Below are positions 1-64,000 of a DNA stretch of 64,000 nucleotides, piece after piece. Positions within the stretch are counted from its first letter, which is position 1; each line of letters opens with the position of its first letter. Below the pieces are notes generated by a model. It did no database searches and had not been told where the DNA came from. It was given only the letters and a program-made list of their open reading frames with translations. The translations under genes were made by a program, and so were the position numbers. Source of the stretch: Natrinema salinisoli (lineage in GTDB: Archaea; Halobacteriota; Halobacteria; Halobacteriales; Natrialbaceae); NCBI RefSeq assembly GCF_020405205.1, contig NZ_CP084470.1, forward strand, positions 124,001 to 188,000, given 5' to 3'.

Positions 1-63
1 TCGGAGTTCCGCCGCGCGACCGAGACGCCGCCGTTCGAGATGGTTCTTGAAGCAAAACCGTAG
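1..63 (+). CDS. C-terminal end of an unidentified protein (partial)
   Basis: The first 20 codons read in frame to a TAG stop and end with EMVLEAKP. The gene begins outside the window. A short hydrophobic strand followed by a charged end resembles the last strand of many class I methyltransferases, but 20 residues do not allow a family call. No overlapping downstream partner is visible. Confidence 0.5.
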   Translation, partial: SEFRRATETPPFEMVLEAKP

Positions 64-495
64 CGGGGGTGGGTGCCTCATCTTGACACGAAGATATGAC
101 TACGGCGATTTCGAGGAGGCTGACGCGGTCTCGAAATCTGGCTCAGAACAGCAGAGGGTTCCGACGTACTCCTCGGCGGTGTGTCTCTGAGCGCGTATCC
201 GCCGGTCATCACGTCCAGCACGTTCTGAACCCTCGGGAGAACCCGGCGTCGAAACGCGTTGTAGGCGTCGGCCGATCGTCCCATGCTCGTTCGTGTCGGA
301 CCTGTGCCGGATAGCCCCGATATATTATCAGAAACGCCCTGCTGAATACAGAGGATGAATGCAGCACGGGGTTGCCGTTCATTTCACGTCGAGACGGGTG
401 AACCAGCCACTCACTATATCTGACTATCTAACGGCTGTTTCAGCGGGAAAGTAATCGAAAATAGGAATTCAATAGAACGACTTGGTTATGGTGTG
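64..495. other. Non-coding spacer
   Basis: No reading frame here has convincing haloarchaeal protein character. The open frames on both strands are arginine- and serine-rich, as expected of antisense shadows. The AT-rich stretch after base 315 carries one arm of an inverted repeat (322-360) whose partner lies beyond the next gene. Otherwise nothing was recognised. Confidence 0.5.
322..360. repeat. Left arm of an imperfect inverted repeat
   Basis: This stretch, centred on CTGAATACAGAGGATGA, reappears as its reverse complement at 1147-1184 with only a few mismatches. The two arms bracket the Tat-lipoprotein gene at 496-990. The arrangement could be the ends of a MITE-like or decayed mobile unit, or a duplicated regulatory sequence. 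Confidence 0.5.
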
Positions 496-990
496 TTATT
501 CCGCGGATGATTTTGTCTTAGTACCAATGACATCATAAATTTCTATGTGTTCCTTTTCTTCCAAATAGGACGCTTCCACCCGGTCGTACACCTGTGCTTG
601 ATTGAAATTTCCACGGTCCGTGAAATCGTTATGACAACCCGTGAAATCACCAGTTTCCCATTGCTCACTACAGACGCCGATCACATACCAAACCTGATCG
701 TATGTCTGGTGTAATTCGTCGTGAAACGTCTCCGAGATTATCGGTTGGTCGGGGTCATCAATGTAATCACTCCACTGTTCGGAAATATAGCCGTCCACTT
801 TTTCTGCACGATCATCAAAGGAAACATCCAGTACGGTCTCGTTGGCACCGTCCGTTGGCCAGCCTTCAATACTTTTTAGTTGAACATATCCACTCACGGA
901 ACCGGCACTCTCGAAGGCAGATGCCTGACAACCTGCCAATCCAGCAGCACCAGCTACTGCGCCTGCAAGAACATCACGTCGGGAGGGCAT
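496..990 (-). CDS. Tat-exported lipoprotein of unknown function
   Basis: This 164-residue protein opens with a twin-arginine signal (SRRDVLAGAVAGAAGLAGC). The cysteine at about position 21 is a lipobox, so the folded protein is probably exported by Tat and lipid-anchored on the outer face of the membrane, as is common in haloarchaea. The mature part is acidic, with two further cysteines near CSEQWETGDFTGC that could form a disulfide. No enzymatic motif was recognised. The ATG start is preferred because it places RR at residues 4-5. An inverted repeat flanks the gene, hinting that it may have moved as a unit. No operon partner is seen. Confidence 0.75.
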   Translation of the reverse strand: MPSRRDVLAGAVAGAAGLAGCQASAFESAGSVSGYVQLKSIEGWPTDGANETVLDVSFDDRAEKVDGYISEQWSDYIDDPDQPIISETFHDELHQTYDQVWYVIGVCSEQWETGDFTGCHNDFTDRGNFNQAQVYDRVEASYLEEKEHIEIYDVIGTKTKSSAE

Positions 991-1306
991 ACTCGATATA
1001 TATGAATAAAACTACATAAAAACACCGTTCTTTTGTGAAGGAACTCTACATTTTGTGATTTGTCAGAATGGCTGAGTCGCTGCGTGTCATCAGTGAAAAG
1101 AGCAGGCTGCTGCTCCACGTCTAAACAGAGGACCAGTTTCGCTGAACTCATCCTCTGTATTCAGCACGCAGTTTCTGATATTTCTCGGACAAATTGGTCA
1201 TCGCTCCGTTATCTGCTTGTCTGTACTTACCGATCACTATCCCTCGCAGATCCCGTCTCAGACTGTACCTCATTCGCGTTATCTATTCGGCGCGACCCCG
1301 GACGTC
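991..1306. other. Non-coding spacer
   Basis: This lies between the lipoprotein start and the 3' end of the interrupted CARDB gene. It holds the AT-rich promoter region of the lipoprotein and the second repeat arm (1147-1184). No supported gene was found. Confidence 0.45.
1147..1184. repeat. Right arm of an imperfect inverted repeat
   Basis: Contains TCATCCTCTGTATTCAG, the reverse complement of the core of the arm at 322-360. The arms are about 790 bp apart with one gene between them. Confidence 0.5.
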
Positions 1307-2199
1307 CTACGATTCCGTTCCGTGCACATAGACACCGCGTTCACCTGTGCTTTCGCCGGCTTCCACGCGTACCGGGAACTCGTCATCTCGAGCCACGGGA
1401 TACGTCTCGAACAGGAGATCGAGTTGTACCGTTTCACCGGCGGGGACCGTCACCATGCGACTGTCCACGGTCTCTGGATCGTTGCCGACCACCAGAGTGA
1501 CTTCGCGGGTCACCTCTGACGAACCGGTATTTTCGATCGCAGCAGTCACCTCGAGGGTCTCCCCACCAGTCACCGGACTATTTGTCTCCTGAATCCGCAC
1601 AGCAACGTTCCCTTCATTCGTATCATCATCGTTGTCTGCCGCGTCGGAAGCTTCGAACACCCACGGATTGACCGCCGTATACGCATTGTTGTCGTCGATC
1701 ACCCACGCCTCGATCTGACACGTGTGGCACCCCCCATCGATCTCGATCGAAGCAGTGTCACTGTCCCCTGCTACGTCGGACACGTCGAGGATTACGTCCG
1801 ACTGGGTCAGCCACCACACGACACGATCCAATTCGGCCGCGCCGCTCGAGACCTCGAGTTCGAGGGTAGCCGATTCGTCGGCGGCAAGTTCGCTGGTGGC
1901 TGGCCGGGCCACATCGACGGTTGGCGGTGCAGCCCCATCTTTAAACAGCGAGGGAACCCCGGCCTTTAGGCCGGGTGGGGAATCGCGTTACTTGACTACG
2001 CCGTCCACCGGTCAGTTGCCCCTCTCGGAATCCAACTGCTCTTGTGCGTAGAGCATCATCCCCTTCCAAGTCAGCCCGTGGCGTTTTTTGTCTCTTTCAA
2101 TCGCTCGTACTGGTCATCGTCTACCTCGAAATTGATGTTTGGCACAGATCATTGTTTCAATCCGTCATACTTAATTTTGTCTGGTCTTTATCTAAGTGT

Positions 2200-3435
2200 G
2201 TGTCTGATACGGTGACGAAAACGTTGCAGGCCACGCTCGCTACGCCCACAGCGGGCAAAGAGCACCGTCTGCAGCGTCTCTTGGACACCTACCGAGACGC
2301 ACTCCACGACGCGTTCGATGCTGGTGCGAATACGATGTCTGCCGTCAACGACGTTGTGACGCCCTATGACCTGCCGTATCAGGCCAAAGACGCGCTCAAG
2401 TCGTACGTCCCGAAGCTCCGGAAGACGTACAATGCCCGCGAACTCGACGACGAGCATCCGCTTCGACTCGTCAACCGGGCCGCGAAGTTCGACTACTCTG
2501 ATGAGCGCGAATACGGTTTTGTCTGGCAAGCACCGCAACCGGGTCGTGGGACGAATTTCTGGATCCCGCTTCGGATCAATCCCGAACAGGAATCGCTCTG
2601 GTTCGACCTTCTGAACGACGACGCGAAAGCGGGTGAACTCCGCCTGCAGCGTCGCCGAACGTCGTGGGAGTTGCACGTCACCGTTGAGTTCTCGGTCGCC
2701 GAACCGGCCGATCCGGACGATCCGACGTACATCGGTTTCGACGTCGGCGAGAGCTCGCTGATTACGGGCTGTGCCCTCAAGCGCGACGCACCACGGAAAC
2801 CGATGCTCGAAAGTGGTAGTCGGGCGCGACACCTCCGCAAAGAGATGTTCACGACGTTGAAGCGTCTGCAAGAACGTGACGCCGAACAGTGGCGAATCGA
2901 CGAGCGCTTTGATCACTACCAGAACGCCCTGACGGATATCGTCGAGAAGGCGTCTCGCGAAGCCGTCGAGTACGCCGAATCCTTTGACGACCCGGTGGTC
3001 GTACTCGAGGATCTCTCGTACATCCGGGAACGACTCGACTACGGCAAGTTCATGAACCGACGCTTGCACGCGTGGGCGTTCGCCCGCCTTCAGGGCCGTA
3101 TCGAAAACAAGGCCACCGAAGCCGGGATTCCGGTCGAGTACGTCAATGCGGCATACACGTCGCAGACCTGCCACGCATGCGACCGCCTCGGTCGTCGGGA
3201 CGAACAAGCAGAGTTCGTCTGTCCACACGACGACTGCCACGTAACAGAGTTCCAGGCAGATATCAACGCGGCCGCGAACATTGCCGGTCGCGTAGATCCG
3301 TGGGGAGAGAGCGTTCCTTGGGAACCGGAACGCGATGACTCGCCTCGGAACGGGAGTGCCAGTGACAGCGCCACAGTCCACCGTGAGACGAGCGAGAAAT
3401 CCTCGCAAATGACGCTCGCGGCCTACTCGGACTGA
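2200..3435 (+). CDS. tnpB: TnpB RNA-guided nuclease (OrfB) of an IS1341-type element
   Basis: About 411 residues from the GTG at 2200, the usual size for haloarchaeal TnpB. The frame stays open further upstream, but those codons lack protein character and fall in the element's left end. All three RuvC-like catalytic acids are present: D181 in IGFDVGES, E270 in VVLEDLS and D354 in QADINAAANIA. A zinc finger lies between the last two (TCHAC and CPHDDCH). TnpB proteins are guided by a transcript from the element's right end and cut the vacated donor site, favouring retention. The protein therefore looks catalytically intact, unlike the TnpB relic at 17546. It sits alone between the two end hairpins. 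Confidence 0.9.
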   Translation: MSDTVTKTLQATLATPTAGKEHRLQRLLDTYRDALHDAFDAGANTMSAVNDVVTPYDLPYQAKDALKSYVPKLRKTYNARELDDEHPLRLVNRAAKFDYSDEREYGFVWQAPQPGRGTNFWIPLRINPEQESLWFDLLNDDAKAGELRLQRRRTSWELHVTVEFSVAEPADPDDPTYIGFDVGESSLITGCALKRDAPRKPMLESGSRARHLRKEMFTTLKRLQERDAEQWRIDERFDHYQNALTDIVEKASREAVEYAESFDDPVVVLEDLSYIRERLDYGKFMNRRLHAWAFARLQGRIENKATEAGIPVEYVNAAYTSQTCHACDRLGRRDEQAEFVCPHDDCHVTEFQADINAAANIAGRVDPWGESVPWEPERDDSPRNGSASDSATVHRETSEKSSQMTLAAYSD

Positions 3436-3497
3436 AACCTGCCAGATTGGATTCCTCTCGTAGGGGAAGCCCCGCCGTGAACGGCGGGGAGGATGTC
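3380..3497 (+). ncRNA. Possible omega-RNA (right-end guide RNA of TnpB)
   Basis: In IS200/IS605 elements the 3' part of tnpB and the right end are transcribed as the TnpB guide RNA, with flanking host sequence as the guide. Here the right end forms a strong hairpin (3470-3489), and the host DNA immediately to its right (GTCACCGACGTACCAG) would be the guide. This is inferred from the family. No transcript can be seen from sequence, and the boundaries are approximate. Confidence 0.35.
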
Positions 3498-3894
3498 ACC
3501 GACGTACCAGTGTGTCGACCCCTGTTGATCCACCAGTTCGGAGTCAGCTTCGAAGAGGACCGTCGTCCCCGGTCGAACCGTTCGCTCGCTCACCAGCACT
3601 GGGTCCTCTCCCACGATAAAGTCCAGTTCGACGCGTTCATCGGTGGATCCGCTGTTCTCGAGTTCGGCAGTCACGTCGAGCAGGTCGACACCCTCGAGCG
3701 GTGCAGATGTCTCGACGATGTCGATACTGAGGTGGCCGGTCGCCCCACCACTATACGATACGAGTGGAACTGCGCCGAGACTGGTACCAGCGCCCACCAA
3801 ATACTGCCGGCGGTTCATGGCACTATCTACCTTGTCTAATGGCAAGAAGTTTCCATAGGCATCGGATCTGCTATTTCTTCAAGACTTTAACTCT

Positions 3895-3968
3895 TACAGG
3901 CTAGGGCCTCGTCCTCAAGGAGCAACGCAGGGAGCGCAAGCGACCGAGTAGGGTGGGGTAGTTCACTA
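3895..3968 (+). mobile_element. Right-end relic of another IS1341-type element
   Basis: A short GC-rich stretch ends in GAGTAGGGTGGGGTAGTTCAC. Nearly the same string (GAGTAGGGTAGTTCAC) ends the decayed tnpB at 17546-17950. Only the last few codons and terminal sequence remain. It sits immediately beyond the 3' end of msrA. Confidence 0.4.
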
Positions 3969-3977
3969 GAGTATCCA

Positions 3978-4592
3978 CTACTTTGACCGCGGCTCGTACG
4001 TCGAATTGACGAAGGGAACACTCACATCGCGGCCGGCGGCGTGGGCGTTCAGTTTCGCCGCTGCTGGGGACTCTCTGATCGCTCCGTCATCGTAGTCTGC
4101 CTCCGCGAACGCATCGGTGATCCACCGCTTTCCGCGAAGATTGAACTTCTGGTGGTAGTCTTCTGCGACGTGAAATCGGTCGAGCTTCTCGAGGCGCGTA
4201 TCGATCGTCTCTCGGCTGAACTCATTCCCGTCTAGATAGGATCGCAGCTGATCGCGTTGTACAGCCGTTTCAGTGAAGATGATGTTCTGGTACTGGCGTT
4301 TCCTAGACTGCTGGTAGGAATTGTGTTCGTCGAACGCCCGCTCGAGCAACTCACTGAATGAGAGTTGCTCGGGGTCGTACTCGAGTTGAACGACTTCCGT
4401 GTGATCTCCAATGGCTTCGTACGACGGGTCAGCTTTCGTCCCACCGGCGTACCCGACTCGCGTCCGTACGACGCCGTCTAACGCACCGAAGGTTGCATCG
4501 GGGCCCCAGAAACAGCCGAGACCGAACGTCGCTGTTGCCGTCTCTTCTGGTACCTGTCTATCGAACTCCGTGATGACTGTCGGTGTGAGCAT
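3978..4592 (-). CDS. msrA: Peptide methionine sulfoxide reductase MsrA
   Basis: Reduces methionine-S-sulfoxide in damaged proteins, acting in the cytoplasm. The GCFWG signature with catalytic cysteine C27 follows a short N-terminus. Family blocks VGYAGG, PSYEAIGDHTEVVQLEYDP, HNSYQQSRKRQYQNIIF and FHVAEDYHQKF are all present. The ATG at 4592 gives 204 residues. An in-frame start 108 nt further upstream would add a leader with no family similarity. Recycling cysteines near the C-terminus are not obvious, so the recycling route is unclear. The gene stands alone next to an insertion-element relic. Confidence 0.93.
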   Translation of the reverse strand: MLTPTVITEFDRQVPEETATATFGLGCFWGPDATFGALDGVVRTRVGYAGGTKADPSYEAIGDHTEVVQLEYDPEQLSFSELLERAFDEHNSYQQSRKRQYQNIIFTETAVQRDQLRSYLDGNEFSRETIDTRLEKLDRFHVAEDYHQKFNLRGKRWITDAFAEADYDDGAIRESPAAAKLNAHAAGRDVSVPFVNSTYEPRSK

Positions 4593-4803
4593 TATCGAGG
4601 GTGGTCGGTGTACTATGGAACACGTGGTGCACTCCATTAACTCTGTCTCGGCTTTCCGGTCCTGGATTTGAGGACTAAGACCTCTTTTCTGATAGTGCAT
4701 TCACGATGTCATCGACAGTGAAACTGTCTTCATAACCCTATGTCAACCCAACCACTTTTTTGTATGATAATTATGATTGTCCTGTAATGGGGAGTGATAC
4801 TGT

Positions 4804-5403
4804 ATGTCACTGACTGGGGCACAAAGACCAGCGAATCGACGCGAACGGTACCGGTTGATGACTGATGCCGCTAGCCAACCATTTGCGGTCGGTTCTGTCG
4901 CCATTCCTCTTATACTCCCTATCTTGGGCTACTTATCCGCTGATGTCCGGGTCATGTTTACCGTTCACCTCTTCCTCGGTGCGTTCTGGTTCGGTACTGC
5001 GGTGCTCGGTGCGGTCGTCCTCGGCCCTGTAATGGGTAGTCTCTCCGAGGAAGCGAATGCCGAGTTCGCCGAAGGGTTCGTGCCGAAGATGAACCTTCTC
5101 ATGGAACCAGTCTCGGTCGGCGTTATCGGCTCTGGAATCGGCCTCGCCAGCATGATGGGGCTCTTGGCATCCCCGACACCGTCACTGTGGGCGGCACTTG
5201 TCCTCGCTATCGCGCTGCTCGTCCTCGGGTTTGGCCCACTCCACAAATTCACAGCCGGTATGTTCGATGAAATTGCCGCCGAAGAGACCGACCACGAACG
5301 ACTCTCTGACTTAAATAAGAAGTATGGTATGCTGAGTATGATCGAACTCCTCCTTATGGTCGCGATCGTCGTCACTATGTCTGGCCTTCGCTGGGGGTTC
5401 TAA
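4804..5403 (+). CDS. Multi-pass membrane protein of unknown function
   Basis: About 199 residues with roughly five hydrophobic segments (around residues 28-45, 52-72, 98-120, 127-147 and 175-195). An in-frame ATG at 4858 would remove the charged first 18 residues and is equally plausible. The pattern of long helices with a conserved-looking cytosolic segment (DHERLSDLNKKYGMLS) recalls small CopD/DUF2269-like membrane proteins, but no diagnostic histidine motif was identified. The gene is transcribed divergently from msrA with about 210 bp between them. Confidence 0.7.
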   Translation: MSLTGAQRPANRRERYRLMTDAASQPFAVGSVAIPLILPILGYLSADVRVMFTVHLFLGAFWFGTAVLGAVVLGPVMGSLSEEANAEFAEGFVPKMNLLMEPVSVGVIGSGIGLASMMGLLASPTPSLWAALVLAIALLVLGFGPLHKFTAGMFDEIAAEETDHERLSDLNKKYGMLSMIELLLMVAIVVTMSGLRWGF

Positions 5404-5527
5404 ACCCTCAGTTCCTGTTCGGGTACGTGGAGTACAAGGCACCCGAGAGAGGTGTGTCCGTGGATCAAATTGAGCGAACAAACGTCCTAACACTGTTCTC
5501 GGACGGATTGTACGTTCATGCACGAGG

Positions 5528-5602
5528 ACGACCGTGCAACCAGAAGAGATCGCGTCGCTGGCAGTGTTCCTCGCCTCAGACGGGGTTACGCAAGTGAGAT
5601 AT
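5528..5602 (+). pseudogene. C-terminal relic of a short-chain dehydrogenase (SDR)
   Basis: The frame RTTVQPEEIASLAVFLASDG matches the C-terminal block that classical SDR enzymes carry before the ITG motif (usually P-E-E-I-A-x-x-A-x-F-L-A-S-D). Neither the Rossmann GxxxGxG motif nor the YxxxK active site occurs upstream. After about 25 codons the frame no longer looks like protein. This is a decayed fragment between the membrane-protein gene and the next hypothetical gene. Confidence 0.55.
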
Positions 5603-5735
5603 CCCGTCCGGAAAGATATCTATCGGCGTCTTCCCCACGAAGTCAGATACCGTCTCACTCAACAAAATAGTGCGATAACGTGCGTTCCGTCGAGGAGAGA
5701 CTCACCCTTAACTCGCTCCTGCGCGAACGGGTCGT

Positions 5736-6167
5736 ATGACCGGGACATCCGAGTATCGACCGAACGGGCGGGGAGCCACCGTCACGACACCCGAAGAACT
5801 CGTCTTGCATCTGTGTCAGGCGGGTGCAAAGGGCGTCTACCTCTCGCGAACCGACGCCTTTCGCGATGGAGTGGTTCCTATCATCGCCACTTACACGCCT
5901 ACGCCCGCGGAAACCGTCCTCGACGTAGACCCGAAGACCGTCCGCGAGCTACTTCAAAGCGTATTCGAATCGATCGACAATCGGATCCGATTTCACGGCC
6001 GTGAGTGTGCCCTCGAGTGGACCGTCGAACCCGAATTCACGGGGCCGCGGACGGACCTCGTTCCGCTGTACGATCGCGACGTCGAGCAGAAATACGGTGA
6101 TGGATTCAACCTCTGGAATCTGTTTTTCGTCTACGAAGAACGTCAGGAGTCGAACAGCGACCGGTGA
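5736..6167 (+). CDS. Conserved-looking hypothetical protein
   Basis: A 143-residue protein with good haloarchaeal composition. It has a compact alpha/beta pattern and no membrane segment or signal. The centre reads ETVLDVDPKTVRELLQSVFESIDNRIRFHGRECALEW and the C-terminus is aromatic (YGDGFNLWNLFFVYEE). I do not recognise the family. The ATG at 5736 is the first good start after the SDR relic. The small gene at 6293 follows on the same strand after 125 bp but appears to have its own promoter. Confidence 0.6.
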   Translation: MTGTSEYRPNGRGATVTTPEELVLHLCQAGAKGVYLSRTDAFRDGVVPIIATYTPTPAETVLDVDPKTVRELLQSVFESIDNRIRFHGRECALEWTVEPEFTGPRTDLVPLYDRDVEQKYGDGFNLWNLFFVYEERQESNSDR

Positions 6168-6292
6168 GCAGTCCCCTCTCGTTCGAACAACTCCTCTGGA
6201 CCGGAATATCGGGACCTCGAGCTCCAGTCGGTTCCCTCGGGCGACCGTCTCGTGGGTGCGTTTTATTGAACTGGCAAGCGTCGTGATCCGTG

Positions 6293-6436
6293 ATGACCCG
6301 AACGATCGAACTCGACGACGACCTCGCGGAACGGATCGAGGGCCACCTCGAGGACGACGAGACCATCGAGGAGTTCATCACGGAACTGGTCGCGATCTAC
6401 GAGCAGGAGGGGCGGTTCCTGCAGGAAGGAGCGTAG
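6293..6436 (+). CDS. Small acidic antitoxin-like protein (47 aa)
   Basis: An ATG opens a 47-codon frame, MTRTIELDDDLAERIEGHL..., ending ...EQEGRFLQEGA. It begins with a short strand (TRTIELDDDLAERI) followed by helices (ETIEEFITELVAIYEQE), the layout of ribbon-helix-helix-like or antitoxin-like proteins often seen next to toxins in haloarchaea (DUF7557-like). TTTTATT at 6260-6266 lies about 30 nt upstream and fits a TATA element of a leaderless gene. No toxin partner is visible next to it. Confidence 0.65.
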   Translation: MTRTIELDDDLAERIEGHLEDDETIEEFITELVAIYEQEGRFLQEGA

Positions 6437-6568
6437 GCCGGGACGTCACCCACGGCCGATCGGCCGAGGGGACCGTCTTCGTGCGCCCCATCGATTTCCG
6501 CGAGTCCATACCGTCCGCCCGACCTCGAGCACTAGGCGGCACAGCTGTGAGTGACCAACCGCTAGTCG

Positions 6569-7402
6569 TTAGATCTCTTCACGGATGAATGCAAGTACCT
6601 CTTCGATGAAGCGGTCGGGCCCGGTGAGCATCGCCTCGTGTGCGTGCCCATCGAAGGTAACGATCCGGCTGTTTGGGAGCGCGTCGTGAATCGGGGCCGT
6701 CGCATCTTTTAAGACCTGAGGGCTCTCGCTTCCGGTCAGCAGTAACGTCTGCGCCGTCATATCGGCGAATCGGGCTGCATCGAACTCGTACTCGCCGATT
6801 GCCGACAAGCTGCGGGGCCAGACGTGTGCCGCGTCCACGAGGTCCTGCCAGTCGGGAGCCGAACGTTGTGCCTCGATTTCCTCTGGCGTAGATTGGGCGA
6901 TTTCTTCGAGGAACAGGACAAGTACCTGCTCGTTTTCACCGTCGTCCAGCAGCCGTTCCATTTCTGCGAGCACCTCCTCGGAGTAGAGTTCCAGATCGTC
7001 GAACGCAATGGGTGGCTCGTACAGGACGAGTTTGTGTAGGTTGTTGGTTCGTAGGGCCGCCTCGAGCGATAAGAGCGCTCCCGACGAGTGCCCGAGGAGG
7101 GTTACAGGTTCGTCGATCGCCTCGACGACCGTAGCCACGTCCTCGAACTCCCGTTCCAAATCGTACTCATCGGCGTCGCCGCTTTCGCCGACACCACGGC
7201 AATCCATCGCGTAGACCGTGCAGTGGTCCGCGAAGGTGGCACGGACGTCGGATAACTCCCAGAATCTGTGGTCACAGACACCTCCGTGGACGAGCACGAG
7301 CGGTGGCCCGCTCCCCGTCCGTTCGAAGGCAATCTCAGTCCCGTCTGCAGACGTGACTGTTTCCATGTCTCGACCTGTGTCTGGTGGTGTTGCTTCCGCC
7401 AT
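6569..7402 (-). CDS. Alpha/beta-hydrolase fold enzyme
   Basis: A serine hydrolase of unknown substrate. The oxyanion region PLVLVHGGVCDHRFW, the strand/turn MDCRGVGESG and the nucleophile elbow LLGHSSGALLS (Ser in GHSSG) are canonical. A C-terminal GHAHEAM supplies the likely catalytic histidine. No signal peptide is present, so it is cytoplasmic. Starts at 7438, 7402 (MAEATPP) and 7366 (METVTSADGTEI) are possible. The last fits the family's usual beginning, and 7402 was chosen as a compromise after a GGTG-rich leader. The family includes epoxide hydrolases, dehalogenases, esterases and haloperoxidase-like enzymes, and nothing here selects among them. Confidence 0.85.
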   Translation of the reverse strand: MAEATPPDTGRDMETVTSADGTEIAFERTGSGPPLVLVHGGVCDHRFWELSDVRATFADHCTVYAMDCRGVGESGDADEYDLEREFEDVATVVEAIDEPVTLLGHSSGALLSLEAALRTNNLHKLVLYEPPIAFDDLELYSEEVLAEMERLLDDGENEQVLVLFLEEIAQSTPEEIEAQRSAPDWQDLVDAAHVWPRSLSAIGEYEFDAARFADMTAQTLLLTGSESPQVLKDATAPIHDALPNSRIVTFDGHAHEAMLTGPDRFIEEVLAFIREEI

Positions 7403-7705
7403 AGGTGGTTCACCATTCACTATGTGATGCGGTCCCATAGAGTCATCTCGTGGAAAATCCCCACGGTCTGAACGGAGGCACGATCTGCCTCGAGTCGAGC
7501 AGACGATGGAAAATATGCGCCCCAGATGGGGGTTTGACCTCCTCCATTGGATTGGTTGAAAGTACGCCTGTATAACCTCTGTGATCGACCTGTCGATTAC
7601 CTGAGAGTCCGCCGAATCCGACGTCGTCCGTTGCCGTCGTTGTCGGTCGGAATCGTCTGATTCGGTTTTGTTCTCAAGAAAAAGACCGCGACCGATCCAA
7701 TTTAA

Positions 7706-8397
7706 ACAACCGAATCCGAAGACGAATTACTCACTGATCGCTTGGTGACGAGGATCTACCGTCGCTACTACAAAGGCGCGATAGGCGAGCTGGCGCAATG
7801 CTATCCGAACGAACAGCGCTCCCTCGAGGTCGACTGGCGAGACATCTACAAGTCCGATCCGGACGTCGCCGATGACTACCTCACGGCACCGGAGCAGATG
7901 CAGCGGTACTTCGAGGAGGCGTTCCGGATGTTCGATCCCTCGATCGACATCAATCTGCTTGCTCACGTACGCGTGGGGAATCTAGAGGAGTACACGTTCT
8001 ACCTCGGCGAGTTCTCTCGATCGGAACAACTCGGCAACTACCGGTCGATCCGTGACGAGATTACGAAGGCGACGTCAGCGCCCAGCCGCGGACGGTCGTC
8101 GAGGACATTCCCGCTCTTGCTTCGAAGCAAATGTGCAATCAGGTAGCGTTCTACCTCGTTGAGGAGACCGGGGCCGCGCTTACTGAGGCCAAGGTGACAC
8201 TTCCTCATGACAGCGTGGAATGGTCCGTGATCGAGGCGATCGACCCCGAGCAGCTGCCCACCGACGGACCGATGCAGGTCCGCGAGATAGATAGCACTGC
8301 CAGCGAGACGACGCTCCGACTGGCCTCGAGGCAGTCGGTCGGCGATGCCATCCAGGACATCCGCGACCGGACCCAGCGGAACAGCGAGCGGGTATGA
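7706..8397 (+). pseudogene. Frameshifted fragment resembling the N-terminal domain of an MCM helicase
   Basis: The first part (from TTESEDELLTDRLVTRIYRR) matches the MCM N-terminal A domain: YYKGAIGELAQCYPNEQRSL, VDWRDIYKSDPDVADDYL, and an EEAFRMFD block followed by HVRVGNL. No ATG or GTG opens it in a sensible place. Around 8080 the frame breaks: SIRDEITKATSA continues in the next frame as QPRTVVEDIPALASKQ and runs to a TGA at 8397. The AAA+ ATPase domain is missing, so this cannot be a working helicase. The last part (EAIDPEQLPTDGPMQVRE...LRLASRQSVGDAIQDI) recurs in decayed form at 15028-15184 and 11600-11670. Confidence 0.6.
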
Positions 8398-8446
8398 TTC
8401 ACTGGATCGATTCTTACTAACTCGGAATTAGGACGAAGTTGATAAT

Positions 8447-8580
8447 AAGGTCACCGAACATATTCACTGTCGCGTTCCCACAGGCGCGACACGATCCAAT
8501 CAGCTCCCCCACCTGAGTCATCCCACCTACCACGTCCGACGGCCACCACCCTGGCCCATCCGGGCGGTTTTGAGGTTTTT
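8447..8580. repeat. Direct repeat copy 1 (about 130 bp)
   Basis: The block from GAACATATTCACTGTCG through GGCCCATCCGGGC is repeated in the same orientation at 15328-15455 with roughly four in five bases identical by eye. In both places it directly precedes (on the + strand) a decayed copy of the 82-residue protein gene. Confidence 0.65.
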
Positions 8581-8608
8581 GGGATCGCAACCGACCCTCC
8601 AGCGATAG

Positions 8609-8739
8609 CTATCTGATATTGAGTGTGCCGACTGCCTCGGCGGGCCCGGCGTCGTGATCGACGAGGCGGTCGGCGGCGAACTGCCACGCTTGTTTGGCGA
8701 ATTCGGGATTCGCTTCTCCGTAGTAGACGCTGACAGCCT
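8609..8739 (-). pseudogene. Truncated copy of the 82-residue island protein
   Basis: On the minus strand this reads AVSVYYGEANPEFAKQAW then QFAADRLVDHDAGPAEAVGTL to a stop at 8609. It parallels AEFSYRWQSDSPRLAARSW and QLAVSRLAKYDIDPYEAVDAL of the intact gene at 12574-12822. The N-terminal third, including the start, is missing. Confidence 0.55.
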
Positions 8740-8810
8740 AATGCCGAAAATAAGTATAATATTTCGGTTTCGTCGATAGTACTCGAGCACAGTGTCTCGA
8801 GTCCAACTAG

Positions 8811-9128
8811 GGACGCCTGACGCCGATCGGGTCTGAACGGCTGACGTATCCGCGGACGACTGGTGACGTCTCCAAGCTCGTATCTCGTGGCGATCACATC
8901 CGACTGCTGGACGATCGCGACCAGATGGTCGTCTCGGTGACCAAACAGCAAGCACTCGACCTGCCGACGTGGACAGTGAGTTTCCGTGATTCAGACGCCG
9001 ACCTCGTCGACAGGATCCAGAGTGGTTCGGGAAGAACGAGTCTATCGCTCGCAACGGCGACGTTTACTATCGCTACGGCGAGTCTGACGGTGAGTGAAGT
9101 CCAAGTTGGGGACAGTCTTATCGACTAA
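8811..9128 (+). pseudogene. Open frame of doubtful status, possible coding remnant
   Basis: A frame open from a TAG at 8808 reads SERLTYPRTTGDVSKLVSRG, then DHIRLLDDRDQMVVSVTKQQ, and ends at 9128. The first two-thirds have a haloarchaeal protein flavour, and the last third (SGRTSLSLATATFTIATASL) does not. An ATG is available only at 8925. It may be the tail of a decayed gene. Confidence 0.25.
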
Positions 9129-9131
9129 GAG

Positions 9132-10121
9132 TTACGATTCTGGATTTGATTGACGGAATTCAAACCGTGCGCCACCTTCTGCGCTTTTAGAAAAGAAGAT
9201 CGTAAGTCCATGGTCATCAGCGATTCGACTAACAATTGTAAGCCCTATACCGTTTCCACTGTCTCCTGTCGTAAATCCATGGTCAAACACTCGTTCCTGT
9301 TCTGTTTCTGGAATACCGTCTCCCGTATCCTCAACATAGAACCCATCATCTAAGGGACCTACTCGAACGGTAACGTCGCTCCCACCATGGTCGATTGCAT
9401 TTCGAAATAGGTTCTCAAAGAGTGCTTGTAGCTGACTTCTATTTCCATTGATTTCGCCATTCTGAATTGTGAGGGTTGCTGATTGGGACTCTATGATCTC
9501 CCATGCGCTCTGAGCAACTGCTGCTAGCGAGACTGATTCGGTCTCAGTCGGTGGATTACTAGACTGGGCGAGTGCTGTAAGGTCCACAACGAGATCGTTT
9601 ATTCGGTCCAAAGCAACTTCGATTCCGTCTAAGTTAGCATCTTCGCCTGTCTCACGATATTGCTCCAATTCTCCCATCGCAATTGTCAATGGATTTTTAA
9701 GATCATGAGACACCATGCTGGCGAATTGATCCAGTCGCTTATTTTGTTGTTCTAGTTCTTTCGCTGTCTTCCGGACGTCAGTCACATCCTGTGTTACTAG
9801 AACTCCATATGGATCTTCGTCGATATCCACTGGTTTCGTCTCAATATGGTGGACCCTTTCATCATATTTGATATCAATTGAGCGAGTTGTACCGTCAATC
9901 GTGGAACGGAGCACTGGCTCAAGCTCAGTTGCTGTTTCTTCAGGAAATATCTCGTATATGTTATTACCTACTAAATCTGTAGCTTTTCTTTCCGAGAATG
10001 GGAGTGTTTTTGGACCAACTATACGATAACGGAGAGCCGAGTCAAACAGCACTAATACTCCGTTTGGGAAATTTTCCACTAGGGTTTGATGGCCGTCTTC
10101 TGGAGGATGTATCTCACTCAC
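9132..10121 (-). CDS. PAS-domain sensor histidine kinase
   Basis: A 329-residue soluble two-component kinase. A PAS sensor region spans roughly residues 10-115 (FPNGVLVLFDSALRYRIVG ... VTQDVTDVRKT) and a short coiled-coil linker lies at 117-135. The HisKA box with phospho-acceptor H139 is in FASMVSHDLKNPL. The HATPase domain carries the N box (FENLFRNAIDHG), the G1 box (VEDTGDGIP) and the G2 box (GNGIGLTIV). There are no membrane segments. No response regulator adjoins it, as is usual for haloarchaeal orphan kinases. Its codon use is more AT-rich than the flanks, as in the two other kinases of this island, which suggests a shared foreign history. It is divergent from the kinase at 10429. Confidence 0.9.
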   Translation of the reverse strand: MSEIHPPEDGHQTLVENFPNGVLVLFDSALRYRIVGPKTLPFSERKATDLVGNNIYEIFPEETATELEPVLRSTIDGTTRSIDIKYDERVHHIETKPVDIDEDPYGVLVTQDVTDVRKTAKELEQQNKRLDQFASMVSHDLKNPLTIAMGELEQYRETGEDANLDGIEVALDRINDLVVDLTALAQSSNPPTETESVSLAAVAQSAWEIIESQSATLTIQNGEINGNRSQLQALFENLFRNAIDHGGSDVTVRVGPLDDGFYVEDTGDGIPETEQERVFDHGFTTGDSGNGIGLTIVSRIADDHGLTIFFSKSAEGGARFEFRQSNPES

Positions 10122-10428
10122 AATTCAGTTATCACCACATTCTCTCTTTTAGAGCTTAAAGCTATTGGCCATATGAAAAATAGTTCTAGAAATACTACTA
10201 GACAATATCCACAAGTTCCGAAATAATCTATCTAATAGAAATTCACGATACATCATTACTGTTTCCGTTATATCACCTTTTCATGTAGGATATATGTAAT
10301 ACATTCAAATAAAAATTCTCAATCAATACCCCTCGTTTAGTTTTCGGTATTAACTGATAGGGTATTATCAATAGGTGATTATCACCTTGAATACCACCTA
10401 TATATTGCCGAATTTTCTATTAGTTTCC
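10122..10428. promoter_or_regulatory. AT-rich divergent promoter region between two kinase genes
   Basis: This very AT-rich spacer separates two divergent kinase genes. CTATATATT at 10398-10406 is centred 27 nt before the ATG at 10429, the distance expected for a TATA box of a leaderless haloarchaeal transcript. Nothing coding was seen. Confidence 0.55.
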
Positions 10429-11478
10429 ATGGGATCGTATGAAAATGTGATGTTGCCTGAATCATTTGATGATTTAGATGTTGGTATTACTCTACGCAAT
10501 CCCAACACGGGGGAGCTTATTGATATGAATGGGCAGGTAGAAGAATTATATGGGTATTCTCGACCAGATCTGCTCGAAATGAGTCTCGGAGATTACACAG
10601 CTCCCTCAACAAAATTCTCAGAAGAGGAAGCGATCCGTCGAATCCGGCTTGCTGCTAGCGGTGATTCACAGGTATTCGAATGGCGAATCGAACGGGGGAA
10701 TGGGGAACTGATTTGGGTTCAGGTCCGTCTTAATCAAACTACAATATCTGGGACCTTATGTGTCCTTGCTGAGATCCGTGATATAACCGGATATAAAGCA
10801 CGTGAACAGCGATTACGCCTTCTTAACCGCGTCGTTCGGCATAATCTCCGTAACGAGACGAATATTCTCATGGGATATGCAGACCGTCTCAAAGGTGCTG
10901 TCGAAAAGGAAACTCTTGAACAAGAAGCCGAAACAATCCTCGAGATTGCTACAGAAATTGGGACGCTGAGTGACTCGGTCCGTCAGATCGAAGAAATCGC
11001 GGAGCCTGATGCGACCCAACGAACCTCGTTGAATATAGGTGAACTCGTTGAAACAACCGTTTCTGAGATCCGATCTGAATATCCAATAGCTGAATTAACT
11101 ATCGAGACACAGGCTGATATCTGGGTGAAGGCTGACAAAGGTCTCAAGTATGCAATCGAACATGCAGTTGACAATGCAATCGTCCATAATGACCAGGAGA
11201 TCCCAATTGTTGGAGTATTCGCAACTGTGAATGAAAATACCAATCAAGCGGAGGTCAAAATTATCGATAATGGACCAACGATACCGCAAATGGAAATCGA
11301 CGTGCTCAACGATCAAGAAGAGGCAAGTAATACATATCATGGGTCTGGGCTTGGTTTGTGGGTGATGCAGTGGTGTGTCGGTTCACTTGGTGGCGAACTC
11401 ATTTTCGAAGAAAATTCTCCTCGTGGGAACGTCGTTCGTATCTTACTCCCGCAAGCCGATCCAAAAGGATCTTCGTGA
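10429..11478 (+). CDS. PAS-domain histidine kinase (HNLRN type), paralog A
   Basis: A 349-residue kinase starting MGSYENVMLPESFDDL. An upstream in-frame start at 10375 is rejected because the TATA-like box fits 10429 and the paralog at 16203-17252 has the same length and start. A PAS domain covers about 8-125 (GYSRPDLLEMSLGDYTAPST). The phospho-acceptor H138 is in NRVVRHNLRNE, the archaeal bat/bacterio-opsin-activator kinase type. HATPase blocks are present: HAVDNAIVHN, IIDNGPTIP and GSGLGLWVMQW. Without membrane segments it probably senses a cytoplasmic cue through PAS. It forms an inverted pair with paralog B, about 4.7 kb away. Confidence 0.9.
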   Translation: MGSYENVMLPESFDDLDVGITLRNPNTGELIDMNGQVEELYGYSRPDLLEMSLGDYTAPSTKFSEEEAIRRIRLAASGDSQVFEWRIERGNGELIWVQVRLNQTTISGTLCVLAEIRDITGYKAREQRLRLLNRVVRHNLRNETNILMGYADRLKGAVEKETLEQEAETILEIATEIGTLSDSVRQIEEIAEPDATQRTSLNIGELVETTVSEIRSEYPIAELTIETQADIWVKADKGLKYAIEHAVDNAIVHNDQEIPIVGVFATVNENTNQAEVKIIDNGPTIPQMEIDVLNDQEEASNTYHGSGLGLWVMQWCVGSLGGELIFEENSPRGNVVRILLPQADPKGSS

Positions 11479-12194
11479 ACTAAATTACCTTCACTCTGGT
11501 AACAGGGGACGGGAAGCGGTTGTTCGGCGACGGTGCGATTCCCGCACCCCTCCAACTCCTCGTCGACACTCTTGAACGACATTGGCTTCGGCTGTAATTA
11601 TAAATCGTCTTGCAACTGGGCAGCGGCCAGCGCCTCGAGGACGCGATCCCGCCACTGCGCGAGGAGTCGACCGCGTCTCGAAGCAGGTGTGTGCCGATCG
11701 TTCGGGAGCGTCGTAATCGGAGCGTGATCCTCCTGTCGATCAGTGAGAGGCATTGCTGGCGTTGGCCACAACTTTGGATATATTCCTACGGAGTCCAAAA
11801 AACGCCGCCAGGGGGTGACGGCGCTCATGTCCCTACGGCAGTGTGTCAACCATGGTGGTTCTGAGACCGGGCGACAATCTGGCTATTGGCTTCACGTCGG
11901 AGCGATCTCAGAGCGGCGAGGTATGGATGTCTCGTGTCGAACAGTCGATGGGTGCTGACTGGCCTTTCCCCCTCGCCATCCGATCATTAGAACACAACTG
12001 CAATCAAACTATTGGACGTTTGATAGTAATGGAGATAGAGAGTGACAATATCTGAAAATAATTGACTGTCTCTAATTCCCAGACCCTGTGGAGGCATCCG
12101 CCACTCTCTCATCTGCTTTCCGTTTCGATATATTATCGGAAGAATTGGAACTGACCCAGCTACCGCTAAGTGGGGTCGTGAACGTTCTCTTTGT
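11479..12194. other. Decayed cassette region without an intact gene
   Basis: This 716-bp stretch holds remnants. Plus-strand IVLQLGSGQRLEDAIPPLRE (about 11606-11665) is related to the open frame ending at 15184. Minus-strand MPLTDRQEDHAP (about 11720-11757) matches the beginning of the 82-residue protein. A hairpin block lies at 11801-11824, followed by sequence shared with copies at 12873 and 15696. None forms a continuous gene. Confidence 0.5.
11801..11824. repeat. Hairpin of island repeat, copy A
   Basis: CGCCG and CGGCG pair around a CAGGGGGTG-like loop. The following 160 bp (TGTCAACCATGGTGGTTCTG...) are similar to the sequence after hairpins B and C. Confidence 0.5.
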
Positions 12195-12530
12195 ATGCGA
12201 GACCAGGAGCGCAACCGCCGCGTCGTCAGATATGAGCTGGGGAGGCGACTGCTCGAACTCCGTGGAGGCGACGTTGAGGCGATGGTCGAGCAGTTAGCGC
12301 GAGGGTTCGTCGATGGAGATCTCGTCGCCCTTCGCGATCAGGGTCAGGAGGCGCTGGTCTACGATCGAGTCCGAACATCGATTGTTGACGGTCGGTTGGA
12401 CGTCTTCGGCATCTCTCGCGGTGGATCAGTATCGCGGCAGGAGACAGGGATCTGGCGCGGCGATGATCTTGAAGGCTGGCTCGAGGTACATCGTGGTGAA
12501 CTGGACTGGGTGCATCACGAATGGCGGTAA
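12195..12530 (+). CDS. Hypothetical protein with a decayed paralog nearby
   Basis: A 111-residue acidic protein, MRDQERNRRVVRYELGRRLL..., with an N-terminal basic helix. Its second half (DLVALRDQGQEALVYDRVRT ... GDDLEGWLEVHRGELDWVHH) is repeated almost word for word in the pseudogene at 14469-14720, which shows the gene is real and was duplicated locally. There is no signal, membrane segment or recognised family motif. It is convergent with the small gene at 12574-12822 after 43 bp, and both belong to the repeat-rich island between the two inverted kinases. Confidence 0.6.
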   Translation: MRDQERNRRVVRYELGRRLLELRGGDVEAMVEQLARGFVDGDLVALRDQGQEALVYDRVRTSIVDGRLDVFGISRGGSVSRQETGIWRGDDLEGWLEVHRGELDWVHHEWR

Positions 12531-12573
12531 AGTCCTGATAGAATTGTCAGTGCAAGACTAGTAAGTCTTAGAT

Positions 12574-12822
12574 TCACCGGCGAATTGGTGTGTCTACCGT
12601 CTTGGCGGGTCCTATTTCAAATTCGGCAATAGATTTCCGTTTATCGTCAGCTCTGAGTGCATCGACCGCTTCATAGGGATCAATATCATACTTTGCAAGG
12701 CGGCTGACCGCGAGTTGCCAGGATCGCGCAGCCAGACGTGGACTATCACTCTGCCATCGGTATGAAAATTCGGCTAAGGCGACGGCAGTGAGGAGATCAT
12801 CGCGATGCTGGTCAGTGAACAT
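12574..12822 (-). CDS. 82-residue island protein (only intact copy of a local family)
   Basis: Starts MFTDQHRDDLLTAVALAEFS and continues YRWQSDSPRLAARSWQLAVS, RLAKYDIDPYEAVDALRA. It appears all-helical and soluble, with no known domain recognised. Three damaged relatives lie nearby: 8609-8739 (5' truncated), 15473-15649 (two TAG stops replacing tryptophans) and a bare start at about 11720-11757. A shared hairpin block sits upstream of the start (12873-12897). The pattern suggests a repeatedly copied cassette with one surviving member. Confidence 0.6.
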   Translation of the reverse strand: MFTDQHRDDLLTAVALAEFSYRWQSDSPRLAARSWQLAVSRLAKYDIDPYEAVDALRADDKRKSIAEFEIGPAKTVDTPIRR

Positions 12823-12872
12823 TATCTCTGACTATTTGTATGAATAGTGATAAAGTCATGGTACTGTACAGA

Positions 12873-12897
12873 AACGCTGACAGGGGGTGCCAGCGTT
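12873..12897. repeat. Hairpin of island repeat, copy B
   Basis: AACGCTG (12873-12879) pairs with CAGCGTT (12891-12897) around ACAGGGGGTGC. Compared with copies A and C the arms differ in sequence yet still pair, while the G-rich loop is kept. It lies 50 bp before the start of the 82-residue gene. Confidence 0.55.
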
Positions 12898-13066
12898 GGT
12901 TCCCCCTGTCAATGGGTGTTTGACTGGGGGTGGTGGTCCGGAATCGAGTGACAATATGGCAATTGGCCTCGGTGGACCAATTCGAGGTGGCGAGTTCTGG
13001 TGATGTCTCGGAGTGGATCAGATAGAATAGATCTCACTGTTTTAGTTTAGATGAGTGTTTGTAGAC

Positions 13067-13291
13067 TCACGTATCAATAATCACGTTGCCATTCTTAACC
13101 GTCACCTTGTATCCGCAATAGGTGAAATGAATCGTCGCGTGCGATGTTGCGACCCTCTCGAGTGCATCGGTATCGATCGAGTCGTGTAATGGCGGAAGTT
13201 CTGTGTAATCACAGTTCTCCAAGTCAGATACTTCTTTAATAATCTCGTGTATTACTGAGTTTTCACGTATTTGACTGCCGCCTTGCCCCAT
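13067..13291 (-). CDS. HalOD1-type output domain protein
   Basis: A 74-residue protein that is essentially one Halobacterial Output Domain 1. The opening helix HEIIKEVSDLENCDY, the conserved TELPPLHDSIDTDAL block and the closing strands (IHFTYCGYKVTVKNGNVIID) fit the family pattern, in which a conserved LPPL and ID-DAL precede a beta hairpin ending in V-I. Free-standing HalOD1 proteins are common in haloarchaea and are thought to act in signal output, but the mechanism is unknown. Its position among PAS kinases and a DUF7344-like regulator fits a signalling island. Start ATG at 13291. Confidence 0.75.
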   Translation of the reverse strand: MGQGGSQIRENSVIHEIIKEVSDLENCDYTELPPLHDSIDTDALERVATSHATIHFTYCGYKVTVKNGNVIIDT

Positions 13292-13366
13292 ATTTGATCC
13301 ATAGTATGGTCCTATATAAACCTGTGTGACATGATGTCATTCCCGCCACCTAATGTATAAAATTAA

Positions 13367-13702
13367 TTAATCGAATCTTTTGACTGTCTGATACAATTCC
13401 TCGATGCGTGGATCGCCACAGTATCGGACTTCGAGATTGTGCGTATCATACTCTAAAACGCCAGCATCAGTGAGCTTCGGGAGATGGACATGGTGCACCG
13501 TGGCCGAAACAGAATCGTGACCTGGTCGCTCCCCCGTTGCAGCTGCTTCCTCGTCGATGATCTCGGTGACGAGTTCATCAATCGATGCACGGTCCCGATT
13601 TGAGTCACAAAAGAACCTCAGAAGTACACGCCGCTGTCGATTTGCCAGTAGCTCAAGGCACGTGTCAACGGAAAGCTCGTCGCTATCAGGCCCACTATCC
13701 AT
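13367..13702 (-). CDS. Winged-helix DUF7344-like regulator
   Basis: About 111 residues from the ATG at 13702; an in-frame start at 13729 would add nine residues. The body LSVDTCLELLANRQRRVLLR, VSATVHHVHLPKLTDAGVLE and YCGDPRIEELYQTV matches the haloarchaeal winged-helix family. In it a 'cl-LLan-RRR-vL' helix leads into a wing ending with 'HLPkLedaGvi-yd'. It is probably DNA-binding, with an unknown target. It lies in the same orientation as the HalOD1 gene (76 bp apart) and could be co-regulated. Confidence 0.75.
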   Translation of the reverse strand: MDSGPDSDELSVDTCLELLANRQRRVLLRFFCDSNRDRASIDELVTEIIDEEAAATGERPGHDSVSATVHHVHLPKLTDAGVLEYDTHNLEVRYCGDPRIEELYQTVKRFD

Positions 13703-13778
13703 AGTTGAAATCGTGTTACTACATAGCACAGGTATTGTTGTAGTGTTTGGGGTTGGCGCATATGACGTTTTATTCCGT

Positions 13779-14186
13779 CTAATAGCCTGTTAGCCCCGCC
13801 AGGAGGCTGAAAAGGAGATACTGAAAAAGAGCTCCAAAGATGAGTGAACCAATCGCAAGCGGAATGAGCAACAGAGACCTGCTCATTGATCGATTTGCGG
13901 GAGCGTGTACGATTCCCTTTTCGTCGACAGTACCGATCGACTCGAGAAGAAGCCATCCTGCAACGAAGAGTCCTATTGGGGGAACAGTGAGTAGAAGAAG
14001 TCCTGTTGTAATCCATACCCAAGTTCCGACATCGTCAGTGGACAGTACATAATTACGAAAAAGATCTGTATTGCGGTTCAGGCGATTTGGTTCTCCGTCA
14101 GTACTATCAGTAGAGCCTAGCCCATCGTCGCTACAAGATTCAGTAGAAACGGATGGATCTGAACCATCCTCCCGGAAATTCCCCAT
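13779..14186 (-). CDS. Small membrane protein with an acidic N-terminal tail
   Basis: 135 residues. A hydrophilic Ser/Asp-rich N-terminus (1-50) is followed by two or three membrane helices (about 57-80 and 105-133). A short loop between them contains APANRSMSRS. The final residues LAGLTGY end at the membrane. No family was recognised. It sits upstream of the DUF7344-like regulator in the same orientation, 76 bp from it. Confidence 0.6.
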   Translation of the reverse strand: MGNFREDGSDPSVSTESCSDDGLGSTDSTDGEPNRLNRNTDLFRNYVLSTDDVGTWVWITTGLLLLTVPPIGLFVAGWLLLESIGTVDEKGIVHAPANRSMSRSLLLIPLAIGSLIFGALFQYLLFSLLAGLTGY

Positions 14187-14468
14187 GGTTATGAACTTGT
14201 TGTATGTACTAAAAAGTTTTCGCCTAACGGACCTCTAATCCTCATTTTGATCGGTGGCATCAGTGAGCACGAGAAACTACCTACAGAATTTGGTACTACC
14301 CACTCAACAGTTGGTGCTGGCGTATCCCTGCACAGGAGTCTACCGGACAATAGTGTTGGTCCTATCTGGCCCCTCCTACCAGAAGCTCCTGCACTTCATA
14401 ATCAGATGTGTCAATAGGGCCACCGAAGGCGACCCCACCGGGTCGTTTAATTTTTTGCCTCAAGCCGT

Positions 14469-14720
14469 TTTAGAATTGGCCTTGGCTGTGCCGACATCGT
14501 CACTATCCGCGATCGGGGTCAGGAGGCGCTGGTCAATGATCCAGTCCGAACATCGATCTTTGAGGGTCGGTTGGACATCTTCCGAATCCATCGCGATGGA
14601 TCAGTATCGCGGCAGCAGACTGGTGTCTGGCACGGCGATGATCTCGAAGGCCGGCTCGAGGCACATCGTGGTGACTTGGATTGGTTGCATCACGAGTGGC
14701 TATCAGTTTGGAGTATCTAG
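14469..14720 (+). pseudogene. 5'-truncated copy of the 12195 gene
   Basis: The frame reads FRIGLGCADIVTIRDRGQEA, LVNDPVRTSIFEGRLDIF and GDDLEGRLEAHRGDLDWLHH and ends at TAG 14720 after SVWSI. It parallels DLVALRDQGQEALVYDRVRT onward of the 12195 protein over about 70 residues. The first third of the gene, with its start, is absent. Confidence 0.6.
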
Positions 14721-14893
14721 GGCGTCTGCTCAGGGACGATGCCAGCGCCCTGGAGAAGTGGGCGAAACAGAAAGTGAAAGAGCACTGGATCGACCAAGGG
14801 AAGTCCAAAGAAGAAGCCGAAGAGAAAGCTACCCGATGGGAGAACAACTACGGAGAAGCTTGGGATGCAAATTCGAGTGACAAAACGGTGTAG
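14681..14893 (+). CDS. Short hypothetical frame, possibly a gene fragment
   Basis: From about codon 10 it reads SLEYLGRLLRDDASALEKWA then KQKVKEHWIDQGKSKEEAEE, a charged helical segment with clear protein character that ends at TAG 14893. The nominal start overlaps the preceding pseudogene and the first residues are unconvincing. It may be the C-terminal remnant of a larger gene truncated by the same event. No family was recognised. Confidence 0.35.
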   Translation: MVASRVAISLEYLGRLLRDDASALEKWAKQKVKEHWIDQGKSKEEAEEKATRWENNYGEAWDANSSDKTV

Positions 14894-14908
14894 GTTGATC
14901 CCTCCAAA

Positions 14909-15184
14909 ATGCTACTCGTCCAGCATCACGTCTTTCGCCTTCTGAATTTGGAGATGCTCCTCTCGATCGGGATAGTCGCTGTCGGGGTGAACATCTGCCG
15001 ACTTCCGACGGGTGGCCGTGGTGACGATGTCGGGTTCAATCTAACCGAGACGGTCGATCTCGAGGAGTTGCCCGTCGGTCGCCCACTCCGAGCCCGCGAG
15101 AGATACGACTCGCCGGAGAAGATCGTGCTCAAACTGAGCAGTGCCCAGCGCCTCGAGGATGTGATTCGGGCACTGAGCGAGTAG
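14909..15184 (+). pseudogene. Remnant related to the tail of the MCM-like pseudogene
   Basis: The convincing part starts near 15028: FNLTETVDLEELPVGRPLRA then RERYDSPEKIVLKLSSAQRL and EDVIRALSE. The same pattern is seen at 8131-8397 (EAIDPEQLPTDGPMQVRE ... LRLASRQSVGDAIQDI) and in a fragment near 11606. The residues before 15028 look like read-through. It is probably a short decayed copy. Confidence 0.35.
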
Positions 15185-15327
15185 GTCAGCCGCGTCTCGC
15201 GGCAGGTGTGACCCCATCTTCAGATATTCGTGACCGGACCTCGAGGAACGCCCGATTGGGTGTGATACAAAAGGCCAAGGGGACGATTCTGGCTGACTGA
15301 TAATCGGAGGCGCATTGATAACCTTCG

Positions 15328-15455
15328 AGGCGAACATATTCACTGTCGTGCTCCCCGGCGCGACACAGATCCAATCAGCTCCCCAACCGAGGCATCCGCC
15401 TATCACGCCCGACGGCCATCACCGTGGCCCATCCGGGCAATTTTGAGACCACAAC
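15328..15455. repeat. Direct repeat copy 2 (about 130 bp)
   Basis: Matches 8447-8580 (GAACATATTCACTGTCG ... GGCCCATCCGGGC) in the same orientation and again precedes a decayed copy of the 82-residue gene. Confidence 0.65.
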
Positions 15456-15472
15456 CTGTCCTTGAGTGATAG

Positions 15473-15649
15473 CTATCCCATTTCGAGTGCATCGACGGCC
15501 TCCGCGGAACCGACGTCGTGATTAATGAGGTGGTTGGCGGCCAGCTGCTACGCCTATTCGGCGAGCTCGGGATCAGCGGTTTCGTAGTGGACGCTGAACT
15601 CGGACAGTGCGACGGCGATTAGTAGGTCCTCCTGTCGATTGGTGAGCAT
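15473..15649 (-). pseudogene. Copy of the 82-residue island protein inactivated by two nonsense codons
   Basis: The minus strand reads MLTNRQEDLLIAVALSEFSV then HYETADPELAE, TAG, A, TAG, QLAANHLINHDVGSAEAVDA. Both TAG codons sit where related copies have tryptophan or an adjacent residue (AARSWQLA, AKQAWQFA), consistent with simple substitutions. Length and ends match the intact gene at 12574-12822. Confidence 0.65.
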
Positions 15650-15695
15650 CAACAGTGTTCGCCGCGGCTTCGCATACAAACTGCGTAGTCGAGAA

Positions 15696-15720
15696 AACGC
15701 CAGCAGGGGGCGCTGGCGTT
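15696..15720. repeat. Hairpin of island repeat, copy C
   Basis: AACGCCAGC and GCTGGCGTT form a perfect 9-bp stem around AGGGGGC. Downstream similarity to copies A and B continues to about 15885. It lies 46 bp upstream of the start of the neighbouring pseudogene copy. Confidence 0.55.
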
Positions 15721-16202
15721 AATCGCCTCTGACAATGGGTGTCAATCGTGGTGGTGGTTCTGAGATCGAGTGATAATATGGCTATTGCTTCACGCAGAGC
15801 GATCTCAGAGCAGCGAGGTTGTATGTCCTGTGTCGAACAGCTGTGGGTGCCGACTGGTCTTCCCCCCTCGCCATTTGAAGCTTAGGAGACTTTCATCATC
15901 AACCTATCGGCCGTTTTCAGCCGTTTAATACCAGTAGGAACAGCGTTTAGTTTCTTTTCGGGCGAAACAATATGGGACAACTCAAGAATTGAAATGGAGC
16001 AAACCTTCAAATCTCATGCGGACGTAGTGATTGATGTCCGGGCCGATAACTCACATCCATGAGGTTATCTCCTCAACCCTCTCATCTTCCCGGACAATTT
16101 CACTTCCTGGCTTAGTCAGTGGTCTTCAGCTATGGAACTGGCATACTATACGGGCAGAGGTCACAGTCCTACGAGGAGGACATCCTCGAGATGAAGCGAC
16201 TA
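15721..16202. other. Repeat tail and non-coding spacer
   Basis: The first 165 bp continue the island repeat (GTCAATCGTGGTGGTGGTTC...). The remainder is AT-rich intergenic sequence up to the 3' end of kinase paralog B. No gene is supported. Confidence 0.45.
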
Positions 16203-17252
16203 CTATGTGTCTGTCTCAGTTGATTCGTTTTTTGGTATTGTTATTTGAACGACGTTTCCACGAGGCGCATTTTCCTCAAAGGTGAGTTTGCCACCGAGAG
16301 AGTCGACACACCATTTCATCACCCACAGACCAACGCCTGAACCGTGATACGTACTGTTAACTTTTTCTTCAGATTCTAATACGTCAATCTCGATATCTGG
16401 AATAGGCGGCCCATCGTCGGCAATTCGGACGACACCGAGGTCGTTTTTTGAATCATCAATTACTCTCGCTGAGACGGTTGGGTTCTCGCGACCGTTGTGT
16501 GTGATCGCGTTATCGAAGGCGTGATCGAGCGCGTACTGAAGGCTTTTGTCGGCTGTGACCCAGACATCAGACGGTGCATCGACTGTTATATCTGCTTCTG
16601 GATACTCTTCTATAGACTTCTTGGCAGACTTGCGGACGGAAGTACTCATATTAGTTCGTTGCCGCTTCGTCGCATCAGGTTCGACTATTTGTTCAACTTG
16701 GTTCAGCGATTCACTTAGTGTTCCGACTTCAGAGGCGATAGATACGATGGTCTCGACCTCTTCTTCGAGCGCGTCATTTTCAATCGCTGCTTTGACCTGT
16801 TCAGCATATCCCGTGAGAATATTCATATCATTTCGGAGATTGTGACGGATAACTCGGTTCAAGAGTCGGAGCAGTTGCTCTCGAGCCCTGTATCTAGTGA
16901 TGTCGGTTATTTCGGCTATAACATATTTTTCATCATCGATTGTAGTCGAGGTGAGATCGACATTCACCCACCGATATTCTCCGTTGCTGCGTTCTACCTG
17001 CCACTCAAAGGATTGTGTGTTCCCATTGCTGGCTGCTTGAATTCGTTGGACAGCCTCCTCTTGAGAGAATTTTGTTGAAGGTGCAGTATAGTCTTCAACC
17101 GACATTTCCTGCAATTCGTCTGTAGAGTATCCATACAACTCTTCTAACTTCGTATTCCCGTCCAGAACGGCCCCTGTCTCGGGCTCGTGTAGTGTGATAC
17201 CAGTCTTTAGATCTTGTAATACTGAAGGAAGGGAGACATTCTCATTATCCAT
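16203..17252 (-). CDS. PAS-domain histidine kinase (HNLRN type), paralog B
   Basis: 349 residues, the same length as the kinase at 10429-11478 and colinear with it. A PAS region (EELYGYSTDELQEMSVEDYT) is followed by phospho-acceptor H137 in NRVIRHNLRND. HATPase blocks are HAFDNAITHN, IADDGPPIP and GSGVGLWVMKW. The pair shares long near-identical stretches (DYTAPSTKF, RHNLRN, STYHGSG), so it arose by duplication. Orientation is opposite to paralog A. It is soluble, with no adjacent response regulator. Confidence 0.9.
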   Translation of the reverse strand: MDNENVSLPSVLQDLKTGITLHEPETGAVLDGNTKLEELYGYSTDELQEMSVEDYTAPSTKFSQEEAVQRIQAASNGNTQSFEWQVERSNGEYRWVNVDLTSTTIDDEKYVIAEITDITRYRAREQLLRLLNRVIRHNLRNDMNILTGYAEQVKAAIENDALEEEVETIVSIASEVGTLSESLNQVEQIVEPDATKRQRTNMSTSVRKSAKKSIEEYPEADITVDAPSDVWVTADKSLQYALDHAFDNAITHNGRENPTVSARVIDDSKNDLGVVRIADDGPPIPDIEIDVLESEEKVNSTYHGSGVGLWVMKWCVDSLGGKLTFEENAPRGNVVQITIPKNESTETDT

Positions 17253-17545
17253 GGTTACGTTATATACAAAATTTGGTTACAGGCTCTTAGCTACAATACC
17301 AAATAAATTTGGATGTCGTTCTCTAGTACTGTTTGATTAATCTGTTGAGCAGGTGCAAAAGCTCTCATGCGTGGTGATGAGCTCGTCCGGAGCCTCCAAC
17401 GCGGCATCCATAGAGACCATGCTAGAACACACTATATGCCTGCATATCGTTTTTGTGATAAATAACTCCTATTCCTAATTGAAGCCATCAGATCGCCAGT
17501 CATTAATACGGGTGGGTAGAGTCTGACTAACGCACAAGGGGCACG

Positions 17546-17950
17546 ATGGAAATTATGGCGGTCGAAGACTTGAACGTGAAGGGGATGATGGAATCGCCGT
17601 CGAACAGCCGCAACACGGCGTCGGCGGCGTGGCGAACGTTCCTCTCGCTACTTGAGTACAAGTGCGAACGCGGTCGTCAGACTGGGTCTGACGGGCAGCA
17701 AAATCGCTCGCGATTTTGCGACGGCGTGGAGCATCCTTTCTTGCGGCCTCGAAGATGTAGGAGCGGGACACTCCGAAGCCACGCCTGTGGAGACTACGCT
17801 CCCTGTGAATACCTCAGTATCTGTTGAGCGCGTTCGACAGATTACGTCTGGCGGGCTGTCAGACTCGCAGAGTTTGACAACGTCGTGGAAGCAGGAAGGC
17901 CTACCCTCACGGAGCGAACGCCGTTAGCCGTGAGCGAGTAGGGTAGTTCA
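17546..17950 (+). pseudogene. Decayed tnpB (OrfB) of an IS1341-type element
   Basis: The fragment AVEDLNVKGMMESPSNSRNT followed by ASAAWRTFLSLLEYKCE matches the region around the second RuvC acid of TnpB (E in VEDLNVKGM). A frameshift follows. The end of the protein is recognisable in another frame as CGLEDVGAGHSEATPVETTL, before an element-like terminus GAGTAGGGTAGTTCAC. The N-terminal half and zinc finger are missing, so it cannot be active. It is a different subfamily from the intact TnpB at 2200. Confidence 0.65.
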
Positions 17951-18086
17951 CATGAGCCCAGGATCACTAACGTACGTCGCCTGATTGTGTCCCCCAGCTC
18001 GGCTACCGACGCCGAAAAGTCGCGATAGCAGGAAACATGGGTTGACTTGGCATACCTTTTTGAAGAATTCTGTAGATTAGAATTTC

Positions 18087-19643
18087 ATGCGGGTAAATGA
18101 CTCTGGGTACGACTTCGTAATCGTAGGTGCTGGCTCGGCAGGCTGTGCGCTGGCACATCGACTGTCGGCGGATCCGGAGGCAGACGTACTGTTGCTCGAG
18201 GCCGGGCGTCCGGACGAGAAAGAGGAGATCCACGTCCCAGCACTGTTTCCGAGCCTGTTCAAGACCGAGTACGACTGGGACTACCACACGGCGCCCCAGT
18301 CCGAACTGAACGACCGAGAGATCTACATTCCCCGCGGGAAGATGCTGGGCGGTTCCAGTTCGATCAACGCGATGATCTATATTCGCGGGAACCCACACGA
18401 CTACGACACCTGGGCTGACCTGGGCAACGAAGGCTGGGGATACGACGAGATGTTGGAGTACTTCAAACACTCTGAGCACTTCGAGCCGGGCGACTCGGAG
18501 TACCACGGCCAGGATGGCCCGCTGAACGTTGCCGACCCGGCTGACCCCCATCCCGTCTCGAGCCAGCTCGTCGAGGCGGCAGTCGAGGTGGGCCACGTCC
18601 GGAACGACGATTTCAACGGCGAACAGCAACAGGGGGTCGGCCACTACCACGTCACCCAGAAGGACGGCCAGCGGTGTAGTGCAGCGAAGGCGTTCATCAC
18701 TCCTATTCTCGATCGGGACAACCTGACCGTGGAGACGGGCGCGCAGGTGACGGAGATTCGCTTCGAGGGCGACCGTGCGGTCGGAGTGACCTACGAGCAG
18801 GACGGGGCCACTCACGAGGCCGACGCAGCTCAGGAGGTCATCGTCAGCGGTGGCTCGATCAACTCGCCACAGCTCCTCATGCTCTCCGGCGTCGGACCGG
18901 CCGATCACCTCGCCGAGCACGGTATCGAGGTGCAGACCGACCTCCCGGGCGTCGGTCGGAACCTCCAGGATCACCTGTTCTCCTTCGTCATCCACGAGCG
19001 GAAAGCCGGGCCAGACGAGCCCGCACCGTCCTCGAACATTGGAGAGGCCGGCGGGTTCACCTACGTGGACGACGATACGCCGGCGCCGGACCTCCAATAC
19101 CACTTCGCGCCGGTGTACTTCATGGACAACGGGCTCGGCAACCCCGACGAGGGCGTGGGCTTCTCCGTGGGCGCGACGCAAGTCCGACCCGAGAGCCGCG
19201 GTCGGATCACGCTCGCCTCTGCCGACCCCTTCGAAGACCCGGTGTTGGATCCGAAGTTCCTCACCGAAGATACGGACTGGGAGAAGATGGTCGAGGGAGT
19301 CAAACGAGCCCGCGAGATCGCTCGTGCGGACGCGATGGACGAGTACCGCGGGCCGGAAGTTTGGCCGGGTGAGGACGTCACCACCGACGAAGAGATTCGC
19401 GAGCACATCCGCGAGACGTCCCACACCGTCTACCACCCCGTCGGAACCTGCAAGATGGGCGACGACGACATGGCCGTAGTGGACGATTCCCTCCGGGTCC
19501 ACGGTGTCAAAAACTTGCGCGTCGTCGACGCCTCGATCATGCCGACGCTCACCAGCGGGAACACTAACGCCCCGACGATCGCCATCGCCGAGAAGGCCGC
19601 CGACATGATTAAATCAGAAGTCGCGGCGCCTGCGGACGACTGA
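18087..19643 (+). CDS. GMC-family FAD oxidoreductase (choline dehydrogenase-like)
   Basis: 518 residues, typical for glucose-methanol-choline oxidoreductases, which oxidise alcohols with FAD. The N-terminal dinucleotide motif is FVIVGAGSAGCALAHRLS, with the second acidic residue in LLLEAG. GMC signature 1 is GKMLGGSSSINAMIYIRGN and signature 2 is SGGSINSPQLLMLSG. The C-terminal catalytic histidine pair is visible in HTVYHPVGTCKMG and TSGNTNAPTIAIAEKAA. No signal peptide is present, so it is cytoplasmic. The substrate cannot be told from sequence. It stands alone after a dead TnpB, with GC-rich codons typical of the host. Confidence 0.92.
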   Translation: MRVNDSGYDFVIVGAGSAGCALAHRLSADPEADVLLLEAGRPDEKEEIHVPALFPSLFKTEYDWDYHTAPQSELNDREIYIPRGKMLGGSSSINAMIYIRGNPHDYDTWADLGNEGWGYDEMLEYFKHSEHFEPGDSEYHGQDGPLNVADPADPHPVSSQLVEAAVEVGHVRNDDFNGEQQQGVGHYHVTQKDGQRCSAAKAFITPILDRDNLTVETGAQVTEIRFEGDRAVGVTYEQDGATHEADAAQEVIVSGGSINSPQLLMLSGVGPADHLAEHGIEVQTDLPGVGRNLQDHLFSFVIHERKAGPDEPAPSSNIGEAGGFTYVDDDTPAPDLQYHFAPVYFMDNGLGNPDEGVGFSVGATQVRPESRGRITLASADPFEDPVLDPKFLTEDTDWEKMVEGVKRAREIARADAMDEYRGPEVWPGEDVTTDEEIREHIRETSHTVYHPVGTCKMGDDDMAVVDDSLRVHGVKNLRVVDASIMPTLTSGNTNAPTIAIAEKAADMIKSEVAAPADD

Positions 19644-19825
19644 GGGCTCGCGGCCGCCGCGAACCTCGCCATCACCTCAACGGGCACGTTCTGGACGGGC
19701 GATGAATTCGATCATTGGCGGCGTGAGTACGAGAAACGCCATAGTTCGCTCCAGCAATGCGGGACACGGTAGGCGCACGAGAATATCAAGTTCGTCGGAC
19801 AAAACAAAGAAGGGCGGTTCAAATT

Positions 19826-19854
19826 GATGCACCACCGCTTTAGTGGTGGGCATC
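19826..19854. terminator. Hairpin between convergent genes; terminator or insertion-element end
   Basis: GATGC pairs with GCATC and CCACC with GGTGG around a GCTTTAGT loop. It lies just beyond the 3' end of the Fic gene and about 180 bp after the GMC gene. CCACCGCTTTAGTGGTGG hairpins of this kind are also seen at right ends of IS200/IS605 elements, so it may be a relic rather than a terminator. Confidence 0.45.
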
Positions 19855-19868
19855 TCAAAGACGAAGAC

Positions 19869-21038
19869 TCAGTACGTTTGGGGCGGCCGCTCGAGGATCT
19901 CGAAAATCTCCTTCGCGCGGTATTCCTGATTACGCTTTTTGCCCGTAACCTCTTCTAGGACTCCTTCGTCTTCCAGATTGGCAATCGCACGGTACGCAGT
20001 CGATCGCTCGATATCGAGCCTCTCCGAGACTGTTTTGGTCGTTACGTAGGGCTGTTCGAAGAGACTGCACGCTAAGCGGTTTTTCGCGTATTGGACGCCG
20101 CCGTACTCGTCCTCGTAGCGGCGTCGCAGCTCATCTAGTGCCAGCGTTCGATCGACGGACTCCTTGGCTTGCTGGGCGATTCCCGTAACGAAAAACGACA
20201 CCCAGTCTTCCCAGTCGCCGTGGGATCGTACAGCCTCCATTCGGTCTACGTACGTGGCTTTGTTCCGATTGAAGTACTCGCTGAGGTAGAGGTTTGGACG
20301 CTCAAGCAGGTCGTTATCGTGTAACTGGAGCGTAATAAGAAGACGACCGAGCCGTCCGTTTCCGTCACCATACGGATGGATCGTTTCAAATTGGTAGTGG
20401 AAGAGAGCGATGTCTACGAGCGTGTGATAACTACCACCAGTCTGGTAATACGTCACCAACGCGTCCATTAGACCGTCAACTTCGCCTGGTACTGGTGGCA
20501 GAAAGTTTCCGAGGTGGTTTGGGATCGCCTTGTAAGCGCCGATCGTATCGGTGTCGACACGGTCGTCCGGAACATCCGTGAGTAGCGTTTCGTGAAGATC
20601 ATGAAGCAACGATACAGATATCTTTCCGCCGCTGTTGAGTGCTTCAATCCCGTCTTCGACAGCCTGCTCGTAGTTGAGGACTTCCTGTGTGTCTTTTGTA
20701 CCTGGTTCACTCGTCGGTTCGATCGAATGTTCGTCTTCGCTCTCATCGAGATTGTGCGTTTCGAGACTGTAGAGTGCGTTATAATCGACATCTGCACCTT
20801 CGATTTCGGCCGATTCCATCGCTTCTTTCCGAAGGAGCGAAGTGTACAAGACGGGCGGAAAGTCAAGTTCGAGACTGATACCACTGAGTTTGCCAAGCCA
20901 AAACGTGGCGTCGGCGAGCAGGTCATAAAAATCCGAATCTAACTTGAGATTGTCCGACGGAGGGAGGGGCTCAGGCCTGTAATACGACTCTCTCCCGTAG
21001 GAGATGAGTTCGCCGGGTGCCATTTCTTCGATTTCCAT
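19869..21038 (-). CDS. Fic-domain protein (predicted AMP transferase) with C-terminal winged helix
   Basis: About 389 residues. The Fic core carries HPYGDGNGRLGR, whose histidine, glycines and arginine form the catalytic loop that transfers AMP or another nucleotide moiety from a nucleotide to target hydroxyls. An N-terminal inhibitory-helix motif (S/T)xxxE(G/N) is visible as SAEIEG at about residues 75-80, so activity is probably self-restrained (class II). The C-terminal 80 residues form a winged helix (YVTTKTVSERLDIERSTAYR, AIANLEDEGVLEEVTGKKRN) that may bind DNA and autoregulate. ATG 21038 is preferred over 21047. The target is unknown and no separate antitoxin adjoins. Confidence 0.9.
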   Translation of the reverse strand: MEIEEMAPGELISYGRESYYRPEPLPPSDNLKLDSDFYDLLADATFWLGKLSGISLELDFPPVLYTSLLRKEAMESAEIEGADVDYNALYSLETHNLDESEDEHSIEPTSEPGTKDTQEVLNYEQAVEDGIEALNSGGKISVSLLHDLHETLLTDVPDDRVDTDTIGAYKAIPNHLGNFLPPVPGEVDGLMDALVTYYQTGGSYHTLVDIALFHYQFETIHPYGDGNGRLGRLLITLQLHDNDLLERPNLYLSEYFNRNKATYVDRMEAVRSHGDWEDWVSFFVTGIAQQAKESVDRTLALDELRRRYEDEYGGVQYAKNRLACSLFEQPYVTTKTVSERLDIERSTAYRAIANLEDEGVLEEVTGKKRNQEYRAKEIFEILERPPQTY

Positions 21039-21400
21039 GTCTCTCATGCACGTAATCGCCCTACTCTACTCGAGTAAATGAATCTAACGACCCTAAATGC
21101 AAACAACGATCCTCAGGGAGTGGTGTCGTTGTGTAACTATAGGTCGTATGCAACTATAGTCTGATAGTGGCCTGTTCATTCTCACTGACTCTGGTCGATT
21201 CAAGATTGCAGTTGTGCGCAGTACCACTGCTTGGGCGCTGCGTGAAACAGTACACCGACAGATTCGCGACTATACTCTTACTACAGTACCGTGTCCGCGA
21301 AGCCGGGTTTACCGACCAACATTCCGAAACGGCTTGAAGGTGAAATCGAACGTTATGGTACTTTCTACCTTCTCATTCGAGATTTATTGTCCACAGAGAG
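21039..21400. other. Non-coding spacer between fic and the LURP-one-like gene
   Basis: No supported gene was found. AACTATAG occurs twice, 17 bp apart (21135-21142 and 21152-21159), about 100 bp upstream of the Fic start. This could be a small operator, though it may be chance. Confidence 0.35.
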
Positions 21401-22003
21401 TCACTGGTTTTCGAGAGCGTCGAGGATACACGCGGAAGCGATCACAGCCTCTTTCGGAATGTCGCTGGCGTCGTCGATACTGACTGTGTAGGAATCACGC
21501 AGTGAAAATTTTCCTTCGATGTCGCCGACATGGTCGCCGTCGGCATCGAATATCTCGTACTTGTTCGGGATGAAGTTCGCAACGGAGACGAGGTGACGAA
21601 GTGCGGAGAGAGGCTTGCTCTTCGATTGAATAGTCGCCAACGCCTCCCCCGTGTCGGGGTCTCGAATCGTCCAGTTCTCCACGAACAACGAGTAATCCTC
21701 GTCAAGGACGATGACTTCCTCGCCGGTGCCTGCGTCCGTGATGGTGTAGTTCCCTGCAACGTCCATGATACCGCCAGCCTTCACGGTGAACGCGTCCTCG
21801 TCGTCACCAGTGACGAACGGGAACTCCTCTTTCATCTTGAACATCTTCTGTTTCCCGCGCAGGACGACCTCGCCAGTGCTGTCACGGACTACGTACTTGT
21901 TTCGGATCGCTGACTGCTTGACCTCGTAACGGTTGTCATCGAGGTCAACTGTGGAAATGTTATAGTTGTCTGACGGTGAATCAGATGCGGAGGGCTCAAC
22001 CAT
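21401..22003 (-). CDS. LURP-one/tubby-like fold protein
   Basis: About 200 residues from the ATG at 22003; a start at 22021 is possible. The repeating strand pattern YEVKQSAIRNKYVVRDSTGE, QKMFKMKEEFPFV, WTIRDPDTGEALATIQSKSK and KYEIFDADGDHVGDIEGKFS is typical of LURP-one-related (DUF567) proteins. These fold as a tubby-like beta-barrel around a helix and may bind membrane lipids. The ending DASDIPKEAVIASACILDAL is hydrophobic, as in the barrel's central helix. Function in archaea is unknown. It is a single-gene unit convergent with nothing. Confidence 0.75.
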   Translation of the reverse strand: MVEPSASDSPSDNYNISTVDLDDNRYEVKQSAIRNKYVVRDSTGEVVLRGKQKMFKMKEEFPFVTGDDEDAFTVKAGGIMDVAGNYTITDAGTGEEVIVLDEDYSLFVENWTIRDPDTGEALATIQSKSKPLSALRHLVSVANFIPNKYEIFDADGDHVGDIEGKFSLRDSYTVSIDDASDIPKEAVIASACILDALENQ

Positions 22004-22194
22004 ATGTACAGAGTGGATCATATTCCACGAAAAAACTTCTGTTAGCTCTAGTCGAGCACTGGACTGCGATTACTACCTTTATGAATTGAACATCTAGACA
22101 TCTATATTCAAGGCCCTCTAATATGGATGAATAACTAGGACGGAGTGATATAATACCAAATATTAATTATCTCGTTTAATGACAATCTCACCGT

Positions 22195-22689
22195 ATGGCA
22201 GACAGTGACAGTCGTAACAAAATCGCGATGCTAGTCGCACTGCTTGCTGGTGCATTTCTGCTCGCAGCTGCAATCGAGTCGACAGTATTGCTGTCATATA
22301 TAGCAGTCCTCTTTATCCTCTCCGTATACAGCGTCGGTGCGATAGAAAACAATGGGTCCGAATTGAACGTCCAACCTTACGGAGGCATCATTCTCAGTCT
22401 CGGTTTCCTGCTTTTAGCGGGAATGACCGGAATTTGGCTCACGTGGACGCCCGGGACGAGCGCAGATGCGTACACATACACGTTCGGACTACCGACGCCG
22501 ACCGCTATCTTCCTCACGTTCATCTGGTTCCTCCCGTTTTTCATCTCGATCTATTACGCTATTGGCCCCTTCGGTCGGACAATAAACGACGAGATCATCG
22601 ACTCGATTATAGACGATGCTCGAGATAAGCAGGCGGAGTCCGAGTTCGCTATGGCACCGTCTGACGAGTCCGTCGGAGGTGATGACTAA
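22195..22689 (+). CDS. Small membrane partner of the downstream symporter
   Basis: 164 residues with four or five hydrophobic segments (about 10-27, 30-46, 62-84, 100-122) and an acidic C-terminal tail. Its stop codon shares one base with the symporter start (TAATG), so the two are translationally coupled. Small membrane proteins are often encoded just before sodium:solute symporters, and a role as an accessory subunit is inferred from that context only. An AT-rich promoter-like stretch (ATATTAATTA) lies about 30 nt upstream of the ATG. Confidence 0.7.
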   Translation: MADSDSRNKIAMLVALLAGAFLLAAAIESTVLLSYIAVLFILSVYSVGAIENNGSELNVQPYGGIILSLGFLLLAGMTGIWLTWTPGTSADAYTYTFGLPTPTAIFLTFIWFLPFFISIYYAIGPFGRTINDEIIDSIIDDARDKQAESEFAMAPSDESVGGDD

Positions 22690-24248
22690 TGGACGCTCCG
22701 TCTGCCGTCCTCCAGACCTCAGAGATACCGATCGCTGACGATCCGGTCGTACTGATTTTCGGGTCCCTGTACATCCTTATGATCCTAGCGATCGGGGTCT
22801 GGGGGTATACCAAGACGGAGACGCTCAGTGACTTCCTGATTACTGGGAAGAGTATTGGCACGTGGGTGCTCGCGATAACCGTTTTCTCCGTCGTCCAATC
22901 AGGATTCGGCTTCGTTGGTGGTCCCGAGCTCATATATGCGTTCGGGACGACGCCCATCTGGATCTTCGGGACTGCACCGATCGGTTTCCTGATCATTTGG
23001 CTGGTGATCGGAAAGCGAATGCGGATGCTGGCGGATATCCGGGACGTCCTAACACTCGCTGATGGGATGTACGCTCGCTACGAAAACGACTGGGTACGCG
23101 GACTAACCGGGATTACAGTCATTATTTCGGTGACGGGATATCTCGCGACGAACCTCGCTGCACTCCAATACGTGATGCGAGCTATCTTCGGTATCCCGGT
23201 CGCGATGGGATTGCTCCTCGGTGCGAGCGTACTACTATTGTATAGTGTCATCGGCGGGATGATCGCGGGCGTCTGGACGGACTTCATCCAGGGAATCACG
23301 ATGATCATCGGCGCTATTCTCGTATTCTTCTACGCGGTCTCGTTCGGAGGAGGCGTAAGAAATATCTCCGAAAACCTCGCTGCTTCCGATCCAGCGTTGA
23401 TAAGCCCATTCGGCGCTCTTGGCGGTATAACGGCACTCAGTTGGTGGATCCTCTTCTCCGTCGGTGGTATCGGGCAGGCGCATACGATCACGAAATTCTA
23501 TATGATAAAGGACATCAAGCTTCTCAAATGGGGAGCACCCATCGCTGCGATATCCTACGGAATTTCGAGTCTCTTAGCATTTACGACGGGACTGAGTATG
23601 CGAGCGATGGTCGAGGCAGGCAATATTCAAGCGCTCGAGAGCGCCTCTGAAACGATGCCGATTTTCGTGCTGAACTACGCGCCGAGTATCGTCGCTGGAA
23701 TCGTCCTCTCCGGCCTGCTCGCTGCGATTATGAGTACCAGCGACTCGTTCCTGAACATCGCTGCCGCGGCCGTTACGCGAGATATCCCACGCGCTCTCGG
23801 TCGACCGATCGAAGACGATCAAGTCGAGTTCCGTGTCACTCAGATCGCCCTCGTCGGGGTCACCGTAGCCGCTACCCTGATCGTCCACTTCTCGAGTGCA
23901 CTTGTCGGGATTCTCGGTGTGATCGGGTGGGGGCTGTTCGCTGCGTCCTTCTTCCCAGTGGTCGCTCTCGGACTCAATTGGAAGGGAGCGACGGCACCGG
24001 GTGCTATCGCAGCCATCGTCGTCGGCCTGCTTCTCAATATCGTATACGAGGTCCTGCCAACGGCATTCAGCACGTTCGGGATGGGCTCCCTCGCTGAATC
24101 CATTTCGGCTACCTACCCCTTCCCGGAAACGCTCGTCGTTGGAACAGCAGCTATGCTGATCTCGACGATCGTACTCGTTGTCGTCTCACTCGTGACCCAG
24201 AGTGAATACACCGTTCCAGCCGATATAAAACCGCTTCTCGAGCAATAG
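22689..24248 (+). CDS. Sodium:solute symporter (SSS family)
   Basis: 519 residues with about 13 membrane helices. It couples uptake of a small solute to sodium influx. Family features include the early AIGVWGYTKTETLSDFLITG segment (tilted first helices with a 'DF-l-G' motif), the unwound helix GYLATNLAALQY, and GIGQAHTITKFYMIKDIK, matching the conserved GQPH...RF block. SGLLAAIMSTSDSFLNIAAA is the TM8 region contributing to the sodium site. The substrate is uncertain because SSS members carry proline, pantothenate, acetate or other acids. It is co-translated with the small upstream membrane protein. Confidence 0.9.
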   Translation: MDAPSAVLQTSEIPIADDPVVLIFGSLYILMILAIGVWGYTKTETLSDFLITGKSIGTWVLAITVFSVVQSGFGFVGGPELIYAFGTTPIWIFGTAPIGFLIIWLVIGKRMRMLADIRDVLTLADGMYARYENDWVRGLTGITVIISVTGYLATNLAALQYVMRAIFGIPVAMGLLLGASVLLLYSVIGGMIAGVWTDFIQGITMIIGAILVFFYAVSFGGGVRNISENLAASDPALISPFGALGGITALSWWILFSVGGIGQAHTITKFYMIKDIKLLKWGAPIAAISYGISSLLAFTTGLSMRAMVEAGNIQALESASETMPIFVLNYAPSIVAGIVLSGLLAAIMSTSDSFLNIAAAAVTRDIPRALGRPIEDDQVEFRVTQIALVGVTVAATLIVHFSSALVGILGVIGWGLFAASFFPVVALGLNWKGATAPGAIAAIVVGLLLNIVYEVLPTAFSTFGMGSLAESISATYPFPETLVVGTAAMLISTIVLVVVSLVTQSEYTVPADIKPLLEQ

Positions 24249-24285
24249 CCTAGTACCACGTTTTAGTTCACGGTCAATCTAACTC

Positions 24286-24804
24286 ATGGATACTAACTCT
24301 GATCCCGACGGGCGCAGAACTGATGAAAGCGAGCAACTGGTCTGTCGATTTACCGGTTGGTGCAAAAAGACAGGATACTCGCTCGAATACTGGGAGATTT
24401 TCGCCACCGACAGGCGACTCATTTTCTGTTTTGTCGGTGAGTCGTATAGTTCCCTTCTCCTGAAAGCCGATATGGGCGGAACGTATCGCGACCGACTCTC
24501 GGAGCTCGAGCTCTCTGAAATCGCCACGTTCGACGAACGGAATTTCACTGTCCCGCTATCTAAGCTAGAGACGATTGAATATACCCCTGGATCGGTTAGC
24601 AAAAAGGCGACATTGCGATTTGAATGGCGTGATGGTGAGATAGTGCTGTATAACGTTCCTCAGACGTCTACCAGTGATGACACGGTCGATACTATACGCA
24701 GCCTTTCGAAGTACGATGTCCACAATAACGTGGTGACTACGGTATCCGATGAACGGGCAGGTCCGTTTCGGAAGCTCCGGCAGGTAATTCAGACCTTCCT
24801 GTGA
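24286..24804 (+). CDS. Hypothetical protein with a PH-like strand pattern
   Basis: 172 residues, soluble. EIFATDRRLIFCFVGE and KKATLRFEWRDGEIVLYNVP resemble the strands of bacterial PH-like domains, where 'a-TdrRli' is common. This is a fold-level impression only. It starts 37 bp after the symporter gene on the same strand and could be part of that unit, though codon use is slightly more AT-rich. Confidence 0.6.
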   Translation: MDTNSDPDGRRTDESEQLVCRFTGWCKKTGYSLEYWEIFATDRRLIFCFVGESYSSLLLKADMGGTYRDRLSELELSEIATFDERNFTVPLSKLETIEYTPGSVSKKATLRFEWRDGEIVLYNVPQTSTSDDTVDTIRSLSKYDVHNNVVTTVSDERAGPFRKLRQVIQTFL

Positions 24805-25073
24805 GAGGCCTGAGACCACGCCGTATCGAGCGCGGAAATTCAGCCCTCGACAAGAGTATCGTCGGAGCGAGCCACTGACCACGCACCTCCCGCTCTCGGC
24901 TCTAGTAAGAGGAGCTACCCCTTACTGATCGTTAGCGACAGTCCTCCGTCAGTGAGCCCGATCAATACGATTGATACTACTTTGAGAATAGATTGAACGA
25001 TTCCAAACGGCAGAAAACGGTGAGAACGATAGTCACGTGTTTAATTCATCAATTCACTGTCTCGGTCGCAACG

Positions 25074-25610
25074 ATGATCGACGACCAAACTGAATACCCT
25101 GCTACACTCGATCGGAAGACAGTCCATTCGATGGGTAAGCTCCTACTCATGACCCTGTCGTTGATACTACTCTTGGTACTCATCTCACTGTTACCGGGGA
25201 TTGATAGATTGGTCCCGGGCTCGCCAATAACATTGTTCGCGGTTGTCAGTGCGGTCCTGACGATGGCGACAGTCGGACTTCTCCTATCGCTGGCCCCCGC
25301 GGTCGCGACGCTCGTTCAATCGACGTTCGAGGGGCCAGCACAGGTTGTTGACGACATCGCTGCCATCATGCAACTGCTAGTCGTGTTCATTGCGATGATT
25401 ATCGCCCATCGCGGGCTCGCTCCGGCGATCGTACCACTGCTTGACGAAACTGCGTGGATGTACGACGTTGTATTCCTCGCATTTGCGCTACCACCGCTCG
25501 CGATCCTCGCCATCCGCGTATACGTATCGCTCGATCCAATGGCTGAACTGCTGGCCGAGCGAGTGACACAATCGGAGAACGGCGATGACACGATACCAGA
25601 GGAGAAATAA
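25074..25610 (+). CDS. Multi-pass membrane protein of unknown function
   Basis: 178 residues from the ATG at 25074. The open frame extends to 24993, but those codons encode an unlikely polar leader. Four hydrophobic segments are evident (about 22-44, 50-73, 85-108, 130-150), then an acidic tail. No family motif was found. It is downstream of the PH-like gene with a 270-bp gap, so probably a separate unit. Confidence 0.65.
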   Translation: MIDDQTEYPATLDRKTVHSMGKLLLMTLSLILLLVLISLLPGIDRLVPGSPITLFAVVSAVLTMATVGLLLSLAPAVATLVQSTFEGPAQVVDDIAAIMQLLVVFIAMIIAHRGLAPAIVPLLDETAWMYDVVFLAFALPPLAILAIRVYVSLDPMAELLAERVTQSENGDDTIPEEK

Positions 25611-25755
25611 CTTCCACTGAAAAGGTCGACTCTTCTTGGTGGAGATTAAGTGTATCGCCGTCAGCCCCCCCCCTCGTATGCATGTTCCTAACATACTTTA
25701 GATAGTTTGCTGGCCGAATCGACGTTGCTGAGGAACTGCAACTCCTCGAGCAACG

Positions 25756-26448
25756 ATGGATTCAACGAGGGTTGGAAAACCTTCGAAGAAGACGGCGAAA
25801 TGGTCAGCAGTCCCGGTGAACGAAGCGTCCGTGACCGTGAACTCGAGACACTCCGAGATATACACGAACTCGGTGTGTTCGTCGCGACAGATACGTTCGA
25901 CGCTCAAATCGATCCCGAACTTGTACTCGATATCCAGGGCCGCGGAGAGGAACGCTTCGATTTCCGAGATGCCGCTGAAACCGAGGTGGCGACCCAATGA
26001 AAGACGGCTCTGGGAATCTCGATACGGTGACAGTAATAGCAGTGAGGAGGAGACAACCGACTCTGAACCGCTGGGTGGACCGATCGACGACAACCAGCCG
26101 AATCGTGGACGATCGAGATCGTCATCAACTCGGTCGGAACCGATACCTGACCAGCCTGGCACATCGTCGACGTCGACCAACGAGTCAGAGCAGGACGAGC
26201 ACAAGTACCCGTATTTCGTCCGTCGAAGTAAGGTCCTCGACGAGCGAGATGAACGGATCGAGGCCCATCTTCGGGAAGTGGTCACGGACCAGGAGTCGGA
26301 CTTCCGGAGTGAGCTCGCCGATGAACTCGAGACGAACGGCGACATTTCGAAATCAGACGCACGCGAGTTCGCGCTCCTGTATGCGTTCGGAAACCCGGAG
26401 GGCGTCGCGGAGTTGATGCGGGAGGAAGGCTTCGGCGAACTCGAGTAA
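25756..26448 (+). CDS. Two-part hypothetical protein with a conserved haloarchaeal C-terminal domain
   Basis: 230 residues. The last 85 (KYPYFVRRSKVLDERDERIE, AHLREVVTDQESDFRSELAD, SKSDAREFALLYAFGNPEGV) form an acidic helical domain of a type I associate with plasmid and provirus regions of haloarchaea. The first 120 residues are Ser/Arg-rich and less convincing. The true start may lie later, or the two halves may be joined by a frameshift. No function is known. Confidence 0.55.
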   Translation: MDSTRVGKPSKKTAKWSAVPVNEASVTVNSRHSEIYTNSVCSSRQIRSTLKSIPNLYSISRAAERNASISEMPLKPRWRPNERRLWESRYGDSNSSEEETTDSEPLGGPIDDNQPNRGRSRSSSTRSEPIPDQPGTSSTSTNESEQDEHKYPYFVRRSKVLDERDERIEAHLREVVTDQESDFRSELADELETNGDISKSDAREFALLYAFGNPEGVAELMREEGFGELE

Positions 26449-26485
26449 TCGACATCTGTTTTTGACGATCCTACAGCGTTGGAGG

Positions 26486-26503
26486 AGTACTCTATAGAGT
26501 ACT
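26486..26503. promoter_or_regulatory. Perfect 18-bp palindrome, candidate operator
   Basis: AGTACTCTATAGAGTACT reads the same on both strands. It lies 48 bp upstream of the small membrane-protein gene at 26551 and 38 bp after the preceding stop. A dimeric regulator site is a reasonable guess, and a terminator is less likely because no T-run follows. Confidence 0.5.
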
Positions 26504-26550
26504 TCTCAAATCCAGCCTAGAATTAAGTAAGTAGTCGTGATGGTTCCAGT

Positions 26551-26724
26551 ATGAGGAATATCGCAGTTGAGGGGCTTCGGCTCCTCTTAGGTCTGTTCGT
26601 CGTAGCCGCTGTACTGGTAACAATTGCTGGCGGGAGTCTGACTGGCATTACGGAGGTATTCACAGCGTTGTTTATCTTCGGTGTGATCGTTGCCCTCGTG
26701 TTGGGGGCGTTCAACGCTGGCTGA
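26551..26724 (+). CDS. 57-residue membrane protein
   Basis: The frame MRNIAVEGLRLLLGLFVVAA then VLVTIAGGSLTGITEVFTAL ... ALVLGAFNAG has two hydrophobic helices joined by a short GGSLTG turn, the pattern of many tiny haloarchaeal membrane proteins. ATG start and TGA stop. No family name can be given. The palindrome upstream suggests it is regulated. Confidence 0.6.
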   Translation: MRNIAVEGLRLLLGLFVVAAVLVTIAGGSLTGITEVFTALFIFGVIVALVLGAFNAG

Positions 26725-26956
26725 TAGTCACGCTGGTGTTGCGACGAACTCTCTGATTTATCAGATTTAGATAATAGTTCTCGGAGACCGGGCCCGATCG
26801 GCCCGGGCTGGACTCTACGTACGGGCGCGCGTGTATAATTGCAGCACACCCCCCAGGGGGTCAACCGGGGACAATAATTATGGACCTTCCTGCCCTGTAG
26901 ACTGTGTCGTTTGCCCAGACAATCGGGAGAAACGACATCATATCAGATTCAAAATA

Positions 26957-27193
26957 ATGTACGAAGCTATCGAACTCGCGCGGACGTATCCCACTCTCGC
27001 GATGGTTGCTGTACTCGCTGTGATCTTGGCCTATGCGAAGGCCAAGGACACCGTGTACGGGCAACCCCGTGATGGTGGCAACTTCGACAAGTACCGAACG
27101 ACTCGAGTCAAGGAAACGTACAGATACGCGTCGTACACGATCGCACTCGGCGTGCTGGTGTGGCTGTTCCAGAGCTCGCAGTTCCTCTCGTAG
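26957..27193 (+). CDS. Small membrane protein (78 aa)
   Basis: Starts MYEAIELARTYPTLAMVAVL at an ATG preceded by an AT-rich AAAATA stretch. One N-terminal helix (residues 12-27) and one C-terminal helix (58-74) flank a basic, polar middle (AKAKDTVYGQPRDGGNFDKY). The upstream in-frame extension to 26831 is rejected because it lacks protein character. Function unknown. Confidence 0.6.
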   Translation: MYEAIELARTYPTLAMVAVLAVILAYAKAKDTVYGQPRDGGNFDKYRTTRVKETYRYASYTIALGVLVWLFQSSQFLS

Positions 27194-27257
27194 AAGGACA
27201 GCCACACTCTCACTCATATCGTCGGCCAGATTCCGCTGTCAGCTTTCTCGCTGTGCC

Positions 27258-28052
27258 CTATTCTAACTCAGATTCCAAGTCGATCCCGTATTCGGCTTGG
27301 ATCTCTTGCTTCGCAGTAAGCAGACTCTCTTGGACCTCCCCTGAGAAGTCAAGGAATTGCTCTTGCTCGTCATACCACTGCTCTAACTCCGGTACAACCT
27401 CCGTTACTGCTATTACCGCGTCAGCACGGCTTTCCACCCACCAATCTGGAAAATCTTCGTCGTGGGTCCCGTCATACACGCCCAGTAAAAGCGACATCAA
27501 TTCATCATGGTCGTCTTCTGTGATACCTTCCGTATTCCGACGAAATTCCGTAACTGGCTCTTGCAACTCATTTACTAATTCCCGGGCAGTATTATTCAAT
27601 CCGTGAATTCGATCATCATACCTCCGAATTAGCTGTGCTGTCTCTGGGTAGGATTGTGAGAAACGTTCAACAGCTACTAGATCTGGGTCATCAAGACACG
27701 TGTCGAGATTCACTTTAACAAGTTCCAGTTCCATTCCATCGAAAGTAGCGTCTGCCCACCTCACTTCCCCGTTGAGCATTTTTGATCTATTCGAATTTAC
27801 ACTATCTAACGATGATTTCACTACATCTTTGAGTACTACTGTTTGTATGGGTTTCTCGCGGTCCTTCAACCTCTCTTCGACCAAGACTCGATTATTTAGA
27901 ATAGTCAAGACGGTCAGGCTTGCGAGGAGAACTGTTCCTAAAACACCAAACCCTGCAATCAGTAGTTGCGAGACTGTCTGTGAAATGTACCCTTGAGTAA
28001 AGGCTATAATTGGAGCTACAACCACAAACACAGCTGACAGAAGAAACAACAC
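27258..28052 (-). CDS. Membrane-anchored hypothetical protein
   Basis: 264 residues with two N-terminal membrane helices (about 2-22 and 30-52) followed by a long acidic, helical cytoplasmic domain (EEDHDELMSLLLGVYDGTHD ... EQFLDFSGEVQESLLTAKQE). Codon use is clearly more AT-rich than the flanking recombinase fragment. Its start codon abuts the broken 5' edge of that fragment, as if this gene arrived with the DNA that truncated the recombinase. No family was recognised. Confidence 0.65.
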   Translation of the reverse strand: MLFLLSAVFVVVAPIIAFTQGYISQTVSQLLIAGFGVLGTVLLASLTVLTILNNRVLVEERLKDREKPIQTVVLKDVVKSSLDSVNSNRSKMLNGEVRWADATFDGMELELVKVNLDTCLDDPDLVAVERFSQSYPETAQLIRRYDDRIHGLNNTARELVNELQEPVTEFRRNTEGITEDDHDELMSLLLGVYDGTHDEDFPDWWVESRADAVIAVTEVVPELEQWYDEQEQFLDFSGEVQESLLTAKQEIQAEYGIDLESELE

Positions 28053-28577
28053 CAGGCTGAGGAAATCGAACGCGCCCTCGCAGTATTCGACGAACTCGAC
28101 CGTGACCTCGAAAGCGACGCATCGAAGCTACGGTATCTCGGGGACGTTTCGCAGTTCTACGAACACCTGCAACGCCGTGGGAAAGCCGCATACAACCCGG
28201 CCGAAACCATCGACATGGAGTACGGCTGGGAACGAGACGACCCCGACAACCTGACCCTCTCGAGCGAGCAAGTCCGGCGGCTCTACGACGCCGTCGAGAC
28301 GCCCGACGAGGAGCTACTGGTGCTGGCGCTGTGTGGCTGGGGCCTTCGTCGGAACGAAGTCGCGTCGTTGCACGTCTCCCAGCTCGTGCTCGAGGGCGAT
28401 GACCCGCATATCCATTTCGAGGAGCGGAAGAACGGCCCGGGGACCGTCGCGTTGATCTACGGCCGTGAGACACTGGCCGATCGGATTGATACCCTCGGCT
28501 CAGTCAACCGGGAGTGGACGGGCTATCTATTCCCCTCGCGCCAAGCGTCGAACTCCCAACATCGAGTGAACCGATGA
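28053..28577 (+). pseudogene. Tyrosine recombinase/integrase fragment, truncated at both ends
   Basis: Read from the boundary at 28053: EEIERALAVFDELDRDLESD, SQFYEHLQRRGKAAYNPAET (the end of the SAM-like N-terminal domain), then the start of the catalytic domain. The first catalytic arginine is in ALCGWGLRRNEVASLHVSQL, and IHFEERKNGPGTVALIY follows. The C-terminal HxxR and nucleophilic tyrosine are absent because the frame ends after FPSRQASN. High-GC codons contrast with the adjoining AT-richer gene. It probably marks an old integration or recombination junction. Confidence 0.7.
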
Positions 28578-28756
28578 GGTCAATGATTTTCGTTTGGATG
28601 TTCTCCTTGAGATCGTTCGCCCTTGCATGGAATCAGTTTATCTGAACACTTAGAAGAGGCTACAAAGCTTTGTCTACCGGAGACACAGCTGTTCTGATTC
28701 ATGAGTGGAACCCAGTATGGGGAAACTATTTTGGGTATCGCAGAGAGAATGTTATT

Positions 28757-30454
28757 ATGATGGATAGTTACACTGGTGCCGATCTATTCGTAGATGCACT
28801 GGAACAATACGGAGTCAAGCACGTTTTTGGCAATCCTGGGACGACAGAACTTCCGGTGATGGAAGCGCTGGGAGATAGCGGCCTTGAGTATATCCTTGGG
28901 TCACATGAAGATATTGCTGTAGGTATGGCCTCCGGGTATGCAAGTACGCGTCGCTACCATAGTCATCACGATGATAGTGTGTTGCCTGCTGGTGTAGTGA
29001 ACCTACATATCACGCCCGGATTGGCCCACGGTCTCGGTAATATATATGCGGCAGAGTTTGCGGGTGCGCCGTTAGTAGTTACTGCTGGCAATCATGAAAA
29101 GGACTTCCGCCATGAAGAGCCGCTTCTTCATGGGGAACTGGAGGAGATGGTTGAACAGTTCTGTAAGTGGTCCGACGAGGTGCTCGACGTCTCAGCCCTG
29201 CCGACGATGCTTCGGCGGGCATTCCGGGTCGCACTCACTCCACCGACCGGACCGGTGTTTCTAGGGTTACCGATGGATGTGATGCTTTCAGAAACGGATC
29301 CTTCCGAGCTCGAGCGCTTGGGTCCGATCCCGACTGCAGGACCTGGTGATCAGGCCCAGTTGGATCATGCTACAAATCTACTGATCGAGGCTGATGAACC
29401 AGTACTCATTCTCGGAGACCAGGTGGCTCGTTCGGGTACCGATGCTGTTGATGCGGCTGTTGATTTTGCTGAGGCAGCTGGTACACGTGTTCATGGAGAA
29501 ATCCTCGCTTGTGAAGTTAACTTCCCGACTCGCCATGAGCAATGGATCTCACATGTTCCTCCTGACGAGGACGTCGCAAGTATGTTGATGGATACAGATA
29601 CGATCGTGTTTGCAGGCACGTCGACGAACACGACCGTCATGCGTCATGAGGATGACCTTGTAGCCTCGGATACAACCGCTATCCATCTCAGCGACGATGC
29701 TTGGGAAGTAGGAAAAAACCATCCAGCCGATGCCGCCGTCATCGGCGATCCCGGTCAAATCCTCGAAGGATTGGCGGGGCGGCTGCAAGACCGTCTCCCA
29801 GAAGAGGTCCGGCAAAAGCGACTTGAGATGGTTGCAGAGACGAAGCAGTCTCTGGGGAGCACCCTCGAATCGATGAGCGTTGACGAAGCAGAAGAGGGCG
29901 AGACCCGTGCAGGCAAACACGAATTGGTGGATACAATACAGGAGGTTGCACCTGACGCCTATATCGTTGATGAAGGGATTACCGCCAAGTATCCACTGCT
30001 GCTACGTTATGATATGGTACCGGAGCAATTCGTCTCGAACAAGGGTGGTGGGCTCGGCTATGGTCTTCCTGCCTCTGTCGGTGCAGCGCTAGCTGAATCT
30101 ATGCAGGATGACCCGCGGACCGTAATCGGTTACATCGGTGATGGTTCCTACCAGTACTATCCCCACTCGATTTACTCCGCGGTCAGGTATAATCTGGATC
30201 TGACGGTTATTATTCCGGACAATCGCAACTACCGCATCCTGAAGGATAACACGATCAAGCTCTTTGGTGGTGATGATTCGGATTATAACTTCACTGGAAT
30301 GGACTTCGAGCCGCCAATTGATCTTGTAAAAAATGCCGAGAGTCACGGTGCACGTGGCCACCGTATTGAAGTCCCTGAGAATATCGGACCCGTGCTTGAA
30401 GAAGCGATGGATACGCCCGGCACAGATGTGCTGGATGTACTCGTCCACGACTAA
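28757..30454 (+). CDS. Thiamine-diphosphate-dependent enzyme (benzoylformate decarboxylase/acetolactate synthase-like)
   Basis: About 565 residues. ThDP enzymes of this family decarboxylate or carboligate 2-oxo acids in the cytoplasm. The PYR domain includes the cofactor-activating glutamate E51 in GSHEDIAVGMASGYA and the VFGNPGTTELP opening. The PP domain has GDGSYQYY (from residue 461) and closes with IIPDNRNYRILK, the metal/diphosphate-binding GDG...N motif. The HEEPLLHG segment recalls benzoylformate decarboxylase-like members. A frame extension back to 28670 starts with TTG and is rejected. It lies upstream of the FAH-family gene on the same strand, next to an acid-type transporter, so a role in 2-oxo-acid breakdown is inferred. 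Confidence 0.87.
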   Translation: MMDSYTGADLFVDALEQYGVKHVFGNPGTTELPVMEALGDSGLEYILGSHEDIAVGMASGYASTRRYHSHHDDSVLPAGVVNLHITPGLAHGLGNIYAAEFAGAPLVVTAGNHEKDFRHEEPLLHGELEEMVEQFCKWSDEVLDVSALPTMLRRAFRVALTPPTGPVFLGLPMDVMLSETDPSELERLGPIPTAGPGDQAQLDHATNLLIEADEPVLILGDQVARSGTDAVDAAVDFAEAAGTRVHGEILACEVNFPTRHEQWISHVPPDEDVASMLMDTDTIVFAGTSTNTTVMRHEDDLVASDTTAIHLSDDAWEVGKNHPADAAVIGDPGQILEGLAGRLQDRLPEEVRQKRLEMVAETKQSLGSTLESMSVDEAEEGETRAGKHELVDTIQEVAPDAYIVDEGITAKYPLLLRYDMVPEQFVSNKGGGLGYGLPASVGAALAESMQDDPRTVIGYIGDGSYQYYPHSIYSAVRYNLDLTVIIPDNRNYRILKDNTIKLFGGDDSDYNFTGMDFEPPIDLVKNAESHGARGHRIEVPENIGPVLEEAMDTPGTDVLDVLVHD

Positions 30455-30731
30455 ACAGCTACACCCGTTGCAGTCTATCCTTTTACTGCTTATCTGGCTG
30501 GTACACATTCGTCCGTTAGCATTCCATGACGGTGTTCTTGAGAACGCCTGATCATATTCCTCTCTGCTGTTCAGATTATTTGTTTAGTAGGGTCCATTTC
30601 GAGAGCGGCAAGCAATTCTCGATTTCCGCCACTAGTATTTTTTCGGCAACATCGGTTACCGCTGCCTGAGTCCGTAACAATAGTGGTTCTACCCTAATCT
30701 ATAACTATCCTACCAGATATATATTGGACGA

Positions 30732-31652
30732 ATGCGTATTGTCAGATTCACACCCAGTGATGGGATAGTACGACCAGGAATTCATCTTCATAGCGAGGAT
30801 ACTGTAATTGACGTGCCCACAGTCGGCAATTCCCTCGATATAGGGGTTCCATCGTCTGTTCAGTCGCTGCTAGCAGAACCATGTTGGCAAGAAAAACTTG
30901 AACTGATTCAAACTCATGCCAGAGAGTCAGGAGAGGGCTTGATCGATCGTGAGAAAGTATCATTTGATGCTCCGATCACGGATCCACAGAAGATCATCTG
31001 CGTCGGCCTCAATTACAGAGAACACGTTGAGGAGGCTGGGGATACAGCACCCGACAATCCGGTTTTATTCGCGAAATACCCGACCGCTATTACAGGCCCA
31101 GAAAAGCCGATCAGGTGGGACCCGAATCACACATCAGAGGTCGACTACGAGGCCGAATTAGCTGTTGTAATTGGTGAAGAGGGTCGCCGTATTAACGAAA
31201 GTGATGCTCGAGACTACGTCGCGGGCTATACTGTCGCGAACGATGTTTCAGCACGCGATCTACAGTTTTCCGATGAACAATGGGTTCGTGGGAAGACACT
31301 GGATACGTTCTGTCCGCTTGGGCCGAGGATCGTGACTGATGAAGAGATAACTGACCCGGAATCCCTCGAGATATGGGCGGACTTGAACGGTGAACGCATG
31401 CAGGAATCAACGACAGACAATCTTCTCTTCGGGATTGACAATCTTATCTCCTTCTGCAGTGACGCGTTTACATTGACACCAGGAGATGTCATCTTAACCG
31501 GGACACCACCCGGCGTTGGCAAGTTCCGGGAGCCGCCAACTCTCTTGGACGACACAGATGAAATAACGGTTGGCATTGAAGGTATTGGTGAGCTCACAAA
31601 CCCGTGTGTCCATGAACCAACGACGGACTTTGATCGAGACGTCGATGGCTAA
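30732..31652 (+). CDS. Fumarylacetoacetate hydrolase-family enzyme
   Basis: 306 residues. FAH-fold enzymes cleave, isomerise or hydrate acylpyruvates and oxo-dienoates using a divalent metal. Visible signatures are ICVGLNYREHVEEAG, PVLFAKYPTAITGP, metal ligands in EVDYEAELAVVIGEEG and NDVSARDLQ, the loop GKTLDTFCPLGP, and LTGTPPGVG near the C-terminus. This matches 2-hydroxyhepta-2,4-diene-1,7-dioate isomerase/acylpyruvase-like members. It follows the ThDP enzyme after 277 bp. The pair is compatible with a meta-cleavage or keto-acid pathway, but the substrate is not determined. Confidence 0.9.
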   Translation: MRIVRFTPSDGIVRPGIHLHSEDTVIDVPTVGNSLDIGVPSSVQSLLAEPCWQEKLELIQTHARESGEGLIDREKVSFDAPITDPQKIICVGLNYREHVEEAGDTAPDNPVLFAKYPTAITGPEKPIRWDPNHTSEVDYEAELAVVIGEEGRRINESDARDYVAGYTVANDVSARDLQFSDEQWVRGKTLDTFCPLGPRIVTDEEITDPESLEIWADLNGERMQESTTDNLLFGIDNLISFCSDAFTLTPGDVILTGTPPGVGKFREPPTLLDDTDEITVGIEGIGELTNPCVHEPTTDFDRDVDG

Positions 31653-32139
31653 TTGAACAAATATCAGGACCACTGACCCGACAGGATAGTGGATTCAGCA
31701 GAGCAGTTCATTAAATATGGTTTCAGGTACGATGCGCCCTCATACTTTTTCGGAAAGGATTCAAGGATAATCGTGAGAGTGTTACCGTTGACGGGTTGAC
31801 GAACTGTTTGTTAACACGGTATCCTTCCGATGATTTCCGAAGTTTACAGAGCGAGAACAAAAGAAACTCTTCCACCGTCATTGACACCCCATTGCAAGGG
31901 AGACAAATAGACGGCTGCTTCGACGTTTGCTCTTCCGAAATAGATGTCGAATAGTCTGGCGGTTCGCGGTCACAGTTTTGGGCGGTTATCAGTGTGTATT
32001 ATGAGTTGGGAACAATGTAGGAAATCGATATATGTGAATTGAATTGAGTACAGGAGTTACCAGTATCAACTGTGTTAGTTATCAGACGTCTCTTCGATAG
32101 TAGCAACTGAAGCAGTATAAAGAGGAGAAGACGTCTATA
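31653..32139. other. Non-coding spacer between convergent units
   Basis: About 490 bp of moderately AT-rich DNA between the FAH gene and the 3' end of tctB. I find no gene, repeat or clear terminator in it. Confidence 0.4.
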
Positions 32140-32721
32140 TCATATAAGACCCTCAAAGAAGAGGCTGATCCCGCGGAATATACCAGCTCCTCGAGGGAGA
32201 ACGATATTAAAGAAGTTCCTGAACACGACCTGAAGGACGACACCGGTCACAAAGCCGAATACAACTAGTTTGATCGGTGATCGGTATCCGACGTTCCATC
32301 CTGTGATGATCAGGAAGAATGGTGTGAGTACGACGAAGCCGACCGTATCTAGCAGACCCACGTACAGGAGCAGAAGCCCGATAGTACTGAGGTACGTAAG
32401 TCGATTATCCTCTGTTTCTGTATCGGACGTTGACTCGTCATCCACGTCTGCGAGCGCGCTATCTGCAGAGGGTGCAGTATTGGTCTTTATCCGGTAGGCG
32501 ATGATACCGAGATTGGCTGTGCTTGCGATAATCATAACCCCTAGCACGATACGTGGCCAGAATGCTGCTCCTGGATCCCCGGTGGATGCTGTTACATCGG
32601 CAAACTCCGATGTTAGTGTGAAGAAGTATATTGCGAGTAGCAGGACTACTGTTGTGATACCCGCGTCCTTCAGGTGCCATTTCAAGGCTTCTCCGTCAGT
32701 TTTCAAGTAGCTTTCACTCAT
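32140..32721 (-). CDS. tctB: Tripartite tricarboxylate transporter small membrane subunit TctB
   Basis: 193 residues with four or five membrane helices (about 20-38, 55-75, 110-127, 130-147, 152-175). A hydrophilic acidic loop lies in the middle (DVDDESTSDTETEDN). The family opening with 'DPGAAFWPRIVL' is the typical TctB signature. Its start overlaps the tctA stop by 8 nt, so it is translationally coupled as last gene of tctC-tctA-tctB. Confidence 0.85.
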   Translation of the reverse strand: MSESYLKTDGEALKWHLKDAGITTVVLLLAIYFFTLTSEFADVTASTGDPGAAFWPRIVLGVMIIASTANLGIIAYRIKTNTAPSADSALADVDDESTSDTETEDNRLTYLSTIGLLLLYVGLLDTVGFVVLTPFFLIITGWNVGYRSPIKLVVFGFVTGVVLQVVFRNFFNIVLPRGAGIFRGISLFFEGLI

Positions 32722-34258
32722 GTGATCTCACCCGTGTGCTGATGATGGTTCGGATTCCGTCGCGGTTGTCCAAGATCAGTGGCACAGTGAACAGCAGGAT
32801 TCCAGCGACCATGAGGACACCAGAGATCGGTCGGGTGAAGAACACGGACATGTCTCCACCGCTTTTAACGAGTGCTCGACGGAGGCTAGGTTCTGCGAGC
32901 GGGCCGAGTACGAGACCGATTACGAGTGGGGTGACCGGATAGCTATAATCCAGAAGGTAGTATGCTATCACCCCGGCAACGATCATAATCCATACATCTA
33001 ACATGATGTTGTTGATCGCAAATGCACCGATGACAGTGAACATCAGTATGAGGGTTAGAAGAATCGATTGGGGGATCAACCGGACCTTGAGATACGAACG
33101 GACGACTAGCCGATTGAGAAGGAGGATACCGATATTTGCTAAGAGTAACCCGGCAAAGAGGGTGTATACAAGGTTAGTCTGATTCTCAATAAGGGCCGGG
33201 CCGGGTCGGAGCCCGTGAAGGATAAACGCTGCAAGGATCACTGCTGTTGTTCCACTGCCGGGAATTCCCAGTGTAAGGAGCGGAACAAAGGCTCCTGCCG
33301 CAGCGGAGTTGTTCGCAGCCTCTGGGGCCGCAACACCTTCTGGGATCCCGGTCCCGAATTTTTCTCGGACGTTTTTTGGCACAATCCGCTGGGCAAATGT
33401 ATAACCGAATAGGGCGCCTGTCGTTGCACCAGCACCAGGAAGTACTCCAATAAGTGTTCCAAGGACCGAGTTTACTGGGATGATCTTCGGAAACCGTTTG
33501 AAGTAATTAAATGGTGGGAGCCACGAGACGTCGGAAACATCCGATGTGTCGTCATTGGAATCGCTAACAACCATCTGCCCGCCGGAGCGGATCTGGTTGA
33601 AGACCTCTGCAACGGCAAAAGTACCGAGAATGATTGGGACAAATCCGATCCCTGTGAATAATGATCGGAGGCCGAATGTGAATCTCGTCTGGGAAGTTGT
33701 TGGATCGAGACCGACCGTTCCGATAAAGAGGCCGATCGCCATCATCATAACTGATTTCGTGATATTGTCTGCGCCGATAGTCGATACCAGTGCTAATCCC
33801 ATGAAGATCACGGCGAAGAACTCGGCATCAGACATTCCGACTGCCCATTCTGCAAGCGTCGGGGAGAACAGGATGAGGATGACTGTCCCGATAATTCCAC
33901 CGACCGCTGACGCAAACACCGCAGTACTGATTGCTTCCGAGAGTCGGCCGTTTTGATTCATTTCATAACCATCCAATGTGGTCATAACTGAGTTGGACTG
34001 GCCCGGAACCTTGAACAGAATCGCGCTGAGTGATCCGCCGTATACGCTAGCTACGTAGATTACACCTAAGACCATGATCGCGGTCGAAGGATCGAGCACG
34101 TATGTCAGCGGAATCAACAGGACGACGGCCATGAGACCGCTCATTCCGGGAATTGCCCCGCTGAACATACCCAGTGCTAAAGCACCGAGGAAAAGCAGCA
34201 TGTTCACCGGGGACAGCAGGGTAGAGAATCCGGCTACAATATTACTTACTAATCCCAT
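32714..34258 (-). CDS. tctA: Tripartite tricarboxylate transporter large membrane subunit TctA
   Basis: 514 residues with about 12 membrane helices; the sodium-coupled channel subunit for a carboxylate brought by TctC. Signatures are [20 protein letters not shown] near the N-terminus, [20 protein letters not shown], and the very conserved [20 protein letters not shown] followed by [16 protein letters not shown] 34258 is chosen because the longer frame (to 34315) would overlap tctC and lacks family similarity. Spacing to tctC is 23 nt. Confidence 0.92.
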
Positions 34259-34281
34259 GATGATGGATATTATATGTGTGG

Positions 34282-35325
34282 TTATGAGCTCTCGGCCTGC
34301 ACTTGATTCGCCCACTCGATGGACTGTTCAATCACCTCGATATTCCGTTGGATCTGTTGTCGGTACTCTTCTGGTGGCAGGTACCCCTCTCTCAGGTGGA
34401 CCATTGTCTCTTCCTCCAGCTGTTGGTATTCTTCACTTTCCATCGCTTCTTGGTAGAGTTCATGGAGGTAGTCCACTCGTTCTTGTTCGACACCGGATTT
34501 TAATGCAACACCCCGCGAAACACCATACGTTGCGTCTGGAGCACCGATATCTGCTACCGTGGGGACATTCGGGAACTCATCGATCGATTCTTCAACACCA
34601 ACTAGGATGAGTTCGACGTCACCGGATTCGTACTGTTCTGTGAGCTCTTGAATCTCACCGAACGAGGCATCAAGTTCCCCCGACATCGTATCAGTACGCA
34701 TCCGGCCAGCATCATCGTATGAGACGAGTCTGTACCCGTCGAGAAGGTCCAGTGCGTTAGTCCATTGGAGGACGAACGTGGCACTTGACGGTTGTCCGAC
34801 GACCCCGATTGTTGCTTGGCTTGAGTTGGAGTCCATGATGCTGATTAGTTCATCAATATCATCGACACCGTTTCCTTCGCGTCCACTCGTGAACATCCAA
34901 CTGGTATCATGCTGAATCTGCATCAGGGGTTGCCAGTCGTCGATGGTGAACGATGCGTTGCCATTAGCGATATTCGCGGCAATTCCCATCGTATTTGCCC
35001 AGATGGTGTATCCGTCCGCCGGCTGCTCTAACACGTAGTTGGCGGAGTTGAGACTTCGTGCACCCGTGATATTACTCACGTTGATCGATACATCGTTGCC
35101 TCGCTCTTGGAGAATTGATTCGGCTGGCCTGGCGATCCCCCGGTGGAGGGTGTCAGTTCCGCCACCGGCACCGTATCCGACAACCACTTCTAGGTCACGG
35201 GAAGGATACTCAGTGCCTCCTGAGCCTGAGCTACCTCCGATGCACCCTGCGAAGCCGACCGTACTCAGTACACCTGCTGCTCCGATAACTTCTCGCCGAT
35301 TGTATGCTCTTGTCGCGTCTGTCAT
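34282..35325 (-). CDS. tctC: Tripartite tricarboxylate transporter solute-binding lipoprotein TctC
   Basis: 347 residues. A Tat lipoprotein signal (NRREVIGAAGVLSTVGFAGC, cysteine 28) shows it is exported folded and lipid-anchored. The mature part has the Bug/TctC features: RDLEVVVGYGAGGGTDTLHR near the start, GYTIWANTMG, and a C-terminal helical region with YQEAMESEEYQQLEEETM. It binds the carboxylate ligand outside the cell and hands it to TctAB. Gene order tctC-tctA-tctB, divergent from the metallo-beta-lactamase gene at 35906. Confidence 0.9.
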   Translation of the reverse strand: MTDATRAYNRREVIGAAGVLSTVGFAGCIGGSSGSGGTEYPSRDLEVVVGYGAGGGTDTLHRGIARPAESILQERGNDVSINVSNITGARSLNSANYVLEQPADGYTIWANTMGIAANIANGNASFTIDDWQPLMQIQHDTSWMFTSGREGNGVDDIDELISIMDSNSSQATIGVVGQPSSATFVLQWTNALDLLDGYRLVSYDDAGRMRTDTMSGELDASFGEIQELTEQYESGDVELILVGVEESIDEFPNVPTVADIGAPDATYGVSRGVALKSGVEQERVDYLHELYQEAMESEEYQQLEEETMVHLREGYLPPEEYRQQIQRNIEVIEQSIEWANQVQAESS

Positions 35326-35905
35326 TATCTATCAATCCACGACTGCATCCACCCAGTATATCAGGGGTATTAATAATAGTTAGGGATATATCCATCTTTT
35401 CACAGATGGAATGAGATCTAGGAACTTGTGTGACTGAATCACCGAAAAGAACTCTATTTCCTAAATCGGTCTTCTCTACAGTGAGAGGTGGAGTTACTGA
35501 CTGGCATCTTCGTGTATACGATTTCGTGATACCACATGGATCACCGGAGGAAGAGCAGTAATCACGGTGAGGTGCAGAAGATCCGGTACTAGGGAACGTC
35601 CTGCCCGGAGGGGAGTTCGTTACATTCTCTGTATAGTCTTGACCTCCAGCGGATTGATCGAGTGAACCTATCGACAAAGAAGCGGAGATACACTACCGGC
35701 CAGAGTCCTATAATCCCGCTAAGATCACTGCTCTACAAGACAAGCATTGAATGACCCATATTCGAAGGAGAGAATCTGACCAAGAAGTTAGTAATTCTAG
35801 TCAAACTCCCTCAAACATCGATATTGGCCAGAAGAAGTGTTGTGTAACCTAATCTGTCCTATACGAAGTTTTATTAGACCGAATCCCAACACGTTACGTG
35901 TACGC
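35326..35905. promoter_or_regulatory. Divergent promoter region of tctCAB and the MBL pair
   Basis: 580 bp without a supported gene. TTTTATTA at 35869-35876 lies about 30 nt before the ATG at 35906, a TATA-like position. CTAAT and ATTAG flank it, resembling the half-sites CTAACA and TGTTAG found before the IclR gene. AT-rich sequence before tctC (35360-35395) probably holds its promoter. A shared IclR site is a guess. Confidence 0.4.
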
Positions 35906-36709
35906 ATGCCAAGAAGAGTGAGTAATCACCTTTACTGGGTACAAGAGGTTGGACCGGACCGCCGTAACATGATCGAAGCAGGATCGAACAAGCAGGAATG
36001 GTACATCGAGGATGAATCTGTTCATATCCCACAGAACGTCTTCATATTCGATGATGAGCAGACATTGGTACTCGATACCTTTTCACCGGCGTCGACAGAC
36101 AAGGTGCTACAGGATATTGAACATGTCCTAGATGGGCGAGAACTTGATTATCTGGTAGTGTCGCACCCAGACGTTCCTCACGCGGGTAATACGATGGCGA
36201 TCCTTGAAAAATACCCTAACGCTGAACTGGTCGCCCCTGCATATGGGAAGGGTCACGAGCTCTACCATCTCGAGGACTCACGACTCGTCGAAGAGGGAGA
36301 TACGATAGATCTCGGTGAACACGTCGTTGAATTCCACGAGGCAACGTTCCTTGATGCAGCTGTCTCATTGTGGATGACCGATCAGTTGACGGAGACGCTG
36401 TTCCCCATTGACTGGCTCGGATTTCCTCATCTTGGGACTGAGGAACTCACCTTTGTAGACGAGCTAGAGACCGAAATCACGCCCAACCGGCTTGAAGAGT
36501 TCCACGGTCGTGTGTTCTTCTGGTTCCAGTACGTAGATGTAGAGAAGATCCAGCGTGAGATTGACCGTCTTATCGAGAAGTTCCAGCCAGCAATAATCGC
36601 CCCAGGACACGGATTGGTGATACGAGAGGAACCCGAGCAGTATATGGAAATGATCAAGCCAGTGATTGAATCGATAAATTCTGATGGACGTGTGGGGACC
36701 CTCGGATAA
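35906..36709 (+). CDS. Metallo-beta-lactamase-fold protein with atypical HxDxPH motif (first of a pair)
   Basis: 267 residues from ATG 35906 (MPRRVSNHLYWVQEVG); the longer frame lacks similarity. MBL-fold strands are clear: VFIFDDEQTLVLDTFSPAS, then LDYLVVSHPDVPHAGNTMAI where HxHxDH is expected. Later come the acidic ligand in LFPIDWLGFPH and the histidine in IIAPGHGLVI. The first motif reads H-P-D-V-P-H, closer to the H-x-E-x-D-H of flavodiiron-type MBL domains than to hydrolytic lactamases. It ends two bases before its paralog, so the two are co-transcribed. The reaction is unknown. Confidence 0.75.
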   Translation: MPRRVSNHLYWVQEVGPDRRNMIEAGSNKQEWYIEDESVHIPQNVFIFDDEQTLVLDTFSPASTDKVLQDIEHVLDGRELDYLVVSHPDVPHAGNTMAILEKYPNAELVAPAYGKGHELYHLEDSRLVEEGDTIDLGEHVVEFHEATFLDAAVSLWMTDQLTETLFPIDWLGFPHLGTEELTFVDELETEITPNRLEEFHGRVFFWFQYVDVEKIQREIDRLIEKFQPAIIAPGHGLVIREEPEQYMEMIKPVIESINSDGRVGTLG

Positions 36710-36711
36710 CT

Positions 36712-37473
36712 ATGGCACGACAACTCACCTCTGAGATCACATGGATCCACGAGTGTTACGATCACGGTGATGCTCATGAGCATGTCTCGGTCTATCTTAT
36801 CGAAGAGTCCGACGGATACATCGTAGTTGATACTGGCTCATTTTATCACCGGGAACGGATCACACAGGAGATCAAGTCCGAAATCGGCGAAAAAGAGCTC
36901 AAGGCGATTATCCTGTCTCACTCAGATTATCCTCACTCGTCTAATGTTGGTGTGTTCCGTGAGGAATGGGATGATATCGAAGTGTTTGCCTCGTGTGGAT
37001 CACCTGCCGCACAGGGACTTGGGACAGCTACCCGGTGTAATATCGGGAGTACGATGGAGATCGTTGGTCGGTCATTCAGCTTCATTGATCCACCGTTAGC
37101 GGATAGGTCCCACACAGCCTGGATATTTGATCACAAAACGAGTACTCTCTTTGCTGCGGATGGATTCGGGACGGAACATCACGAGGGACAATGCTCATTC
37201 ACCTCGAAGGAATTCGAGAACGGAATACCAGAAGAGGAAATCTATCGGTTCCATCGCGATACCCTCGTCTGGCTTCGATATGTGGATCCAATCCAGTTGC
37301 GGTCGGCTCTCGAGTCGATTCTCGATGAATTCGAGGTCGAAAACATCTGTCCAGTCCATGGCAACCCGATTATCGGTACGGATATCGATAGATACCTCGA
37401 TCGGCTTACGGGTGCAGCCGAGCGTATCAGCAGTGAATACGAAGTTGGGGCCTCTGATACAGCCCGCGACTAG
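36712..37473 (+). CDS. Metallo-beta-lactamase-fold protein with atypical HxDxPH motif (second of a pair)
   Basis: 253 residues, a paralog of the preceding gene. GYIVVDTGSFYHRERI is the early strand-loop, and the metal motif is IILSHSDYPHSSNVGVFR (H-S-D-Y-P-H). Further on are SFSFIDPPLADRSHTAWIFD, an acidic ligand in LFAADGFGTEHHEG and the C-terminal histidine in ICPVHGNPI. The shared HxDxPH form in both proteins argues that it is selected rather than an error. The two may act as a heterodimer. They lie between the tct operon and the IclR gene, which suggests a role in the same pathway. Confidence 0.75.
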   Translation: MARQLTSEITWIHECYDHGDAHEHVSVYLIEESDGYIVVDTGSFYHRERITQEIKSEIGEKELKAIILSHSDYPHSSNVGVFREEWDDIEVFASCGSPAAQGLGTATRCNIGSTMEIVGRSFSFIDPPLADRSHTAWIFDHKTSTLFAADGFGTEHHEGQCSFTSKEFENGIPEEEIYRFHRDTLVWLRYVDPIQLRSALESILDEFEVENICPVHGNPIIGTDIDRYLDRLTGAAERISSEYEVGASDTARD

Positions 37474-37654
37474 TTTATAGTCTCCTGTACTGTCCTTTAG
37501 AAAAGACCCGTCCACGCATCCAAACTCTCCATAACACTACGATTTGAAGTCTGCCTCCTCCCTCAAATATCCATGTAGTTCAGTGTTAGAGGAGAGAATT
37601 TCTCGTTATGAGTTCCATCTATATTGTTTCCGTGTGGTCTCTGACGTGTATCCA

Positions 37655-37678
37655 CTAACAGTAAAATATACATGTTAG
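37655..37678. promoter_or_regulatory. Inverted repeat overlapping a TATA-like box before the IclR gene
   Basis: CTAACA (37655-37660) and TGTTAG (37673-37678) are exact inverted repeats around GTAAAATATACA. AAAATATA (37663-37670) sits 27-34 nt before the ATG at 37697, where the TATA box of a leaderless gene should be. A dimeric regulator bound here would block TBP, so autoregulation by the IclR protein is likely. Confidence 0.55.
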
Positions 37679-37696
37679 CAAGACACAGGAAGTAGT

Positions 37697-38482
37697 ATGG
37701 AAGACACAGACACACTCGGTCTGGTCAAGTCTGATATACGCCTATTAGAGATTATCTCCACGCTTCAAGAGATCGATGGCGGAGGTGTAACCGAGGTCGC
37801 AGAATGTACTGGGATGAACACTAGTACTGTCCACAAGCATTTGAAGACGCTCCACCACGAGCGTTTTGTCCAGAAACAGGGGACGGAATATCATCTTGGG
37901 CTTAAGTTCCTAGACCTTGGAAGATATCTTCAGAACAAAACGGAGTTAATAGCCATCGCAGAGGAACATCTACGAGACCTAGCCGATAGTGTTGATGAAC
38001 TGGTATCGCTCTCTGTAAAGGAGTACGACTACGGAGTCTATCTCTATTCGTGTAACGACAAATACGATATACAGGGCGCAACGAAGCAAAAAATCGGCCA
38101 ATCCCGATTTGACCTCCATACCAGCTCTGCCGGTAAAAGCATTCTCGCTCAACTCGATGATGAACAGGTTGAATCAGTCATAGAGGAGCACGGACTTGAT
38201 GCAGAGACGGAGAACACGATCACCGATCGGGAGAAGCTGTTTTCTGAACTTGAAGAGATTCGGAACAAGGGGTTTGCATTGAACCGAGGAGAACGCATTG
38301 AAGGCGTCTGGGCTATCGGATCGGGGTTTTATTCACCTGTCGGGGATTGCTATGCGGCACTCAGTATTACTTGTCCTGAGCACCGGCTCGCTAACGATGA
38401 AATCCGCGAGAAATACGCCGAGGAACTCTTTAACACAATAAATGAAATAGAGATAAAGCTCCGGTTCAAAGATCAAGACTGA
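37697..38482 (+). CDS. IclR-family transcriptional regulator
   Basis: 261 residues. The N-terminal winged helix spans about 10-70 (RLLEIISTLQEIDGGGVTEV, GMNTSTVHKHLKTLHHERFV). The effector domain has the family block FDLHTSSAGKSILAQL, the later GFALNRGERIEGVWAIGSGF, and a closing SITCPEHRL. IclR proteins bind small acids, often pathway intermediates, and control adjacent catabolic genes. Here those would be the MBL pair, tctCAB, and the ThDP and FAH genes. It probably represses itself through the 37655-37678 repeat. Confidence 0.9.
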   Translation: MEDTDTLGLVKSDIRLLEIISTLQEIDGGGVTEVAECTGMNTSTVHKHLKTLHHERFVQKQGTEYHLGLKFLDLGRYLQNKTELIAIAEEHLRDLADSVDELVSLSVKEYDYGVYLYSCNDKYDIQGATKQKIGQSRFDLHTSSAGKSILAQLDDEQVESVIEEHGLDAETENTITDREKLFSELEEIRNKGFALNRGERIEGVWAIGSGFYSPVGDCYAALSITCPEHRLANDEIREKYAEELFNTINEIEIKLRFKDQD

Positions 38483-39051
38483 TTTTGCTCCTGAATTTGC
38501 TTGTGCGTATCATCCACTCACAGTAGATCAAGAGGAGTAGTATACGAGTCTTCCGCGTAGTATGTTCTCGAGATCGATGAGTCAACAGTAGAACCGTAAT
38601 GGATCGCATTGAGAAAGCGGTCGTCAGCATCCAAAACAGATTACAATCATATGTTTGTAAATCCGCTCTTGTAGAGTGCTGTCCACCAGTAAAACCGTAA
38701 TGGGTCGCTTTGAGAAAGCGGTCGTCAGCATCGAAAGTAGATTACAATCATATGTTTGTAAATTCGCCCTTGTAGAGTGCTGTCCACCAGCATAGCGAGT
38801 CGAATTCTTTCCACTGCCAGTGGATATAGCTATGGTAGCTAAAAAGGATTAAACCTGAGTTTGAGAACTTTGCAGTCAGACATTTAGCCGGTGGTTCCTG
38901 ATATTGGCGACGTATTCTATCCAGGCAGAATTATTCAATAATGAGCGTCGGGAAACCATCTATCACCTTTCTCCTACAGGTCAGAACGATATGTACGCGC
39001 ACTGTAAAAAACATGATAACATATGACGTGATAGCAGATTAATAACGAACG
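38483..39051. other. Intergenic region containing a tandem repeat
   Basis: 569 bp without a supported gene. Its main feature is the two-copy 101-bp repeat at 38587-38790. The remainder is AT-rich and leads to the start at 39052. Confidence 0.45.
38587..38790. repeat. Two tandem copies of a 101-bp unit
   Basis: Each unit runs from ACCGTAATGG(A/G)TCGC through GAAAGCGGTCGTCAGCATC, GATTACAATCATATGTTTGT and TTGTAGAGTGCTGTCCACC. The copies differ at only about eight positions, so duplication is recent. Neither copy encodes a plausible peptide across the unit. Confidence 0.75.
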
Positions 39052-39972
39052 ATGAAAAGAGGACCATTAGAAGGAGCTGGTCGACAGACGACGGCAACTA
39101 GTTCTGCCTGTAGCGTGGCGGTTTTTGTCCTTCTAACGCTGGGGTTCGTACTCGTGATCGTGAGTAAAATCATTGAAGGGCAATTTCCTGCAGGTGGTCG
39201 AAGAACTAAGATAGCTTGGGACACAGCCATCATCGGCCAGATCCCTGTAGCGATAACAGCTGTCCAGCAGGAACGTGAGCTGTTACAACAGGAAATAGAT
39301 GCGTTTGACAAGTTCATAGTTGAGGTTAAATCGATCACGGTTCCAACGAACAGTACAGATAGTCTCGGCCCTACTCTCACCAGCCAGACCAACGTGAGCA
39401 GTAGCGGACTTCAGGAGGTTCAAAATGCCTACCGAACTACAATCATGGATATGGACCATTTCGATCAGGAGTATGGTGAAGAGTTACACGAAAATATGGC
39501 TGTTGAACTAACTGATAATGTTGCAACAGCAGTTACGAATGGCCATCAGTTCTCGCACCCGCTTAAACAAGCGGTGATACAGCAATCTCATCTGTCCAAG
39601 TCCCAGCGGGAGTCGTTACTGCAAACAGTTGATTTAGAACGTGAATCGCTTGAGCACGCCAAAGAGAAGTTACAAGAAATCAATCCTGATTTTGAATACG
39701 GGACAGATCTGTCCAGTCTTACTCTTACCAACCTTTTTTGCTATGACCGCCGTCTACGTCAATGTATGGCGAAATATGAACAACTACTTAGTAATCGTCA
39801 GAACCATATTCAATCCCACAGCAAGGTAGGATCAAAGATTGGACAACCGTATGTTCAGTTCTATCTTTACGAATCCCTTGAGGTCACCTTCCCAGTACTA
39901 TCTGCTACTATAAATCAGTACAGTCTGCTTCGGGAACAGCAACAAAAAATTCACCAAAAGATTATATATTGA
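39052..39972 (+). CDS. DUF7260-like membrane-anchored coiled-coil protein
   Basis: 306 residues: one N-terminal membrane helix (about 22-42), then a long helical, glutamine-rich soluble part (ITAVQQERELLQQEIDAFDK ... SLLREQQQKIHQKIIY). The internal AYRTTIMDMDHFDQEYGEEL, followed by a histidine-rich HPLKQAVIQQSHLSKSQRES, resembles a haloarchaeal family of unknown function (DUF7260). AT-rich codons differ from the following GC-rich membrane genes. The gene is immediately followed by a transposase fragment on the other strand. Confidence 0.7.
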   Translation: MKRGPLEGAGRQTTATSSACSVAVFVLLTLGFVLVIVSKIIEGQFPAGGRRTKIAWDTAIIGQIPVAITAVQQERELLQQEIDAFDKFIVEVKSITVPTNSTDSLGPTLTSQTNVSSSGLQEVQNAYRTTIMDMDHFDQEYGEELHENMAVELTDNVATAVTNGHQFSHPLKQAVIQQSHLSKSQRESLLQTVDLERESLEHAKEKLQEINPDFEYGTDLSSLTLTNLFCYDRRLRQCMAKYEQLLSNRQNHIQSHSKVGSKIGQPYVQFYLYESLEVTFPVLSATINQYSLLREQQQKIHQKIIY

Positions 39973-40019
39973 TAATTTGCTGCATAGTACGTAACCACTA
40001 GTTTAAGGGAAATTACAAG

Positions 40020-40151
40020 ATTATATACTGGAATTTTATAGTTTAGCACCTTCACTGGCGTCTGTCTGTTGAGTGACTGGTGTGGTCGTTTCGTGTTATA
40101 ATTGTGTGCTAAATACCCAAGACTGTTCCTGATGCTCGCCCGACTGTTCAC
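40020..40151 (-). mobile_element. C-terminal fragment of a DDE transposase
   Basis: The minus strand reads SLGYLAHNYNTKRPHQSLNR then QTPVKVLN. The pattern 'YN-RPH-SL-TP' ends the catalytic core of rve-type transposases of IS3/IS481/IS630-like elements. Only about 40 codons remain, with no terminal repeats nearby. Confidence 0.55.
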
Positions 40152-40539
40152 CTACGATTCGTGAAGCAATCAATACGCATCTTAAGGGTGTGAAACCACT
40201 TTTTGATCAGGTTTTGATCAATGTATCCGAGTTAACCACTCAATCCGAACCGAGAGAGGGTAGTCAGATAGCCATAGTCATAAACGAGAAACACAGTGTC
40301 GGATAGATCGTGCTTCTCGGTCAATCGGTAGAGAAACGCAGCAGGTAGATTGGTGCCTTATGCTTAAACACTATGACATTGAGAATGAGCCATGAATATA
40401 GCAGAATTGTATTATAAAACAATACCGGTTGCAGCTAATCTTGTCAAAAGTCTCACTAATAGCGGTCCGAGACGGCTTCGCCGTCCTCAGAACCCAGAGC
40501 GTTTTGATGAGCCGCACGGAAGCAAAACTCTCGTGGACG
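40152..40539. other. Non-coding spacer
   Basis: 388 bp with no supported gene. A small hairpin (GACGGCTTCGCCGTC) occurs at 40470-40484, downstream of an isolated ATG frame that is not convincing. GC content rises sharply at its right end. Confidence 0.4.
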
Positions 40540-40752
40540 TTAGCGGGTCTGAGACGTCGTTAGCCAGTCGGTGGCCGCGCCGAAACCCACGAACACGATG
40601 AGGACGATCGTTGAGTTAGAGGCCGCGAGCAGCACGAGCGTCGGATACGACAGGACTGCCAGCTCTGGGACCGTTCGGAGGGCCGGCACGGAGTAGACTA
40701 CGAGTGCAACGACGCTGATCAGCCCGATGCAGGAACAGCGCGACTGTACCAT
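40540..40752 (-). CDS. Small membrane protein (70 aa)
   Basis: MVQSRCSCIGLISVVALVVY then SVPALRTVPELAVLSYPTLV and LAASNSTIVLIVFVGFGAAT: two or three hydrophobic helices. It begins 33 bp after the stop of the larger membrane-protein gene on the same strand, consistent with a two-gene unit. No family was recognised. Because hydrophobic frames also arise by chance in GC-rich DNA, confidence is moderate. Confidence 0.45.
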   Translation of the reverse strand: MVQSRCSCIGLISVVALVVYSVPALRTVPELAVLSYPTLVLLAASNSTIVLIVFVGFGAATDWLTTSQTR

Positions 40753-40785
40753 GGGCGGCGGAACGCCACGGCGGAGATTCGCCGG

Positions 40786-41769
40786 TCACGGTTCTTCCGT
40801 TGACGGTCGATGATCGGAAAGGATGTCGAATGACTCCTCAATATCGCCGAGTACGAGCAGCGCGTAGTATCGGAGATACATCACGACCGGGACCTGCGCG
40901 AGCGTCGAGATGACGAGCATCGCCAGCCCGAACAGGAGTGCGAACCCGACGAGGAGGACGATCCCGATTGTCGACGACAGTGAGACGGTCACGTGCGTGA
41001 TTCCGGCCACGATGAGAACGGGAATGAGAAGCACGATCGCGATGATTCCGACAACGCTCGAGGCGATGATCCCGGCCGCGACCGTCAGCAGGAACGCGAT
41101 CACGATATACGTTAGATACTGTTTCCACGCTGTCTTGATCGAACCCCAGAGGCGACGCCACGCCGTGAGTACGCCCGAATCCGTCTGAATCATGAGCGGC
41201 ACGACGAACACGGTCGTCAACCCTGACACCAGCGCGTACAAGAGACCGATGATGAATAACACCGGGATCCCGATGAGGAATGCTGCGAAGGGAATCGTGG
41301 GGTCAAGCCCAGTCAGGATCGGGACGACGGTCAGCGCGAACCACCCAGCAACCAGTGCGAACATGGGGACCCCGATCGCGATCCGGAACCCGAACAGACG
41401 GAGTCCCTGTCGCCAGCGTTGGCTCCAGTAACGTCGGATCGACACCTCGCCGGTTCGAAGCGATTCGATCAGCACGAATTCCATGATCGCCCCGATGAGT
41501 GCTAACAGCGCACCGAGGATGAGTCCGGCAACGATGAGTGCGACGACGAGCGTTACGATGTTTACCGGGGCGTTGAACGGGAGACCGCTTTCAGGGACAT
41601 ATGCGGATGGCGTCGACGTGTTGAACTGTGCCGATGGGAAGCTCACGCCACTCCCGACAAAGAACACGATGAGCGCGAGCTTCAGCCAGCGGCGCACATC
41701 GATCGGCGTTAGGAACTCCCGGGTGACGCTGAACGCCTCCCCGATATTTTCGAGGGCGTGGAGGGACAT
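40786..41769 (-). CDS. Multi-pass membrane protein (DUF7544-like)
   Basis: 327 residues with about six membrane helices in two groups. It starts MSLHALENIGEAFSVTREFL with a cytoplasmic amphipathic segment, continues RWLKLALIVFFVGSGVSFPS, and has repeated Gly/Ile/Val-rich helices. It contains 'ESLRTGEVSIRRYWSQRWRQGLRLFGFR' (split here as ESLRTGEVSIRR and YWSQRWRQGLRLFGFR) and a C-terminal RYYALLVLGDIEESFDIL. This layout matches a haloarchaeal family of uncharacterised membrane proteins (DUF7544-like). It lies immediately before the conjugation-like operon on the opposite strand. Confidence 0.75.
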   Translation of the reverse strand: MSLHALENIGEAFSVTREFLTPIDVRRWLKLALIVFFVGSGVSFPSAQFNTSTPSAYVPESGLPFNAPVNIVTLVVALIVAGLILGALLALIGAIMEFVLIESLRTGEVSIRRYWSQRWRQGLRLFGFRIAIGVPMFALVAGWFALTVVPILTGLDPTIPFAAFLIGIPVLFIIGLLYALVSGLTTVFVVPLMIQTDSGVLTAWRRLWGSIKTAWKQYLTYIVIAFLLTVAAGIIASSVVGIIAIVLLIPVLIVAGITHVTVSLSSTIGIVLLVGFALLFGLAMLVISTLAQVPVVMYLRYYALLVLGDIEESFDILSDHRPSTEEP

Positions 41770-41971
41770 AGGTCTGATATCTCAAACAGATAATTAGCCC
41801 TTCTGGTGGTCCTTCGTCCAAATTCCCCGCATGAATGTTCGTTAATATATTGTTCTGCTGGGGCCTAAGACATGTTATTTCATATTGTTTCAATCAAAGA
41901 GTATATTTATATTCCCATAGATAAGGCAGCATGCACCGGGATTGAACCGATGCATACCCAGATTCGCATAT

Positions 41972-42250
41972 ATGATTACACGGTCAGTCACTATCGAGGA
42001 AATCGATGACCTGTACCTGATGTGGAACGACCATATCAACGCCTCCGCCCTCTATCGTCGCGCACTCCGCGATGAGATGGACGTTCGAGATATCGATCCT
42101 GATGAACTTCGTGATTTCTTCCAGCGGGCCCGCGAGCAGGGCTACACATTCGAAGAGATCGCTGAAAACACCAGCCGATTCGCTGATCTCCAGTCGCTCG
42201 TGGAGGACCAGCAATGCCAGCCTACGGCTGGAGATGCCACTGATGAGTAA
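41972..42250 (+). CDS. Small soluble protein at the head of the conjugation-like operon
   Basis: 92 residues from ATG 41972 (MITRSVTIEEIDDLYLMWND). It is acidic and helical with no membrane segment; its middle RRALRDEMDVRDIDPDELRD could form a small DNA- or protein-binding bundle. The next gene begins 6 bp downstream, and the whole set to 55928 is almost gap-free, so this appears to be the first gene. The upstream AT-rich sequence (TATATTTATATTCC near 41900) may hold the operon promoter. Confidence 0.65.
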   Translation: MITRSVTIEEIDDLYLMWNDHINASALYRRALRDEMDVRDIDPDELRDFFQRAREQGYTFEEIAENTSRFADLQSLVEDQQCQPTAGDATDE

Positions 42251-42256
42251 CTCGCT

Positions 42257-42676
42257 ATGTCCCAGGATACCAACTCCTCCGGCCCCGAACGTAGTACCGA
42301 AGCAGAGCCAACGACGACCAGTAGAATCCTGAAACAGGTCGCACTCGCCATCGTCCTTTTGAGTCTGTTTACCGTACAGCCTGTCTCGGCACAGAGTAAC
42401 GCAGTCTGTAGTGCGGACAACCTCCCCAGCATGATTGAGGGCTTCTTCCAGCTAACTACCGCATTGGGAATCGTCGGCCTCGCCATCGTCTGGCAGGCAG
42501 ACTCCCTTATCGAGATGTTTACCCTCAATCCGGAGCAGAAGAAGGGGCTCAAGCGTCACAAGCGCTCGGCGATGAAGTCCGCAGTCATTCTCGTCGTTCT
42601 CGGTCCACTGTACACCGTCGCCGGGTCGATGATGAGCCTTCCGCTGGCGGAGTGCGTTGACCTCGTCCCCTGGTAG
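42257..42676 (+). CDS. Pilin/VirB2-like small secreted membrane protein
   Basis: 139 residues. A polar N-terminus is followed by a signal-like helix ending SLFTVQPVSAQSNA, with cleavage likely after VSA. Two further hydrophobic helices (about 66-85 and 112-128) are separated by a basic loop (NPEQKKGLKRHKRSAMK). Two cysteines in the mature part (VCSADN and ECVDLVPW) could pair. Length, topology and position upstream of VirB6- and VirB4-like genes resemble VirB2/TrbC-type pilins, which is an inference from context. Confidence 0.6.
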   Translation: MSQDTNSSGPERSTEAEPTTTSRILKQVALAIVLLSLFTVQPVSAQSNAVCSADNLPSMIEGFFQLTTALGIVGLAIVWQADSLIEMFTLNPEQKKGLKRHKRSAMKSAVILVVLGPLYTVAGSMMSLPLAECVDLVPW

Positions 42677-42704
42677 TCACTCTGCCATCCCCATCGTGAG
42701 TCAC

Positions 42705-44438
42705 ATGTTCCACCGAAAACTCTCCGTGTTCATGGCCGCCATGCTCGTGACGAGCCTAGTTACCGGTATCGTCGCAGCCGATCCGCCGCGGCCAGGCACA
42801 GAGGGGAACGGGCTCACTGAAAACGAGTCCGCATCGCTGTGGTCACACGATGCGGACACCTACATCTCCCAAGAGGAGTACCGCCAGCGATACGGCGAAA
42901 ACCGCTCCGCCGTCCACCAAGTCGCGAATGGGACAGATATTACGTTCAAACGGCCGCCGGAGACCGCTGCAACGTGGACGCGAAACGACTTCGAGGACCT
43001 CGAGGCTGGCAACGCAGACACCTCCGTGCATCCGCCACACGCGGACCTTGAGGACGGCGTCTTCATCGATGACGCTCATGCCACGATCTTCGCTGTCCAC
43101 CCCTCCACACGGGGACACCTCGAGTCCAGCGAGGCGCCGCTCTATATCGCACCGAACGGGACGATTCGGGGATTCATCGACTATCGTGTTCGAGTTCCGA
43201 ACGGGAATTCCTCTGAGAACGCGACTACGGAGTGGTCGCTTGCGGAGCACGAGATTGAAGAGGTCCGATTGAAGAACGATCGAGAGGTCATCGCAGAGCA
43301 GGACGGTTCCCACACGCCGACTCTCAACTACCAGATCGAGGATGCCTGGAATGCGAATCTCACGCTCGAAGCGGAGATCGACGTCCGTCTGAAGAAGACC
43401 ACCCAGACTGGTCGAGACAATCAAACAGACGTCACCGTCACCTACCAGACGGAATCACGTACCGTCTCGGATTCGATCAACGTCGAGATCTATGACTTCT
43501 CGGCATCCACCTATTATGCCGAGTATCCCAACGGGGATTCCGGTGTTGCCACCTTCCAGTCCCGGCCGTGGCAGGGATATACCTTGACTGAAGATGGTGA
43601 GACGAGGGTTCGTGGCGTCTGGCGGTTCTACACAGCTCGAAACACTAACTGGGATACGCTCGTACGGTCGGACCGGACGGATAGCACCACAGTCGAATCC
43701 GATGCGATTCCGGTCTACGTCCATGCGTATCCATCGCGTATCGGTCCGCGTGCCGAACCAGTTCGAAACGGCCCGGAACTCATCGATACGTGGGGGATTG
43801 ACCGCCCATCACCGGTCGATACCATCGGAGAGAACATCAACATCGACATCGTCAACCAGTCGTACACGACGACGTATGGGGTCGCGGTGCGTGCCGAAAA
43901 CGTCGACCGCGACGCTCTCCAGGTAGCCGGAATCGTCCGGGGCGTGAATGCCTCGATCATTGAGCCAGAGGGAGGATCCCAGCGACAGCTCCGACGTAGC
44001 AACCTCTCCGTGGAGGTCATCGAGCAGAACCAATCGCAAGCGACTGTCCAGCTCGAGCTCCGGGATAATCAGACCGGCACACCGATCGAACTCGACGATA
44101 GCCGGCAGTATCCAATCGGAGGGGCCACCCGGAACGGATACATCACCATCGCGAATCAGCGTGTCGAAACCAACGCATCCGGGGTAGCTATCGTGACGAT
44201 CGACGAGCCGGGTATCTACACGGCTCGATACTACCCCGGTTCGTGGCTTAGCCATAATCCTGCATACGTGAGCGACACCGCAACCACTCGCTGGCACCCA
44301 TTAGGGACGATCGAGGGATGGTTCGCTCTCGTACTTGAGGTTGGCTGGCAGCTCCTCCCGTTTTTCGTGATGTTCTACGCAGGCAAGCGTCTCTTGCGGA
44401 TGCTCGGTCCAGAAGACATCTTCCAACGAAATCCATGA
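42705..44438 (+). CDS. Large exported, C-terminally anchored surface protein
   Basis: 577 residues from ATG 42705 (MFHRKLSVFMAAMLVTSLVT), a signal peptide ending near IVAADPP. The mature part is acidic and strand-rich with many potential N-glycosylation sites (NGTI, NSSE, NATT, NQTD, NASI, NLSV), as in haloarchaeal surface proteins. A C-terminal membrane helix (WQLLPFFVMFYAGKRLL) anchors it. It probably belongs to the outer part of the transfer apparatus. The next gene overlaps its stop (ATGA). No named family was recognised. Confidence 0.75.
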   Translation: MFHRKLSVFMAAMLVTSLVTGIVAADPPRPGTEGNGLTENESASLWSHDADTYISQEEYRQRYGENRSAVHQVANGTDITFKRPPETAATWTRNDFEDLEAGNADTSVHPPHADLEDGVFIDDAHATIFAVHPSTRGHLESSEAPLYIAPNGTIRGFIDYRVRVPNGNSSENATTEWSLAEHEIEEVRLKNDREVIAEQDGSHTPTLNYQIEDAWNANLTLEAEIDVRLKKTTQTGRDNQTDVTVTYQTESRTVSDSINVEIYDFSASTYYAEYPNGDSGVATFQSRPWQGYTLTEDGETRVRGVWRFYTARNTNWDTLVRSDRTDSTTVESDAIPVYVHAYPSRIGPRAEPVRNGPELIDTWGIDRPSPVDTIGENINIDIVNQSYTTTYGVAVRAENVDRDALQVAGIVRGVNASIIEPEGGSQRQLRRSNLSVEVIEQNQSQATVQLELRDNQTGTPIELDDSRQYPIGGATRNGYITIANQRVETNASGVAIVTIDEPGIYTARYYPGSWLSHNPAYVSDTATTRWHPLGTIEGWFALVLEVGWQLLPFFVMFYAGKRLLRMLGPEDIFQRNP

Positions 44439-45295
44439 CACAGAAGAATCCACGAATCAGTAGGCGAACCGTCCTACGAACATTCACAGGCGCTACGTTC
44501 GTGAGCATTGCTGGCTGCCTGAACAACGATGGAGGCTCTGGAACGCTTAGTGACAGAACTACCTCGCCAGATGGACAGGGTCCACTCCAGCGTATCGCTA
44601 TCGATGAGACAACGCTTGTCGTTGAGCTCTCAGCAGAAACCGATGTCGATCAGATCAATCTCATCCAGCCGGATGGAGAAGTGTTCGGACAGCGTGATGT
44701 GGCCACCGGTTCCCAACAGGTCTCGTTCGAAATCGGAACCACGTATGCCCCCGGTGAATATCGTGTACTCGCTCTAGAAGGTGAAGAGACTGTAGGAGAG
44801 TCTTCCCTTTCTATCCAGCCTGATCTCAGAATTATGGAAATGGGAATAGGGAAGAACCGACCTGAAAAGATGTGGGATAGCTCAAGTGACAAAATCACTA
44901 AAGAGGCTTTCGTATCTGTCGAAAACCAAGGGAGTGGCCCAGATGCGATCATGCAGCTCCTCTTCGTTGGAGATGTCCCATATCCCTCAGATGAGGAAGG
45001 AACGAACTACGCCGACAGCGATGAAATCAGTGGCATATACGATCCAGAAAGGGATGCAGAAGTTGATGAAATGGTCATAGAACCAGGAGAGAAGCTTACA
45101 CTGTACAGTTACCGTTCACCGTTTGCATTCATCAGAGGAGAGGGGACTTCGTGTAAGATCGAAGAACAAAACGGGAGATTCGAAGTTATCTTGGAAACAC
45201 AAGTAGGGACTAACCGAGTTTCTAAGTCTTACAGTATCCACTATTCTGCGTCAGAAGAGTTCGATAATTGCGGGATCACAATTAGTGAGGACTAA
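44435..45295 (+). CDS. Tat-exported lipoprotein of the conjugation-like operon
   Basis: 286 residues with a twin-arginine lipobox signal (SRRTVLRTFTGATFVSIAGC, cysteine near 28). The mature domain appears to have two parts. The first is immunoglobulin-like (TLVVELSAETDVDQINLIQP, YAPGEYRVLALEGEETVGES). The second (from about residue 130) has lower GC and begins DLRIMEMGIGKNRPEKMWDS. It overlaps the previous gene by 4 nt and ends 2 nt before the VirB6-like gene. A surface role such as exclusion, adhesion or channel assembly is possible but unproven. Confidence 0.75.
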   Translation: MTQKNPRISRRTVLRTFTGATFVSIAGCLNNDGGSGTLSDRTTSPDGQGPLQRIAIDETTLVVELSAETDVDQINLIQPDGEVFGQRDVATGSQQVSFEIGTTYAPGEYRVLALEGEETVGESSLSIQPDLRIMEMGIGKNRPEKMWDSSSDKITKEAFVSVENQGSGPDAIMQLLFVGDVPYPSDEEGTNYADSDEISGIYDPERDAEVDEMVIEPGEKLTLYSYRSPFAFIRGEGTSCKIEEQNGRFEVILETQVGTNRVSKSYSIHYSASEEFDNCGITISED

Positions 45296-45297
45296 CG

Positions 45298-46413
45298 ATG
45301 GTAGATTTAATTGATGTCATCCTAGAAGGGTTCAAAGACATCGTCGATTGGGTAATCAGCCTCTTCATGGAAGGGTTGAACACCGGTTATGAAACCCTCT
45401 CTGAGGAGATGTTTAGGACCCCTACGCCCGAAACGGAGGAAGCATTTGTCTTTGGTGCGCCGACAAACGGACCCTGGCCAGCAATTCGCGATGCGTTGGT
45501 TGGGGGTGAGATTCTGCTTATCTCTCTACTTCTTTTGGTAATGTGTGTACAAGGACGACACACAGTTCGAATATTCAATATTGGAAGTGCCTATGAAGCG
45601 AGGCGGACAAAAAAGACCGCTTGGGTTGGCGCCTTCCTCATTATCAGTTGGTACTGGGTGAGTGTTCTCGGCCTTTACATCGTCGACGGATTCACTATTG
45701 CGTTGATGCCGAGTCTGGACTCCCTAGGTGATGCGATGCTGAATTTTCTCAAAGAGTCACTGACGAACCCCGGACTTGCATTCGTGTTTGCGATTATCGG
45801 TGGCCTCTCAATGTGGGCTTTGGAGGCCCTATATTACATCCGGGAGGTTTTGCTCTACGTGTATGTCTATGGAATGCCGTTGGCGTTCGCCCTCGCATAC
45901 GGTAATATTCCGGTCCTTTCCGACATCGCGATGGAATTTTCCAAGCGATTTGTTCCTCTGGCAGTTCTTCCCCTTCCAGCAGCAGTCGTGTTCAAAGGAT
46001 ACGATCTTCTCTACTCAGAAGGGGCTCTTTCTCCAAATAGTGCGTTTCTGAAGTACTTAGTTGCCGCTTCACTACCTCTCATCGCGGTCTATCTCACTTG
46101 GAAGACCTTCAAATTCGCAACCCCGCTGACCGCTAAGGCCCTTGGAGGTGCGACAAAAGGAGCAGCTCTTGTCGGCGGCGTCGCCGCCGGGGCCTACATC
46201 GGCGGCGCCGGCGTTGCGACGACCGCCGCACGGTGGGGCCCGAAAGCCGCCGCGGGCCACGCTCTCGCCCAGAAGGCTGCTGCTCGAGGTGGGCACAACG
46301 GTGAGGGAGGAGACGCACCATCGTACCGCCGCACCGAAAACGACCCCGGTGGAGTCACAGCGGAGACAGCGGGTGACAGCCGTGGAATGGACTTTGACCG
46401 AGGTGTCCACTAA
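45298..46413 (+). CDS. VirB6/TrbL-like polytopic channel protein
   Basis: 371 residues with about six hydrophobic segments between 70 and 280. A small-residue-rich tail (KGAALVGGVAAGAYIGGAGV) and a polar, disordered C-terminus follow. VirB6/TrbL proteins form the inner-membrane channel of type IV secretion systems, and both topology and position just before VirB3/VirB4-like genes fit. Base composition changes abruptly near 46150: the first 280 codons are AT-richer and the tail is very GC-rich like the following genes. This suggests a recombination joint inside the gene. Confidence 0.65.
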   Translation: MVDLIDVILEGFKDIVDWVISLFMEGLNTGYETLSEEMFRTPTPETEEAFVFGAPTNGPWPAIRDALVGGEILLISLLLLVMCVQGRHTVRIFNIGSAYEARRTKKTAWVGAFLIISWYWVSVLGLYIVDGFTIALMPSLDSLGDAMLNFLKESLTNPGLAFVFAIIGGLSMWALEALYYIREVLLYVYVYGMPLAFALAYGNIPVLSDIAMEFSKRFVPLAVLPLPAAVVFKGYDLLYSEGALSPNSAFLKYLVAASLPLIAVYLTWKTFKFATPLTAKALGGATKGAALVGGVAAGAYIGGAGVATTAARWGPKAAAGHALAQKAAARGGHNGEGGDAPSYRRTENDPGGVTAETAGDSRGMDFDRGVH

Positions 46414-46415
46414 CG

Positions 46416-47537
46416 ATGTCGATCGATAAAGACGCAGCCGCACGGCGTATCATGGATCAGTTCGGTGAGGAGAGCCGTATTCCCTACCTCAACATCGAGG
46501 AGGGGGACGTGGGCGTCTTGATCGCCTTCCCGATTATCGGCCTGTTCATCGCCGGCCTAACCGGCATCGAATCACTGGCTCTCCCATTCGTCGCGGGTGG
46601 CTTCGGCTTCGGCGTCGCGATCGTCTACGTCTCACCCGATCACGTGAATGCATGGACGTGGACGAAGGACGTCTATCGATACGCTAAGCGGCCACAGGTC
46701 ACGTTCAGCGCACCTGAAGAAGCCGATAGTACCACCAACGAGACGGAACGGAACGAGGGTGGGCTCGCAAACTACACGCCGTTCAAGCCGGACGAACGAA
46801 CTCAGGACCTCACGAACATCGAGCGAGCGTGGCCGGGCGCTGGCGCGATTCAACGTGCCGACGGGACGATGGAGGCGTTCATCGAGATTGACCCGGGCAA
46901 CATGGATTTCGCGATGTCCGACGACTGGGCCCAGCTCCAGAAAGCCGGTGAAGAGTTCGCTAACAAAGAACTGGACTCAAAGCTCAAACTCCACGCGACA
47001 ACCCGTTCGTTCCCAGTCGAACAGATTACGGAGAACATCGAAGACCGACTGAACGACGAAGACGTCACGGAGAATCCGATCTTCGAAGAACTTCTCGAGG
47101 AGTATCGGGAGACTCGACCGAAGGAGATGCGCGAACGTGGCATCCAGCAGGTTCGATACTACATTGGTGTCGAGGTCACGCCGCTGGAGGTCTACGACCG
47201 CTTTCGCGATGAGGGCACTCCTGCCGAGAAGCTTACCCAGTTTCCCGTTATCGGGTTCCTGTTCAATCCGTTCGTCACCCGCCGTGAGGACCTCACTGAC
47301 GTTGAGCGCCGCGTCCAGATGTTCGAGAAACTCGATAGCCGAGTCAACGACGTCCGTGCCGAATTCATCCAGCAAACATCCGGGTGGTCCGCGCGTCGAC
47401 TCAGCACGGTCGAGCTGTTCGTCCTGAATATAGATTTCTGGAACGGCCGCGAACACGACTACGACGACGCAGCACGCGTCATTCGCGAACAACCCATCAT
47501 TGGCCACTCGCGCCGGGAGGATGATCACGATGCGTGA
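46416..47537 (+). CDS. PrgI/VirB3-like membrane domain fused to a VirB4 N-terminal-like domain
   Basis: 373 residues. The first 75 contain two membrane helices (GVLIAFPIIGLFIAGLTGIE and PFVAGGFGFGVAIVYVS), as in PrgI/VirB3 proteins. The rest resembles the N-terminal, non-ATPase half of VirB4/TraC proteins (GAIQRADGTMEAFIEIDPGN, FANKELDSKLKLHATTRSFP, RYYIGVEVTPLEVYD). A separate ATPase gene follows, overlapping by 8 nt (ATGCGTGA), so the classic VirB3-VirB4 function seems split differently here. Probably at the cytoplasmic face of the transfer channel. Confidence 0.65.
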   Translation: MSIDKDAAARRIMDQFGEESRIPYLNIEEGDVGVLIAFPIIGLFIAGLTGIESLALPFVAGGFGFGVAIVYVSPDHVNAWTWTKDVYRYAKRPQVTFSAPEEADSTTNETERNEGGLANYTPFKPDERTQDLTNIERAWPGAGAIQRADGTMEAFIEIDPGNMDFAMSDDWAQLQKAGEEFANKELDSKLKLHATTRSFPVEQITENIEDRLNDEDVTENPIFEELLEEYRETRPKEMRERGIQQVRYYIGVEVTPLEVYDRFRDEGTPAEKLTQFPVIGFLFNPFVTRREDLTDVERRVQMFEKLDSRVNDVRAEFIQQTSGWSARRLSTVELFVLNIDFWNGREHDYDDAARVIREQPIIGHSRREDDHDA

Positions 47538-49737
47538 CCTGCCCCTCCAGTCTGGTAGCCGCGCTATCAGCCGGGTAGTCGAGTGGCTCTCGAACCCGAC
47601 ATCGGCCGAAGGTGCAGCACTCTACGTCGGGATCGTCGTCGTCCTCGGCGCCGTCGGGAAATTCCTCTGGGACAAGTATACCGAAGACGACGAAGAAGAG
47701 GTCGAGTTCTCGGACATGCTTGACGAGGAAACGCTCGAAGAAGGGCACGCCGAACGCCAGCTCCTCGACGACATTGCCGAGTCACACAAGACGGTCACGG
47801 CGCCGGCCGCCATCGAGTGGGAAACGCGGGCCGCACGTGTCGGGGAGCAGTGGACGACGACGCTGTACATCGCTGACTACCCGGATTACCCCAACGACGG
47901 CTACCTCAGCGACCTCTTCGAGATGACCGACGTGCAGTTCGACTTGACGGCCCACATCACGCCGAAGAACCAGGAACGGGCGCCAAACGAACTGCAGGAT
48001 ATCGCTGATGACCTCCAGGTCGACGCCGACCTCGAACAGAGCGTCCGGAGTGCCTATCTGCAGGAGCGCGCCAACGAGGCCGCAGCGACGTATACGGCCG
48101 TCGAGAACGGAGCGAGCGTCTTCGACCAGGGGCTGTTCATCACGGTGCGAGCTGACGAGAAAGACGAGCTCAGAGACGCCGTCCAGACGGTCAAGAGTGC
48201 ACTCCGCGACGATCCGGCGAACCTCACGCCGAAGACCGCGATCTGCCGGCAGGACCTCGCCCTCCAGTCCGCCGCGCCCATCGGCGACAACGAGTTCGGC
48301 CGCACGTCGATCGCGCTCGGCGGCGCCGTGGGGGCGTTGCTCTCCTCGCCGCACAACGCGACGATTCTCGAGGAGGGCGGCGTTGAGTTCGGGATTCACA
48401 AGGACAACCAGAGCCCGGTCGTCATCGACCCGTTCGCTCGAGACAACGGGTACGCGATGTTCACCGTCGGCGACACGGGGTCGGGGAAGTCGTTCAGCTC
48501 CAAGCAGAACTTCATCCGGTCGATCGAGCAGAGCAAGGACCGCATCGGCATCATCCTCGAACCGCTGAACAACTGGGCTGGCGTCTCGGAGGCGCTCGAT
48601 GCCAAGCGGATCACCGTCGGCGGGACGCTCGGCCTCAACCCCTTAGAGATTCGGGAGACCCCCGAACACGTGCAGCGAGCGATGGGTGAAGACGCCAGCC
48701 CGTTCAACGAGAAGCTCGACGACGCGATGAGCTTCCTCACCAACTTCTTCGCGCTTCGTGGGATCTCACTGGGCGACCGCCGGACGACGCTGGAACTCGG
48801 CCTCAAGCGTGCGTACAAGCGCAACGACATCACCGACGACATCTCCACGCACGGCAATCCGAGTCCGACCATCCGGGACATGATGGACGTCTTCGAGGAG
48901 ATGGTTGACGAGCCCGAGGAGTTCGTCGTCCGGTCCGACGAGGAAGCGGGGAAGATCAAGGAGGACGCAACATGGCTGCTCGATCAGCTCCGCCCCTTCG
49001 AGGAAAGCGGTCGGCACGCAAATCTCGGGCAGCCATCGGATTTCGACATTCGCGACGAGAAGGTCATCTACCTCGATCTCGCCCAGCAGGAAGGCAGCGT
49101 CGACAGTAGTACGGCACTGACGATGCAGCTACTCATCTCGCTGGTCTACGAGCGGGCGAAGGTCTCGGAGAAGGAGGTCGTGTTCTACATCGACGAGGCC
49201 CGCTACATCATGCAGGACGCTGCGAGTCTTGCCTTCCTCGAGACGGTGTTCCGGCACCATCGACACCACGACCTCTCGATCCGGCTGGTCACGCAAACCG
49301 TCGACGAGTTCTTCGAACACGCGGAGTCCGAAGCGATTCTGGATCAGTGTGCGGTCAAGCAATTCCACCGATTGGACGGGATGGACGGAGAGTGGGCCGA
49401 CGAGTTCGGGTTGAACTACGCGCAGATGCGGTTCGTCCAGGATGCCGTTCCCGGCAATGAGGATGCCGGCTTCTCCGAAGCGCTGGTCGGCGTCGACGGT
49501 GAGTGGCGCGGGATCAAGGTCAAAGCGATGCCCAAGGAGAAGGAGATCATCGACTTCGACCCGACTGCACAGGTTCGGTCCTCGCTCCCTGGCGCCGGCG
49601 ACGGCGCCGTCGGTACCGAGATGCAGGAGTTCCAAGAGGAGCTCGAAAACCGAGCAACGAACGACGAAGACGACGACGCAGACATCATTGCGGCCGAACC
49701 GGACGGCGGGTCTGCCGAGGGGGATAGCGATGGGTGA
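47530..49737 (+). CDS. VirB4/TraC-like conjugation ATPase
   Basis: 735 residues from ATG 47530. An N-terminal membrane helix (about 28-44) precedes an acidic linker. The P-loop domain has Walker A GDTGSGKS (314-321), preceded by PFARDNGYAMFTV. Walker B is VVFYIDEARYIM (D555, E556), and the sensor-like RLVTQTVDEFFEHAESEAIL follows. It powers assembly or transport in type IV secretion. An earlier in-frame start (47500) is rejected because ATGCGTGA overlap with the upstream stop mirrors the next junction (ATGGGTGA). The acidic C-terminal tail is typical of halophiles. Confidence 0.87.
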   Translation: MRDLPLQSGSRAISRVVEWLSNPTSAEGAALYVGIVVVLGAVGKFLWDKYTEDDEEEVEFSDMLDEETLEEGHAERQLLDDIAESHKTVTAPAAIEWETRAARVGEQWTTTLYIADYPDYPNDGYLSDLFEMTDVQFDLTAHITPKNQERAPNELQDIADDLQVDADLEQSVRSAYLQERANEAAATYTAVENGASVFDQGLFITVRADEKDELRDAVQTVKSALRDDPANLTPKTAICRQDLALQSAAPIGDNEFGRTSIALGGAVGALLSSPHNATILEEGGVEFGIHKDNQSPVVIDPFARDNGYAMFTVGDTGSGKSFSSKQNFIRSIEQSKDRIGIILEPLNNWAGVSEALDAKRITVGGTLGLNPLEIRETPEHVQRAMGEDASPFNEKLDDAMSFLTNFFALRGISLGDRRTTLELGLKRAYKRNDITDDISTHGNPSPTIRDMMDVFEEMVDEPEEFVVRSDEEAGKIKEDATWLLDQLRPFEESGRHANLGQPSDFDIRDEKVIYLDLAQQEGSVDSSTALTMQLLISLVYERAKVSEKEVVFYIDEARYIMQDAASLAFLETVFRHHRHHDLSIRLVTQTVDEFFEHAESEAILDQCAVKQFHRLDGMDGEWADEFGLNYAQMRFVQDAVPGNEDAGFSEALVGVDGEWRGIKVKAMPKEKEIIDFDPTAQVRSSLPGAGDGAVGTEMQEFQEELENRATNDEDDDADIIAAEPDGGSAEGDSDG

Positions 49738-52700
49738 ATACCTTCGCGTGACGCCGACCTCCGAGCGACTCGATCCGGAGCGTATCCCTCGAGTCCTCGA
49801 GAGTCTCCACAAACTAATCACGCCCGGATCGTCGAGTCTCGGGGCGACACTGAATCCGCTCCACAGTGAGACACCGCCGCGGTTCGAGTTCCTCGCGATG
49901 AGTGACGGCCCAGACGATCCGGTGGAGTTCTTCTACGGGGCCGATGCGCACCTTGATACGCTCGAGAAGCGCCTCCGTTCCATCTACCCAGCAACGTTCG
50001 ATATCGAACGCGTCGACGTCGACATCGCCACCCGACTCATTCAGCCGGTCGAGTTCACATTGCAGGAATTCGTCGAACACTACGAGGCCGGGCGGCTGCA
50101 GTACGAATTCGGCCCGGCGGAACAGTACGAGCTCGTCGACGAGGAATCAGCGGACTCCGAGTCAGCCGAAGCAGATCCTGTTGTCGACGGCGGTACGGCA
50201 TCCACGACAGTCCCAGATCATCACGTTCCAGTCGGGGACTCGGCTCTCGAGCTAGCGCCGCCTGATGCACTTCCAGACGACGAAGAGGAGCAACGGGCAA
50301 TCGAGAAGCCGACGATGACACCGGCGGGAACAATTCTGGCTCGCCCGGCGAAAGATACCGTCTCCCCACTTGGTGTCCGGTGGTGTGGATCGGCGACGCG
50401 AAAGCGGGACTGGATGACCTCGTTGACGCCGTTCTCAGCGGAGGAAACGAACGGGGATCTCTCGTCCGTCGACCAAGCCGGCGCAGCGCTCGCGTCACTC
50501 ATCGATCACCTGATGGAAGCAACAGCGCCGACCGCGTTCCAGGTCGTCTTCCAACGCCGATCCAGCTGGCAGTCAGACGCGGAGGTGCGGAAAGAAGACC
50601 TCGTCGACGGCCGAGATACGTTCTTCCAAGAGGTAGTCGGATCGTTGCTCGAGGTCGAAGACCAACGGAGCGACCAAGACGAACGGCAGATCAGCGAATC
50701 CGTCGAGAAACGGATCGAGTACATCGACACGAAGAACGCCAAACGGTCGTTCACGGTCAATATCCGCGCTGTCGGCGTCCCCACCGACGACACCCGCGAC
50801 GACCTCGATGCCCGAATGGAGTCACTGCTTCCAGTGTTCGATCCGCTTGATGGACCGTTCTACGAGGTCCAGGGGAAACGCCTCCGTGACAGTGGCTTCC
50901 GTGAGAAAACGAAGATGAAAAACGCACAGGCCGCCCTGCAGCGTCTCCTCGACCGCGAACTGACGACCGGACGAGGAAAGACACGGCCCGAGCTAGTTCT
51001 CTGTGGGACAGAGCTGGCGAACTTCGTGTTGGTTCCCTCTTCCGAACAGTTGACGGTCGAGGGGACACGGGGCACTCGAGCCGAACAGCAGAGCAGGAAT
51101 CCGTTGCCGTGGCCGAATCCAGACCTGATTCAGCAGTTCCAAGACGGGATGGCCATCGGGTATGCCCTCGACGAGAACGGCGAGCCGCGACCGGATCCGA
51201 TCCGTATTCCGCCGGATCTGTTGACAACGCACTACGGCCGTTTCGCGTCGACTGGCGGTGGAAAGTCGAAAGCTATCATCAACGATGCACTGTCTCTCCG
51301 GGAGACGACCGGTGGACCCGTCGTAATCGTTGATCCGAAAGGCGATGGGATGTGCGAGAACTACCTTCGCTGCCATTACGAGCGGTTCGGGGGCCTAGAC
51401 GACGTCTACCAGTTCCGTGTTCCGGAAGCCATTCCTGCGTTCTCCTTTTTTGACATTCGTCCCGCGCTGGAAGCCGGGCGCAACCGCGAGGACGCGATTC
51501 AGGATAAGGTCGACCACTTCCACGACATCATGCGGATGGTCATGGGCCGCGAGCAGTACGGCCAGGCGTTCGTCGCGAACGAGATCCTCAGTTACCTCAT
51601 TAAGTCTCTCTTCGACGAGGAGTACGGGAGCGACGCCTTCAGCCTCGATGATCTCTTCACGGCTGCACTCCAGATGCAACGTGAGCGAACAGTACCTCCG
51701 GTCTCTGCAGAGAACCAGAACGTCGAAGAGTCGCTCACGCGCCACTTCGCGAAGGACGACCACCAGTTCCAGGTATCGATGGATGCCGTCGGGAACCGTC
51801 TCGATAAACTCAGAGAGGACGCGCATCTGCGACGGATCTTCAGTCACGTTCCCGAGCAGAACGACGCCGGCGAGTATGTCGACAACTGCTTCGACTTCCG
51901 CGAGTTCCTCGATGAAGATGCCACCATCATCTTCGACCTCGGCGATCTTCGGCCGGAGGCCCAACGAGCCCTCACACTCCTGCTGTTGAGCAATCTCTGG
52001 GACGCCGTTCAGGTGCGCCGGCGAGACGGCCAGACCGACTATGAGAAGCTCACGAACCTCATCATCGAGGAGGCGGCCCCGGTGGCGTCGACGAAGCTCG
52101 TCTCTGAGCAACTGCTTCCCCAGGGACGGTCGTTCGGGCTGAGTATGGGACTCGTGATGCAGTTCCCCGAACAGGTGCGAAATCGTAACGAGCGGGCCTA
52201 CGATGAGGTGCTGAACAACATCAAGACGAAGCTCATCGGCAACATCTCGATCGAGCGCGATCTTGCTGAATCGCTCGCTCACGAGGACCTCAGCCCGACC
52301 GAACTCCGCAACCGGATCAACACGCTTCCGAGCGGCGAGTGGATCGCGCAGCTCCCGAGCCCGTCGTTCGGGGAGACTGGCCCCCCGCCGTTTTCACTGA
52401 AGCCGCTCCCGATTGCGGCAGGGCATCCAGAAAGCGACCAGCCGCTCACAGAGCCCCAAGAAGAGCATTTCGAGTCCGTGTCCCAGCCACGGATGGCCGA
52501 GCGGACACAGGCCCAGTACGGGCTGACAGAGACGACTGAGTCCAACACTGCTCCGGAAGAGACTGGCTGGGGGAGTACGGGGGCCGAGACGACGGGCTCA
52601 GCTGCCGAGGGCGACTCAGGAACGAACCCGACGCAGTCCGCGTTTATCAGCGAATCGACGGCCGAGGACGCATTGACGTCGACCACGCAGCCTGAAACGG

Positions 52701-53554
52701 ACAGCGACCCAGATGCGGATGAAACAGCGATGAACCCCCTGTTCGGGCAGGCCACCGAGACGGACGAGAACCCAACTGGTGACCAAGCAGCGCAGCGGGA
52801 GAACGGGGCAACACCCGTCCAGGAAAGCAGCGTGCCCGTCCCCGATGACGAACTCCGACAACGCGGGCTCAGCCGTGACGACGTCCGGTTCCTGAATCGG
52901 ATCCTCGACGTGATGAACCGAGAGGACGACGAGTACACGCTACTGGACAGGATGAGCCAGCTTCGGGACGAATACGACGACCTCCATATAGAGCGGCTCA
53001 CAGAGCAGGGTCTCCTAGAAGCGGAATCCGCGGCGGGGCGCAAGTACTACACCGTCCTCCCCGACGGTCGAGACCTCCTCGGGAGAGAATTGAAGGCGGG
53101 ACCAGGAGCGGGCGATCTCGGCGAGAAAACGCCACACAAGGTTGGCGTCCGGCTCCTCGAGCTGTGGCTCCACCAGCGGGACGATGTCGTTCGCGTGGAA
53201 CCGTACTACGAAACCGATGACGGCACCGTACTGGACGTGGCCGGCTTCGACGAGGACGGCGATCCCGTCTGGGCCGGCGAAGCAGAGCTCGCAAGTAACA
53301 ACCGGCACGCCCCGGTCGAGGATTACGACAAACTCAGCGCGGTAGACGGCGACGCGATCTGGGCCTTCAACAATCGCGAGACAGCGCTCGACGTCCTGGA
53401 TAGCCTTGCCGACGCGGATCGGATCGACGAGCGGGTCAGCGGGCGGGCGGCACGGTCGTTCGCGACCATCAGAGACGCCGTCGACGACTTCGGTGCTGCG
53501 GGCCTGACCACCGTTCAGGGCTTCAAAAATCTCGATCAAGTACTCAACCAATGA
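49730..53554 (+). CDS. VirD4/TraG-like coupling ATPase with C-terminal winged helix and nuclease-like domain
   Basis: 1274 residues from ATG 49730, overlapping the previous stop by 8 nt. The HerA/FtsK-type ATPase has Walker A ASTGGGKSKAI (K512), VVIVDPKGDGMCENYL and Walker B NLIIEEAAPVA near 780. The RecA-like core ends about 870 (SGEWIAQLPSPSFGETGPPP). A disordered acidic linker (about 900-1030) leads to a winged helix (LSRDDVRFLNRILDVMNRED ... GRKYYTVLPDGRDLLGREL). A final alpha/beta domain carries TVLDVAGFDEDGDPVWAGEA, a D-x(n)-E-x-E arrangement reminiscent of PD-(D/E)XK nucleases. It presumably recruits DNA to the channel, and the nuclease reading is inference. Confidence 0.82.
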   Translation: MGEYLRVTPTSERLDPERIPRVLESLHKLITPGSSSLGATLNPLHSETPPRFEFLAMSDGPDDPVEFFYGADAHLDTLEKRLRSIYPATFDIERVDVDIATRLIQPVEFTLQEFVEHYEAGRLQYEFGPAEQYELVDEESADSESAEADPVVDGGTASTTVPDHHVPVGDSALELAPPDALPDDEEEQRAIEKPTMTPAGTILARPAKDTVSPLGVRWCGSATRKRDWMTSLTPFSAEETNGDLSSVDQAGAALASLIDHLMEATAPTAFQVVFQRRSSWQSDAEVRKEDLVDGRDTFFQEVVGSLLEVEDQRSDQDERQISESVEKRIEYIDTKNAKRSFTVNIRAVGVPTDDTRDDLDARMESLLPVFDPLDGPFYEVQGKRLRDSGFREKTKMKNAQAALQRLLDRELTTGRGKTRPELVLCGTELANFVLVPSSEQLTVEGTRGTRAEQQSRNPLPWPNPDLIQQFQDGMAIGYALDENGEPRPDPIRIPPDLLTTHYGRFASTGGGKSKAIINDALSLRETTGGPVVIVDPKGDGMCENYLRCHYERFGGLDDVYQFRVPEAIPAFSFFDIRPALEAGRNREDAIQDKVDHFHDIMRMVMGREQYGQAFVANEILSYLIKSLFDEEYGSDAFSLDDLFTAALQMQRERTVPPVSAENQNVEESLTRHFAKDDHQFQVSMDAVGNRLDKLREDAHLRRIFSHVPEQNDAGEYVDNCFDFREFLDEDATIIFDLGDLRPEAQRALTLLLLSNLWDAVQVRRRDGQTDYEKLTNLIIEEAAPVASTKLVSEQLLPQGRSFGLSMGLVMQFPEQVRNRNERAYDEVLNNIKTKLIGNISIERDLAESLAHEDLSPTELRNRINTLPSGEWIAQLPSPSFGETGPPPFSLKPLPIAAGHPESDQPLTEPQEEHFESVSQPRMAERTQAQYGLTETTESNTAPEETGWGSTGAETTGSAAEGDSGTNPTQSAFISESTAEDALTSTTQPETDSDPDADETAMNPLFGQATETDENPTGDQAAQRENGATPVQESSVPVPDDELRQRGLSRDDVRFLNRILDVMNREDDEYTLLDRMSQLRDEYDDLHIERLTEQGLLEAESAAGRKYYTVLPDGRDLLGRELKAGPGAGDLGEKTPHKVGVRLLELWLHQRDDVVRVEPYYETDDGTVLDVAGFDEDGDPVWAGEAELASNNRHAPVEDYDKLSAVDGDAIWAFNNRETALDVLDSLADADRIDERVSGRAARSFATIRDAVDDFGAAGLTTVQGFKNLDQVLNQ

Positions 53555-54435
53555 CCTGGCGACAGGCTACCCGCGAGGAGATTTACGCCTACTACGCCGA
53601 GGAGTTCCCCCGGTATCTGGAGGACCTGCCAGAATTCATCACGGCGACTGGCCCGAAACAGTACGCCGTCGCCTTCCGAGAGTCCCACCCGGTTCGCAAA
53701 GACGATGTGCCGGCCAAGGACTTCATCCGGCGAGATACATGGCAAACAGATGCGTCGGGGGACCGAACGACGCCCGAGTTCGACGACTTCGAGGATGTCG
53801 TTGAGTTCATTCGACATCCAGCTCGCAACGACCCGCTGGGGCGGAGCGAGTTCGCGCTTGCTGACCCGGAGGTACTGGAGAAACCGGAGCCACGACCTGA
53901 CGCCGTCTACTATGCGCTGGATCACTGGGAACGGCCGTGGGTCCTCCTCGTCGACATCGACGCGAAAGAGATTGCCCGAGACCGGGCGGAGCAGCTGGTC
54001 CCGGCGGACGTCGACGACCCGGACGACGATGCGCTTCTCGACGCCGCGGGTATCCTCGACGCCGCTCCCGAGGGGTATCCGTACGCCTTCGAAGACGTCG
54101 ACCGCGCCATCGAGGACGGATTCGAGGTGCGCGACATCTTCGAAGACGATTTCGACGCCGAGGAGACGATGGTCGTGTACAGCGGACAGGGTGTCCACGT
54201 CTACCTGCTGGATACCGACCCGGCGCACCGATACGACGAGCAGAGTCGCGAGGTGTTGAACGACCTCCTGCTAGAGACGTACGACATCCCAATCGACCCC
54301 GTCGTGACGGCCGACCGCCGGCGTGTCGCCCGCCTGCCCTATTCACTTCACGCCGACGTCTGTAGTATCGTTCAACCCATCGAGAGCCCGGCGTTCGACG
54401 TTCGGTCGGCGACACCCGAGGTGATCGACGAATGA
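53551..54435 (+). CDS. PriS-like archaeal-eukaryotic primase (small subunit type)
   Basis: 294 residues. The AEP active site is visible in order: metal-binding D135 and D137 in VLLVDIDAKE, the nucleotide-binding VVYSGQGVHVYLLD with H216, and TADRRRVARLPYSLHADVCS. The last corresponds to PriS 'D-kRLiRlPgSLH'. The opening REEIYAYYAEEFPRYLEDLP also matches PriS N-termini. It is shorter than chromosomal PriS. Its start overlaps the coupling ATPase stop by 4 nt and its end overlaps the next gene by 4 nt, so it is expressed with the transfer genes. A role in complementary-strand synthesis after transfer or in element replication is inferred. Confidence 0.82.
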   Translation: MTWRQATREEIYAYYAEEFPRYLEDLPEFITATGPKQYAVAFRESHPVRKDDVPAKDFIRRDTWQTDASGDRTTPEFDDFEDVVEFIRHPARNDPLGRSEFALADPEVLEKPEPRPDAVYYALDHWERPWVLLVDIDAKEIARDRAEQLVPADVDDPDDDALLDAAGILDAAPEGYPYAFEDVDRAIEDGFEVRDIFEDDFDAEETMVVYSGQGVHVYLLDTDPAHRYDEQSREVLNDLLLETYDIPIDPVVTADRRRVARLPYSLHADVCSIVQPIESPAFDVRSATPEVIDE

Positions 54436-55928
54436 GTCCGAGTACGCCCACCGACGACGAAGACATGGCGTATCGAGTTGTGGCACTTCCGTTGGAGTAC
54501 GGGGATAGCCGCATCAACCAGCTGTTTACGCGTGGCTACAATCGATACATCGTCGACGGCGAGGACCAACCCGAGGACCTCGTGAACGACGTCGAGCGGT
54601 TCGGGACAGCGGCGTTCAAAGAGCAGGTTCGCGCCGACGCCGCCGAGGAGCCGTTCGTCGACGAACCGGGGACGCTCGCCGTGCTCGCGACGTTGAGCGC
54701 GATCTGTGTGAAAGAGCACCCGAAGTTCGAGCACGCGTCGCCACGGAACATCCAGGTGCTCTACGACATCCGGGAGCTGTACGTCAACAATCTCGCTTCC
54801 CTCATCCGCGGCCACGGCGATGGGGCGCTCCAGCAGGACATCGCCGAGGTGCTGTACAGCAAGGAGCCCGGGGAGGATGGCCCACATCCTGGTCGGGTCT
54901 GTACGGGCATCACAGAGATGCCGGAGTTCGGGGATGGCCTGTACCTCGAAATCCCGATGGCAGCGGCGTCACGCAAATGTCTCGTTCGGGAGGACGAGGC
55001 GTCGACGGGGAGTGACGATGGCGGGGAGATACTGACGCGAGTGAAAGACAACAATCTGTACGTCCCGGTCGGTGATTTCGACAGCAAGTATCGGGACTAT
55101 GCCGAGCGGGCGTTCAAGAAGCTCCTGCGGGTGCAAGAAGACGGCCTCTCCGACGACCAGCTGACGTGGCTGACCACGAACGAATCGGCGATCACGGAGC
55201 GGATTGATCGCTTCCTCGAGACCGCCCATCACGAGCGAATCTGGCGGAACTGGGACCGTGGGGAGCGAACAATCCGTGTCCTCCGGCGGGCCCTGAGTGA
55301 CGCGCCCGACGACGTCGCGCAAACGGGCGAGTTCCACACGGCGAAGGAACTCTATCGAGCGGTTGCGGCGTACGACGCCGAGGACGACTGGGAATCCTCT
55401 GTGACGGACTTGATCTCGAGTCCGAGCAGTCTCGCGAAGACGCTAGCCGACCACGAGTCCCACTCGGCAGTCACAATCGACCGCGACGGGCGCGTCAATA
55501 AGTACCGAATCGGGCGAGCCGGAACCGGCGCCGAACAGATCGAAGTGCGCGAGATCGAGGACCTCTTCGAACTCCCCTGTATGGCGAATATGGAGGAGCG
55601 ACTGCACGAGAAGAAGCCCGTCCGGAAGGACCTCTACAACTTCGCGCGGATGGTGATGTGGCTGCCGCAGTACCAGGACAGCAGTCTCGACGAGATCGTC
55701 GCGGACCTCAAGGACGTTTTCTCCCGGTGGCCGTGGTACGACGAGCAGGAGACCGAGTACCAAGTTCGCTACGAATTCTCGAACACGATCGACGGCGACA
55801 CGCCGTTGCCGATGAACTGCGATAACGACGATCTGCAGCGGTATTGCATCGGCCAAGACCAGTGTCCCTACTCGATCTGGGGCAGTCTCCCGTTCCCGGA
55901 TGAGATGTACGAGCAAGTGGACGAGTAG
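54432..55928 (+). CDS. PriL-like primase-associated protein with Fe-S cysteines
   Basis: 498 residues. The C-terminal 120 contain four cysteines spaced as in the PriL [4Fe-4S] domain: C383 in LFELPCMANMEERL, then C463, C472 and C478 in PMNCDNDDLQRYCIGQDQCP. The intervening helices (YNFARMVMWLPQYQDSSLDE) and YQVRYEF match PriL topology. The N-terminal 370 residues are helical, with no family recognised. Coupled by a 4-nt overlap to the PriS-like gene, it most likely forms the primase large subunit for it. Confidence 0.78.
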   Translation: MSPSTPTDDEDMAYRVVALPLEYGDSRINQLFTRGYNRYIVDGEDQPEDLVNDVERFGTAAFKEQVRADAAEEPFVDEPGTLAVLATLSAICVKEHPKFEHASPRNIQVLYDIRELYVNNLASLIRGHGDGALQQDIAEVLYSKEPGEDGPHPGRVCTGITEMPEFGDGLYLEIPMAAASRKCLVREDEASTGSDDGGEILTRVKDNNLYVPVGDFDSKYRDYAERAFKKLLRVQEDGLSDDQLTWLTTNESAITERIDRFLETAHHERIWRNWDRGERTIRVLRRALSDAPDDVAQTGEFHTAKELYRAVAAYDAEDDWESSVTDLISSPSSLAKTLADHESHSAVTIDRDGRVNKYRIGRAGTGAEQIEVREIEDLFELPCMANMEERLHEKKPVRKDLYNFARMVMWLPQYQDSSLDEIVADLKDVFSRWPWYDEQETEYQVRYEFSNTIDGDTPLPMNCDNDDLQRYCIGQDQCPYSIWGSLPFPDEMYEQVDE

Positions 55929-56497
55929 TCCGCCGGTCCCGCTGAGGAATTCTAAATCATAGTCTTCCCTCATATTTTCGAAAAATGTTTTGTAGACCAA
56001 AACCAACCTCTTCTGAATCCCCGTCGAGCAATTTTCAGCGTCTAAAACGGCCAGAATCGAGAGAATCGGGGGTGTTCTACGATTCGAAGTGCCGAGACGG
56101 AGGACCTCGAGGGACTCAGAAAAGGTGAAGTGGCGACCCTAAGGAATCCAAATACGGCTGGTATCACCTTCGTTACCCCGCCGTCGAGCAATTTCTGAAA
56201 CTACATCATTATCACGGAACTCGTCGAGGTACTTTCTACGCGCTCAAATCGGCCCGACGGATTTCTTCTGCAATTTGAGTCCGTTATTTTGGCTTGTATA
56301 TCGCGGTTTTCGTCCAAAGAAAGAGGCGATATGCAGTGTGCGAAGGCCGCCGGCTCTCTCAGGCCGAGGGGCCGTCACAGGGGGAGCGGAACTACAGAAG
56401 TATCAGATTTAGAGTATAGGTTGACCGGGTACGTTTCGGTAGTGTCTGTTGCCCCCGCGAGGGGGTGGCGGGGCGCATCACGTGCCCCCGATAGACG
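55929..56497. other. Intergenic region after the transfer/primase operon
   Basis: 569 bp with no supported gene. CGTCGAGCAATTT occurs at about 56023 and 56182 in direct orientation, and the first 100 bp are AT-rich (TTTTCGAAAAATGTTTTG). The end is GC-rich, with CCCCCGCGAGGGGG at about 56453. An operon terminator, an origin or a transfer site could lie here, but nothing diagnostic was recognised. Confidence 0.4.
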
Positions 56498-56938
56498 ATG
56501 GCTTCGGAACGACGCAGCGAAACACGAGCAGCGCATCAGGCAGGAACTACCCCTGACGGTGAGGCGCCGTGGGCAGATCTCGAGGTAATGATCCCGACCG
56601 ACCGGGATCACGCGTCGGTCGTCGCCCTCGTGGAGTGTGCTCTCGTCGAGCTCACGCACGAGGCCGTGGGCGCCGTCTTCGTCTCACAGCAGGTCGGGCG
56701 GTCGACGCGGACGCAGTACGTCGCCCGCGACGACGTCGGCGAGCAGTTCCAGAAACGGCGCTTCGACGACCGGCTGGGCTGGCACGAGACCACCGTCACC
56801 CGACGAACCGTTCGCGACGAGCTCATCACCCAGCTCACGCGGTCGCCTTCGACGCCGACGGAGCGGTCAGGTGAGGGAGCAGCCAGCGATCCAGACATCT
56901 TCGTCGTGAAGCCAGTTCGAGAGCTCCGAACGCCGTAG
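56498..56938 (+). CDS. Hypothetical protein of the mobile-element accessory region
   Basis: 146 residues, soluble and acidic, starting MASERRSETRAAHQAGTTPD. The central part (DLEVMIPTDRDHASVVALVE, VGAVFVSQQVGRSTRTQYVA, DDRLGWHETTVTRRTVRDEL) looks like an alpha/beta domain. No known family is recognised. It is flanked downstream by a strong inverted repeat. Confidence 0.6.
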   Translation: MASERRSETRAAHQAGTTPDGEAPWADLEVMIPTDRDHASVVALVECALVELTHEAVGAVFVSQQVGRSTRTQYVARDDVGEQFQKRRFDDRLGWHETTVTRRTVRDELITQLTRSPSTPTERSGEGAASDPDIFVVKPVRELRTP

Positions 56939-56947
56939 CGGCTAGGC

Positions 56948-56989
56948 TTAACCAACATTCCCGGCCGATACCGGCACGGTGTTGGTTAA
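56948..56989. repeat. Inverted repeat TTAACCAACA / TGTTGGTTAA
   Basis: The 10-bp arms (56948-56957 and 56980-56989) are exact complements. They enclose a 22-bp spacer that contains its own CCGG-rich palindrome (CCGGCCGATACCGG). It is in a gene-free gap and could be a terminator, an operator or an element-specific replication/transfer site. Confidence 0.6.
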
Positions 56990-57155
56990 CGCTGGGGTTG
57001 GATCCACTCCCTCGCCCCACCCACCGCCCGACTCCTCGAGTGAATGAATCCTGGCGGTCGGGCGATCCGAGGAAGTACCGAATCTGTACGCCATGAGTTG
57101 TTTGTCGGCGCCGGGAGGCGTGCAGCGCGCGACAGCGTGCGCTGCGTGACTCACC

Positions 57156-57446
57156 ATGCCTGGTCCCGATCTTCACGACGACACGAGTACCGACTACGAA
57201 CAGTTCGAGAAAGAACATCTCGCCCAGGACCGCGACGCCATCGGGGTCGACACGGTGAACGTCGACGACACGACGGCCCAACGCCTGGTCAGCGACCTCG
57301 TCGACGCGGACGTCGTCACTCCGGTTCCTGAAGACCAAGTTCTGGTTCACGAGCCGAGCGGCACCGCGTTCGACTCATCGACACAGTTGGCCGTCTTCTA
57401 CCGGGGCTGGACGGCCAGTCGCGACGCCGACGGAGAGGGCGAGTGA
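57156..57446 (+). CDS. Small acidic hypothetical protein
   Basis: 96 residues, MPGPDLHDDTSTDYEQFEKE..., with a compact C-terminal half (AQRLVSDLVDADVVTPVPED, EPSGTAFDSSTQLAVFYRGW). No family was recognised. Its TGA overlaps the ATG of the following zinc-ribbon gene (TGATG), so the two are translated together. Its sequence suggests a cytoplasmic protein. Confidence 0.6.
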   Translation: MPGPDLHDDTSTDYEQFEKEHLAQDRDAIGVDTVNVDDTTAQRLVSDLVDADVVTPVPEDQVLVHEPSGTAFDSSTQLAVFYRGWTASRDADGEGE

Positions 57447-57781
57447 TGCAGCAGACGCTCACTGGCTGCGTGTTCTGCGACGCCCCGCCCGGTACCGACA
57501 CTGGCGAGGCGCACACATGGGGCCAGGACGAGCGGGTCACCCACCCGATCTGCGTCGACTGCGCGATTCAGACGGAGCCGGATTCCGACGAGTGCGATCA
57601 CGTCGTCTGTGACGGCTGTGGGCTGGTCGTCGACACGCTTGCGGCACTGACGCGGTTCCGGGTCGAACTGGGGCACCTGGAAGGCCCGTTGCAGCTTTGC
57701 GCTCGCTGTAGCCCGGGTGGGCTTGCGACGTACTGGACGCGTGAACTCGAGGAGCATCTCGTCGCGACGCCGGCAGAGTGA
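57446..57781 (+). CDS. Zinc-ribbon-like protein
   Basis: 111 residues with four CxxC or CxxC-like knuckles: GCVFCDAP, PICVDCAIQ, VVCDGCGLV and QLCARCSPG, enough for two zinc sites. No catalytic motif was found. ATG 57446 is used; a GTG one codon earlier is also possible. It is translationally coupled to the preceding small gene, and an operator-like inverted repeat follows directly after its stop. Confidence 0.65.
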   Translation: MQQTLTGCVFCDAPPGTDTGEAHTWGQDERVTHPICVDCAIQTEPDSDECDHVVCDGCGLVVDTLAALTRFRVELGHLEGPLQLCARCSPGGLATYWTRELEEHLVATPAE

Positions 57782-57792
57782 CCCCAACACTC

Positions 57793-57818
57793 ATTACTGT
57801 TTCGCTGTAAACTGTAAT
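57793..57818. promoter_or_regulatory. Inverted-repeat operator at the promoter of the regulator-PIN pair
   Basis: ATTACTGTTT (57793-57802) and AAACTGTAAT (57809-57818) form a 10-bp inverted repeat with one mismatched pair. The right arm ends 13 nt before the GTG start at 57831, covering the expected TATA/start region of a leaderless transcript. Self-repression by the winged-helix protein encoded next is likely. Confidence 0.55.
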
Positions 57819-57830
57819 CAAGACCGAACC

Positions 57831-58430
57831 GTGTCACGCACCTCAAACCGCGCCGACGGCGACATCGTCCAGGACTTCCTCTCAGTCGCTGACCTCCTCG
57901 AGGAGCCACAGCTCGCCCAGCTGTACGCGTACCTCGCTCGGGAGGGGGAGGCGACCGTCCAGGACGTGATGGACGACCTCGAACTCGCCCAGGGGACGGC
58001 CTATAGCTACGTCAACCGGCTGGTCGACGCCGGCGTCGTCGACGTCACCGACGACGAACAGCCACGCCGGTACGCTGCTCGGGAGATCGACCTAACCGTG
58101 ACGACGGCCGCGGGCGACCGCGAGTACACGATCACGCCGGCGCTGATCGACGCCGTCGGCCGCCGCGAGACGGACGCCGACATCGACACCTACATCGACC
58201 GCCACAGCGTCGCCGGCCTCGCGACCGCGCTCACCTACGCCGTCGCCCGTGAACGCGGCGACGTGACCCACCGGCTGATGGCGGAGGACCTGGACATCTC
58301 GCCGCTAGCTGCGGAGATGATCTTGCAGGCGCTCCGGCCCGTCGTCCACAAACATTACGACATTGAGGAGGCTGGGGCGGGACTCGACGAGTTGGACATC
58401 GACGACGGCGACGCGGCTGACGACGCGTGA
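57831..58430 (+). CDS. Winged-helix regulator, antitoxin-like partner of a PIN protein
   Basis: 199 residues from the GTG at 57831; the frame is open further upstream, but that part overlaps the zinc-ribbon gene and lacks protein character. A winged helix lies at about 20-80 (EPQLAQLYAYLAREGEATVQ, DLELAQGTAYSYVNRLVDAG), resembling TrmB/MarR-like domains. A second helical part (RHSVAGLATALTYAVARERG) follows, then an acidic tail. It overlaps the PIN gene by 4 nt (GTGA). Operator-like repeat upstream plus coupling to a predicted RNase suggest a toxin-antitoxin-like unit. Confidence 0.75.
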   Translation: MSRTSNRADGDIVQDFLSVADLLEEPQLAQLYAYLAREGEATVQDVMDDLELAQGTAYSYVNRLVDAGVVDVTDDEQPRRYAAREIDLTVTTAAGDREYTITPALIDAVGRRETDADIDTYIDRHSVAGLATALTYAVARERGDVTHRLMAEDLDISPLAAEMILQALRPVVHKHYDIEEAGAGLDELDIDDGDAADDA

Positions 58431-58936
58431 GCCGGCTCCACATCGCCGACACCGGTCTGTTCGTCGCGATGGGGCAGCCGTCGAACAGTCGCTACCAGGC
58501 AGTGCGGCGATTCGCCCGCCGGAACGACGTCACCTTCGTCCTGCCCGAACGGGTGTACGAGGAGTTGACCGTCGATGACCCTGACGTCGAGGCTCCACCT
58601 ATCGACGCTGCTATCGACGAGGGCTGGGCGACGGTTGCGGCGCCGCTCGAGTTCTCCGAGCCTGTCGTTTCCCGGGTGATGGACGGTGTCCAACGGTACA
58701 TCGCGAACGCTGACGACCGCCCTGCCGACGAGGTCGAGCGTGCCGACGCCGCCCTCGCAGCCCTGGCTGCCCAGTACCTCAGCGCGGGGACGACGACTGG
58801 CGTGTACATCTACACGACGGATATCGCCGCCGGCGAAGGGGCTGAAACCGTACTCGCAAGCGAGGGGTACGGTGACTCGGTGACGTTCGTGAACGGGTTC
58901 CGGTTTATCGAGGACCTGGTCGCCGGCAACAGCTGA
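58427..58936 (+). CDS. PIN-domain predicted ribonuclease
   Basis: 169 residues from a GTG start. The PIN-type acidic residues appear in order: IADTGLFVAMG, LPERVYEELT, ERADAALAALAAQYL and IYTTDIAAGEG, matching the D-E-D-D pattern of VapC-like nucleases. The fold ends with FVNGFRFIEDL. Such proteins cleave RNA in the cytoplasm and are often held inactive by the upstream gene product. Translational coupling with the winged-helix gene supports a functional pair. Confidence 0.72.
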   Translation: MSRLHIADTGLFVAMGQPSNSRYQAVRRFARRNDVTFVLPERVYEELTVDDPDVEAPPIDAAIDEGWATVAAPLEFSEPVVSRVMDGVQRYIANADDRPADEVERADAALAALAAQYLSAGTTTGVYIYTTDIAAGEGAETVLASEGYGDSVTFVNGFRFIEDLVAGNS

Positions 58937-59185
58937 CTGATTGCTAGTCTGATTCGGTGGGAGAGAACACTCGAAAGCCCTCGGCCGCTCGACGTCCCGC
59001 GACCGCCGCTGCGCGCCTCGTGCCTGCGGTGCTTGCGGGGCCGGGGGACGGCCGAGACGGCCTCGCCCTTTCTGAGTCCGCCAGGAGGCGGGTTGCTCCA
59101 CAGTCGATTTCGCATGGTAAGATTTCGGTCTGCAGCTGAGTCTACCACCATCAACTAATTCCAGCAACTGAGATATCCCCCCAAT

Positions 59186-59578
59186 ATGCCAAATGGAGGG
59201 CACCAACGACGGGCAGATGAGGAGGAACTGATTGACGCCGTCGAAGATGAGGGGTGGGAGTATTACGCTGATCCCCCAAACTGGATCGTTGAGAGCGCGA
59301 CAGCAGATGGTGTCGACCAGTCTGCTGGGTTTGACGCTGATCGGGAGGTCTATCAGGGAGACAACTATGTTTATCTCGCAGTTTCGTCCGTTCATGGTCG
59401 GGACATTCACGTGTTCTCACAGCAGAAATCGGAGTACTACGAAACCTCCTCCGAAGAGGGAGTGTGTCCCAACTGTCAGGCATATGTCCGTCGCTACGAC
59501 GAGGATGAATATCTCACGTGCCATCGCTGCGGGTGGCAGTATAAACCGTTGAAAGAGCGGCTTCGAAATCTCTTCTGA
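59186..59578 (+). CDS. Hypothetical protein with C-terminal zinc ribbon
   Basis: 130 residues. The C-terminus has VCPNCQAYVRRYDED and LTCHRCGWQYKPL, a two-knuckle zinc ribbon. The N-terminal part (LIDAVEDEGWEYYADPPNWI) is acidic, with no known fold assigned. Codons are more AT-rich than the neighbouring accessory genes. An in-frame ATG at 59186 follows an AGATATCC leader. Confidence 0.65.
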   Translation: MPNGGHQRRADEEELIDAVEDEGWEYYADPPNWIVESATADGVDQSAGFDADREVYQGDNYVYLAVSSVHGRDIHVFSQQKSEYYETSSEEGVCPNCQAYVRRYDEDEYLTCHRCGWQYKPLKERLRNLF

Positions 59579-59991
59579 CCGATTCTGATTCAGGTGTACG
59601 TACCGGCCCGCCCCGCTCGCCGCTGCCGCCCTCCGCGTCGCTCGCGACCGACCATTCCGGGCGGTCTGCCTGCAGTAGCGGGCGGACTGCCGGGCTAAAA
59701 TGGATGTGCCCTCGGCGCCAGCGCTTCACCCGTTCGGGTCCTGCGGACCGTGGTTGCGTCGCGGCGAACGGGGAATGCGCTGGCCGCTCGCTCCGGGCGG
59801 GTCGGCGCGCGGTGCTGGTTGGGGCCACCTCATGCAGGCGCGCTCTCGCTCGCGCCCAGTAGGGCGCTCGCGAAGGCGCGAGCGAGAGCGCGCAGATGGG
59901 TCTGTCGGTCGTTGTCGTCGGAAAACCGCGATGCTGGGACATCGCGGTGGTGGCGCGTGAGCGCCTTCAGTGGTACCTTGGTGAGATACCA
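59579..59991. other. GC-rich spacer with a long palindrome
   Basis: 413 bp, very GC-rich, with overlapping open frames on both strands that are Arg/Pro/Ser-rich and look non-coding. It includes the 19-bp inverted repeat at 59838-59893. This spacer precedes the OB-fold protein gene. Confidence 0.5.
59838..59893. repeat. Perfect 19-bp inverted repeat (GCGCGCTCTCGCTCGCGCC)
   Basis: The left arm 59838-59856 and right arm 59875-59893 are exact reverse complements separated by 18 bp. It could form a cruciform or a very stable RNA hairpin about 100 bp upstream of the ssDNA-binding-protein gene. A transfer origin, replication origin or attenuator are possibilities. Confidence 0.65.
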
Positions 59992-60891
59992 ATGTCCAGT
60001 AACAACGCTAGCGGAAAGGTCGTTACGGTCGATGAACAGGCATTCGAGAAGGCGGGCGAGCAGGCGGCCGATGAAGACGGCTTCCCGGTCGTCGACGAGA
60101 CGCCGGAGTTCGAGGCGGCAGTCGAGCAGGAGACGCAAGCAAAGGTGGATACGAACCACCCGGACGGGATCGCGGACACGAGTGAGGACCGGATTCACGG
60201 TGTCACCCTCGAACAGGAGGAGCGCATTCAGGCACGGGAAGCCGAACTCGAGCGCATCAGTGCCCAGGCCGAGTTCGGGACGCAGGACGGCCGGGAGCAG
60301 CGCACGCGCGAGATTGCCGCCCAAGGAAGCAAGCAACGCCGGCGGGAGTTCCAGAAGCGTGCCGCGAGCGTGGACCCGATGGCCGACCCCGAACGGGATG
60401 ATCCTCGAGCGGAACTCTCCCAGGATGAACTGGCGACAGTGAACACGGAGGCAGACCGACTCGCGACGCGGTTGGATGGCTGGTCGCGTGCGGCGATCAG
60501 TCGACGCCTGGCCGAAGCGGTCGTCGACGGCACGGACATGACGAGTGCAGTCGTCCGGATGTTCGAAGAGTTGCAGACGGCCCCGGGGGGCACCGTGCCC
60601 ATCGACGCCCTTGAGGAGGTCGATCGCGGCACGGTCACGATCGAAGGTCGTGTGAAGACCCTGTGGGAAAACTCCTCTCCCGCCATCCAGCAAGTCGGGC
60701 TGATCGCGGACGAGAGCGGGCAAACGAAGGTGACGATCTGGAAGGCATCGGACGCGCCGTGGATTGAGGAAGGCGAGAAGGTGCGCATTCACGAAGCGGC
60801 CACGAACTGGTACGAGGGCCGGATCTCGGTGGCCGTGACGGGGTGGAGCATCATCCACTTCCCGGAGCGCGGCCGCTGGTGGGAAGGATAG
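59992..60891 (+). CDS. OB-fold single-stranded DNA-binding (RPA-like) protein
   Basis: 299 residues from ATG 59992. The N-terminal half is charged and coiled (LEQEERIQAREAELERISAQ). The C-terminal third is an OB fold of the haloarchaeal RPA/SSB type: RGTVTIEGRVKTLWENSSPA, IQQVGLIADESGQTKVTIWK and EEGEKVRIHEAATNWYEGRI. It probably coats single-stranded DNA during transfer or replication, in keeping with the nearby primase pair. A T-run follows the gene. Upstream in-frame codons to 59896 lie in the palindromic spacer and are rejected. Confidence 0.78.
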   Translation: MSSNNASGKVVTVDEQAFEKAGEQAADEDGFPVVDETPEFEAAVEQETQAKVDTNHPDGIADTSEDRIHGVTLEQEERIQAREAELERISAQAEFGTQDGREQRTREIAAQGSKQRRREFQKRAASVDPMADPERDDPRAELSQDELATVNTEADRLATRLDGWSRAAISRRLAEAVVDGTDMTSAVVRMFEELQTAPGGTVPIDALEEVDRGTVTIEGRVKTLWENSSPAIQQVGLIADESGQTKVTIWKASDAPWIEEGEKVRIHEAATNWYEGRISVAVTGWSIIHFPERGRWWEG

Positions 60892-60909
60892 CCAGTCGAA
60901 GCAGCCTTC

Positions 60910-60915
60910 TTTTTT
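60910..60915 (+). terminator. Oligo-T terminator after the OB-fold gene
   Basis: CTTCTTTTTT begins 19 nt after the stop codon. Archaeal RNA polymerase stops at such T-runs without needing a strong hairpin. Confidence 0.5.
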
Positions 60916-60995
60916 GCTGTGTGCCGGACCGACCCAGGCCCCACCGCCCCACCCTCCGCTCCGTGCTCGCTTCGCTGCGCGCGCAGCCACGGCCC

Positions 60996-62183
60996 TCATG
61001 ATTCTACAGCCTTGCTCAATTCGGTCGTAATCGTATCGAGATCAGCCCGTACGTCATCGCGGATTTCGTCCAGCAGGGTTTTGATTTCGCCGGCCGTTTC
61101 CTCGATGTCTGAGCACTTCGTTTTCACACTGCTGAATCGGTCGATAGAGTCACGAATTTCCTCGACCTGTGCCTGAATCGTCTCTGTATCGACTGATTCC
61201 CCAGTGTCAACATGGGACTGGATCGTTCGCATTCGCGCCCAGTTCCAAGCGATGTTGAGAAAGCCGGGATCGATGTCGTCATCTTCGTCGGCGGAGAGAG
61301 CGACACATAGAATTTCCTGATCGTATTCTTGGAAATAGCCGACCTTGTCTGGAACATACGACTCGCATTCCGTGACGAAAATCCCGTACTCAGCGTCCCT
61401 GTTCTCGATAGCTTCCGCCATCTCATCTTTGATGTCTTGAGCGTAGTAGTCCTTCTCGCTCTTCGCTTCGACGACGATGTCTTGGCCCGTCTCTCCGAGT
61501 GTCAGCACGTAGTCTCCGACGTCTCTCCCTGGAATTTCGCCTTCCTTGTCGCCAGTATGCTCGACTTCGTGGGTAGTGTTGTAGACAAGCGTATCAAGCA
61601 GATTGCCGAGCGTCTCCTCGAAACTCTCGCCTTTCTTCCAGCTTTGCTGACGCTCCTCCTCACGACCTGCCTCCCGCTCCAGTGCTTGGCGAATGTCGCG
61701 GATCTCCTGTTTCAGTCGATACGTGGGGGTTCCCTCCACGTCCGGATCTAATGCGTCCTGAATTTTGCTGCCGTCCTCACCCAAGACGGATTCTAACCGC
61801 TCGGTGAGTTCACCGTCTTCGCCGAACGCGTCCTCAATATGATCTCGGAGTGTTCCATCCTCTCCGAGGTGCTCAGTGAGAGCTTCCTCGAGATCACCGT
61901 CCTCGCCGAACGTCTCCTCGAGTTCGTCGCGAACCTGCTCGATTTCTTCCTCGAAGTTCGACTGTAGTGACTCGAACTCTCGCTTGACGTGCTCAACGTC
62001 TTTCGTCGTTTCGCTCAGTTGGAGCGTCATCATCCCCACTCGGAGTGCACGCTCGACGACGTCGACCTGTTCTGAATCGTCGTACTCTGCAAGATAGTTG
62101 GCGAGGTCTTCGTCGTGGACGGTAAACTGGACTGAGACCTCATTCGTATCCGGGTTTACCTGGACATCGCGTGCAGTTGCCAT
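60996..62183 (-). CDS. Coiled-coil protein with FGEDG repeats and PD-(D/E)XK-like nuclease domain
   Basis: 395 residues from ATG 62183 (MATARDVQVNPDT); the longer frame is not protein-like. The N-terminus (about 1-50) resembles a short beta/helix domain, followed by coiled coil. Four repeats of about 17 residues each contain (F/L)GEDG (about residues 95-150: TFGEDGDLEEALTEHLGEDG, AFGEDGELTERLESVLGEDG). A DUF2130-like endonuclease fold follows: DYVLTLGETGQDIVVEAKSE (D-x(n)-E-x-K) and AEYGIFVTECESYVPDKV. The C-terminus is coiled again. It lies 135 bp downstream of the QueC-like gene, same strand. Confidence 0.7.
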   Translation of the reverse strand: MATARDVQVNPDTNEVSVQFTVHDEDLANYLAEYDDSEQVDVVERALRVGMMTLQLSETTKDVEHVKREFESLQSNFEEEIEQVRDELEETFGEDGDLEEALTEHLGEDGTLRDHIEDAFGEDGELTERLESVLGEDGSKIQDALDPDVEGTPTYRLKQEIRDIRQALEREAGREEERQQSWKKGESFEETLGNLLDTLVYNTTHEVEHTGDKEGEIPGRDVGDYVLTLGETGQDIVVEAKSEKDYYAQDIKDEMAEAIENRDAEYGIFVTECESYVPDKVGYFQEYDQEILCVALSADEDDDIDPGFLNIAWNWARMRTIQSHVDTGESVDTETIQAQVEEIRDSIDRFSSVKTKCSDIEETAGEIKTLLDEIRDDVRADLDTITTELSKAVES

Positions 62184-62318
62184 ATTGCTACCGTATACTC
62201 CAGTTATGTTAGAATTGGTGTCGGAATGACGGAATCCATCTGTAGACACCAATACACGGCCCGGAAATAGCACAAAAGTCGTAAGGGTGACGGATATCAA
62301 TCAGGCATCATCCGTAAA

Positions 62319-63761
62319 CTAACATAAGTTGGCGAGCTCTTCGTCCTCTAACGAAAGAAACTCTGTAACGTAGTTTTCCAGCGTTGGGTTATCAGCTGCG
62401 AAGAATTCCACGGTTTGGAAGATCTCTCTACTAAATCGCTCATAGAGCCCCAATATATCGGGGTCAAGAAGCTCGGGGTTAGATGAAACCAGCTCCCCTT
62501 GGGTCGAAGTCTGGATACGGTACGCGAACGAGAGATGAGCATTCAAGCCTAACAAAAACACTGACAAACTAGACTGTCGACTCTGGTTGGGTTGAGCAAT
62601 ATTCTCAGCATTCACTTTCGAGAAGTCGAAGTCCAATAGATGATTCTTGTCTAACATCAATTCGTCTGGCTGTATTTTGTGTTCGCTGTTTACTAGACCA
62701 ATGATACGGATAAGACAAGGAATACACTCACCACAGTTGTAAGGGTGTCCGGAAGCGTCCTTTCCTTGTGACAATTCACGCGGATGCGGACATGTTCGAG
62801 TGAAGAAAATATCTGCCTTGTTTGGGATACAGTCGACAACCTCTTTCTTCGTGTAATCAAGGAACGGATTGCTGATTTTCAGCTTACGGTCCGGGAATAG
62901 ATCGTCAAAAATGCGGTTCAAGCTCTTTACGAATAGCGGATGAACTGTGCGAGTCGTCGTCCAGCCAGATTCTAGCGATGAGAACCGCGATAGGACGCCA
63001 TTCTCGGGAACAAAGATATCATCAACATCGAGGGCCACCGCGACAGCGGCGGCGAAAGCGAAGTACATGAACGAACGAGTGAACTGCGTATCCTCATATG
63101 CATAGAATTCTTCGTCGACACCTATTGAGGTCAGATCACCATCAAAGAGATGGTCAAAATTCCGCACTAGATGACCGACGTTTCGACCATGATCTACACT
63201 GACAAAGTGTGGATTGTACCCGTCCTCAGCGAGGTGAAATCGGCCACCCAAACTATCTAACCCGCCAGAAAAAAGGGCGACAGAATCAGCCTCAGGCAGC
63301 TGATCACGATATCCATCAGCACCATCGTCAATAGACTGGTTTTCGTCAATCGCATCGATGAACCGATACTGGAAATTATCACGCGAGATGAAGCTAATAG
63401 CGTGGTTCAATTCAGGCTCTATTGGTCGCCATTTCTCCACGTCAGCAACAGGGTGCAAAATCTGTATCTGCCGTGATTTCAGCATTTCCTCCCCATCATC
63501 CTTCGCGCCAGTAGGCCCCCGCTTCACCAAACGATCTGCAACGTATGTACCGAGTGCGAGCTCAACTAATGCCGTGACTGCTGGAGGGGGACTCTGTCCG
63601 AACAGGTCGTTTAGAACCTCCTTCTTGTACTTTATCAGACGACCATCCTCCGTTTCAGTCTCGGTGCGATAATCGTCAACGACGATTGTGTAGTCCGAGT
63701 CAGCTTCGCTAAGATTTGATCCAGTCCCGGACTTGATCAAGAATCGCTTAGTTCCCTTCAA
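62319..63761 (-). CDS. qatC: QueC-like (QatC-type) protein of a putative anti-phage operon
   Basis: About 480 residues, twice the size of housekeeping QueC, as in QatC of the QatABCD defence system. A PP-loop SVALFSGGLDSLGG lies near residue 165. Deazaguanine-synthase-like zinc cysteines follow in RTCPHPRELS and HPYNCGECIPCLIR. The FVSVDHGRNVGHLV strand and the helical C-terminus (FLLGLNAHLSFAYRIQTSTQ) fit this group. No ATG exists at the 5' end. TTG 63761 (overlapping the upstream stop) or TTG 63785 are the candidates. AT-rich relative to the transfer genes. Upstream lies a damaged gene, and downstream a nuclease-like gene rather than a TatD-type qatD. Confidence 0.72.
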   Translation of the reverse strand: MKGTKRFLIKSGTGSNLSEADSDYTIVVDDYRTETETEDGRLIKYKKEVLNDLFGQSPPPAVTALVELALGTYVADRLVKRGPTGAKDDGEEMLKSRQIQILHPVADVEKWRPIEPELNHAISFISRDNFQYRFIDAIDENQSIDDGADGYRDQLPEADSVALFSGGLDSLGGRFHLAEDGYNPHFVSVDHGRNVGHLVRNFDHLFDGDLTSIGVDEEFYAYEDTQFTRSFMYFAFAAAVAVALDVDDIFVPENGVLSRFSSLESGWTTTRTVHPLFVKSLNRIFDDLFPDRKLKISNPFLDYTKKEVVDCIPNKADIFFTRTCPHPRELSQGKDASGHPYNCGECIPCLIRIIGLVNSEHKIQPDELMLDKNHLLDFDFSKVNAENIAQPNQSRQSSLSVFLLGLNAHLSFAYRIQTSTQGELVSSNPELLDPDILGLYERFSREIFQTVEFFAADNPTLENYVTEFLSLEDEELANLC

Positions 63762-64000
63762 AGTCCTCGTCCTCCCATGCTTCAATCATCTCGTGCATAG
63801 TATCTCGGATCATTTCCTCTACATCCTCATGCTCTAGTAGCTCTACGTTGGCATCTTCGAAAATTGGAGCGAGTTCGGGCTGGTCTTGGATCTTTTCGAC
63901 GAGTTCATCTGCCCGACTGGCACACTGGTCTCGCAGCTACTCTTCAAATTCTTCTAACTCTTGATCTGTATTGACGTTCTGGCTGAAGTGAAGCTGAAGG
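63748..64000 (-). pseudogene. 3' part of the gene upstream of the QueC-like gene, with an in-frame TAG
   Basis: In frame with the stop at 63748, the minus strand reads from the window edge LQLHFSQNVNTDQELEEFEE, then TAG (63937-63939), then LRDQCASRADELVEKIQDQP, APIFEDANVELLEHEDVEEM and HEMIEAWEDEDFEGN. Protein character is equal on both sides of the TAG, and no usable start follows it. The gene is therefore either nonsense-mutated or carries a sequencing error. By position it would be the qatB equivalent. The fragment is acidic and helical, with no family recognised. Confidence 0.5.

Follow-up and report, generated by a model that had tools for sequence, protein, structure and literature searches.

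At the recurrent core of the repeated cassette in the window (G000:C2:124001-188000, the whole stretch of 64,000 nucleotides analysed here, from a haloarchaeal genome of 4.7 Mb in three contigs) lies a structured RNA, designated RNA-A, accompanied on the other strand by another RNA, designated RNA-B. The initial annotation had described a repeated cassette for an 82-residue protein; the cassette is indeed repeated, and the protein proved too narrow a definition of it. None of 12 loci matched RNA-A or RNA-B to a family of Rfam 15 at the gathering threshold, the snoRNA and lncRNA matches being at chance level (E 0.2-5), and no description of either RNA was found in the open-licence literature; both appear to be new RNA families. 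It is quite possible, if short of probable, that these two archaeal RNA families, a three-helix microprotein and dedicated palindrome-binding regulators form an RNA-protein conflict or addiction module of a kind not known before, which viruses and plasmids would exchange with their haloarchaeal hosts. As to function, we tentatively prefer an RNA-controlled accessory, addiction or superinfection module of plasmids and proviruses.

The features of the window are given in Table 1. They lie within a mosaic, extending from 7.7 to 16 kb, that is made up of small genes of plasmid type and of wrecked genes. The 111-aa ORF has an 86% identical copy at C3:95178, where it adjoins another cassette, and the exact form of the degenerate palindrome at 8408-8431 was found in relatives.

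Table 1. Features of the cassette region (window coordinates)
Feature	Position	Strand	Remarks
Intact ORF, subfamily A, 82 aa, predicted three-helix microprotein	12574..12822	-	promoter-like box just 5' of ATG, probably leaderless
ORF wreck, subfamily B (~59 aa type)	15473..15649	-	two in-frame TAG
ORF wreck, subfamily B	8609..8739	-	N-terminal part missing
ORF remnant, start only	11720..11757	-	ATG at 11751-11753, reads MPLTDRQED
RNA-A gene, full length	11798..11980	-	P1, P2 and P3 (terminator-like hairpin); 153 bits, E 2e-40
RNA-A, chimeric, upstream of intact ORF	12870..13041	-	3' end of HalOD1 gene in place of promoter and of P1 5' side; 87.8 bits
RNA-A gene, full length, upstream of broken ORF	15693..15875	-	119 bits
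RNA-B gene, first copy of 130-bp repeat	8454..8576	+	103.7 bits
RNA-B gene, second copy of 130-bp repeat	15330..15449	+	98.4 bits; folding z = -3.0
RNA-B upstream region	8408..8447	+	degenerate palindrome CGATTC..GAATT (8408-8431), TTGATAAT box (8440-8447)
RNA-B upstream palindrome, degenerate	15284..15306	+	CGATTC..AATCG
111-aa ORF	12195..12530	+	divergent from RNA-A at 11798-11980, convergent with intact ORF
Fragment of 111-aa gene	14497..14700	+	DNA 85% identical to 12322-12525

The microprotein family and the two RNAs

A single-sequence search of its own genome with the intact ORF recovered the wreck at 15473-15649 with 45% identity (E=1.1e-8), gave a weak match over the C-terminal half to the one at 8609-8739 (E=0.026), and revealed a further wreck at contig position C3:94572. 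With a family profile the similarity of these three lay far above chance (E=9.3e-29, 5.3e-14 and 3.0e-16, respectively), and the three damaged relatives reported earlier for the 12574-12822 gene (8609-8739, 15473-15649 and 11720-11757) were borne out. They are broken as described, but are not simply decayed copies of the one intact gene: they belong to another, shorter subfamily (B, ~59 aa, signature ...TEFSVHYE...), which makes them cousins of the intact copy of subfamily A (82 aa, ...AEFSYRWQ...). Protein relatives were present on Natrinema plasmids and in N. salsiterrestre, and when the search for the protein and its flanks was extended to other haloarchaea, the ORF family was found in 87/125 genomes and 22/29 genera of Natrialbaceae, with a few members outside, and the flanking RNAs recurred as well. 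Up to 12 ORF matches per genome, many of them with in-frame stops, support the view that the family is amplified and decaying.

The intact copies are under purifying selection (median dN/dS 0.27). In most copies a TATA-like box is placed ~31 nt before the ATG, a position which suggests that the ORF mRNAs are leaderless. AlphaFold2 predicts a three-helix bundle with no strand and a core pLDDT of about 97. Searches of Pfam and NCBIfam gave no family match, PADLOC matched 0/66 family members, leaving the earlier suggestion of an immunity-like cassette without direct support, and in PHROG six members matched phrog_25699 (best E 1.7e-8), a family of unknown function; thus, no homologue of known function was found in these four collections. 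Family and fold searches likewise revealed no recognisable toxin fold, and the weak helical look-alikes returned at most by PDB and viral fold searches, such as the archaeal RNase P protein Ph1601p (best Z 5.9), were not taken as evidence.

When the upstream regions of many ORF copies were aligned, a conserved and unannotated block of ~185 nt emerged, located on the minus strand in the window, which is RNA-A. It contains the helices P1 (GGCGAGG/CCTCGCC, with the variants GACGAGG/CCTCGTC and AGCGAGA/TCTCGCT) and P2 (GAGATCGG/CCGATCTC), as well as P3, a terminator-like hairpin followed by T's. Upstream of ORFs in the window this structured sequence (11798-11980, 12870-13041 and 15693-15875) is the larger common element, and it was absent from the list of the initial annotation.

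In 34 sequences, 96.5% of the RNA-A cells pair, and two-sided changes were detected in 10 of the 20 pairs, a count to which none of 500 shuffles and no register slide was comparable. As the structure had been derived from the same alignment, the count was redone on 39 independent copies, taken from other loci, including other genera, outside the derivation set, and P1, P2 and P3 were each again unmatched in 500 shuffles. Since the length of RNA-A (160-216 nt) covers all three residues modulo 3 and no open frame is common to the copies, a coding function was ruled out. Single-sequence folding was modest for a window copy (z = -1.3) and stronger for a viral one (z = -2.7), and the case for the proposed structure rests on covariation, not on folding stability.

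Wherever it was recognised, a promoter-like GGCCAAYARNGTTWAT box is located ~36 nt upstream of the start of the RNA-A model. The regions upstream of RNA-A fall into at least three different sequence classes, and the window copies carry classes other than that of the GGTAACA palindrome. A small zinc-finger-like ORF (C..C..H..H, with weak Pfam zinc-finger similarity) was found just upstream of RNA-A in 13/93 copies, in nearly all of which its stop lies 86-94 nt from RNA-A.

RNA-B corresponds to the 130-bp direct repeat, which is real (8455-8574 against 15331-15447, in pieces 87-92% identical) and had been thought to precede the ORFs; since the ORFs read on the minus strand, its actual position is 3' of them. 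It is found again 3' of many ORFs, on the strand opposite to theirs, and shows a nearly invariant hairpin (GTCGCG...CGCGAC) and a second hairpin (CCGCCCGG...CCGGGCGG) followed by T's; RNA-B is preceded by a palindrome and a TTGATA box. Its orientation we infer from this promoter-like box and from the run of T's. Although 94.5% of the RNA-B cells are paired, two-sided changes are few because the sequence is highly conserved.

Distribution and constant arrangement

RNA-A was found in all 23 genomes of the genus Natrinema that were searched, with 2-16 matches each (10 in the genome of the window); the matches, mostly without an ORF, are spread over chromosomes and plasmids as well as two (pro)viral genomes. 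In a class-wide sample it was present in 31/292 genomes and 8/77 genera, nearly all Natrialbaceae, whereas RNA-B was detected in 22/23 Natrinema-genus genomes and in 5/77 genera class-wide. In public plasmid records RNA-A is either unannotated or covered by hypothetical genes. The chromosomal copies of RNA-A are conserved and adjoin unrelated genes, and since most copies, moreover, have no ORF nearby, RNA-A is not a mere appendix of the ORF.

Almost as likely as an addiction module, and like it to be held only tentatively, is that RNA-A, with RNA-B, constitutes a multi-copy family of trans-acting regulatory sRNAs of Natrialbaceae, in which different upstream operators would serve different inputs and the ORF would be a frequent neighbour and not a partner. 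The presence of several, mostly ORF-less RNA-A copies in every genome of the genus, the conserved chromosomal copies beside unrelated genes, the three or more classes of upstream region, and an ORF family that is spread more widely than RNA-A all speak for such regulators. Opposed to them are the fixed spacing between RNA-A and the ORF (46-61 nt), which recurs in other genera (G179 and G224), and the occurrence of RNA-A, RNA-B and the ORF together on one virus; the recurring spacing and the joint viral presence point to a functional link between RNA and ORF.

The arrangement was examined in the neighbourhoods of the 125 RNA-A, 53 RNA-B and 74 ORFs among the matches listed for the 23 genomes, the ORF counts being lower bounds as they stem from a single-sequence search. 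RNA-A is located 46-105 bp upstream of 25/74 ORFs, on the same strand, a convergent RNA-B lies beside 20/74, and neither RNA adjoins 38/74. For 22 of the 53 RNA-B an RNA-A was found no more than 600 bp away, where 0.13 would be expected; in each of the 26 RNA-A/RNA-B pairs within this distance the two RNAs occupy opposite strands, 15 pairs being convergent and 11 divergent. Outside the genus, the spacing between RNA-A and ORF recurs in G179:C52 (RNA-A 5370-5568, ORF 5615-5788), with a further non-Natrinema case in G224:C1 (RNA-A 2618458-2618654, ORF 2618218-2618394).

The palindromes are equally constant in position. In 13 genomes the exact sequence GGTAACAN4TGTTACC occurs six times, always at 46-47 bp upstream of RNA-A, and CGATTCCN9GGAATCG eight times, seven of them at 24-25 bp upstream of RNA-B; the reversed control gave no match. 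That these structures do no more than serve the small gene as promoter and terminator, without any independent RNA gene, is very unlikely. Such elements would explain why the terminator-like hairpin of RNA-A stands just before the ORF promoter and why that of RNA-B faces the ORF; yet both RNAs also occur far from any ORF, a promoter-like box and a palindrome of its own accompany each of them at a fixed distance, and ORFs without RNA-A keep a TATA-like box of their own.

Viral carriage and possible recombination

The cassette was also found in viruses. In HJTV-4, a haloarchaeal tailed virus whose host is Natrinema thermotolerans, two RNA-A copies occupy an unannotated gap before ORF44, which is itself a member of the ORF family. 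On the IMG/VR contig UViG_2639762614, tandem and nested arrays comprise three RNA-A, three ORF leaders and, on the opposite strand, one RNA-B, and two of the three ORFs are truncated by the next RNA unit. Recombination between repeats would explain these truncations and likewise the chimera at 12870-13041 of the window. A scan of IMG/VR with a 17-base RNA-A motif yielded 37 contigs, near the chance expectation, and the already known contig was the only one otherwise supported.

In another genome, G018, three copies occupy different places and share homology over only ~0.75-1.0 kb, spanning the cassette. Their ends vary, RNA-B being present in two copies and missing from one; no terminal repeats were seen in the three aligned copies, and no transposase is found in the cassette. 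As the ends differ between copies and terminal repeats were not seen, homologous recombination or passive carriage by plasmids and viruses would fit better than transposition. Carriage by plasmids, by HJTV-4 and on the IMG/VR contig, together with cassette-only homology between different sites, supports the mobility that the initial annotation had proposed.

It is improbable that the cassette is a non-autonomous selfish element moved by an outside recombinase, with the RNAs and the ORF as mere cargo or sequence features of mobile DNA. Such an element would be in keeping with dispersed copies in unrelated contexts that share the cassette alone, with the tandem and nested arrays, and with recombined copies such as that at 12870-13041, but not with the variable ends of the G018 copies, in which no terminal repeats were seen, nor with the purifying selection that acts on the ORF or the compensatory changes found in the RNA, both of which indicate that the contents of the cassette are selected. 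Similarly, elements of the IS200/605 type and other non-autonomous elements with structured ends resemble the cassette in being dispersed, palindrome-rich and present in degenerate copies, whereas no transposase and no fixed ends were found in the cassette, which possesses promoter-like boxes of its own as well as an intact coding gene under selection.

Possible function and comparison with known systems

In the addiction or superinfection module that we prefer, RNA-A would be followed 46-105 bp downstream by the microprotein ORF on the same strand, and then by an RNA-B that converges on the ORF from the other strand. Both RNAs would be stable transcripts that dedicated regulators, acting at the palindromes, turn on and off, and the microprotein would be made from its own leaderless promoter. 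RNA-A may restrain the microprotein through protein-RNA contact, not base pairing, so that this RNA-centred accessory module would act as an RNA-guarded addiction or superinfection unit while spreading via the chromosomes, plasmids and proviruses of Natrialbaceae. A unit of this kind would account for the amplification, the frequent death of the ORF and the survival of orphan RNA-A genes. In its favour we count the RNA covariation, the constant geometry, the confinement of the palindromes to promoters, purifying selection on the ORF, and carriage by viruses and plasmids. Against it stand the ORFs in genera without detected RNA-A, the 38/74 genus ORFs with no adjacent RNA, and the many RNA-A copies, most of the total, that have no ORF; as ORFs occur in genera without detected RNA-A and 38/74 have neither RNA beside them, the protein does not require an adjacent RNA-A.

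Several forms of base pairing were examined and found no support. Antisense pairing between RNA-A and RNA-B was poorer than in shuffles (mean z +0.9), and that between RNA-A and the ORF mRNA did not differ from shuffles (mean z 0.0). The terminator strand of RNA-A looks complementary by eye to the conserved ORF leader (AACGCCGGC), but cognate pairs were not better than non-cognate ones (p = 0.22). Pairing with the start codon via the GAGACAU loop of RNA-A is not favoured, as a considerable fraction of the copies does not keep the U.

Among known systems, type III toxin-antitoxin loci (ToxIN, CptIN, TenpIN and AbiF-like) come close in anatomy: a terminator-like hairpin separates a structured RNA from the small protein gene just 3' of it, the RNA is sometimes in tandem, and plasmids and viruses carry the locus. 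In sequence anatomy, 25/74 ORFs of the cassette show this order of RNA, terminator-like hairpin and gene. The protein, however, is no ToxN/AbiQ endoribonuclease, having 59-82 aa, three predicted helices and no Pfam, NCBIfam or PADLOC match. Further differences are the promoter-like box that the protein gene has to itself, the additional RNA on the opposite strand, and RNA-A, which at ~185 nt has three supported helices in place of short repeats and mostly stands without the protein. Despite the similar anatomy, we do not place the cassette in type III, because its protein is not a ToxN-type enzyme.

In multi-copy families of trans-acting sRNAs such as Qrr and LhrC of bacteria, a genome encodes several siblings, which have individual promoters and terminators and differ in their upstream regulatory sequences. 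RNA-A is like them in its siblings per genome, with their own promoter-like box, terminator-like hairpin and varied upstream regions; it is unlike them in being archaeal, in residing on plasmids and viruses, and in its physical pairing with RNA-B and a microprotein gene, and a conserved antisense partner, sought in the pairing comparisons above, was not found. To our knowledge, little has been described in archaea of large multi-copy structured RNAs with dedicated operators.

CreTA, a CRISPR-regulated RNA toxin of haloarchaea (PMC8501985), is tied to type I CRISPR-Cas and to a repeat-like RNA. The cassette shares with CreTA an RNA-based module in haloarchaea and is set apart from it by its larger RNAs and by the lack of a Cas gene in the annotated loci examined.

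For haloarchaeal virologists, the cassette provides a small, testable RNA-protein module together with a ready covariance model, and it could uncover a new mode of mutual control among proviruses, plasmids and their hosts.

Elements preceding the ORF copies

At L015, L016, L034, L076 and L094, a small cysteine-rich ORF (CRVPTCTRLAREQAGYGRFCSKRC), rather than the structured RNA (RNA-A), lay ahead of the microprotein ORF, and its pairing with an ORF copy at these five loci represents a further recurring arrangement. The ORF copies of L018, L065, L067, L070, L071, L078 and L080, the majority of which are from a single genome (Natrinema sp. SYSU A 869), lacked RNA-A; what they shared upstream was another repeat, rich in hairpins (..GGAAGCCACGTCTCGGGTG..CGCATGCCCCCGCGAC..GCGCGGCTTCC), which may be an end of the IS200/605 type. 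Most ORFs of subfamily B (~59 aa) carried a strongly conserved leader motif, GCCGCGGCCAACGCCGGCG, in the interval from a TATA-like box to the ATG, which is reminiscent of the 530 loop of 16S rRNA (GCCGCGGTAACACCGGC).

Neighbouring genes

Positions of the features discussed (C3, another contig of the same genome)
Feature	Location	Strand
Apparently broken, frameshift-split gene	window 7742-8397	+
111-aa family member	window 12195-12530	+
111-aa family member	C3:95178-95510	
RNA-A, 5'-truncated	window 12870-13041	
Small HalOD1/DdfA-like gene	window 13067-13291	-
Leader motif, example	L079, immediately before 1492	

The truncated RNA-A was joined to the 3' end of the HalOD1/DdfA-like gene. RNA-A and the 111-aa gene were divergently oriented in at least three loci; this family had no Pfam or NCBIfam match, and the alpha/beta fold predicted fairly confidently by AlphaFold2 was without a clear match in the PDB. 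The broken gene looks like one for an MCM-type helicase. As a similar 3' end also precedes the convergent structured RNA (RNA-B) on C3, the sequences suggest that a single ancestral block was copied.

What the first reader, a model, noticed from the sequence alone, without database searches (positions are those of the whole stretch)
60996..64000. QatC-like operon in which a repeat-rich PD-(D/E)XK-like protein takes the place of QatD
Known QatABCD anti-phage systems end with a QueC-like QatC followed by a TatD-family nuclease. Here a large QueC-like protein (SGGLDS PP-loop, CGECIPC zinc site) is followed on the same strand by a protein with coiled coil, four FGEDG repeats and a D-x(n)-E-x-K nuclease motif. 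A partial gene precedes it. This may be a variant defence system with a swapped nuclease effector.
Basis: partly seen in the sequence, partly recalled or inferred. Interest (0 to 1): 0.72.

Follow-up and report, generated by a model that had tools for sequence, protein, structure and literature searches.

The report
Archaeal QatC operon with split partner
In some salt-loving archaea and a few other archaea, a relative of the bacterial virus-defence enzyme QatC travels with two small partner genes instead of the usual three companions, and often in hosts that seem unable to make the molecule such enzymes were thought to need.

Summary
The QueC-like protein (62319-63785, minus) is a true QatC relative. 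The neighbour (60996-62300) has an invariant D-x14-E-x-K motif, but it is not the partner: it is absent beside five of the seven closest QatC genes (missing as a 1.3-kb indel in one) and occurs without QatC on other plasmids.

The real operon begins past the window end: B1 (153 aa, MGTA... start), B2 (about 136 aa, overlapping) and QatC. B1 was found in 11 of 391 Halobacteria genomes, always beside QatC; three other archaea of the phylum have the same layout. No QatA or QatD lies beside it. This QatC keeps the diagnostic Thr-x-Thr, PP-loop and zinc cysteines but forms its own clade. B1's invariant N-terminal glycine matches QatB's acceptor; B1+B2 look, weakly, like a QatB split in two.

Six of 11 haloarchaeal hosts lack QueE, which makes CDG (7-carboxy-7-deazaguanine), so host-made CDG seems unnecessary for this QatC branch. 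The window's own B2 has a premature stop, so this copy may be defective. Most likely: a compact N-terminal-glycine protein-modification defence module, a new variant of a known kind. Function is untested.

The parts
62319..63785 (-). QatC-type QueC-like protein, 488 aa (RefSeq starts the Halobiforma and Halolamina copies 8 codons later)
   Evidence: PADLOC QatC 5.2e-38; profile A3 aligns full length to PDB QatC 9vlk_A, 2.7e-147 (A3 also holds bacterial QatC rows); T278, T280, R237, S173/G175/D177/S178, C332/C351/C354/C357 and R360 conserved
63748..64000 (-). 3' part of B2 (whole ORF would run 63748-64158, past the window end; 136 aa in the closest relative). In-frame stop at 63937-63939 in this genome; intact copies exist in relatives. 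B1 follows upstream at 64127-64588 in window numbering (G000:C2:188127-188588), 153 aa, minus strand, starts MGTATRGRSGASNAGYEDAK
   Evidence: RefSeq calls the Halobiforma and Halolamina copies of B1 and B2 separate hypothetical proteins
60996..62183 (-). Nuclease-like passenger gene (Mrr/PD-(D/E)XK-like, coiled coil, four [FL]GEDG units), likely start at 62183; longest ORF to 62300. Not part of the conserved operon

Best explanation
The QueC-like gene is the third gene of a compact archaeal operon, B1-B2-QatC, a relative of bacterial qatBC. After removal of its first methionine, B1 would expose a conserved glycine on a short Ser/Ala/Gly-rich tail; QatC, held to B1 and B2, would use ATP to activate a small carboxylate and join it to that glycine, and modified B1(-B2) would act against an infecting virus. 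B1 and B2 together stand in for single-chain QatB, probably as a split QatB. The nuclease-like gene is an independent, swappable defence gene in the slot 3' of QatC. The window's copy has a premature stop in B2 and may be inactive. Shown: operon, conservation, selection, diagnostic residues, separate clade, absence of qatA/qatD, passenger status of the nuclease, hosts without QueE. Inferred: defence function, glycine modification, the role of B2, homology of B1+B2 to QatB.
For: B1 in 11 of 391 Halobacteria genomes (12 places), each beside a QatC; the two QatC genomes without B1, of 13, have QatC at a contig end (G144) or as a fragment at one (G154). B2 is an overlapping ORF between B1 and QatC in the 12 loci with B1, broken only in the window genome. 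The same B1-B2-C layout occurs in three genomes of the phylum outside Halobacteria. dN/dS 0.05-0.11 for B1 and 0.03-0.07 for B2 across the pairs with finite dS (some dS values are above 1). G2 is invariant in the 12 B1 proteins, and those of the other archaea start MGS or MGG. T278 in 40 of 40 and T280 in 39 of 40 QatC-type proteins, where the window genome's own canonical QueC has YPDC nearby. In qatABCD, QatB-QatC alone can defend and QatB G2D abolishes defence (PMC13279940, Results and Discussion read). hhalign of B1+B2 with QatB: P 0.0012, collinear from residue 1; with B2-B1 in the wrong order 0.038; without the first 15 residues 0.01, with 0 of 150 column shuffles as high.
Against: No functional data. 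No QatB match for B1 or B2 in NCBIfam, PADLOC or PDB sequences. Profile support for QatB homology is weak, and one of 150 and one of 200 column shuffles scored above the observed value, an outlier near 131-136 that I could not explain. A single-sequence model of B1 was useless (pLDDT 46); that of B2 was fair (pLDDT 78), but its Foldseek and VIA rows held no QatB. B1's tail is short and lacks the Pro16/Trp18 that the paper stresses. The window's B2 is broken.
Confidence: 0.6

Rival explanations
1. One reading: a Qat variant in which the nuclease-like protein replaces QatD as effector.
For: Same strand directly downstream of QatC in two genomes; coherent nuclease motif; the slot 3' of QatC holds different defence-like genes in different plasmids, which could be read as exchangeable effectors.
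Against: Present in 2 of 14 haloarchaeal QatC loci; L019 has intact B1-B2-C without it; homologues live on plasmids without a QatC match.
Confidence: 0.1
2. B1 and B2 are the QatC partners but are not homologous to QatB: an independent acceptor protein plus a second factor recruited by the same kind of enzyme, as in type IV CBASS where the acceptor is a CD-NTase.
For: No QatB family model matches B1 or B2; weak profile scores; no QatB row for the B2 model.
Against: Collinear profile alignment from residue 1, lower when the order is swapped or the target reversed; similar combined length (about 290 aa against 234-296 aa for 17 QatB).
Confidence: 0.25
3. The QatC-like protein is a metabolic enzyme of the 7-deazaguanine pathway, not a defence protein.
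For: PF06508 membership; a PHROG labelled 'QueC-like queuosine biosynthesis' matches at 5.5e-93.
Against: The window genome has its own queD-queE-queC cluster; the substrate Tyr/Asp pair is replaced by Thr-x-Thr; sporadic occurrence (13 of 391); several hosts without queE.
Confidence: 0.05

Closest known systems
QatB-QatC core of the bacterial qatABCD system
   Same: QatC-type enzyme with Thr-x-Thr, PP-loop and zinc site; upstream partner with an N-terminal Met-Gly motif; overlapping genes
   Different: No qatA or qatD; partner is two proteins; QatC below the NCBIfam QatC cut-off (141.6 against 280 bits) and in a separate clade (halo 99/98, qatABCD 98/95)
Cap9 of type IV CBASS
   Same: QueC-like enzyme thought to act on the N-terminal glycine of a partner protein
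   Different: Partner here is not a CD-NTase; Cap9 keeps the canonical Tyr/Asp substrate pair (PMC13279940), absent here
Archaea-restricted QueC clusters 7, 8 and 10 of Libby et al. 2026 (PMC13329287)
   Same: Archaeal QueC-like proteins whose role those authors leave undetermined
   Different: I could not test whether the present proteins fall into those clusters
Viral-contig QatC-like pairs
   Same: QatC-like enzyme preceded by an MG-start partner
   Different: Partner is one chain of about 262 aa starting MGHxxLG; the QatC-like ORF is mostly about 600-715 aa long

Membership tests
qatABCD defence system | KAP-family ATPase QatA beside qatB/qatC | tested here: not met
   No QatA HMM match in the haloarchaeal loci L002 and L018-L030 or in L059, L060, L144 (independent controls L073, L101, L114, L115 were found; L023, L026 and L030 are cut short by contig ends). 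KAP family PF07693 in 2 of 14 genomes with B1-B2-C, not beside QatC, and none in the window genome
qatABCD defence system | TatD-family nuclease QatD beside qatC | tested here: not met
   No QatD HMM match in the same loci
qatABCD defence system | single-chain QatB with MGTS N-terminus | tested here: not met
   Two ORFs; MGTA or MGSA in haloarchaea; no NCBIfam QatB match
qatABCD defence system | partner homologous to QatB | tested here: inconclusive
   hhalign P 0.0012, collinear; controls; fold search of B2 silent
QatC-type QueC-like proteins | SGGxDS PP-loop, four zinc cysteines, Thr-x-Thr in place of Tyr/Asp, N- and C-terminal extensions | tested here: met
   correspondence of Thr-x-Thr to T278/T280 of P. 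aeruginosa QatC rests on the TRTxHP motif in the alignment, not on a printed alignment to that chain
QatC-type QueC-like proteins | score over the NCBIfam QatC equivalog cut-off | tested here: not met
   141.6 bits against 280
QatC-type QueC-like proteins | modifies the N-terminal glycine of its partner | not testable with these tools
   needs mass spectrometry; also unresolved for bacterial QatC (PMC13279940)
type IV CBASS (Cap9) | CD-NTase partner and Tyr/Asp substrate pair | tested here: not met
   Partner B1 has no cyclase match; Thr-x-Thr instead
Mrr-type PD-(D/E)XK nuclease (neighbour gene) | Mrr_cat domain over Pfam cut-off | tested here: inconclusive
   19.4 bits against 21; 5 of 6 homologues match at E<=0.1
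Mrr-type PD-(D/E)XK nuclease (neighbour gene) | conserved D and E-x-K | tested here: met
   invariant in 6 homologues

The most novel reading that the evidence does not exclude
B1-B2-QatC is an archaeal immune module that modifies the N-terminal glycine of a two-piece QatB with something other than CDG: it occurs, intact, in hosts with no recognisable CDG synthase (QueE) as often as in hosts with one. It would be a QatC branch in which the long-sought substrate is not a deazaguanine made by the host, and a small-genome model (three genes, no ATPase, no nuclease) for how QatBC defends.
Probability: 0.4. Interest if true: 0.78.

Novelty: new variant of a known kind. Interest (0 to 1): 0.6.

Why it matters
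What bacterial QatC joins to QatB, and how QatBC stops phages, is an open question in the 2026 structural paper (PMC13279940). A three-gene archaeal relative without QatA or QatD isolates the core, and its occurrence in complete or near-complete genomes that lack QueE argues that CDG made by the host is not required. This is directly testable in Haloferax volcanii laboratory strains. It may also give a role to some of the archaeal QueC-like clusters left unexplained in PMC13329287.

Tried and rejected
Nuclease as QatD substitute: rejected on occurrence and on the L019 indel.

Programmed frameshift fusing B1 and B2: rejected as a general rule, because the frame of B2 relative to B1 is +1 in the haloarchaea, -1 (ATGA overlap) in L060 and in frame with an adjacent TGA-ATG in L059.

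Virus-borne origin: no relative of B1 or B2 in viral contigs (pattern-based scans) or in the phage records. The window's QatC matched 2 phage records, both Listeria phage at 29% identity.

Structure: single-sequence models only, because the structure tool states that it takes the window's own proteins and loci from the search for related loci or the DNA search; L017 was the one such locus with B1 and B2. B1 failed (pLDDT 46). The B2 model gave no Foldseek match at E<=0.001 and no QatB row, and its best VIA Z was 5.8. I count this as no information.

Link of the system to QueE: none found. QueE is missing in 6 of 11 haloarchaeal genomes with the system and in 24 of 66 without, Fisher P 0.32 (present/absent read by hand at E<=1e-70, with the best match of the genomes scored absent no better than 1e-14).

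Full report
What is in the window. The contig is G000:C2, 400,082 bases; the window is 124001-188000 of it. A genome of the same genus, G375, has QatC places on contigs whose lengths and coordinates equal those of the Natrinema sp. DC36 plasmids, so Natrinema is a likely genus; this is an inference. The finding's two ORFs exist. The QueC-like protein is a QatC relative: PADLOC 5.2e-38, PDB QatC 9zee 3.2e-22 and 9vlk 7.2e-18, NCBIfam QatC 141.6 bits, under the cut-off of 280.

The operon. Past the window end lies a 153-aa gene that starts MGTATRGRSGASNAGYEDAK (B1; L002:4127-4588). Between B1 and QatC a second ORF (B2, 136 aa in L018) overlaps B1 by 32 nt and, by RefSeq's starts, QatC by 14 nt; RefSeq lists all three in Halobiforma and Halolamina as hypothetical proteins. 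In the window genome B2 carries an in-frame stop at window 63937-63939, while the other 11 B2 copies aligned are open. B1 and B2 are real genes: dN/dS is 0.05-0.11 and 0.03-0.07 over the pairs with finite dS, no higher than QatC at 0.08-0.21 (several dS values exceed 1 and one pair could not be estimated).

Distribution. QatC: 13 of 391 Halobacteria genomes at 1e-10. B1: 11 of 391 at 1e-3, 12 places, each next to a QatC place; the remaining two QatC genomes have QatC against a contig end (G144; G154, a fragment with a stop). An order-wide draw gave 10 of 392, all genomes seen before. A phylum-wide draw for QatC gave 5 of 392, including two genomes outside Halobacteria, G583 and G632; searches around these gave 1 of 129 (G632 itself) and 2 of 130 (G583 and G842). 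These three have the same layout: an MGS or MGG protein of about 150 aa, a protein of about 95 aa, then QatC. Seven haloarchaeal QatC form a close group (83-98% identity to the window's), and five loci with B1 a distant one (26-31%).

Which QatC. In 40 QatC-type proteins T278 is kept in 40, T280 in 39, R237 in 40, C332/C354/C357 in 40 and C351 in 39, whereas the window genome's own canonical QueC has a YPDC motif near that place. The second PP-loop glycine is D in five and E in two. In a maximum-likelihood tree the haloarchaeal proteins form one group (99/98), apart from qatABCD (98/95) and from ten viral-contig proteins (94/96); the three other archaeal ones join only weakly (76/94) on long branches.

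B1, B2 and QatB. QatB of bacterial loci starts MGTS (17 of 17 sequences collected; nine of these starts were chosen by me at the MGTS motif, six of them by script in loci without a usable annotated start or to check one). PMC13279940 (abstract, Results and Discussion read) reports that QatB and QatC alone defend against some phages, that QatB G2D abolishes defence, and that QatC's reaction is unknown. PMC13329287 (abstract and three results sections read) leaves three archaeal QueC clusters without a role. PMC11996544 (abstract only) reports deazaguanylation in type IV CBASS. Profile comparison of B1+B2 with QatB gives P 0.0012, aligned from residue 1; the swapped order gives 0.038, a reversed QatB 0.079, and loss of the first 15 residues 0.01. 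One shuffle of 150, and one of 200 in an earlier run, scored far above the observed value for a reason I could not find; the others stayed below it. B1+B2 of the other archaea align to the haloarchaeal ones at P 0.00023 over 214 columns in that direction, but the same pair in the other direction gave only 0.049 over 46 columns. Family models for QatB do not match. I therefore hold QatB homology as likely but unproven (about 0.6 given everything).

The nuclease-like gene. It is found in 2 of 14 haloarchaeal QatC loci. Alignment of the window region with L019 shows homology up to 32 nt past QatC, then 1312 nt in the window against about 204 nt in L019, then homology again. In L020 and L021 that place holds a cyclase (PADLOC 1.1e-81 for the L021 copy) and a Cap15-type effector (Pfam 2.7e-31); L023 has the cyclase and its contig ends there. 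Homologues at 42-53% identity lie on five other haloarchaeal plasmids. So it is a passenger of a variable slot. A role as optional helper is not excluded.

CDG supply. The window genome has a queD-queE-queC cluster. With a QueE profile (80 genomes, chosen as the 14 with the system plus the 66 handles G001-G067 less G051), five of 11 haloarchaeal genomes with the system have QueE (E<=1e-105; <=1e-138) and six do not (best 2e-11 to 5e-5, partial radical-SAM matches): G074, G093, G126, G206, G317, G318. Five of those six also lack a full-length QueC match; G318 has one at 1.6e-25. B1, B2 and QatC are open in all six. In the other 66 genomes 42 have QueE and 24 do not, so the system is neither tied to QueE nor avoids it (Fisher P 0.32). 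Together with the Thr-x-Thr pair this points away from host-made CDG as the substrate. Uptake of a deazapurine from outside, or inactive systems in those hosts, would weaken the argument.

Print. I searched the held library with QatC/QueC/defense, QatB/archaea, qatABCD, archaeosine/haloarchaea/preQ0/QueE, Cap9/deazaguanylation, QatB/QatC, haloarchaea/QatC, haloarchaea/defense systems/Qat/plasmid and QueC-like/archaea. From listings, abstracts and the sections named above I saw no description of this archaeal operon; most subscription journals and bioRxiv are not held.

Noticed in passing
L064-L143 (viral contigs): 80 loci with QatC relatives (of 114 found; 80 kept). Of the 72 with at least 900 nt upstream, 63 have an MG-start partner just before QatC: 59 MGH type (about 262 aa, MGHxxLG) and 4 MGTS; 9 gave none by my motif. 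In the MGH type the QatC-like ORF is mostly 600-715 aa, with a C-terminal part that matched no Pfam family in the one protein scanned. A second QatBC-like pair, apparently without QatA or QatD.
   Followed up: partly
L151 (Mesorhizobium sp. AR10 plasmid), 1-4604: CHAT-domain gene, a Gly-rich protein with an MGSSGSG start, a QatC-like gene (TRH instead of TRT) and an ASCH-domain gene in a row: another QatBC-like arrangement.
   Followed up: no
L021:9168-10717 and L020:6010-7559: CBASS-type cyclase plus Cap15-type effector directly 3' of QatC, in the slot where the window has the nuclease-like gene.
   Followed up: partly
L024, L025, L027, L028, L029 QatC; L059, L144 QatC: PP-loop reads SDG (five haloarchaeal) or SEG (two other archaea) instead of SGG.
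   Followed up: no
L059 and L144, B1: Strongly hydrophobic stretch (Kyte-Doolittle 2.4-2.5 over 19 residues) in B1, unlike the haloarchaeal B1 (0.6-1.2): possible membrane contact.
   Followed up: no
window 62319-63785: PHROG phrog_1550 ('QueC-like queuosine biosynthesis', moron) matches this QatC at 5.5e-93 over its full length, yet the phage and viral collections here gave no close relative; perhaps a provirus or plasmid entry.
   Followed up: partly
L152 (Listeria phage LM 4-11-1, unverified record): QatC-like ORF of 400 aa preceded by an MGTN-start ORF (about 206 aa).
   Followed up: no
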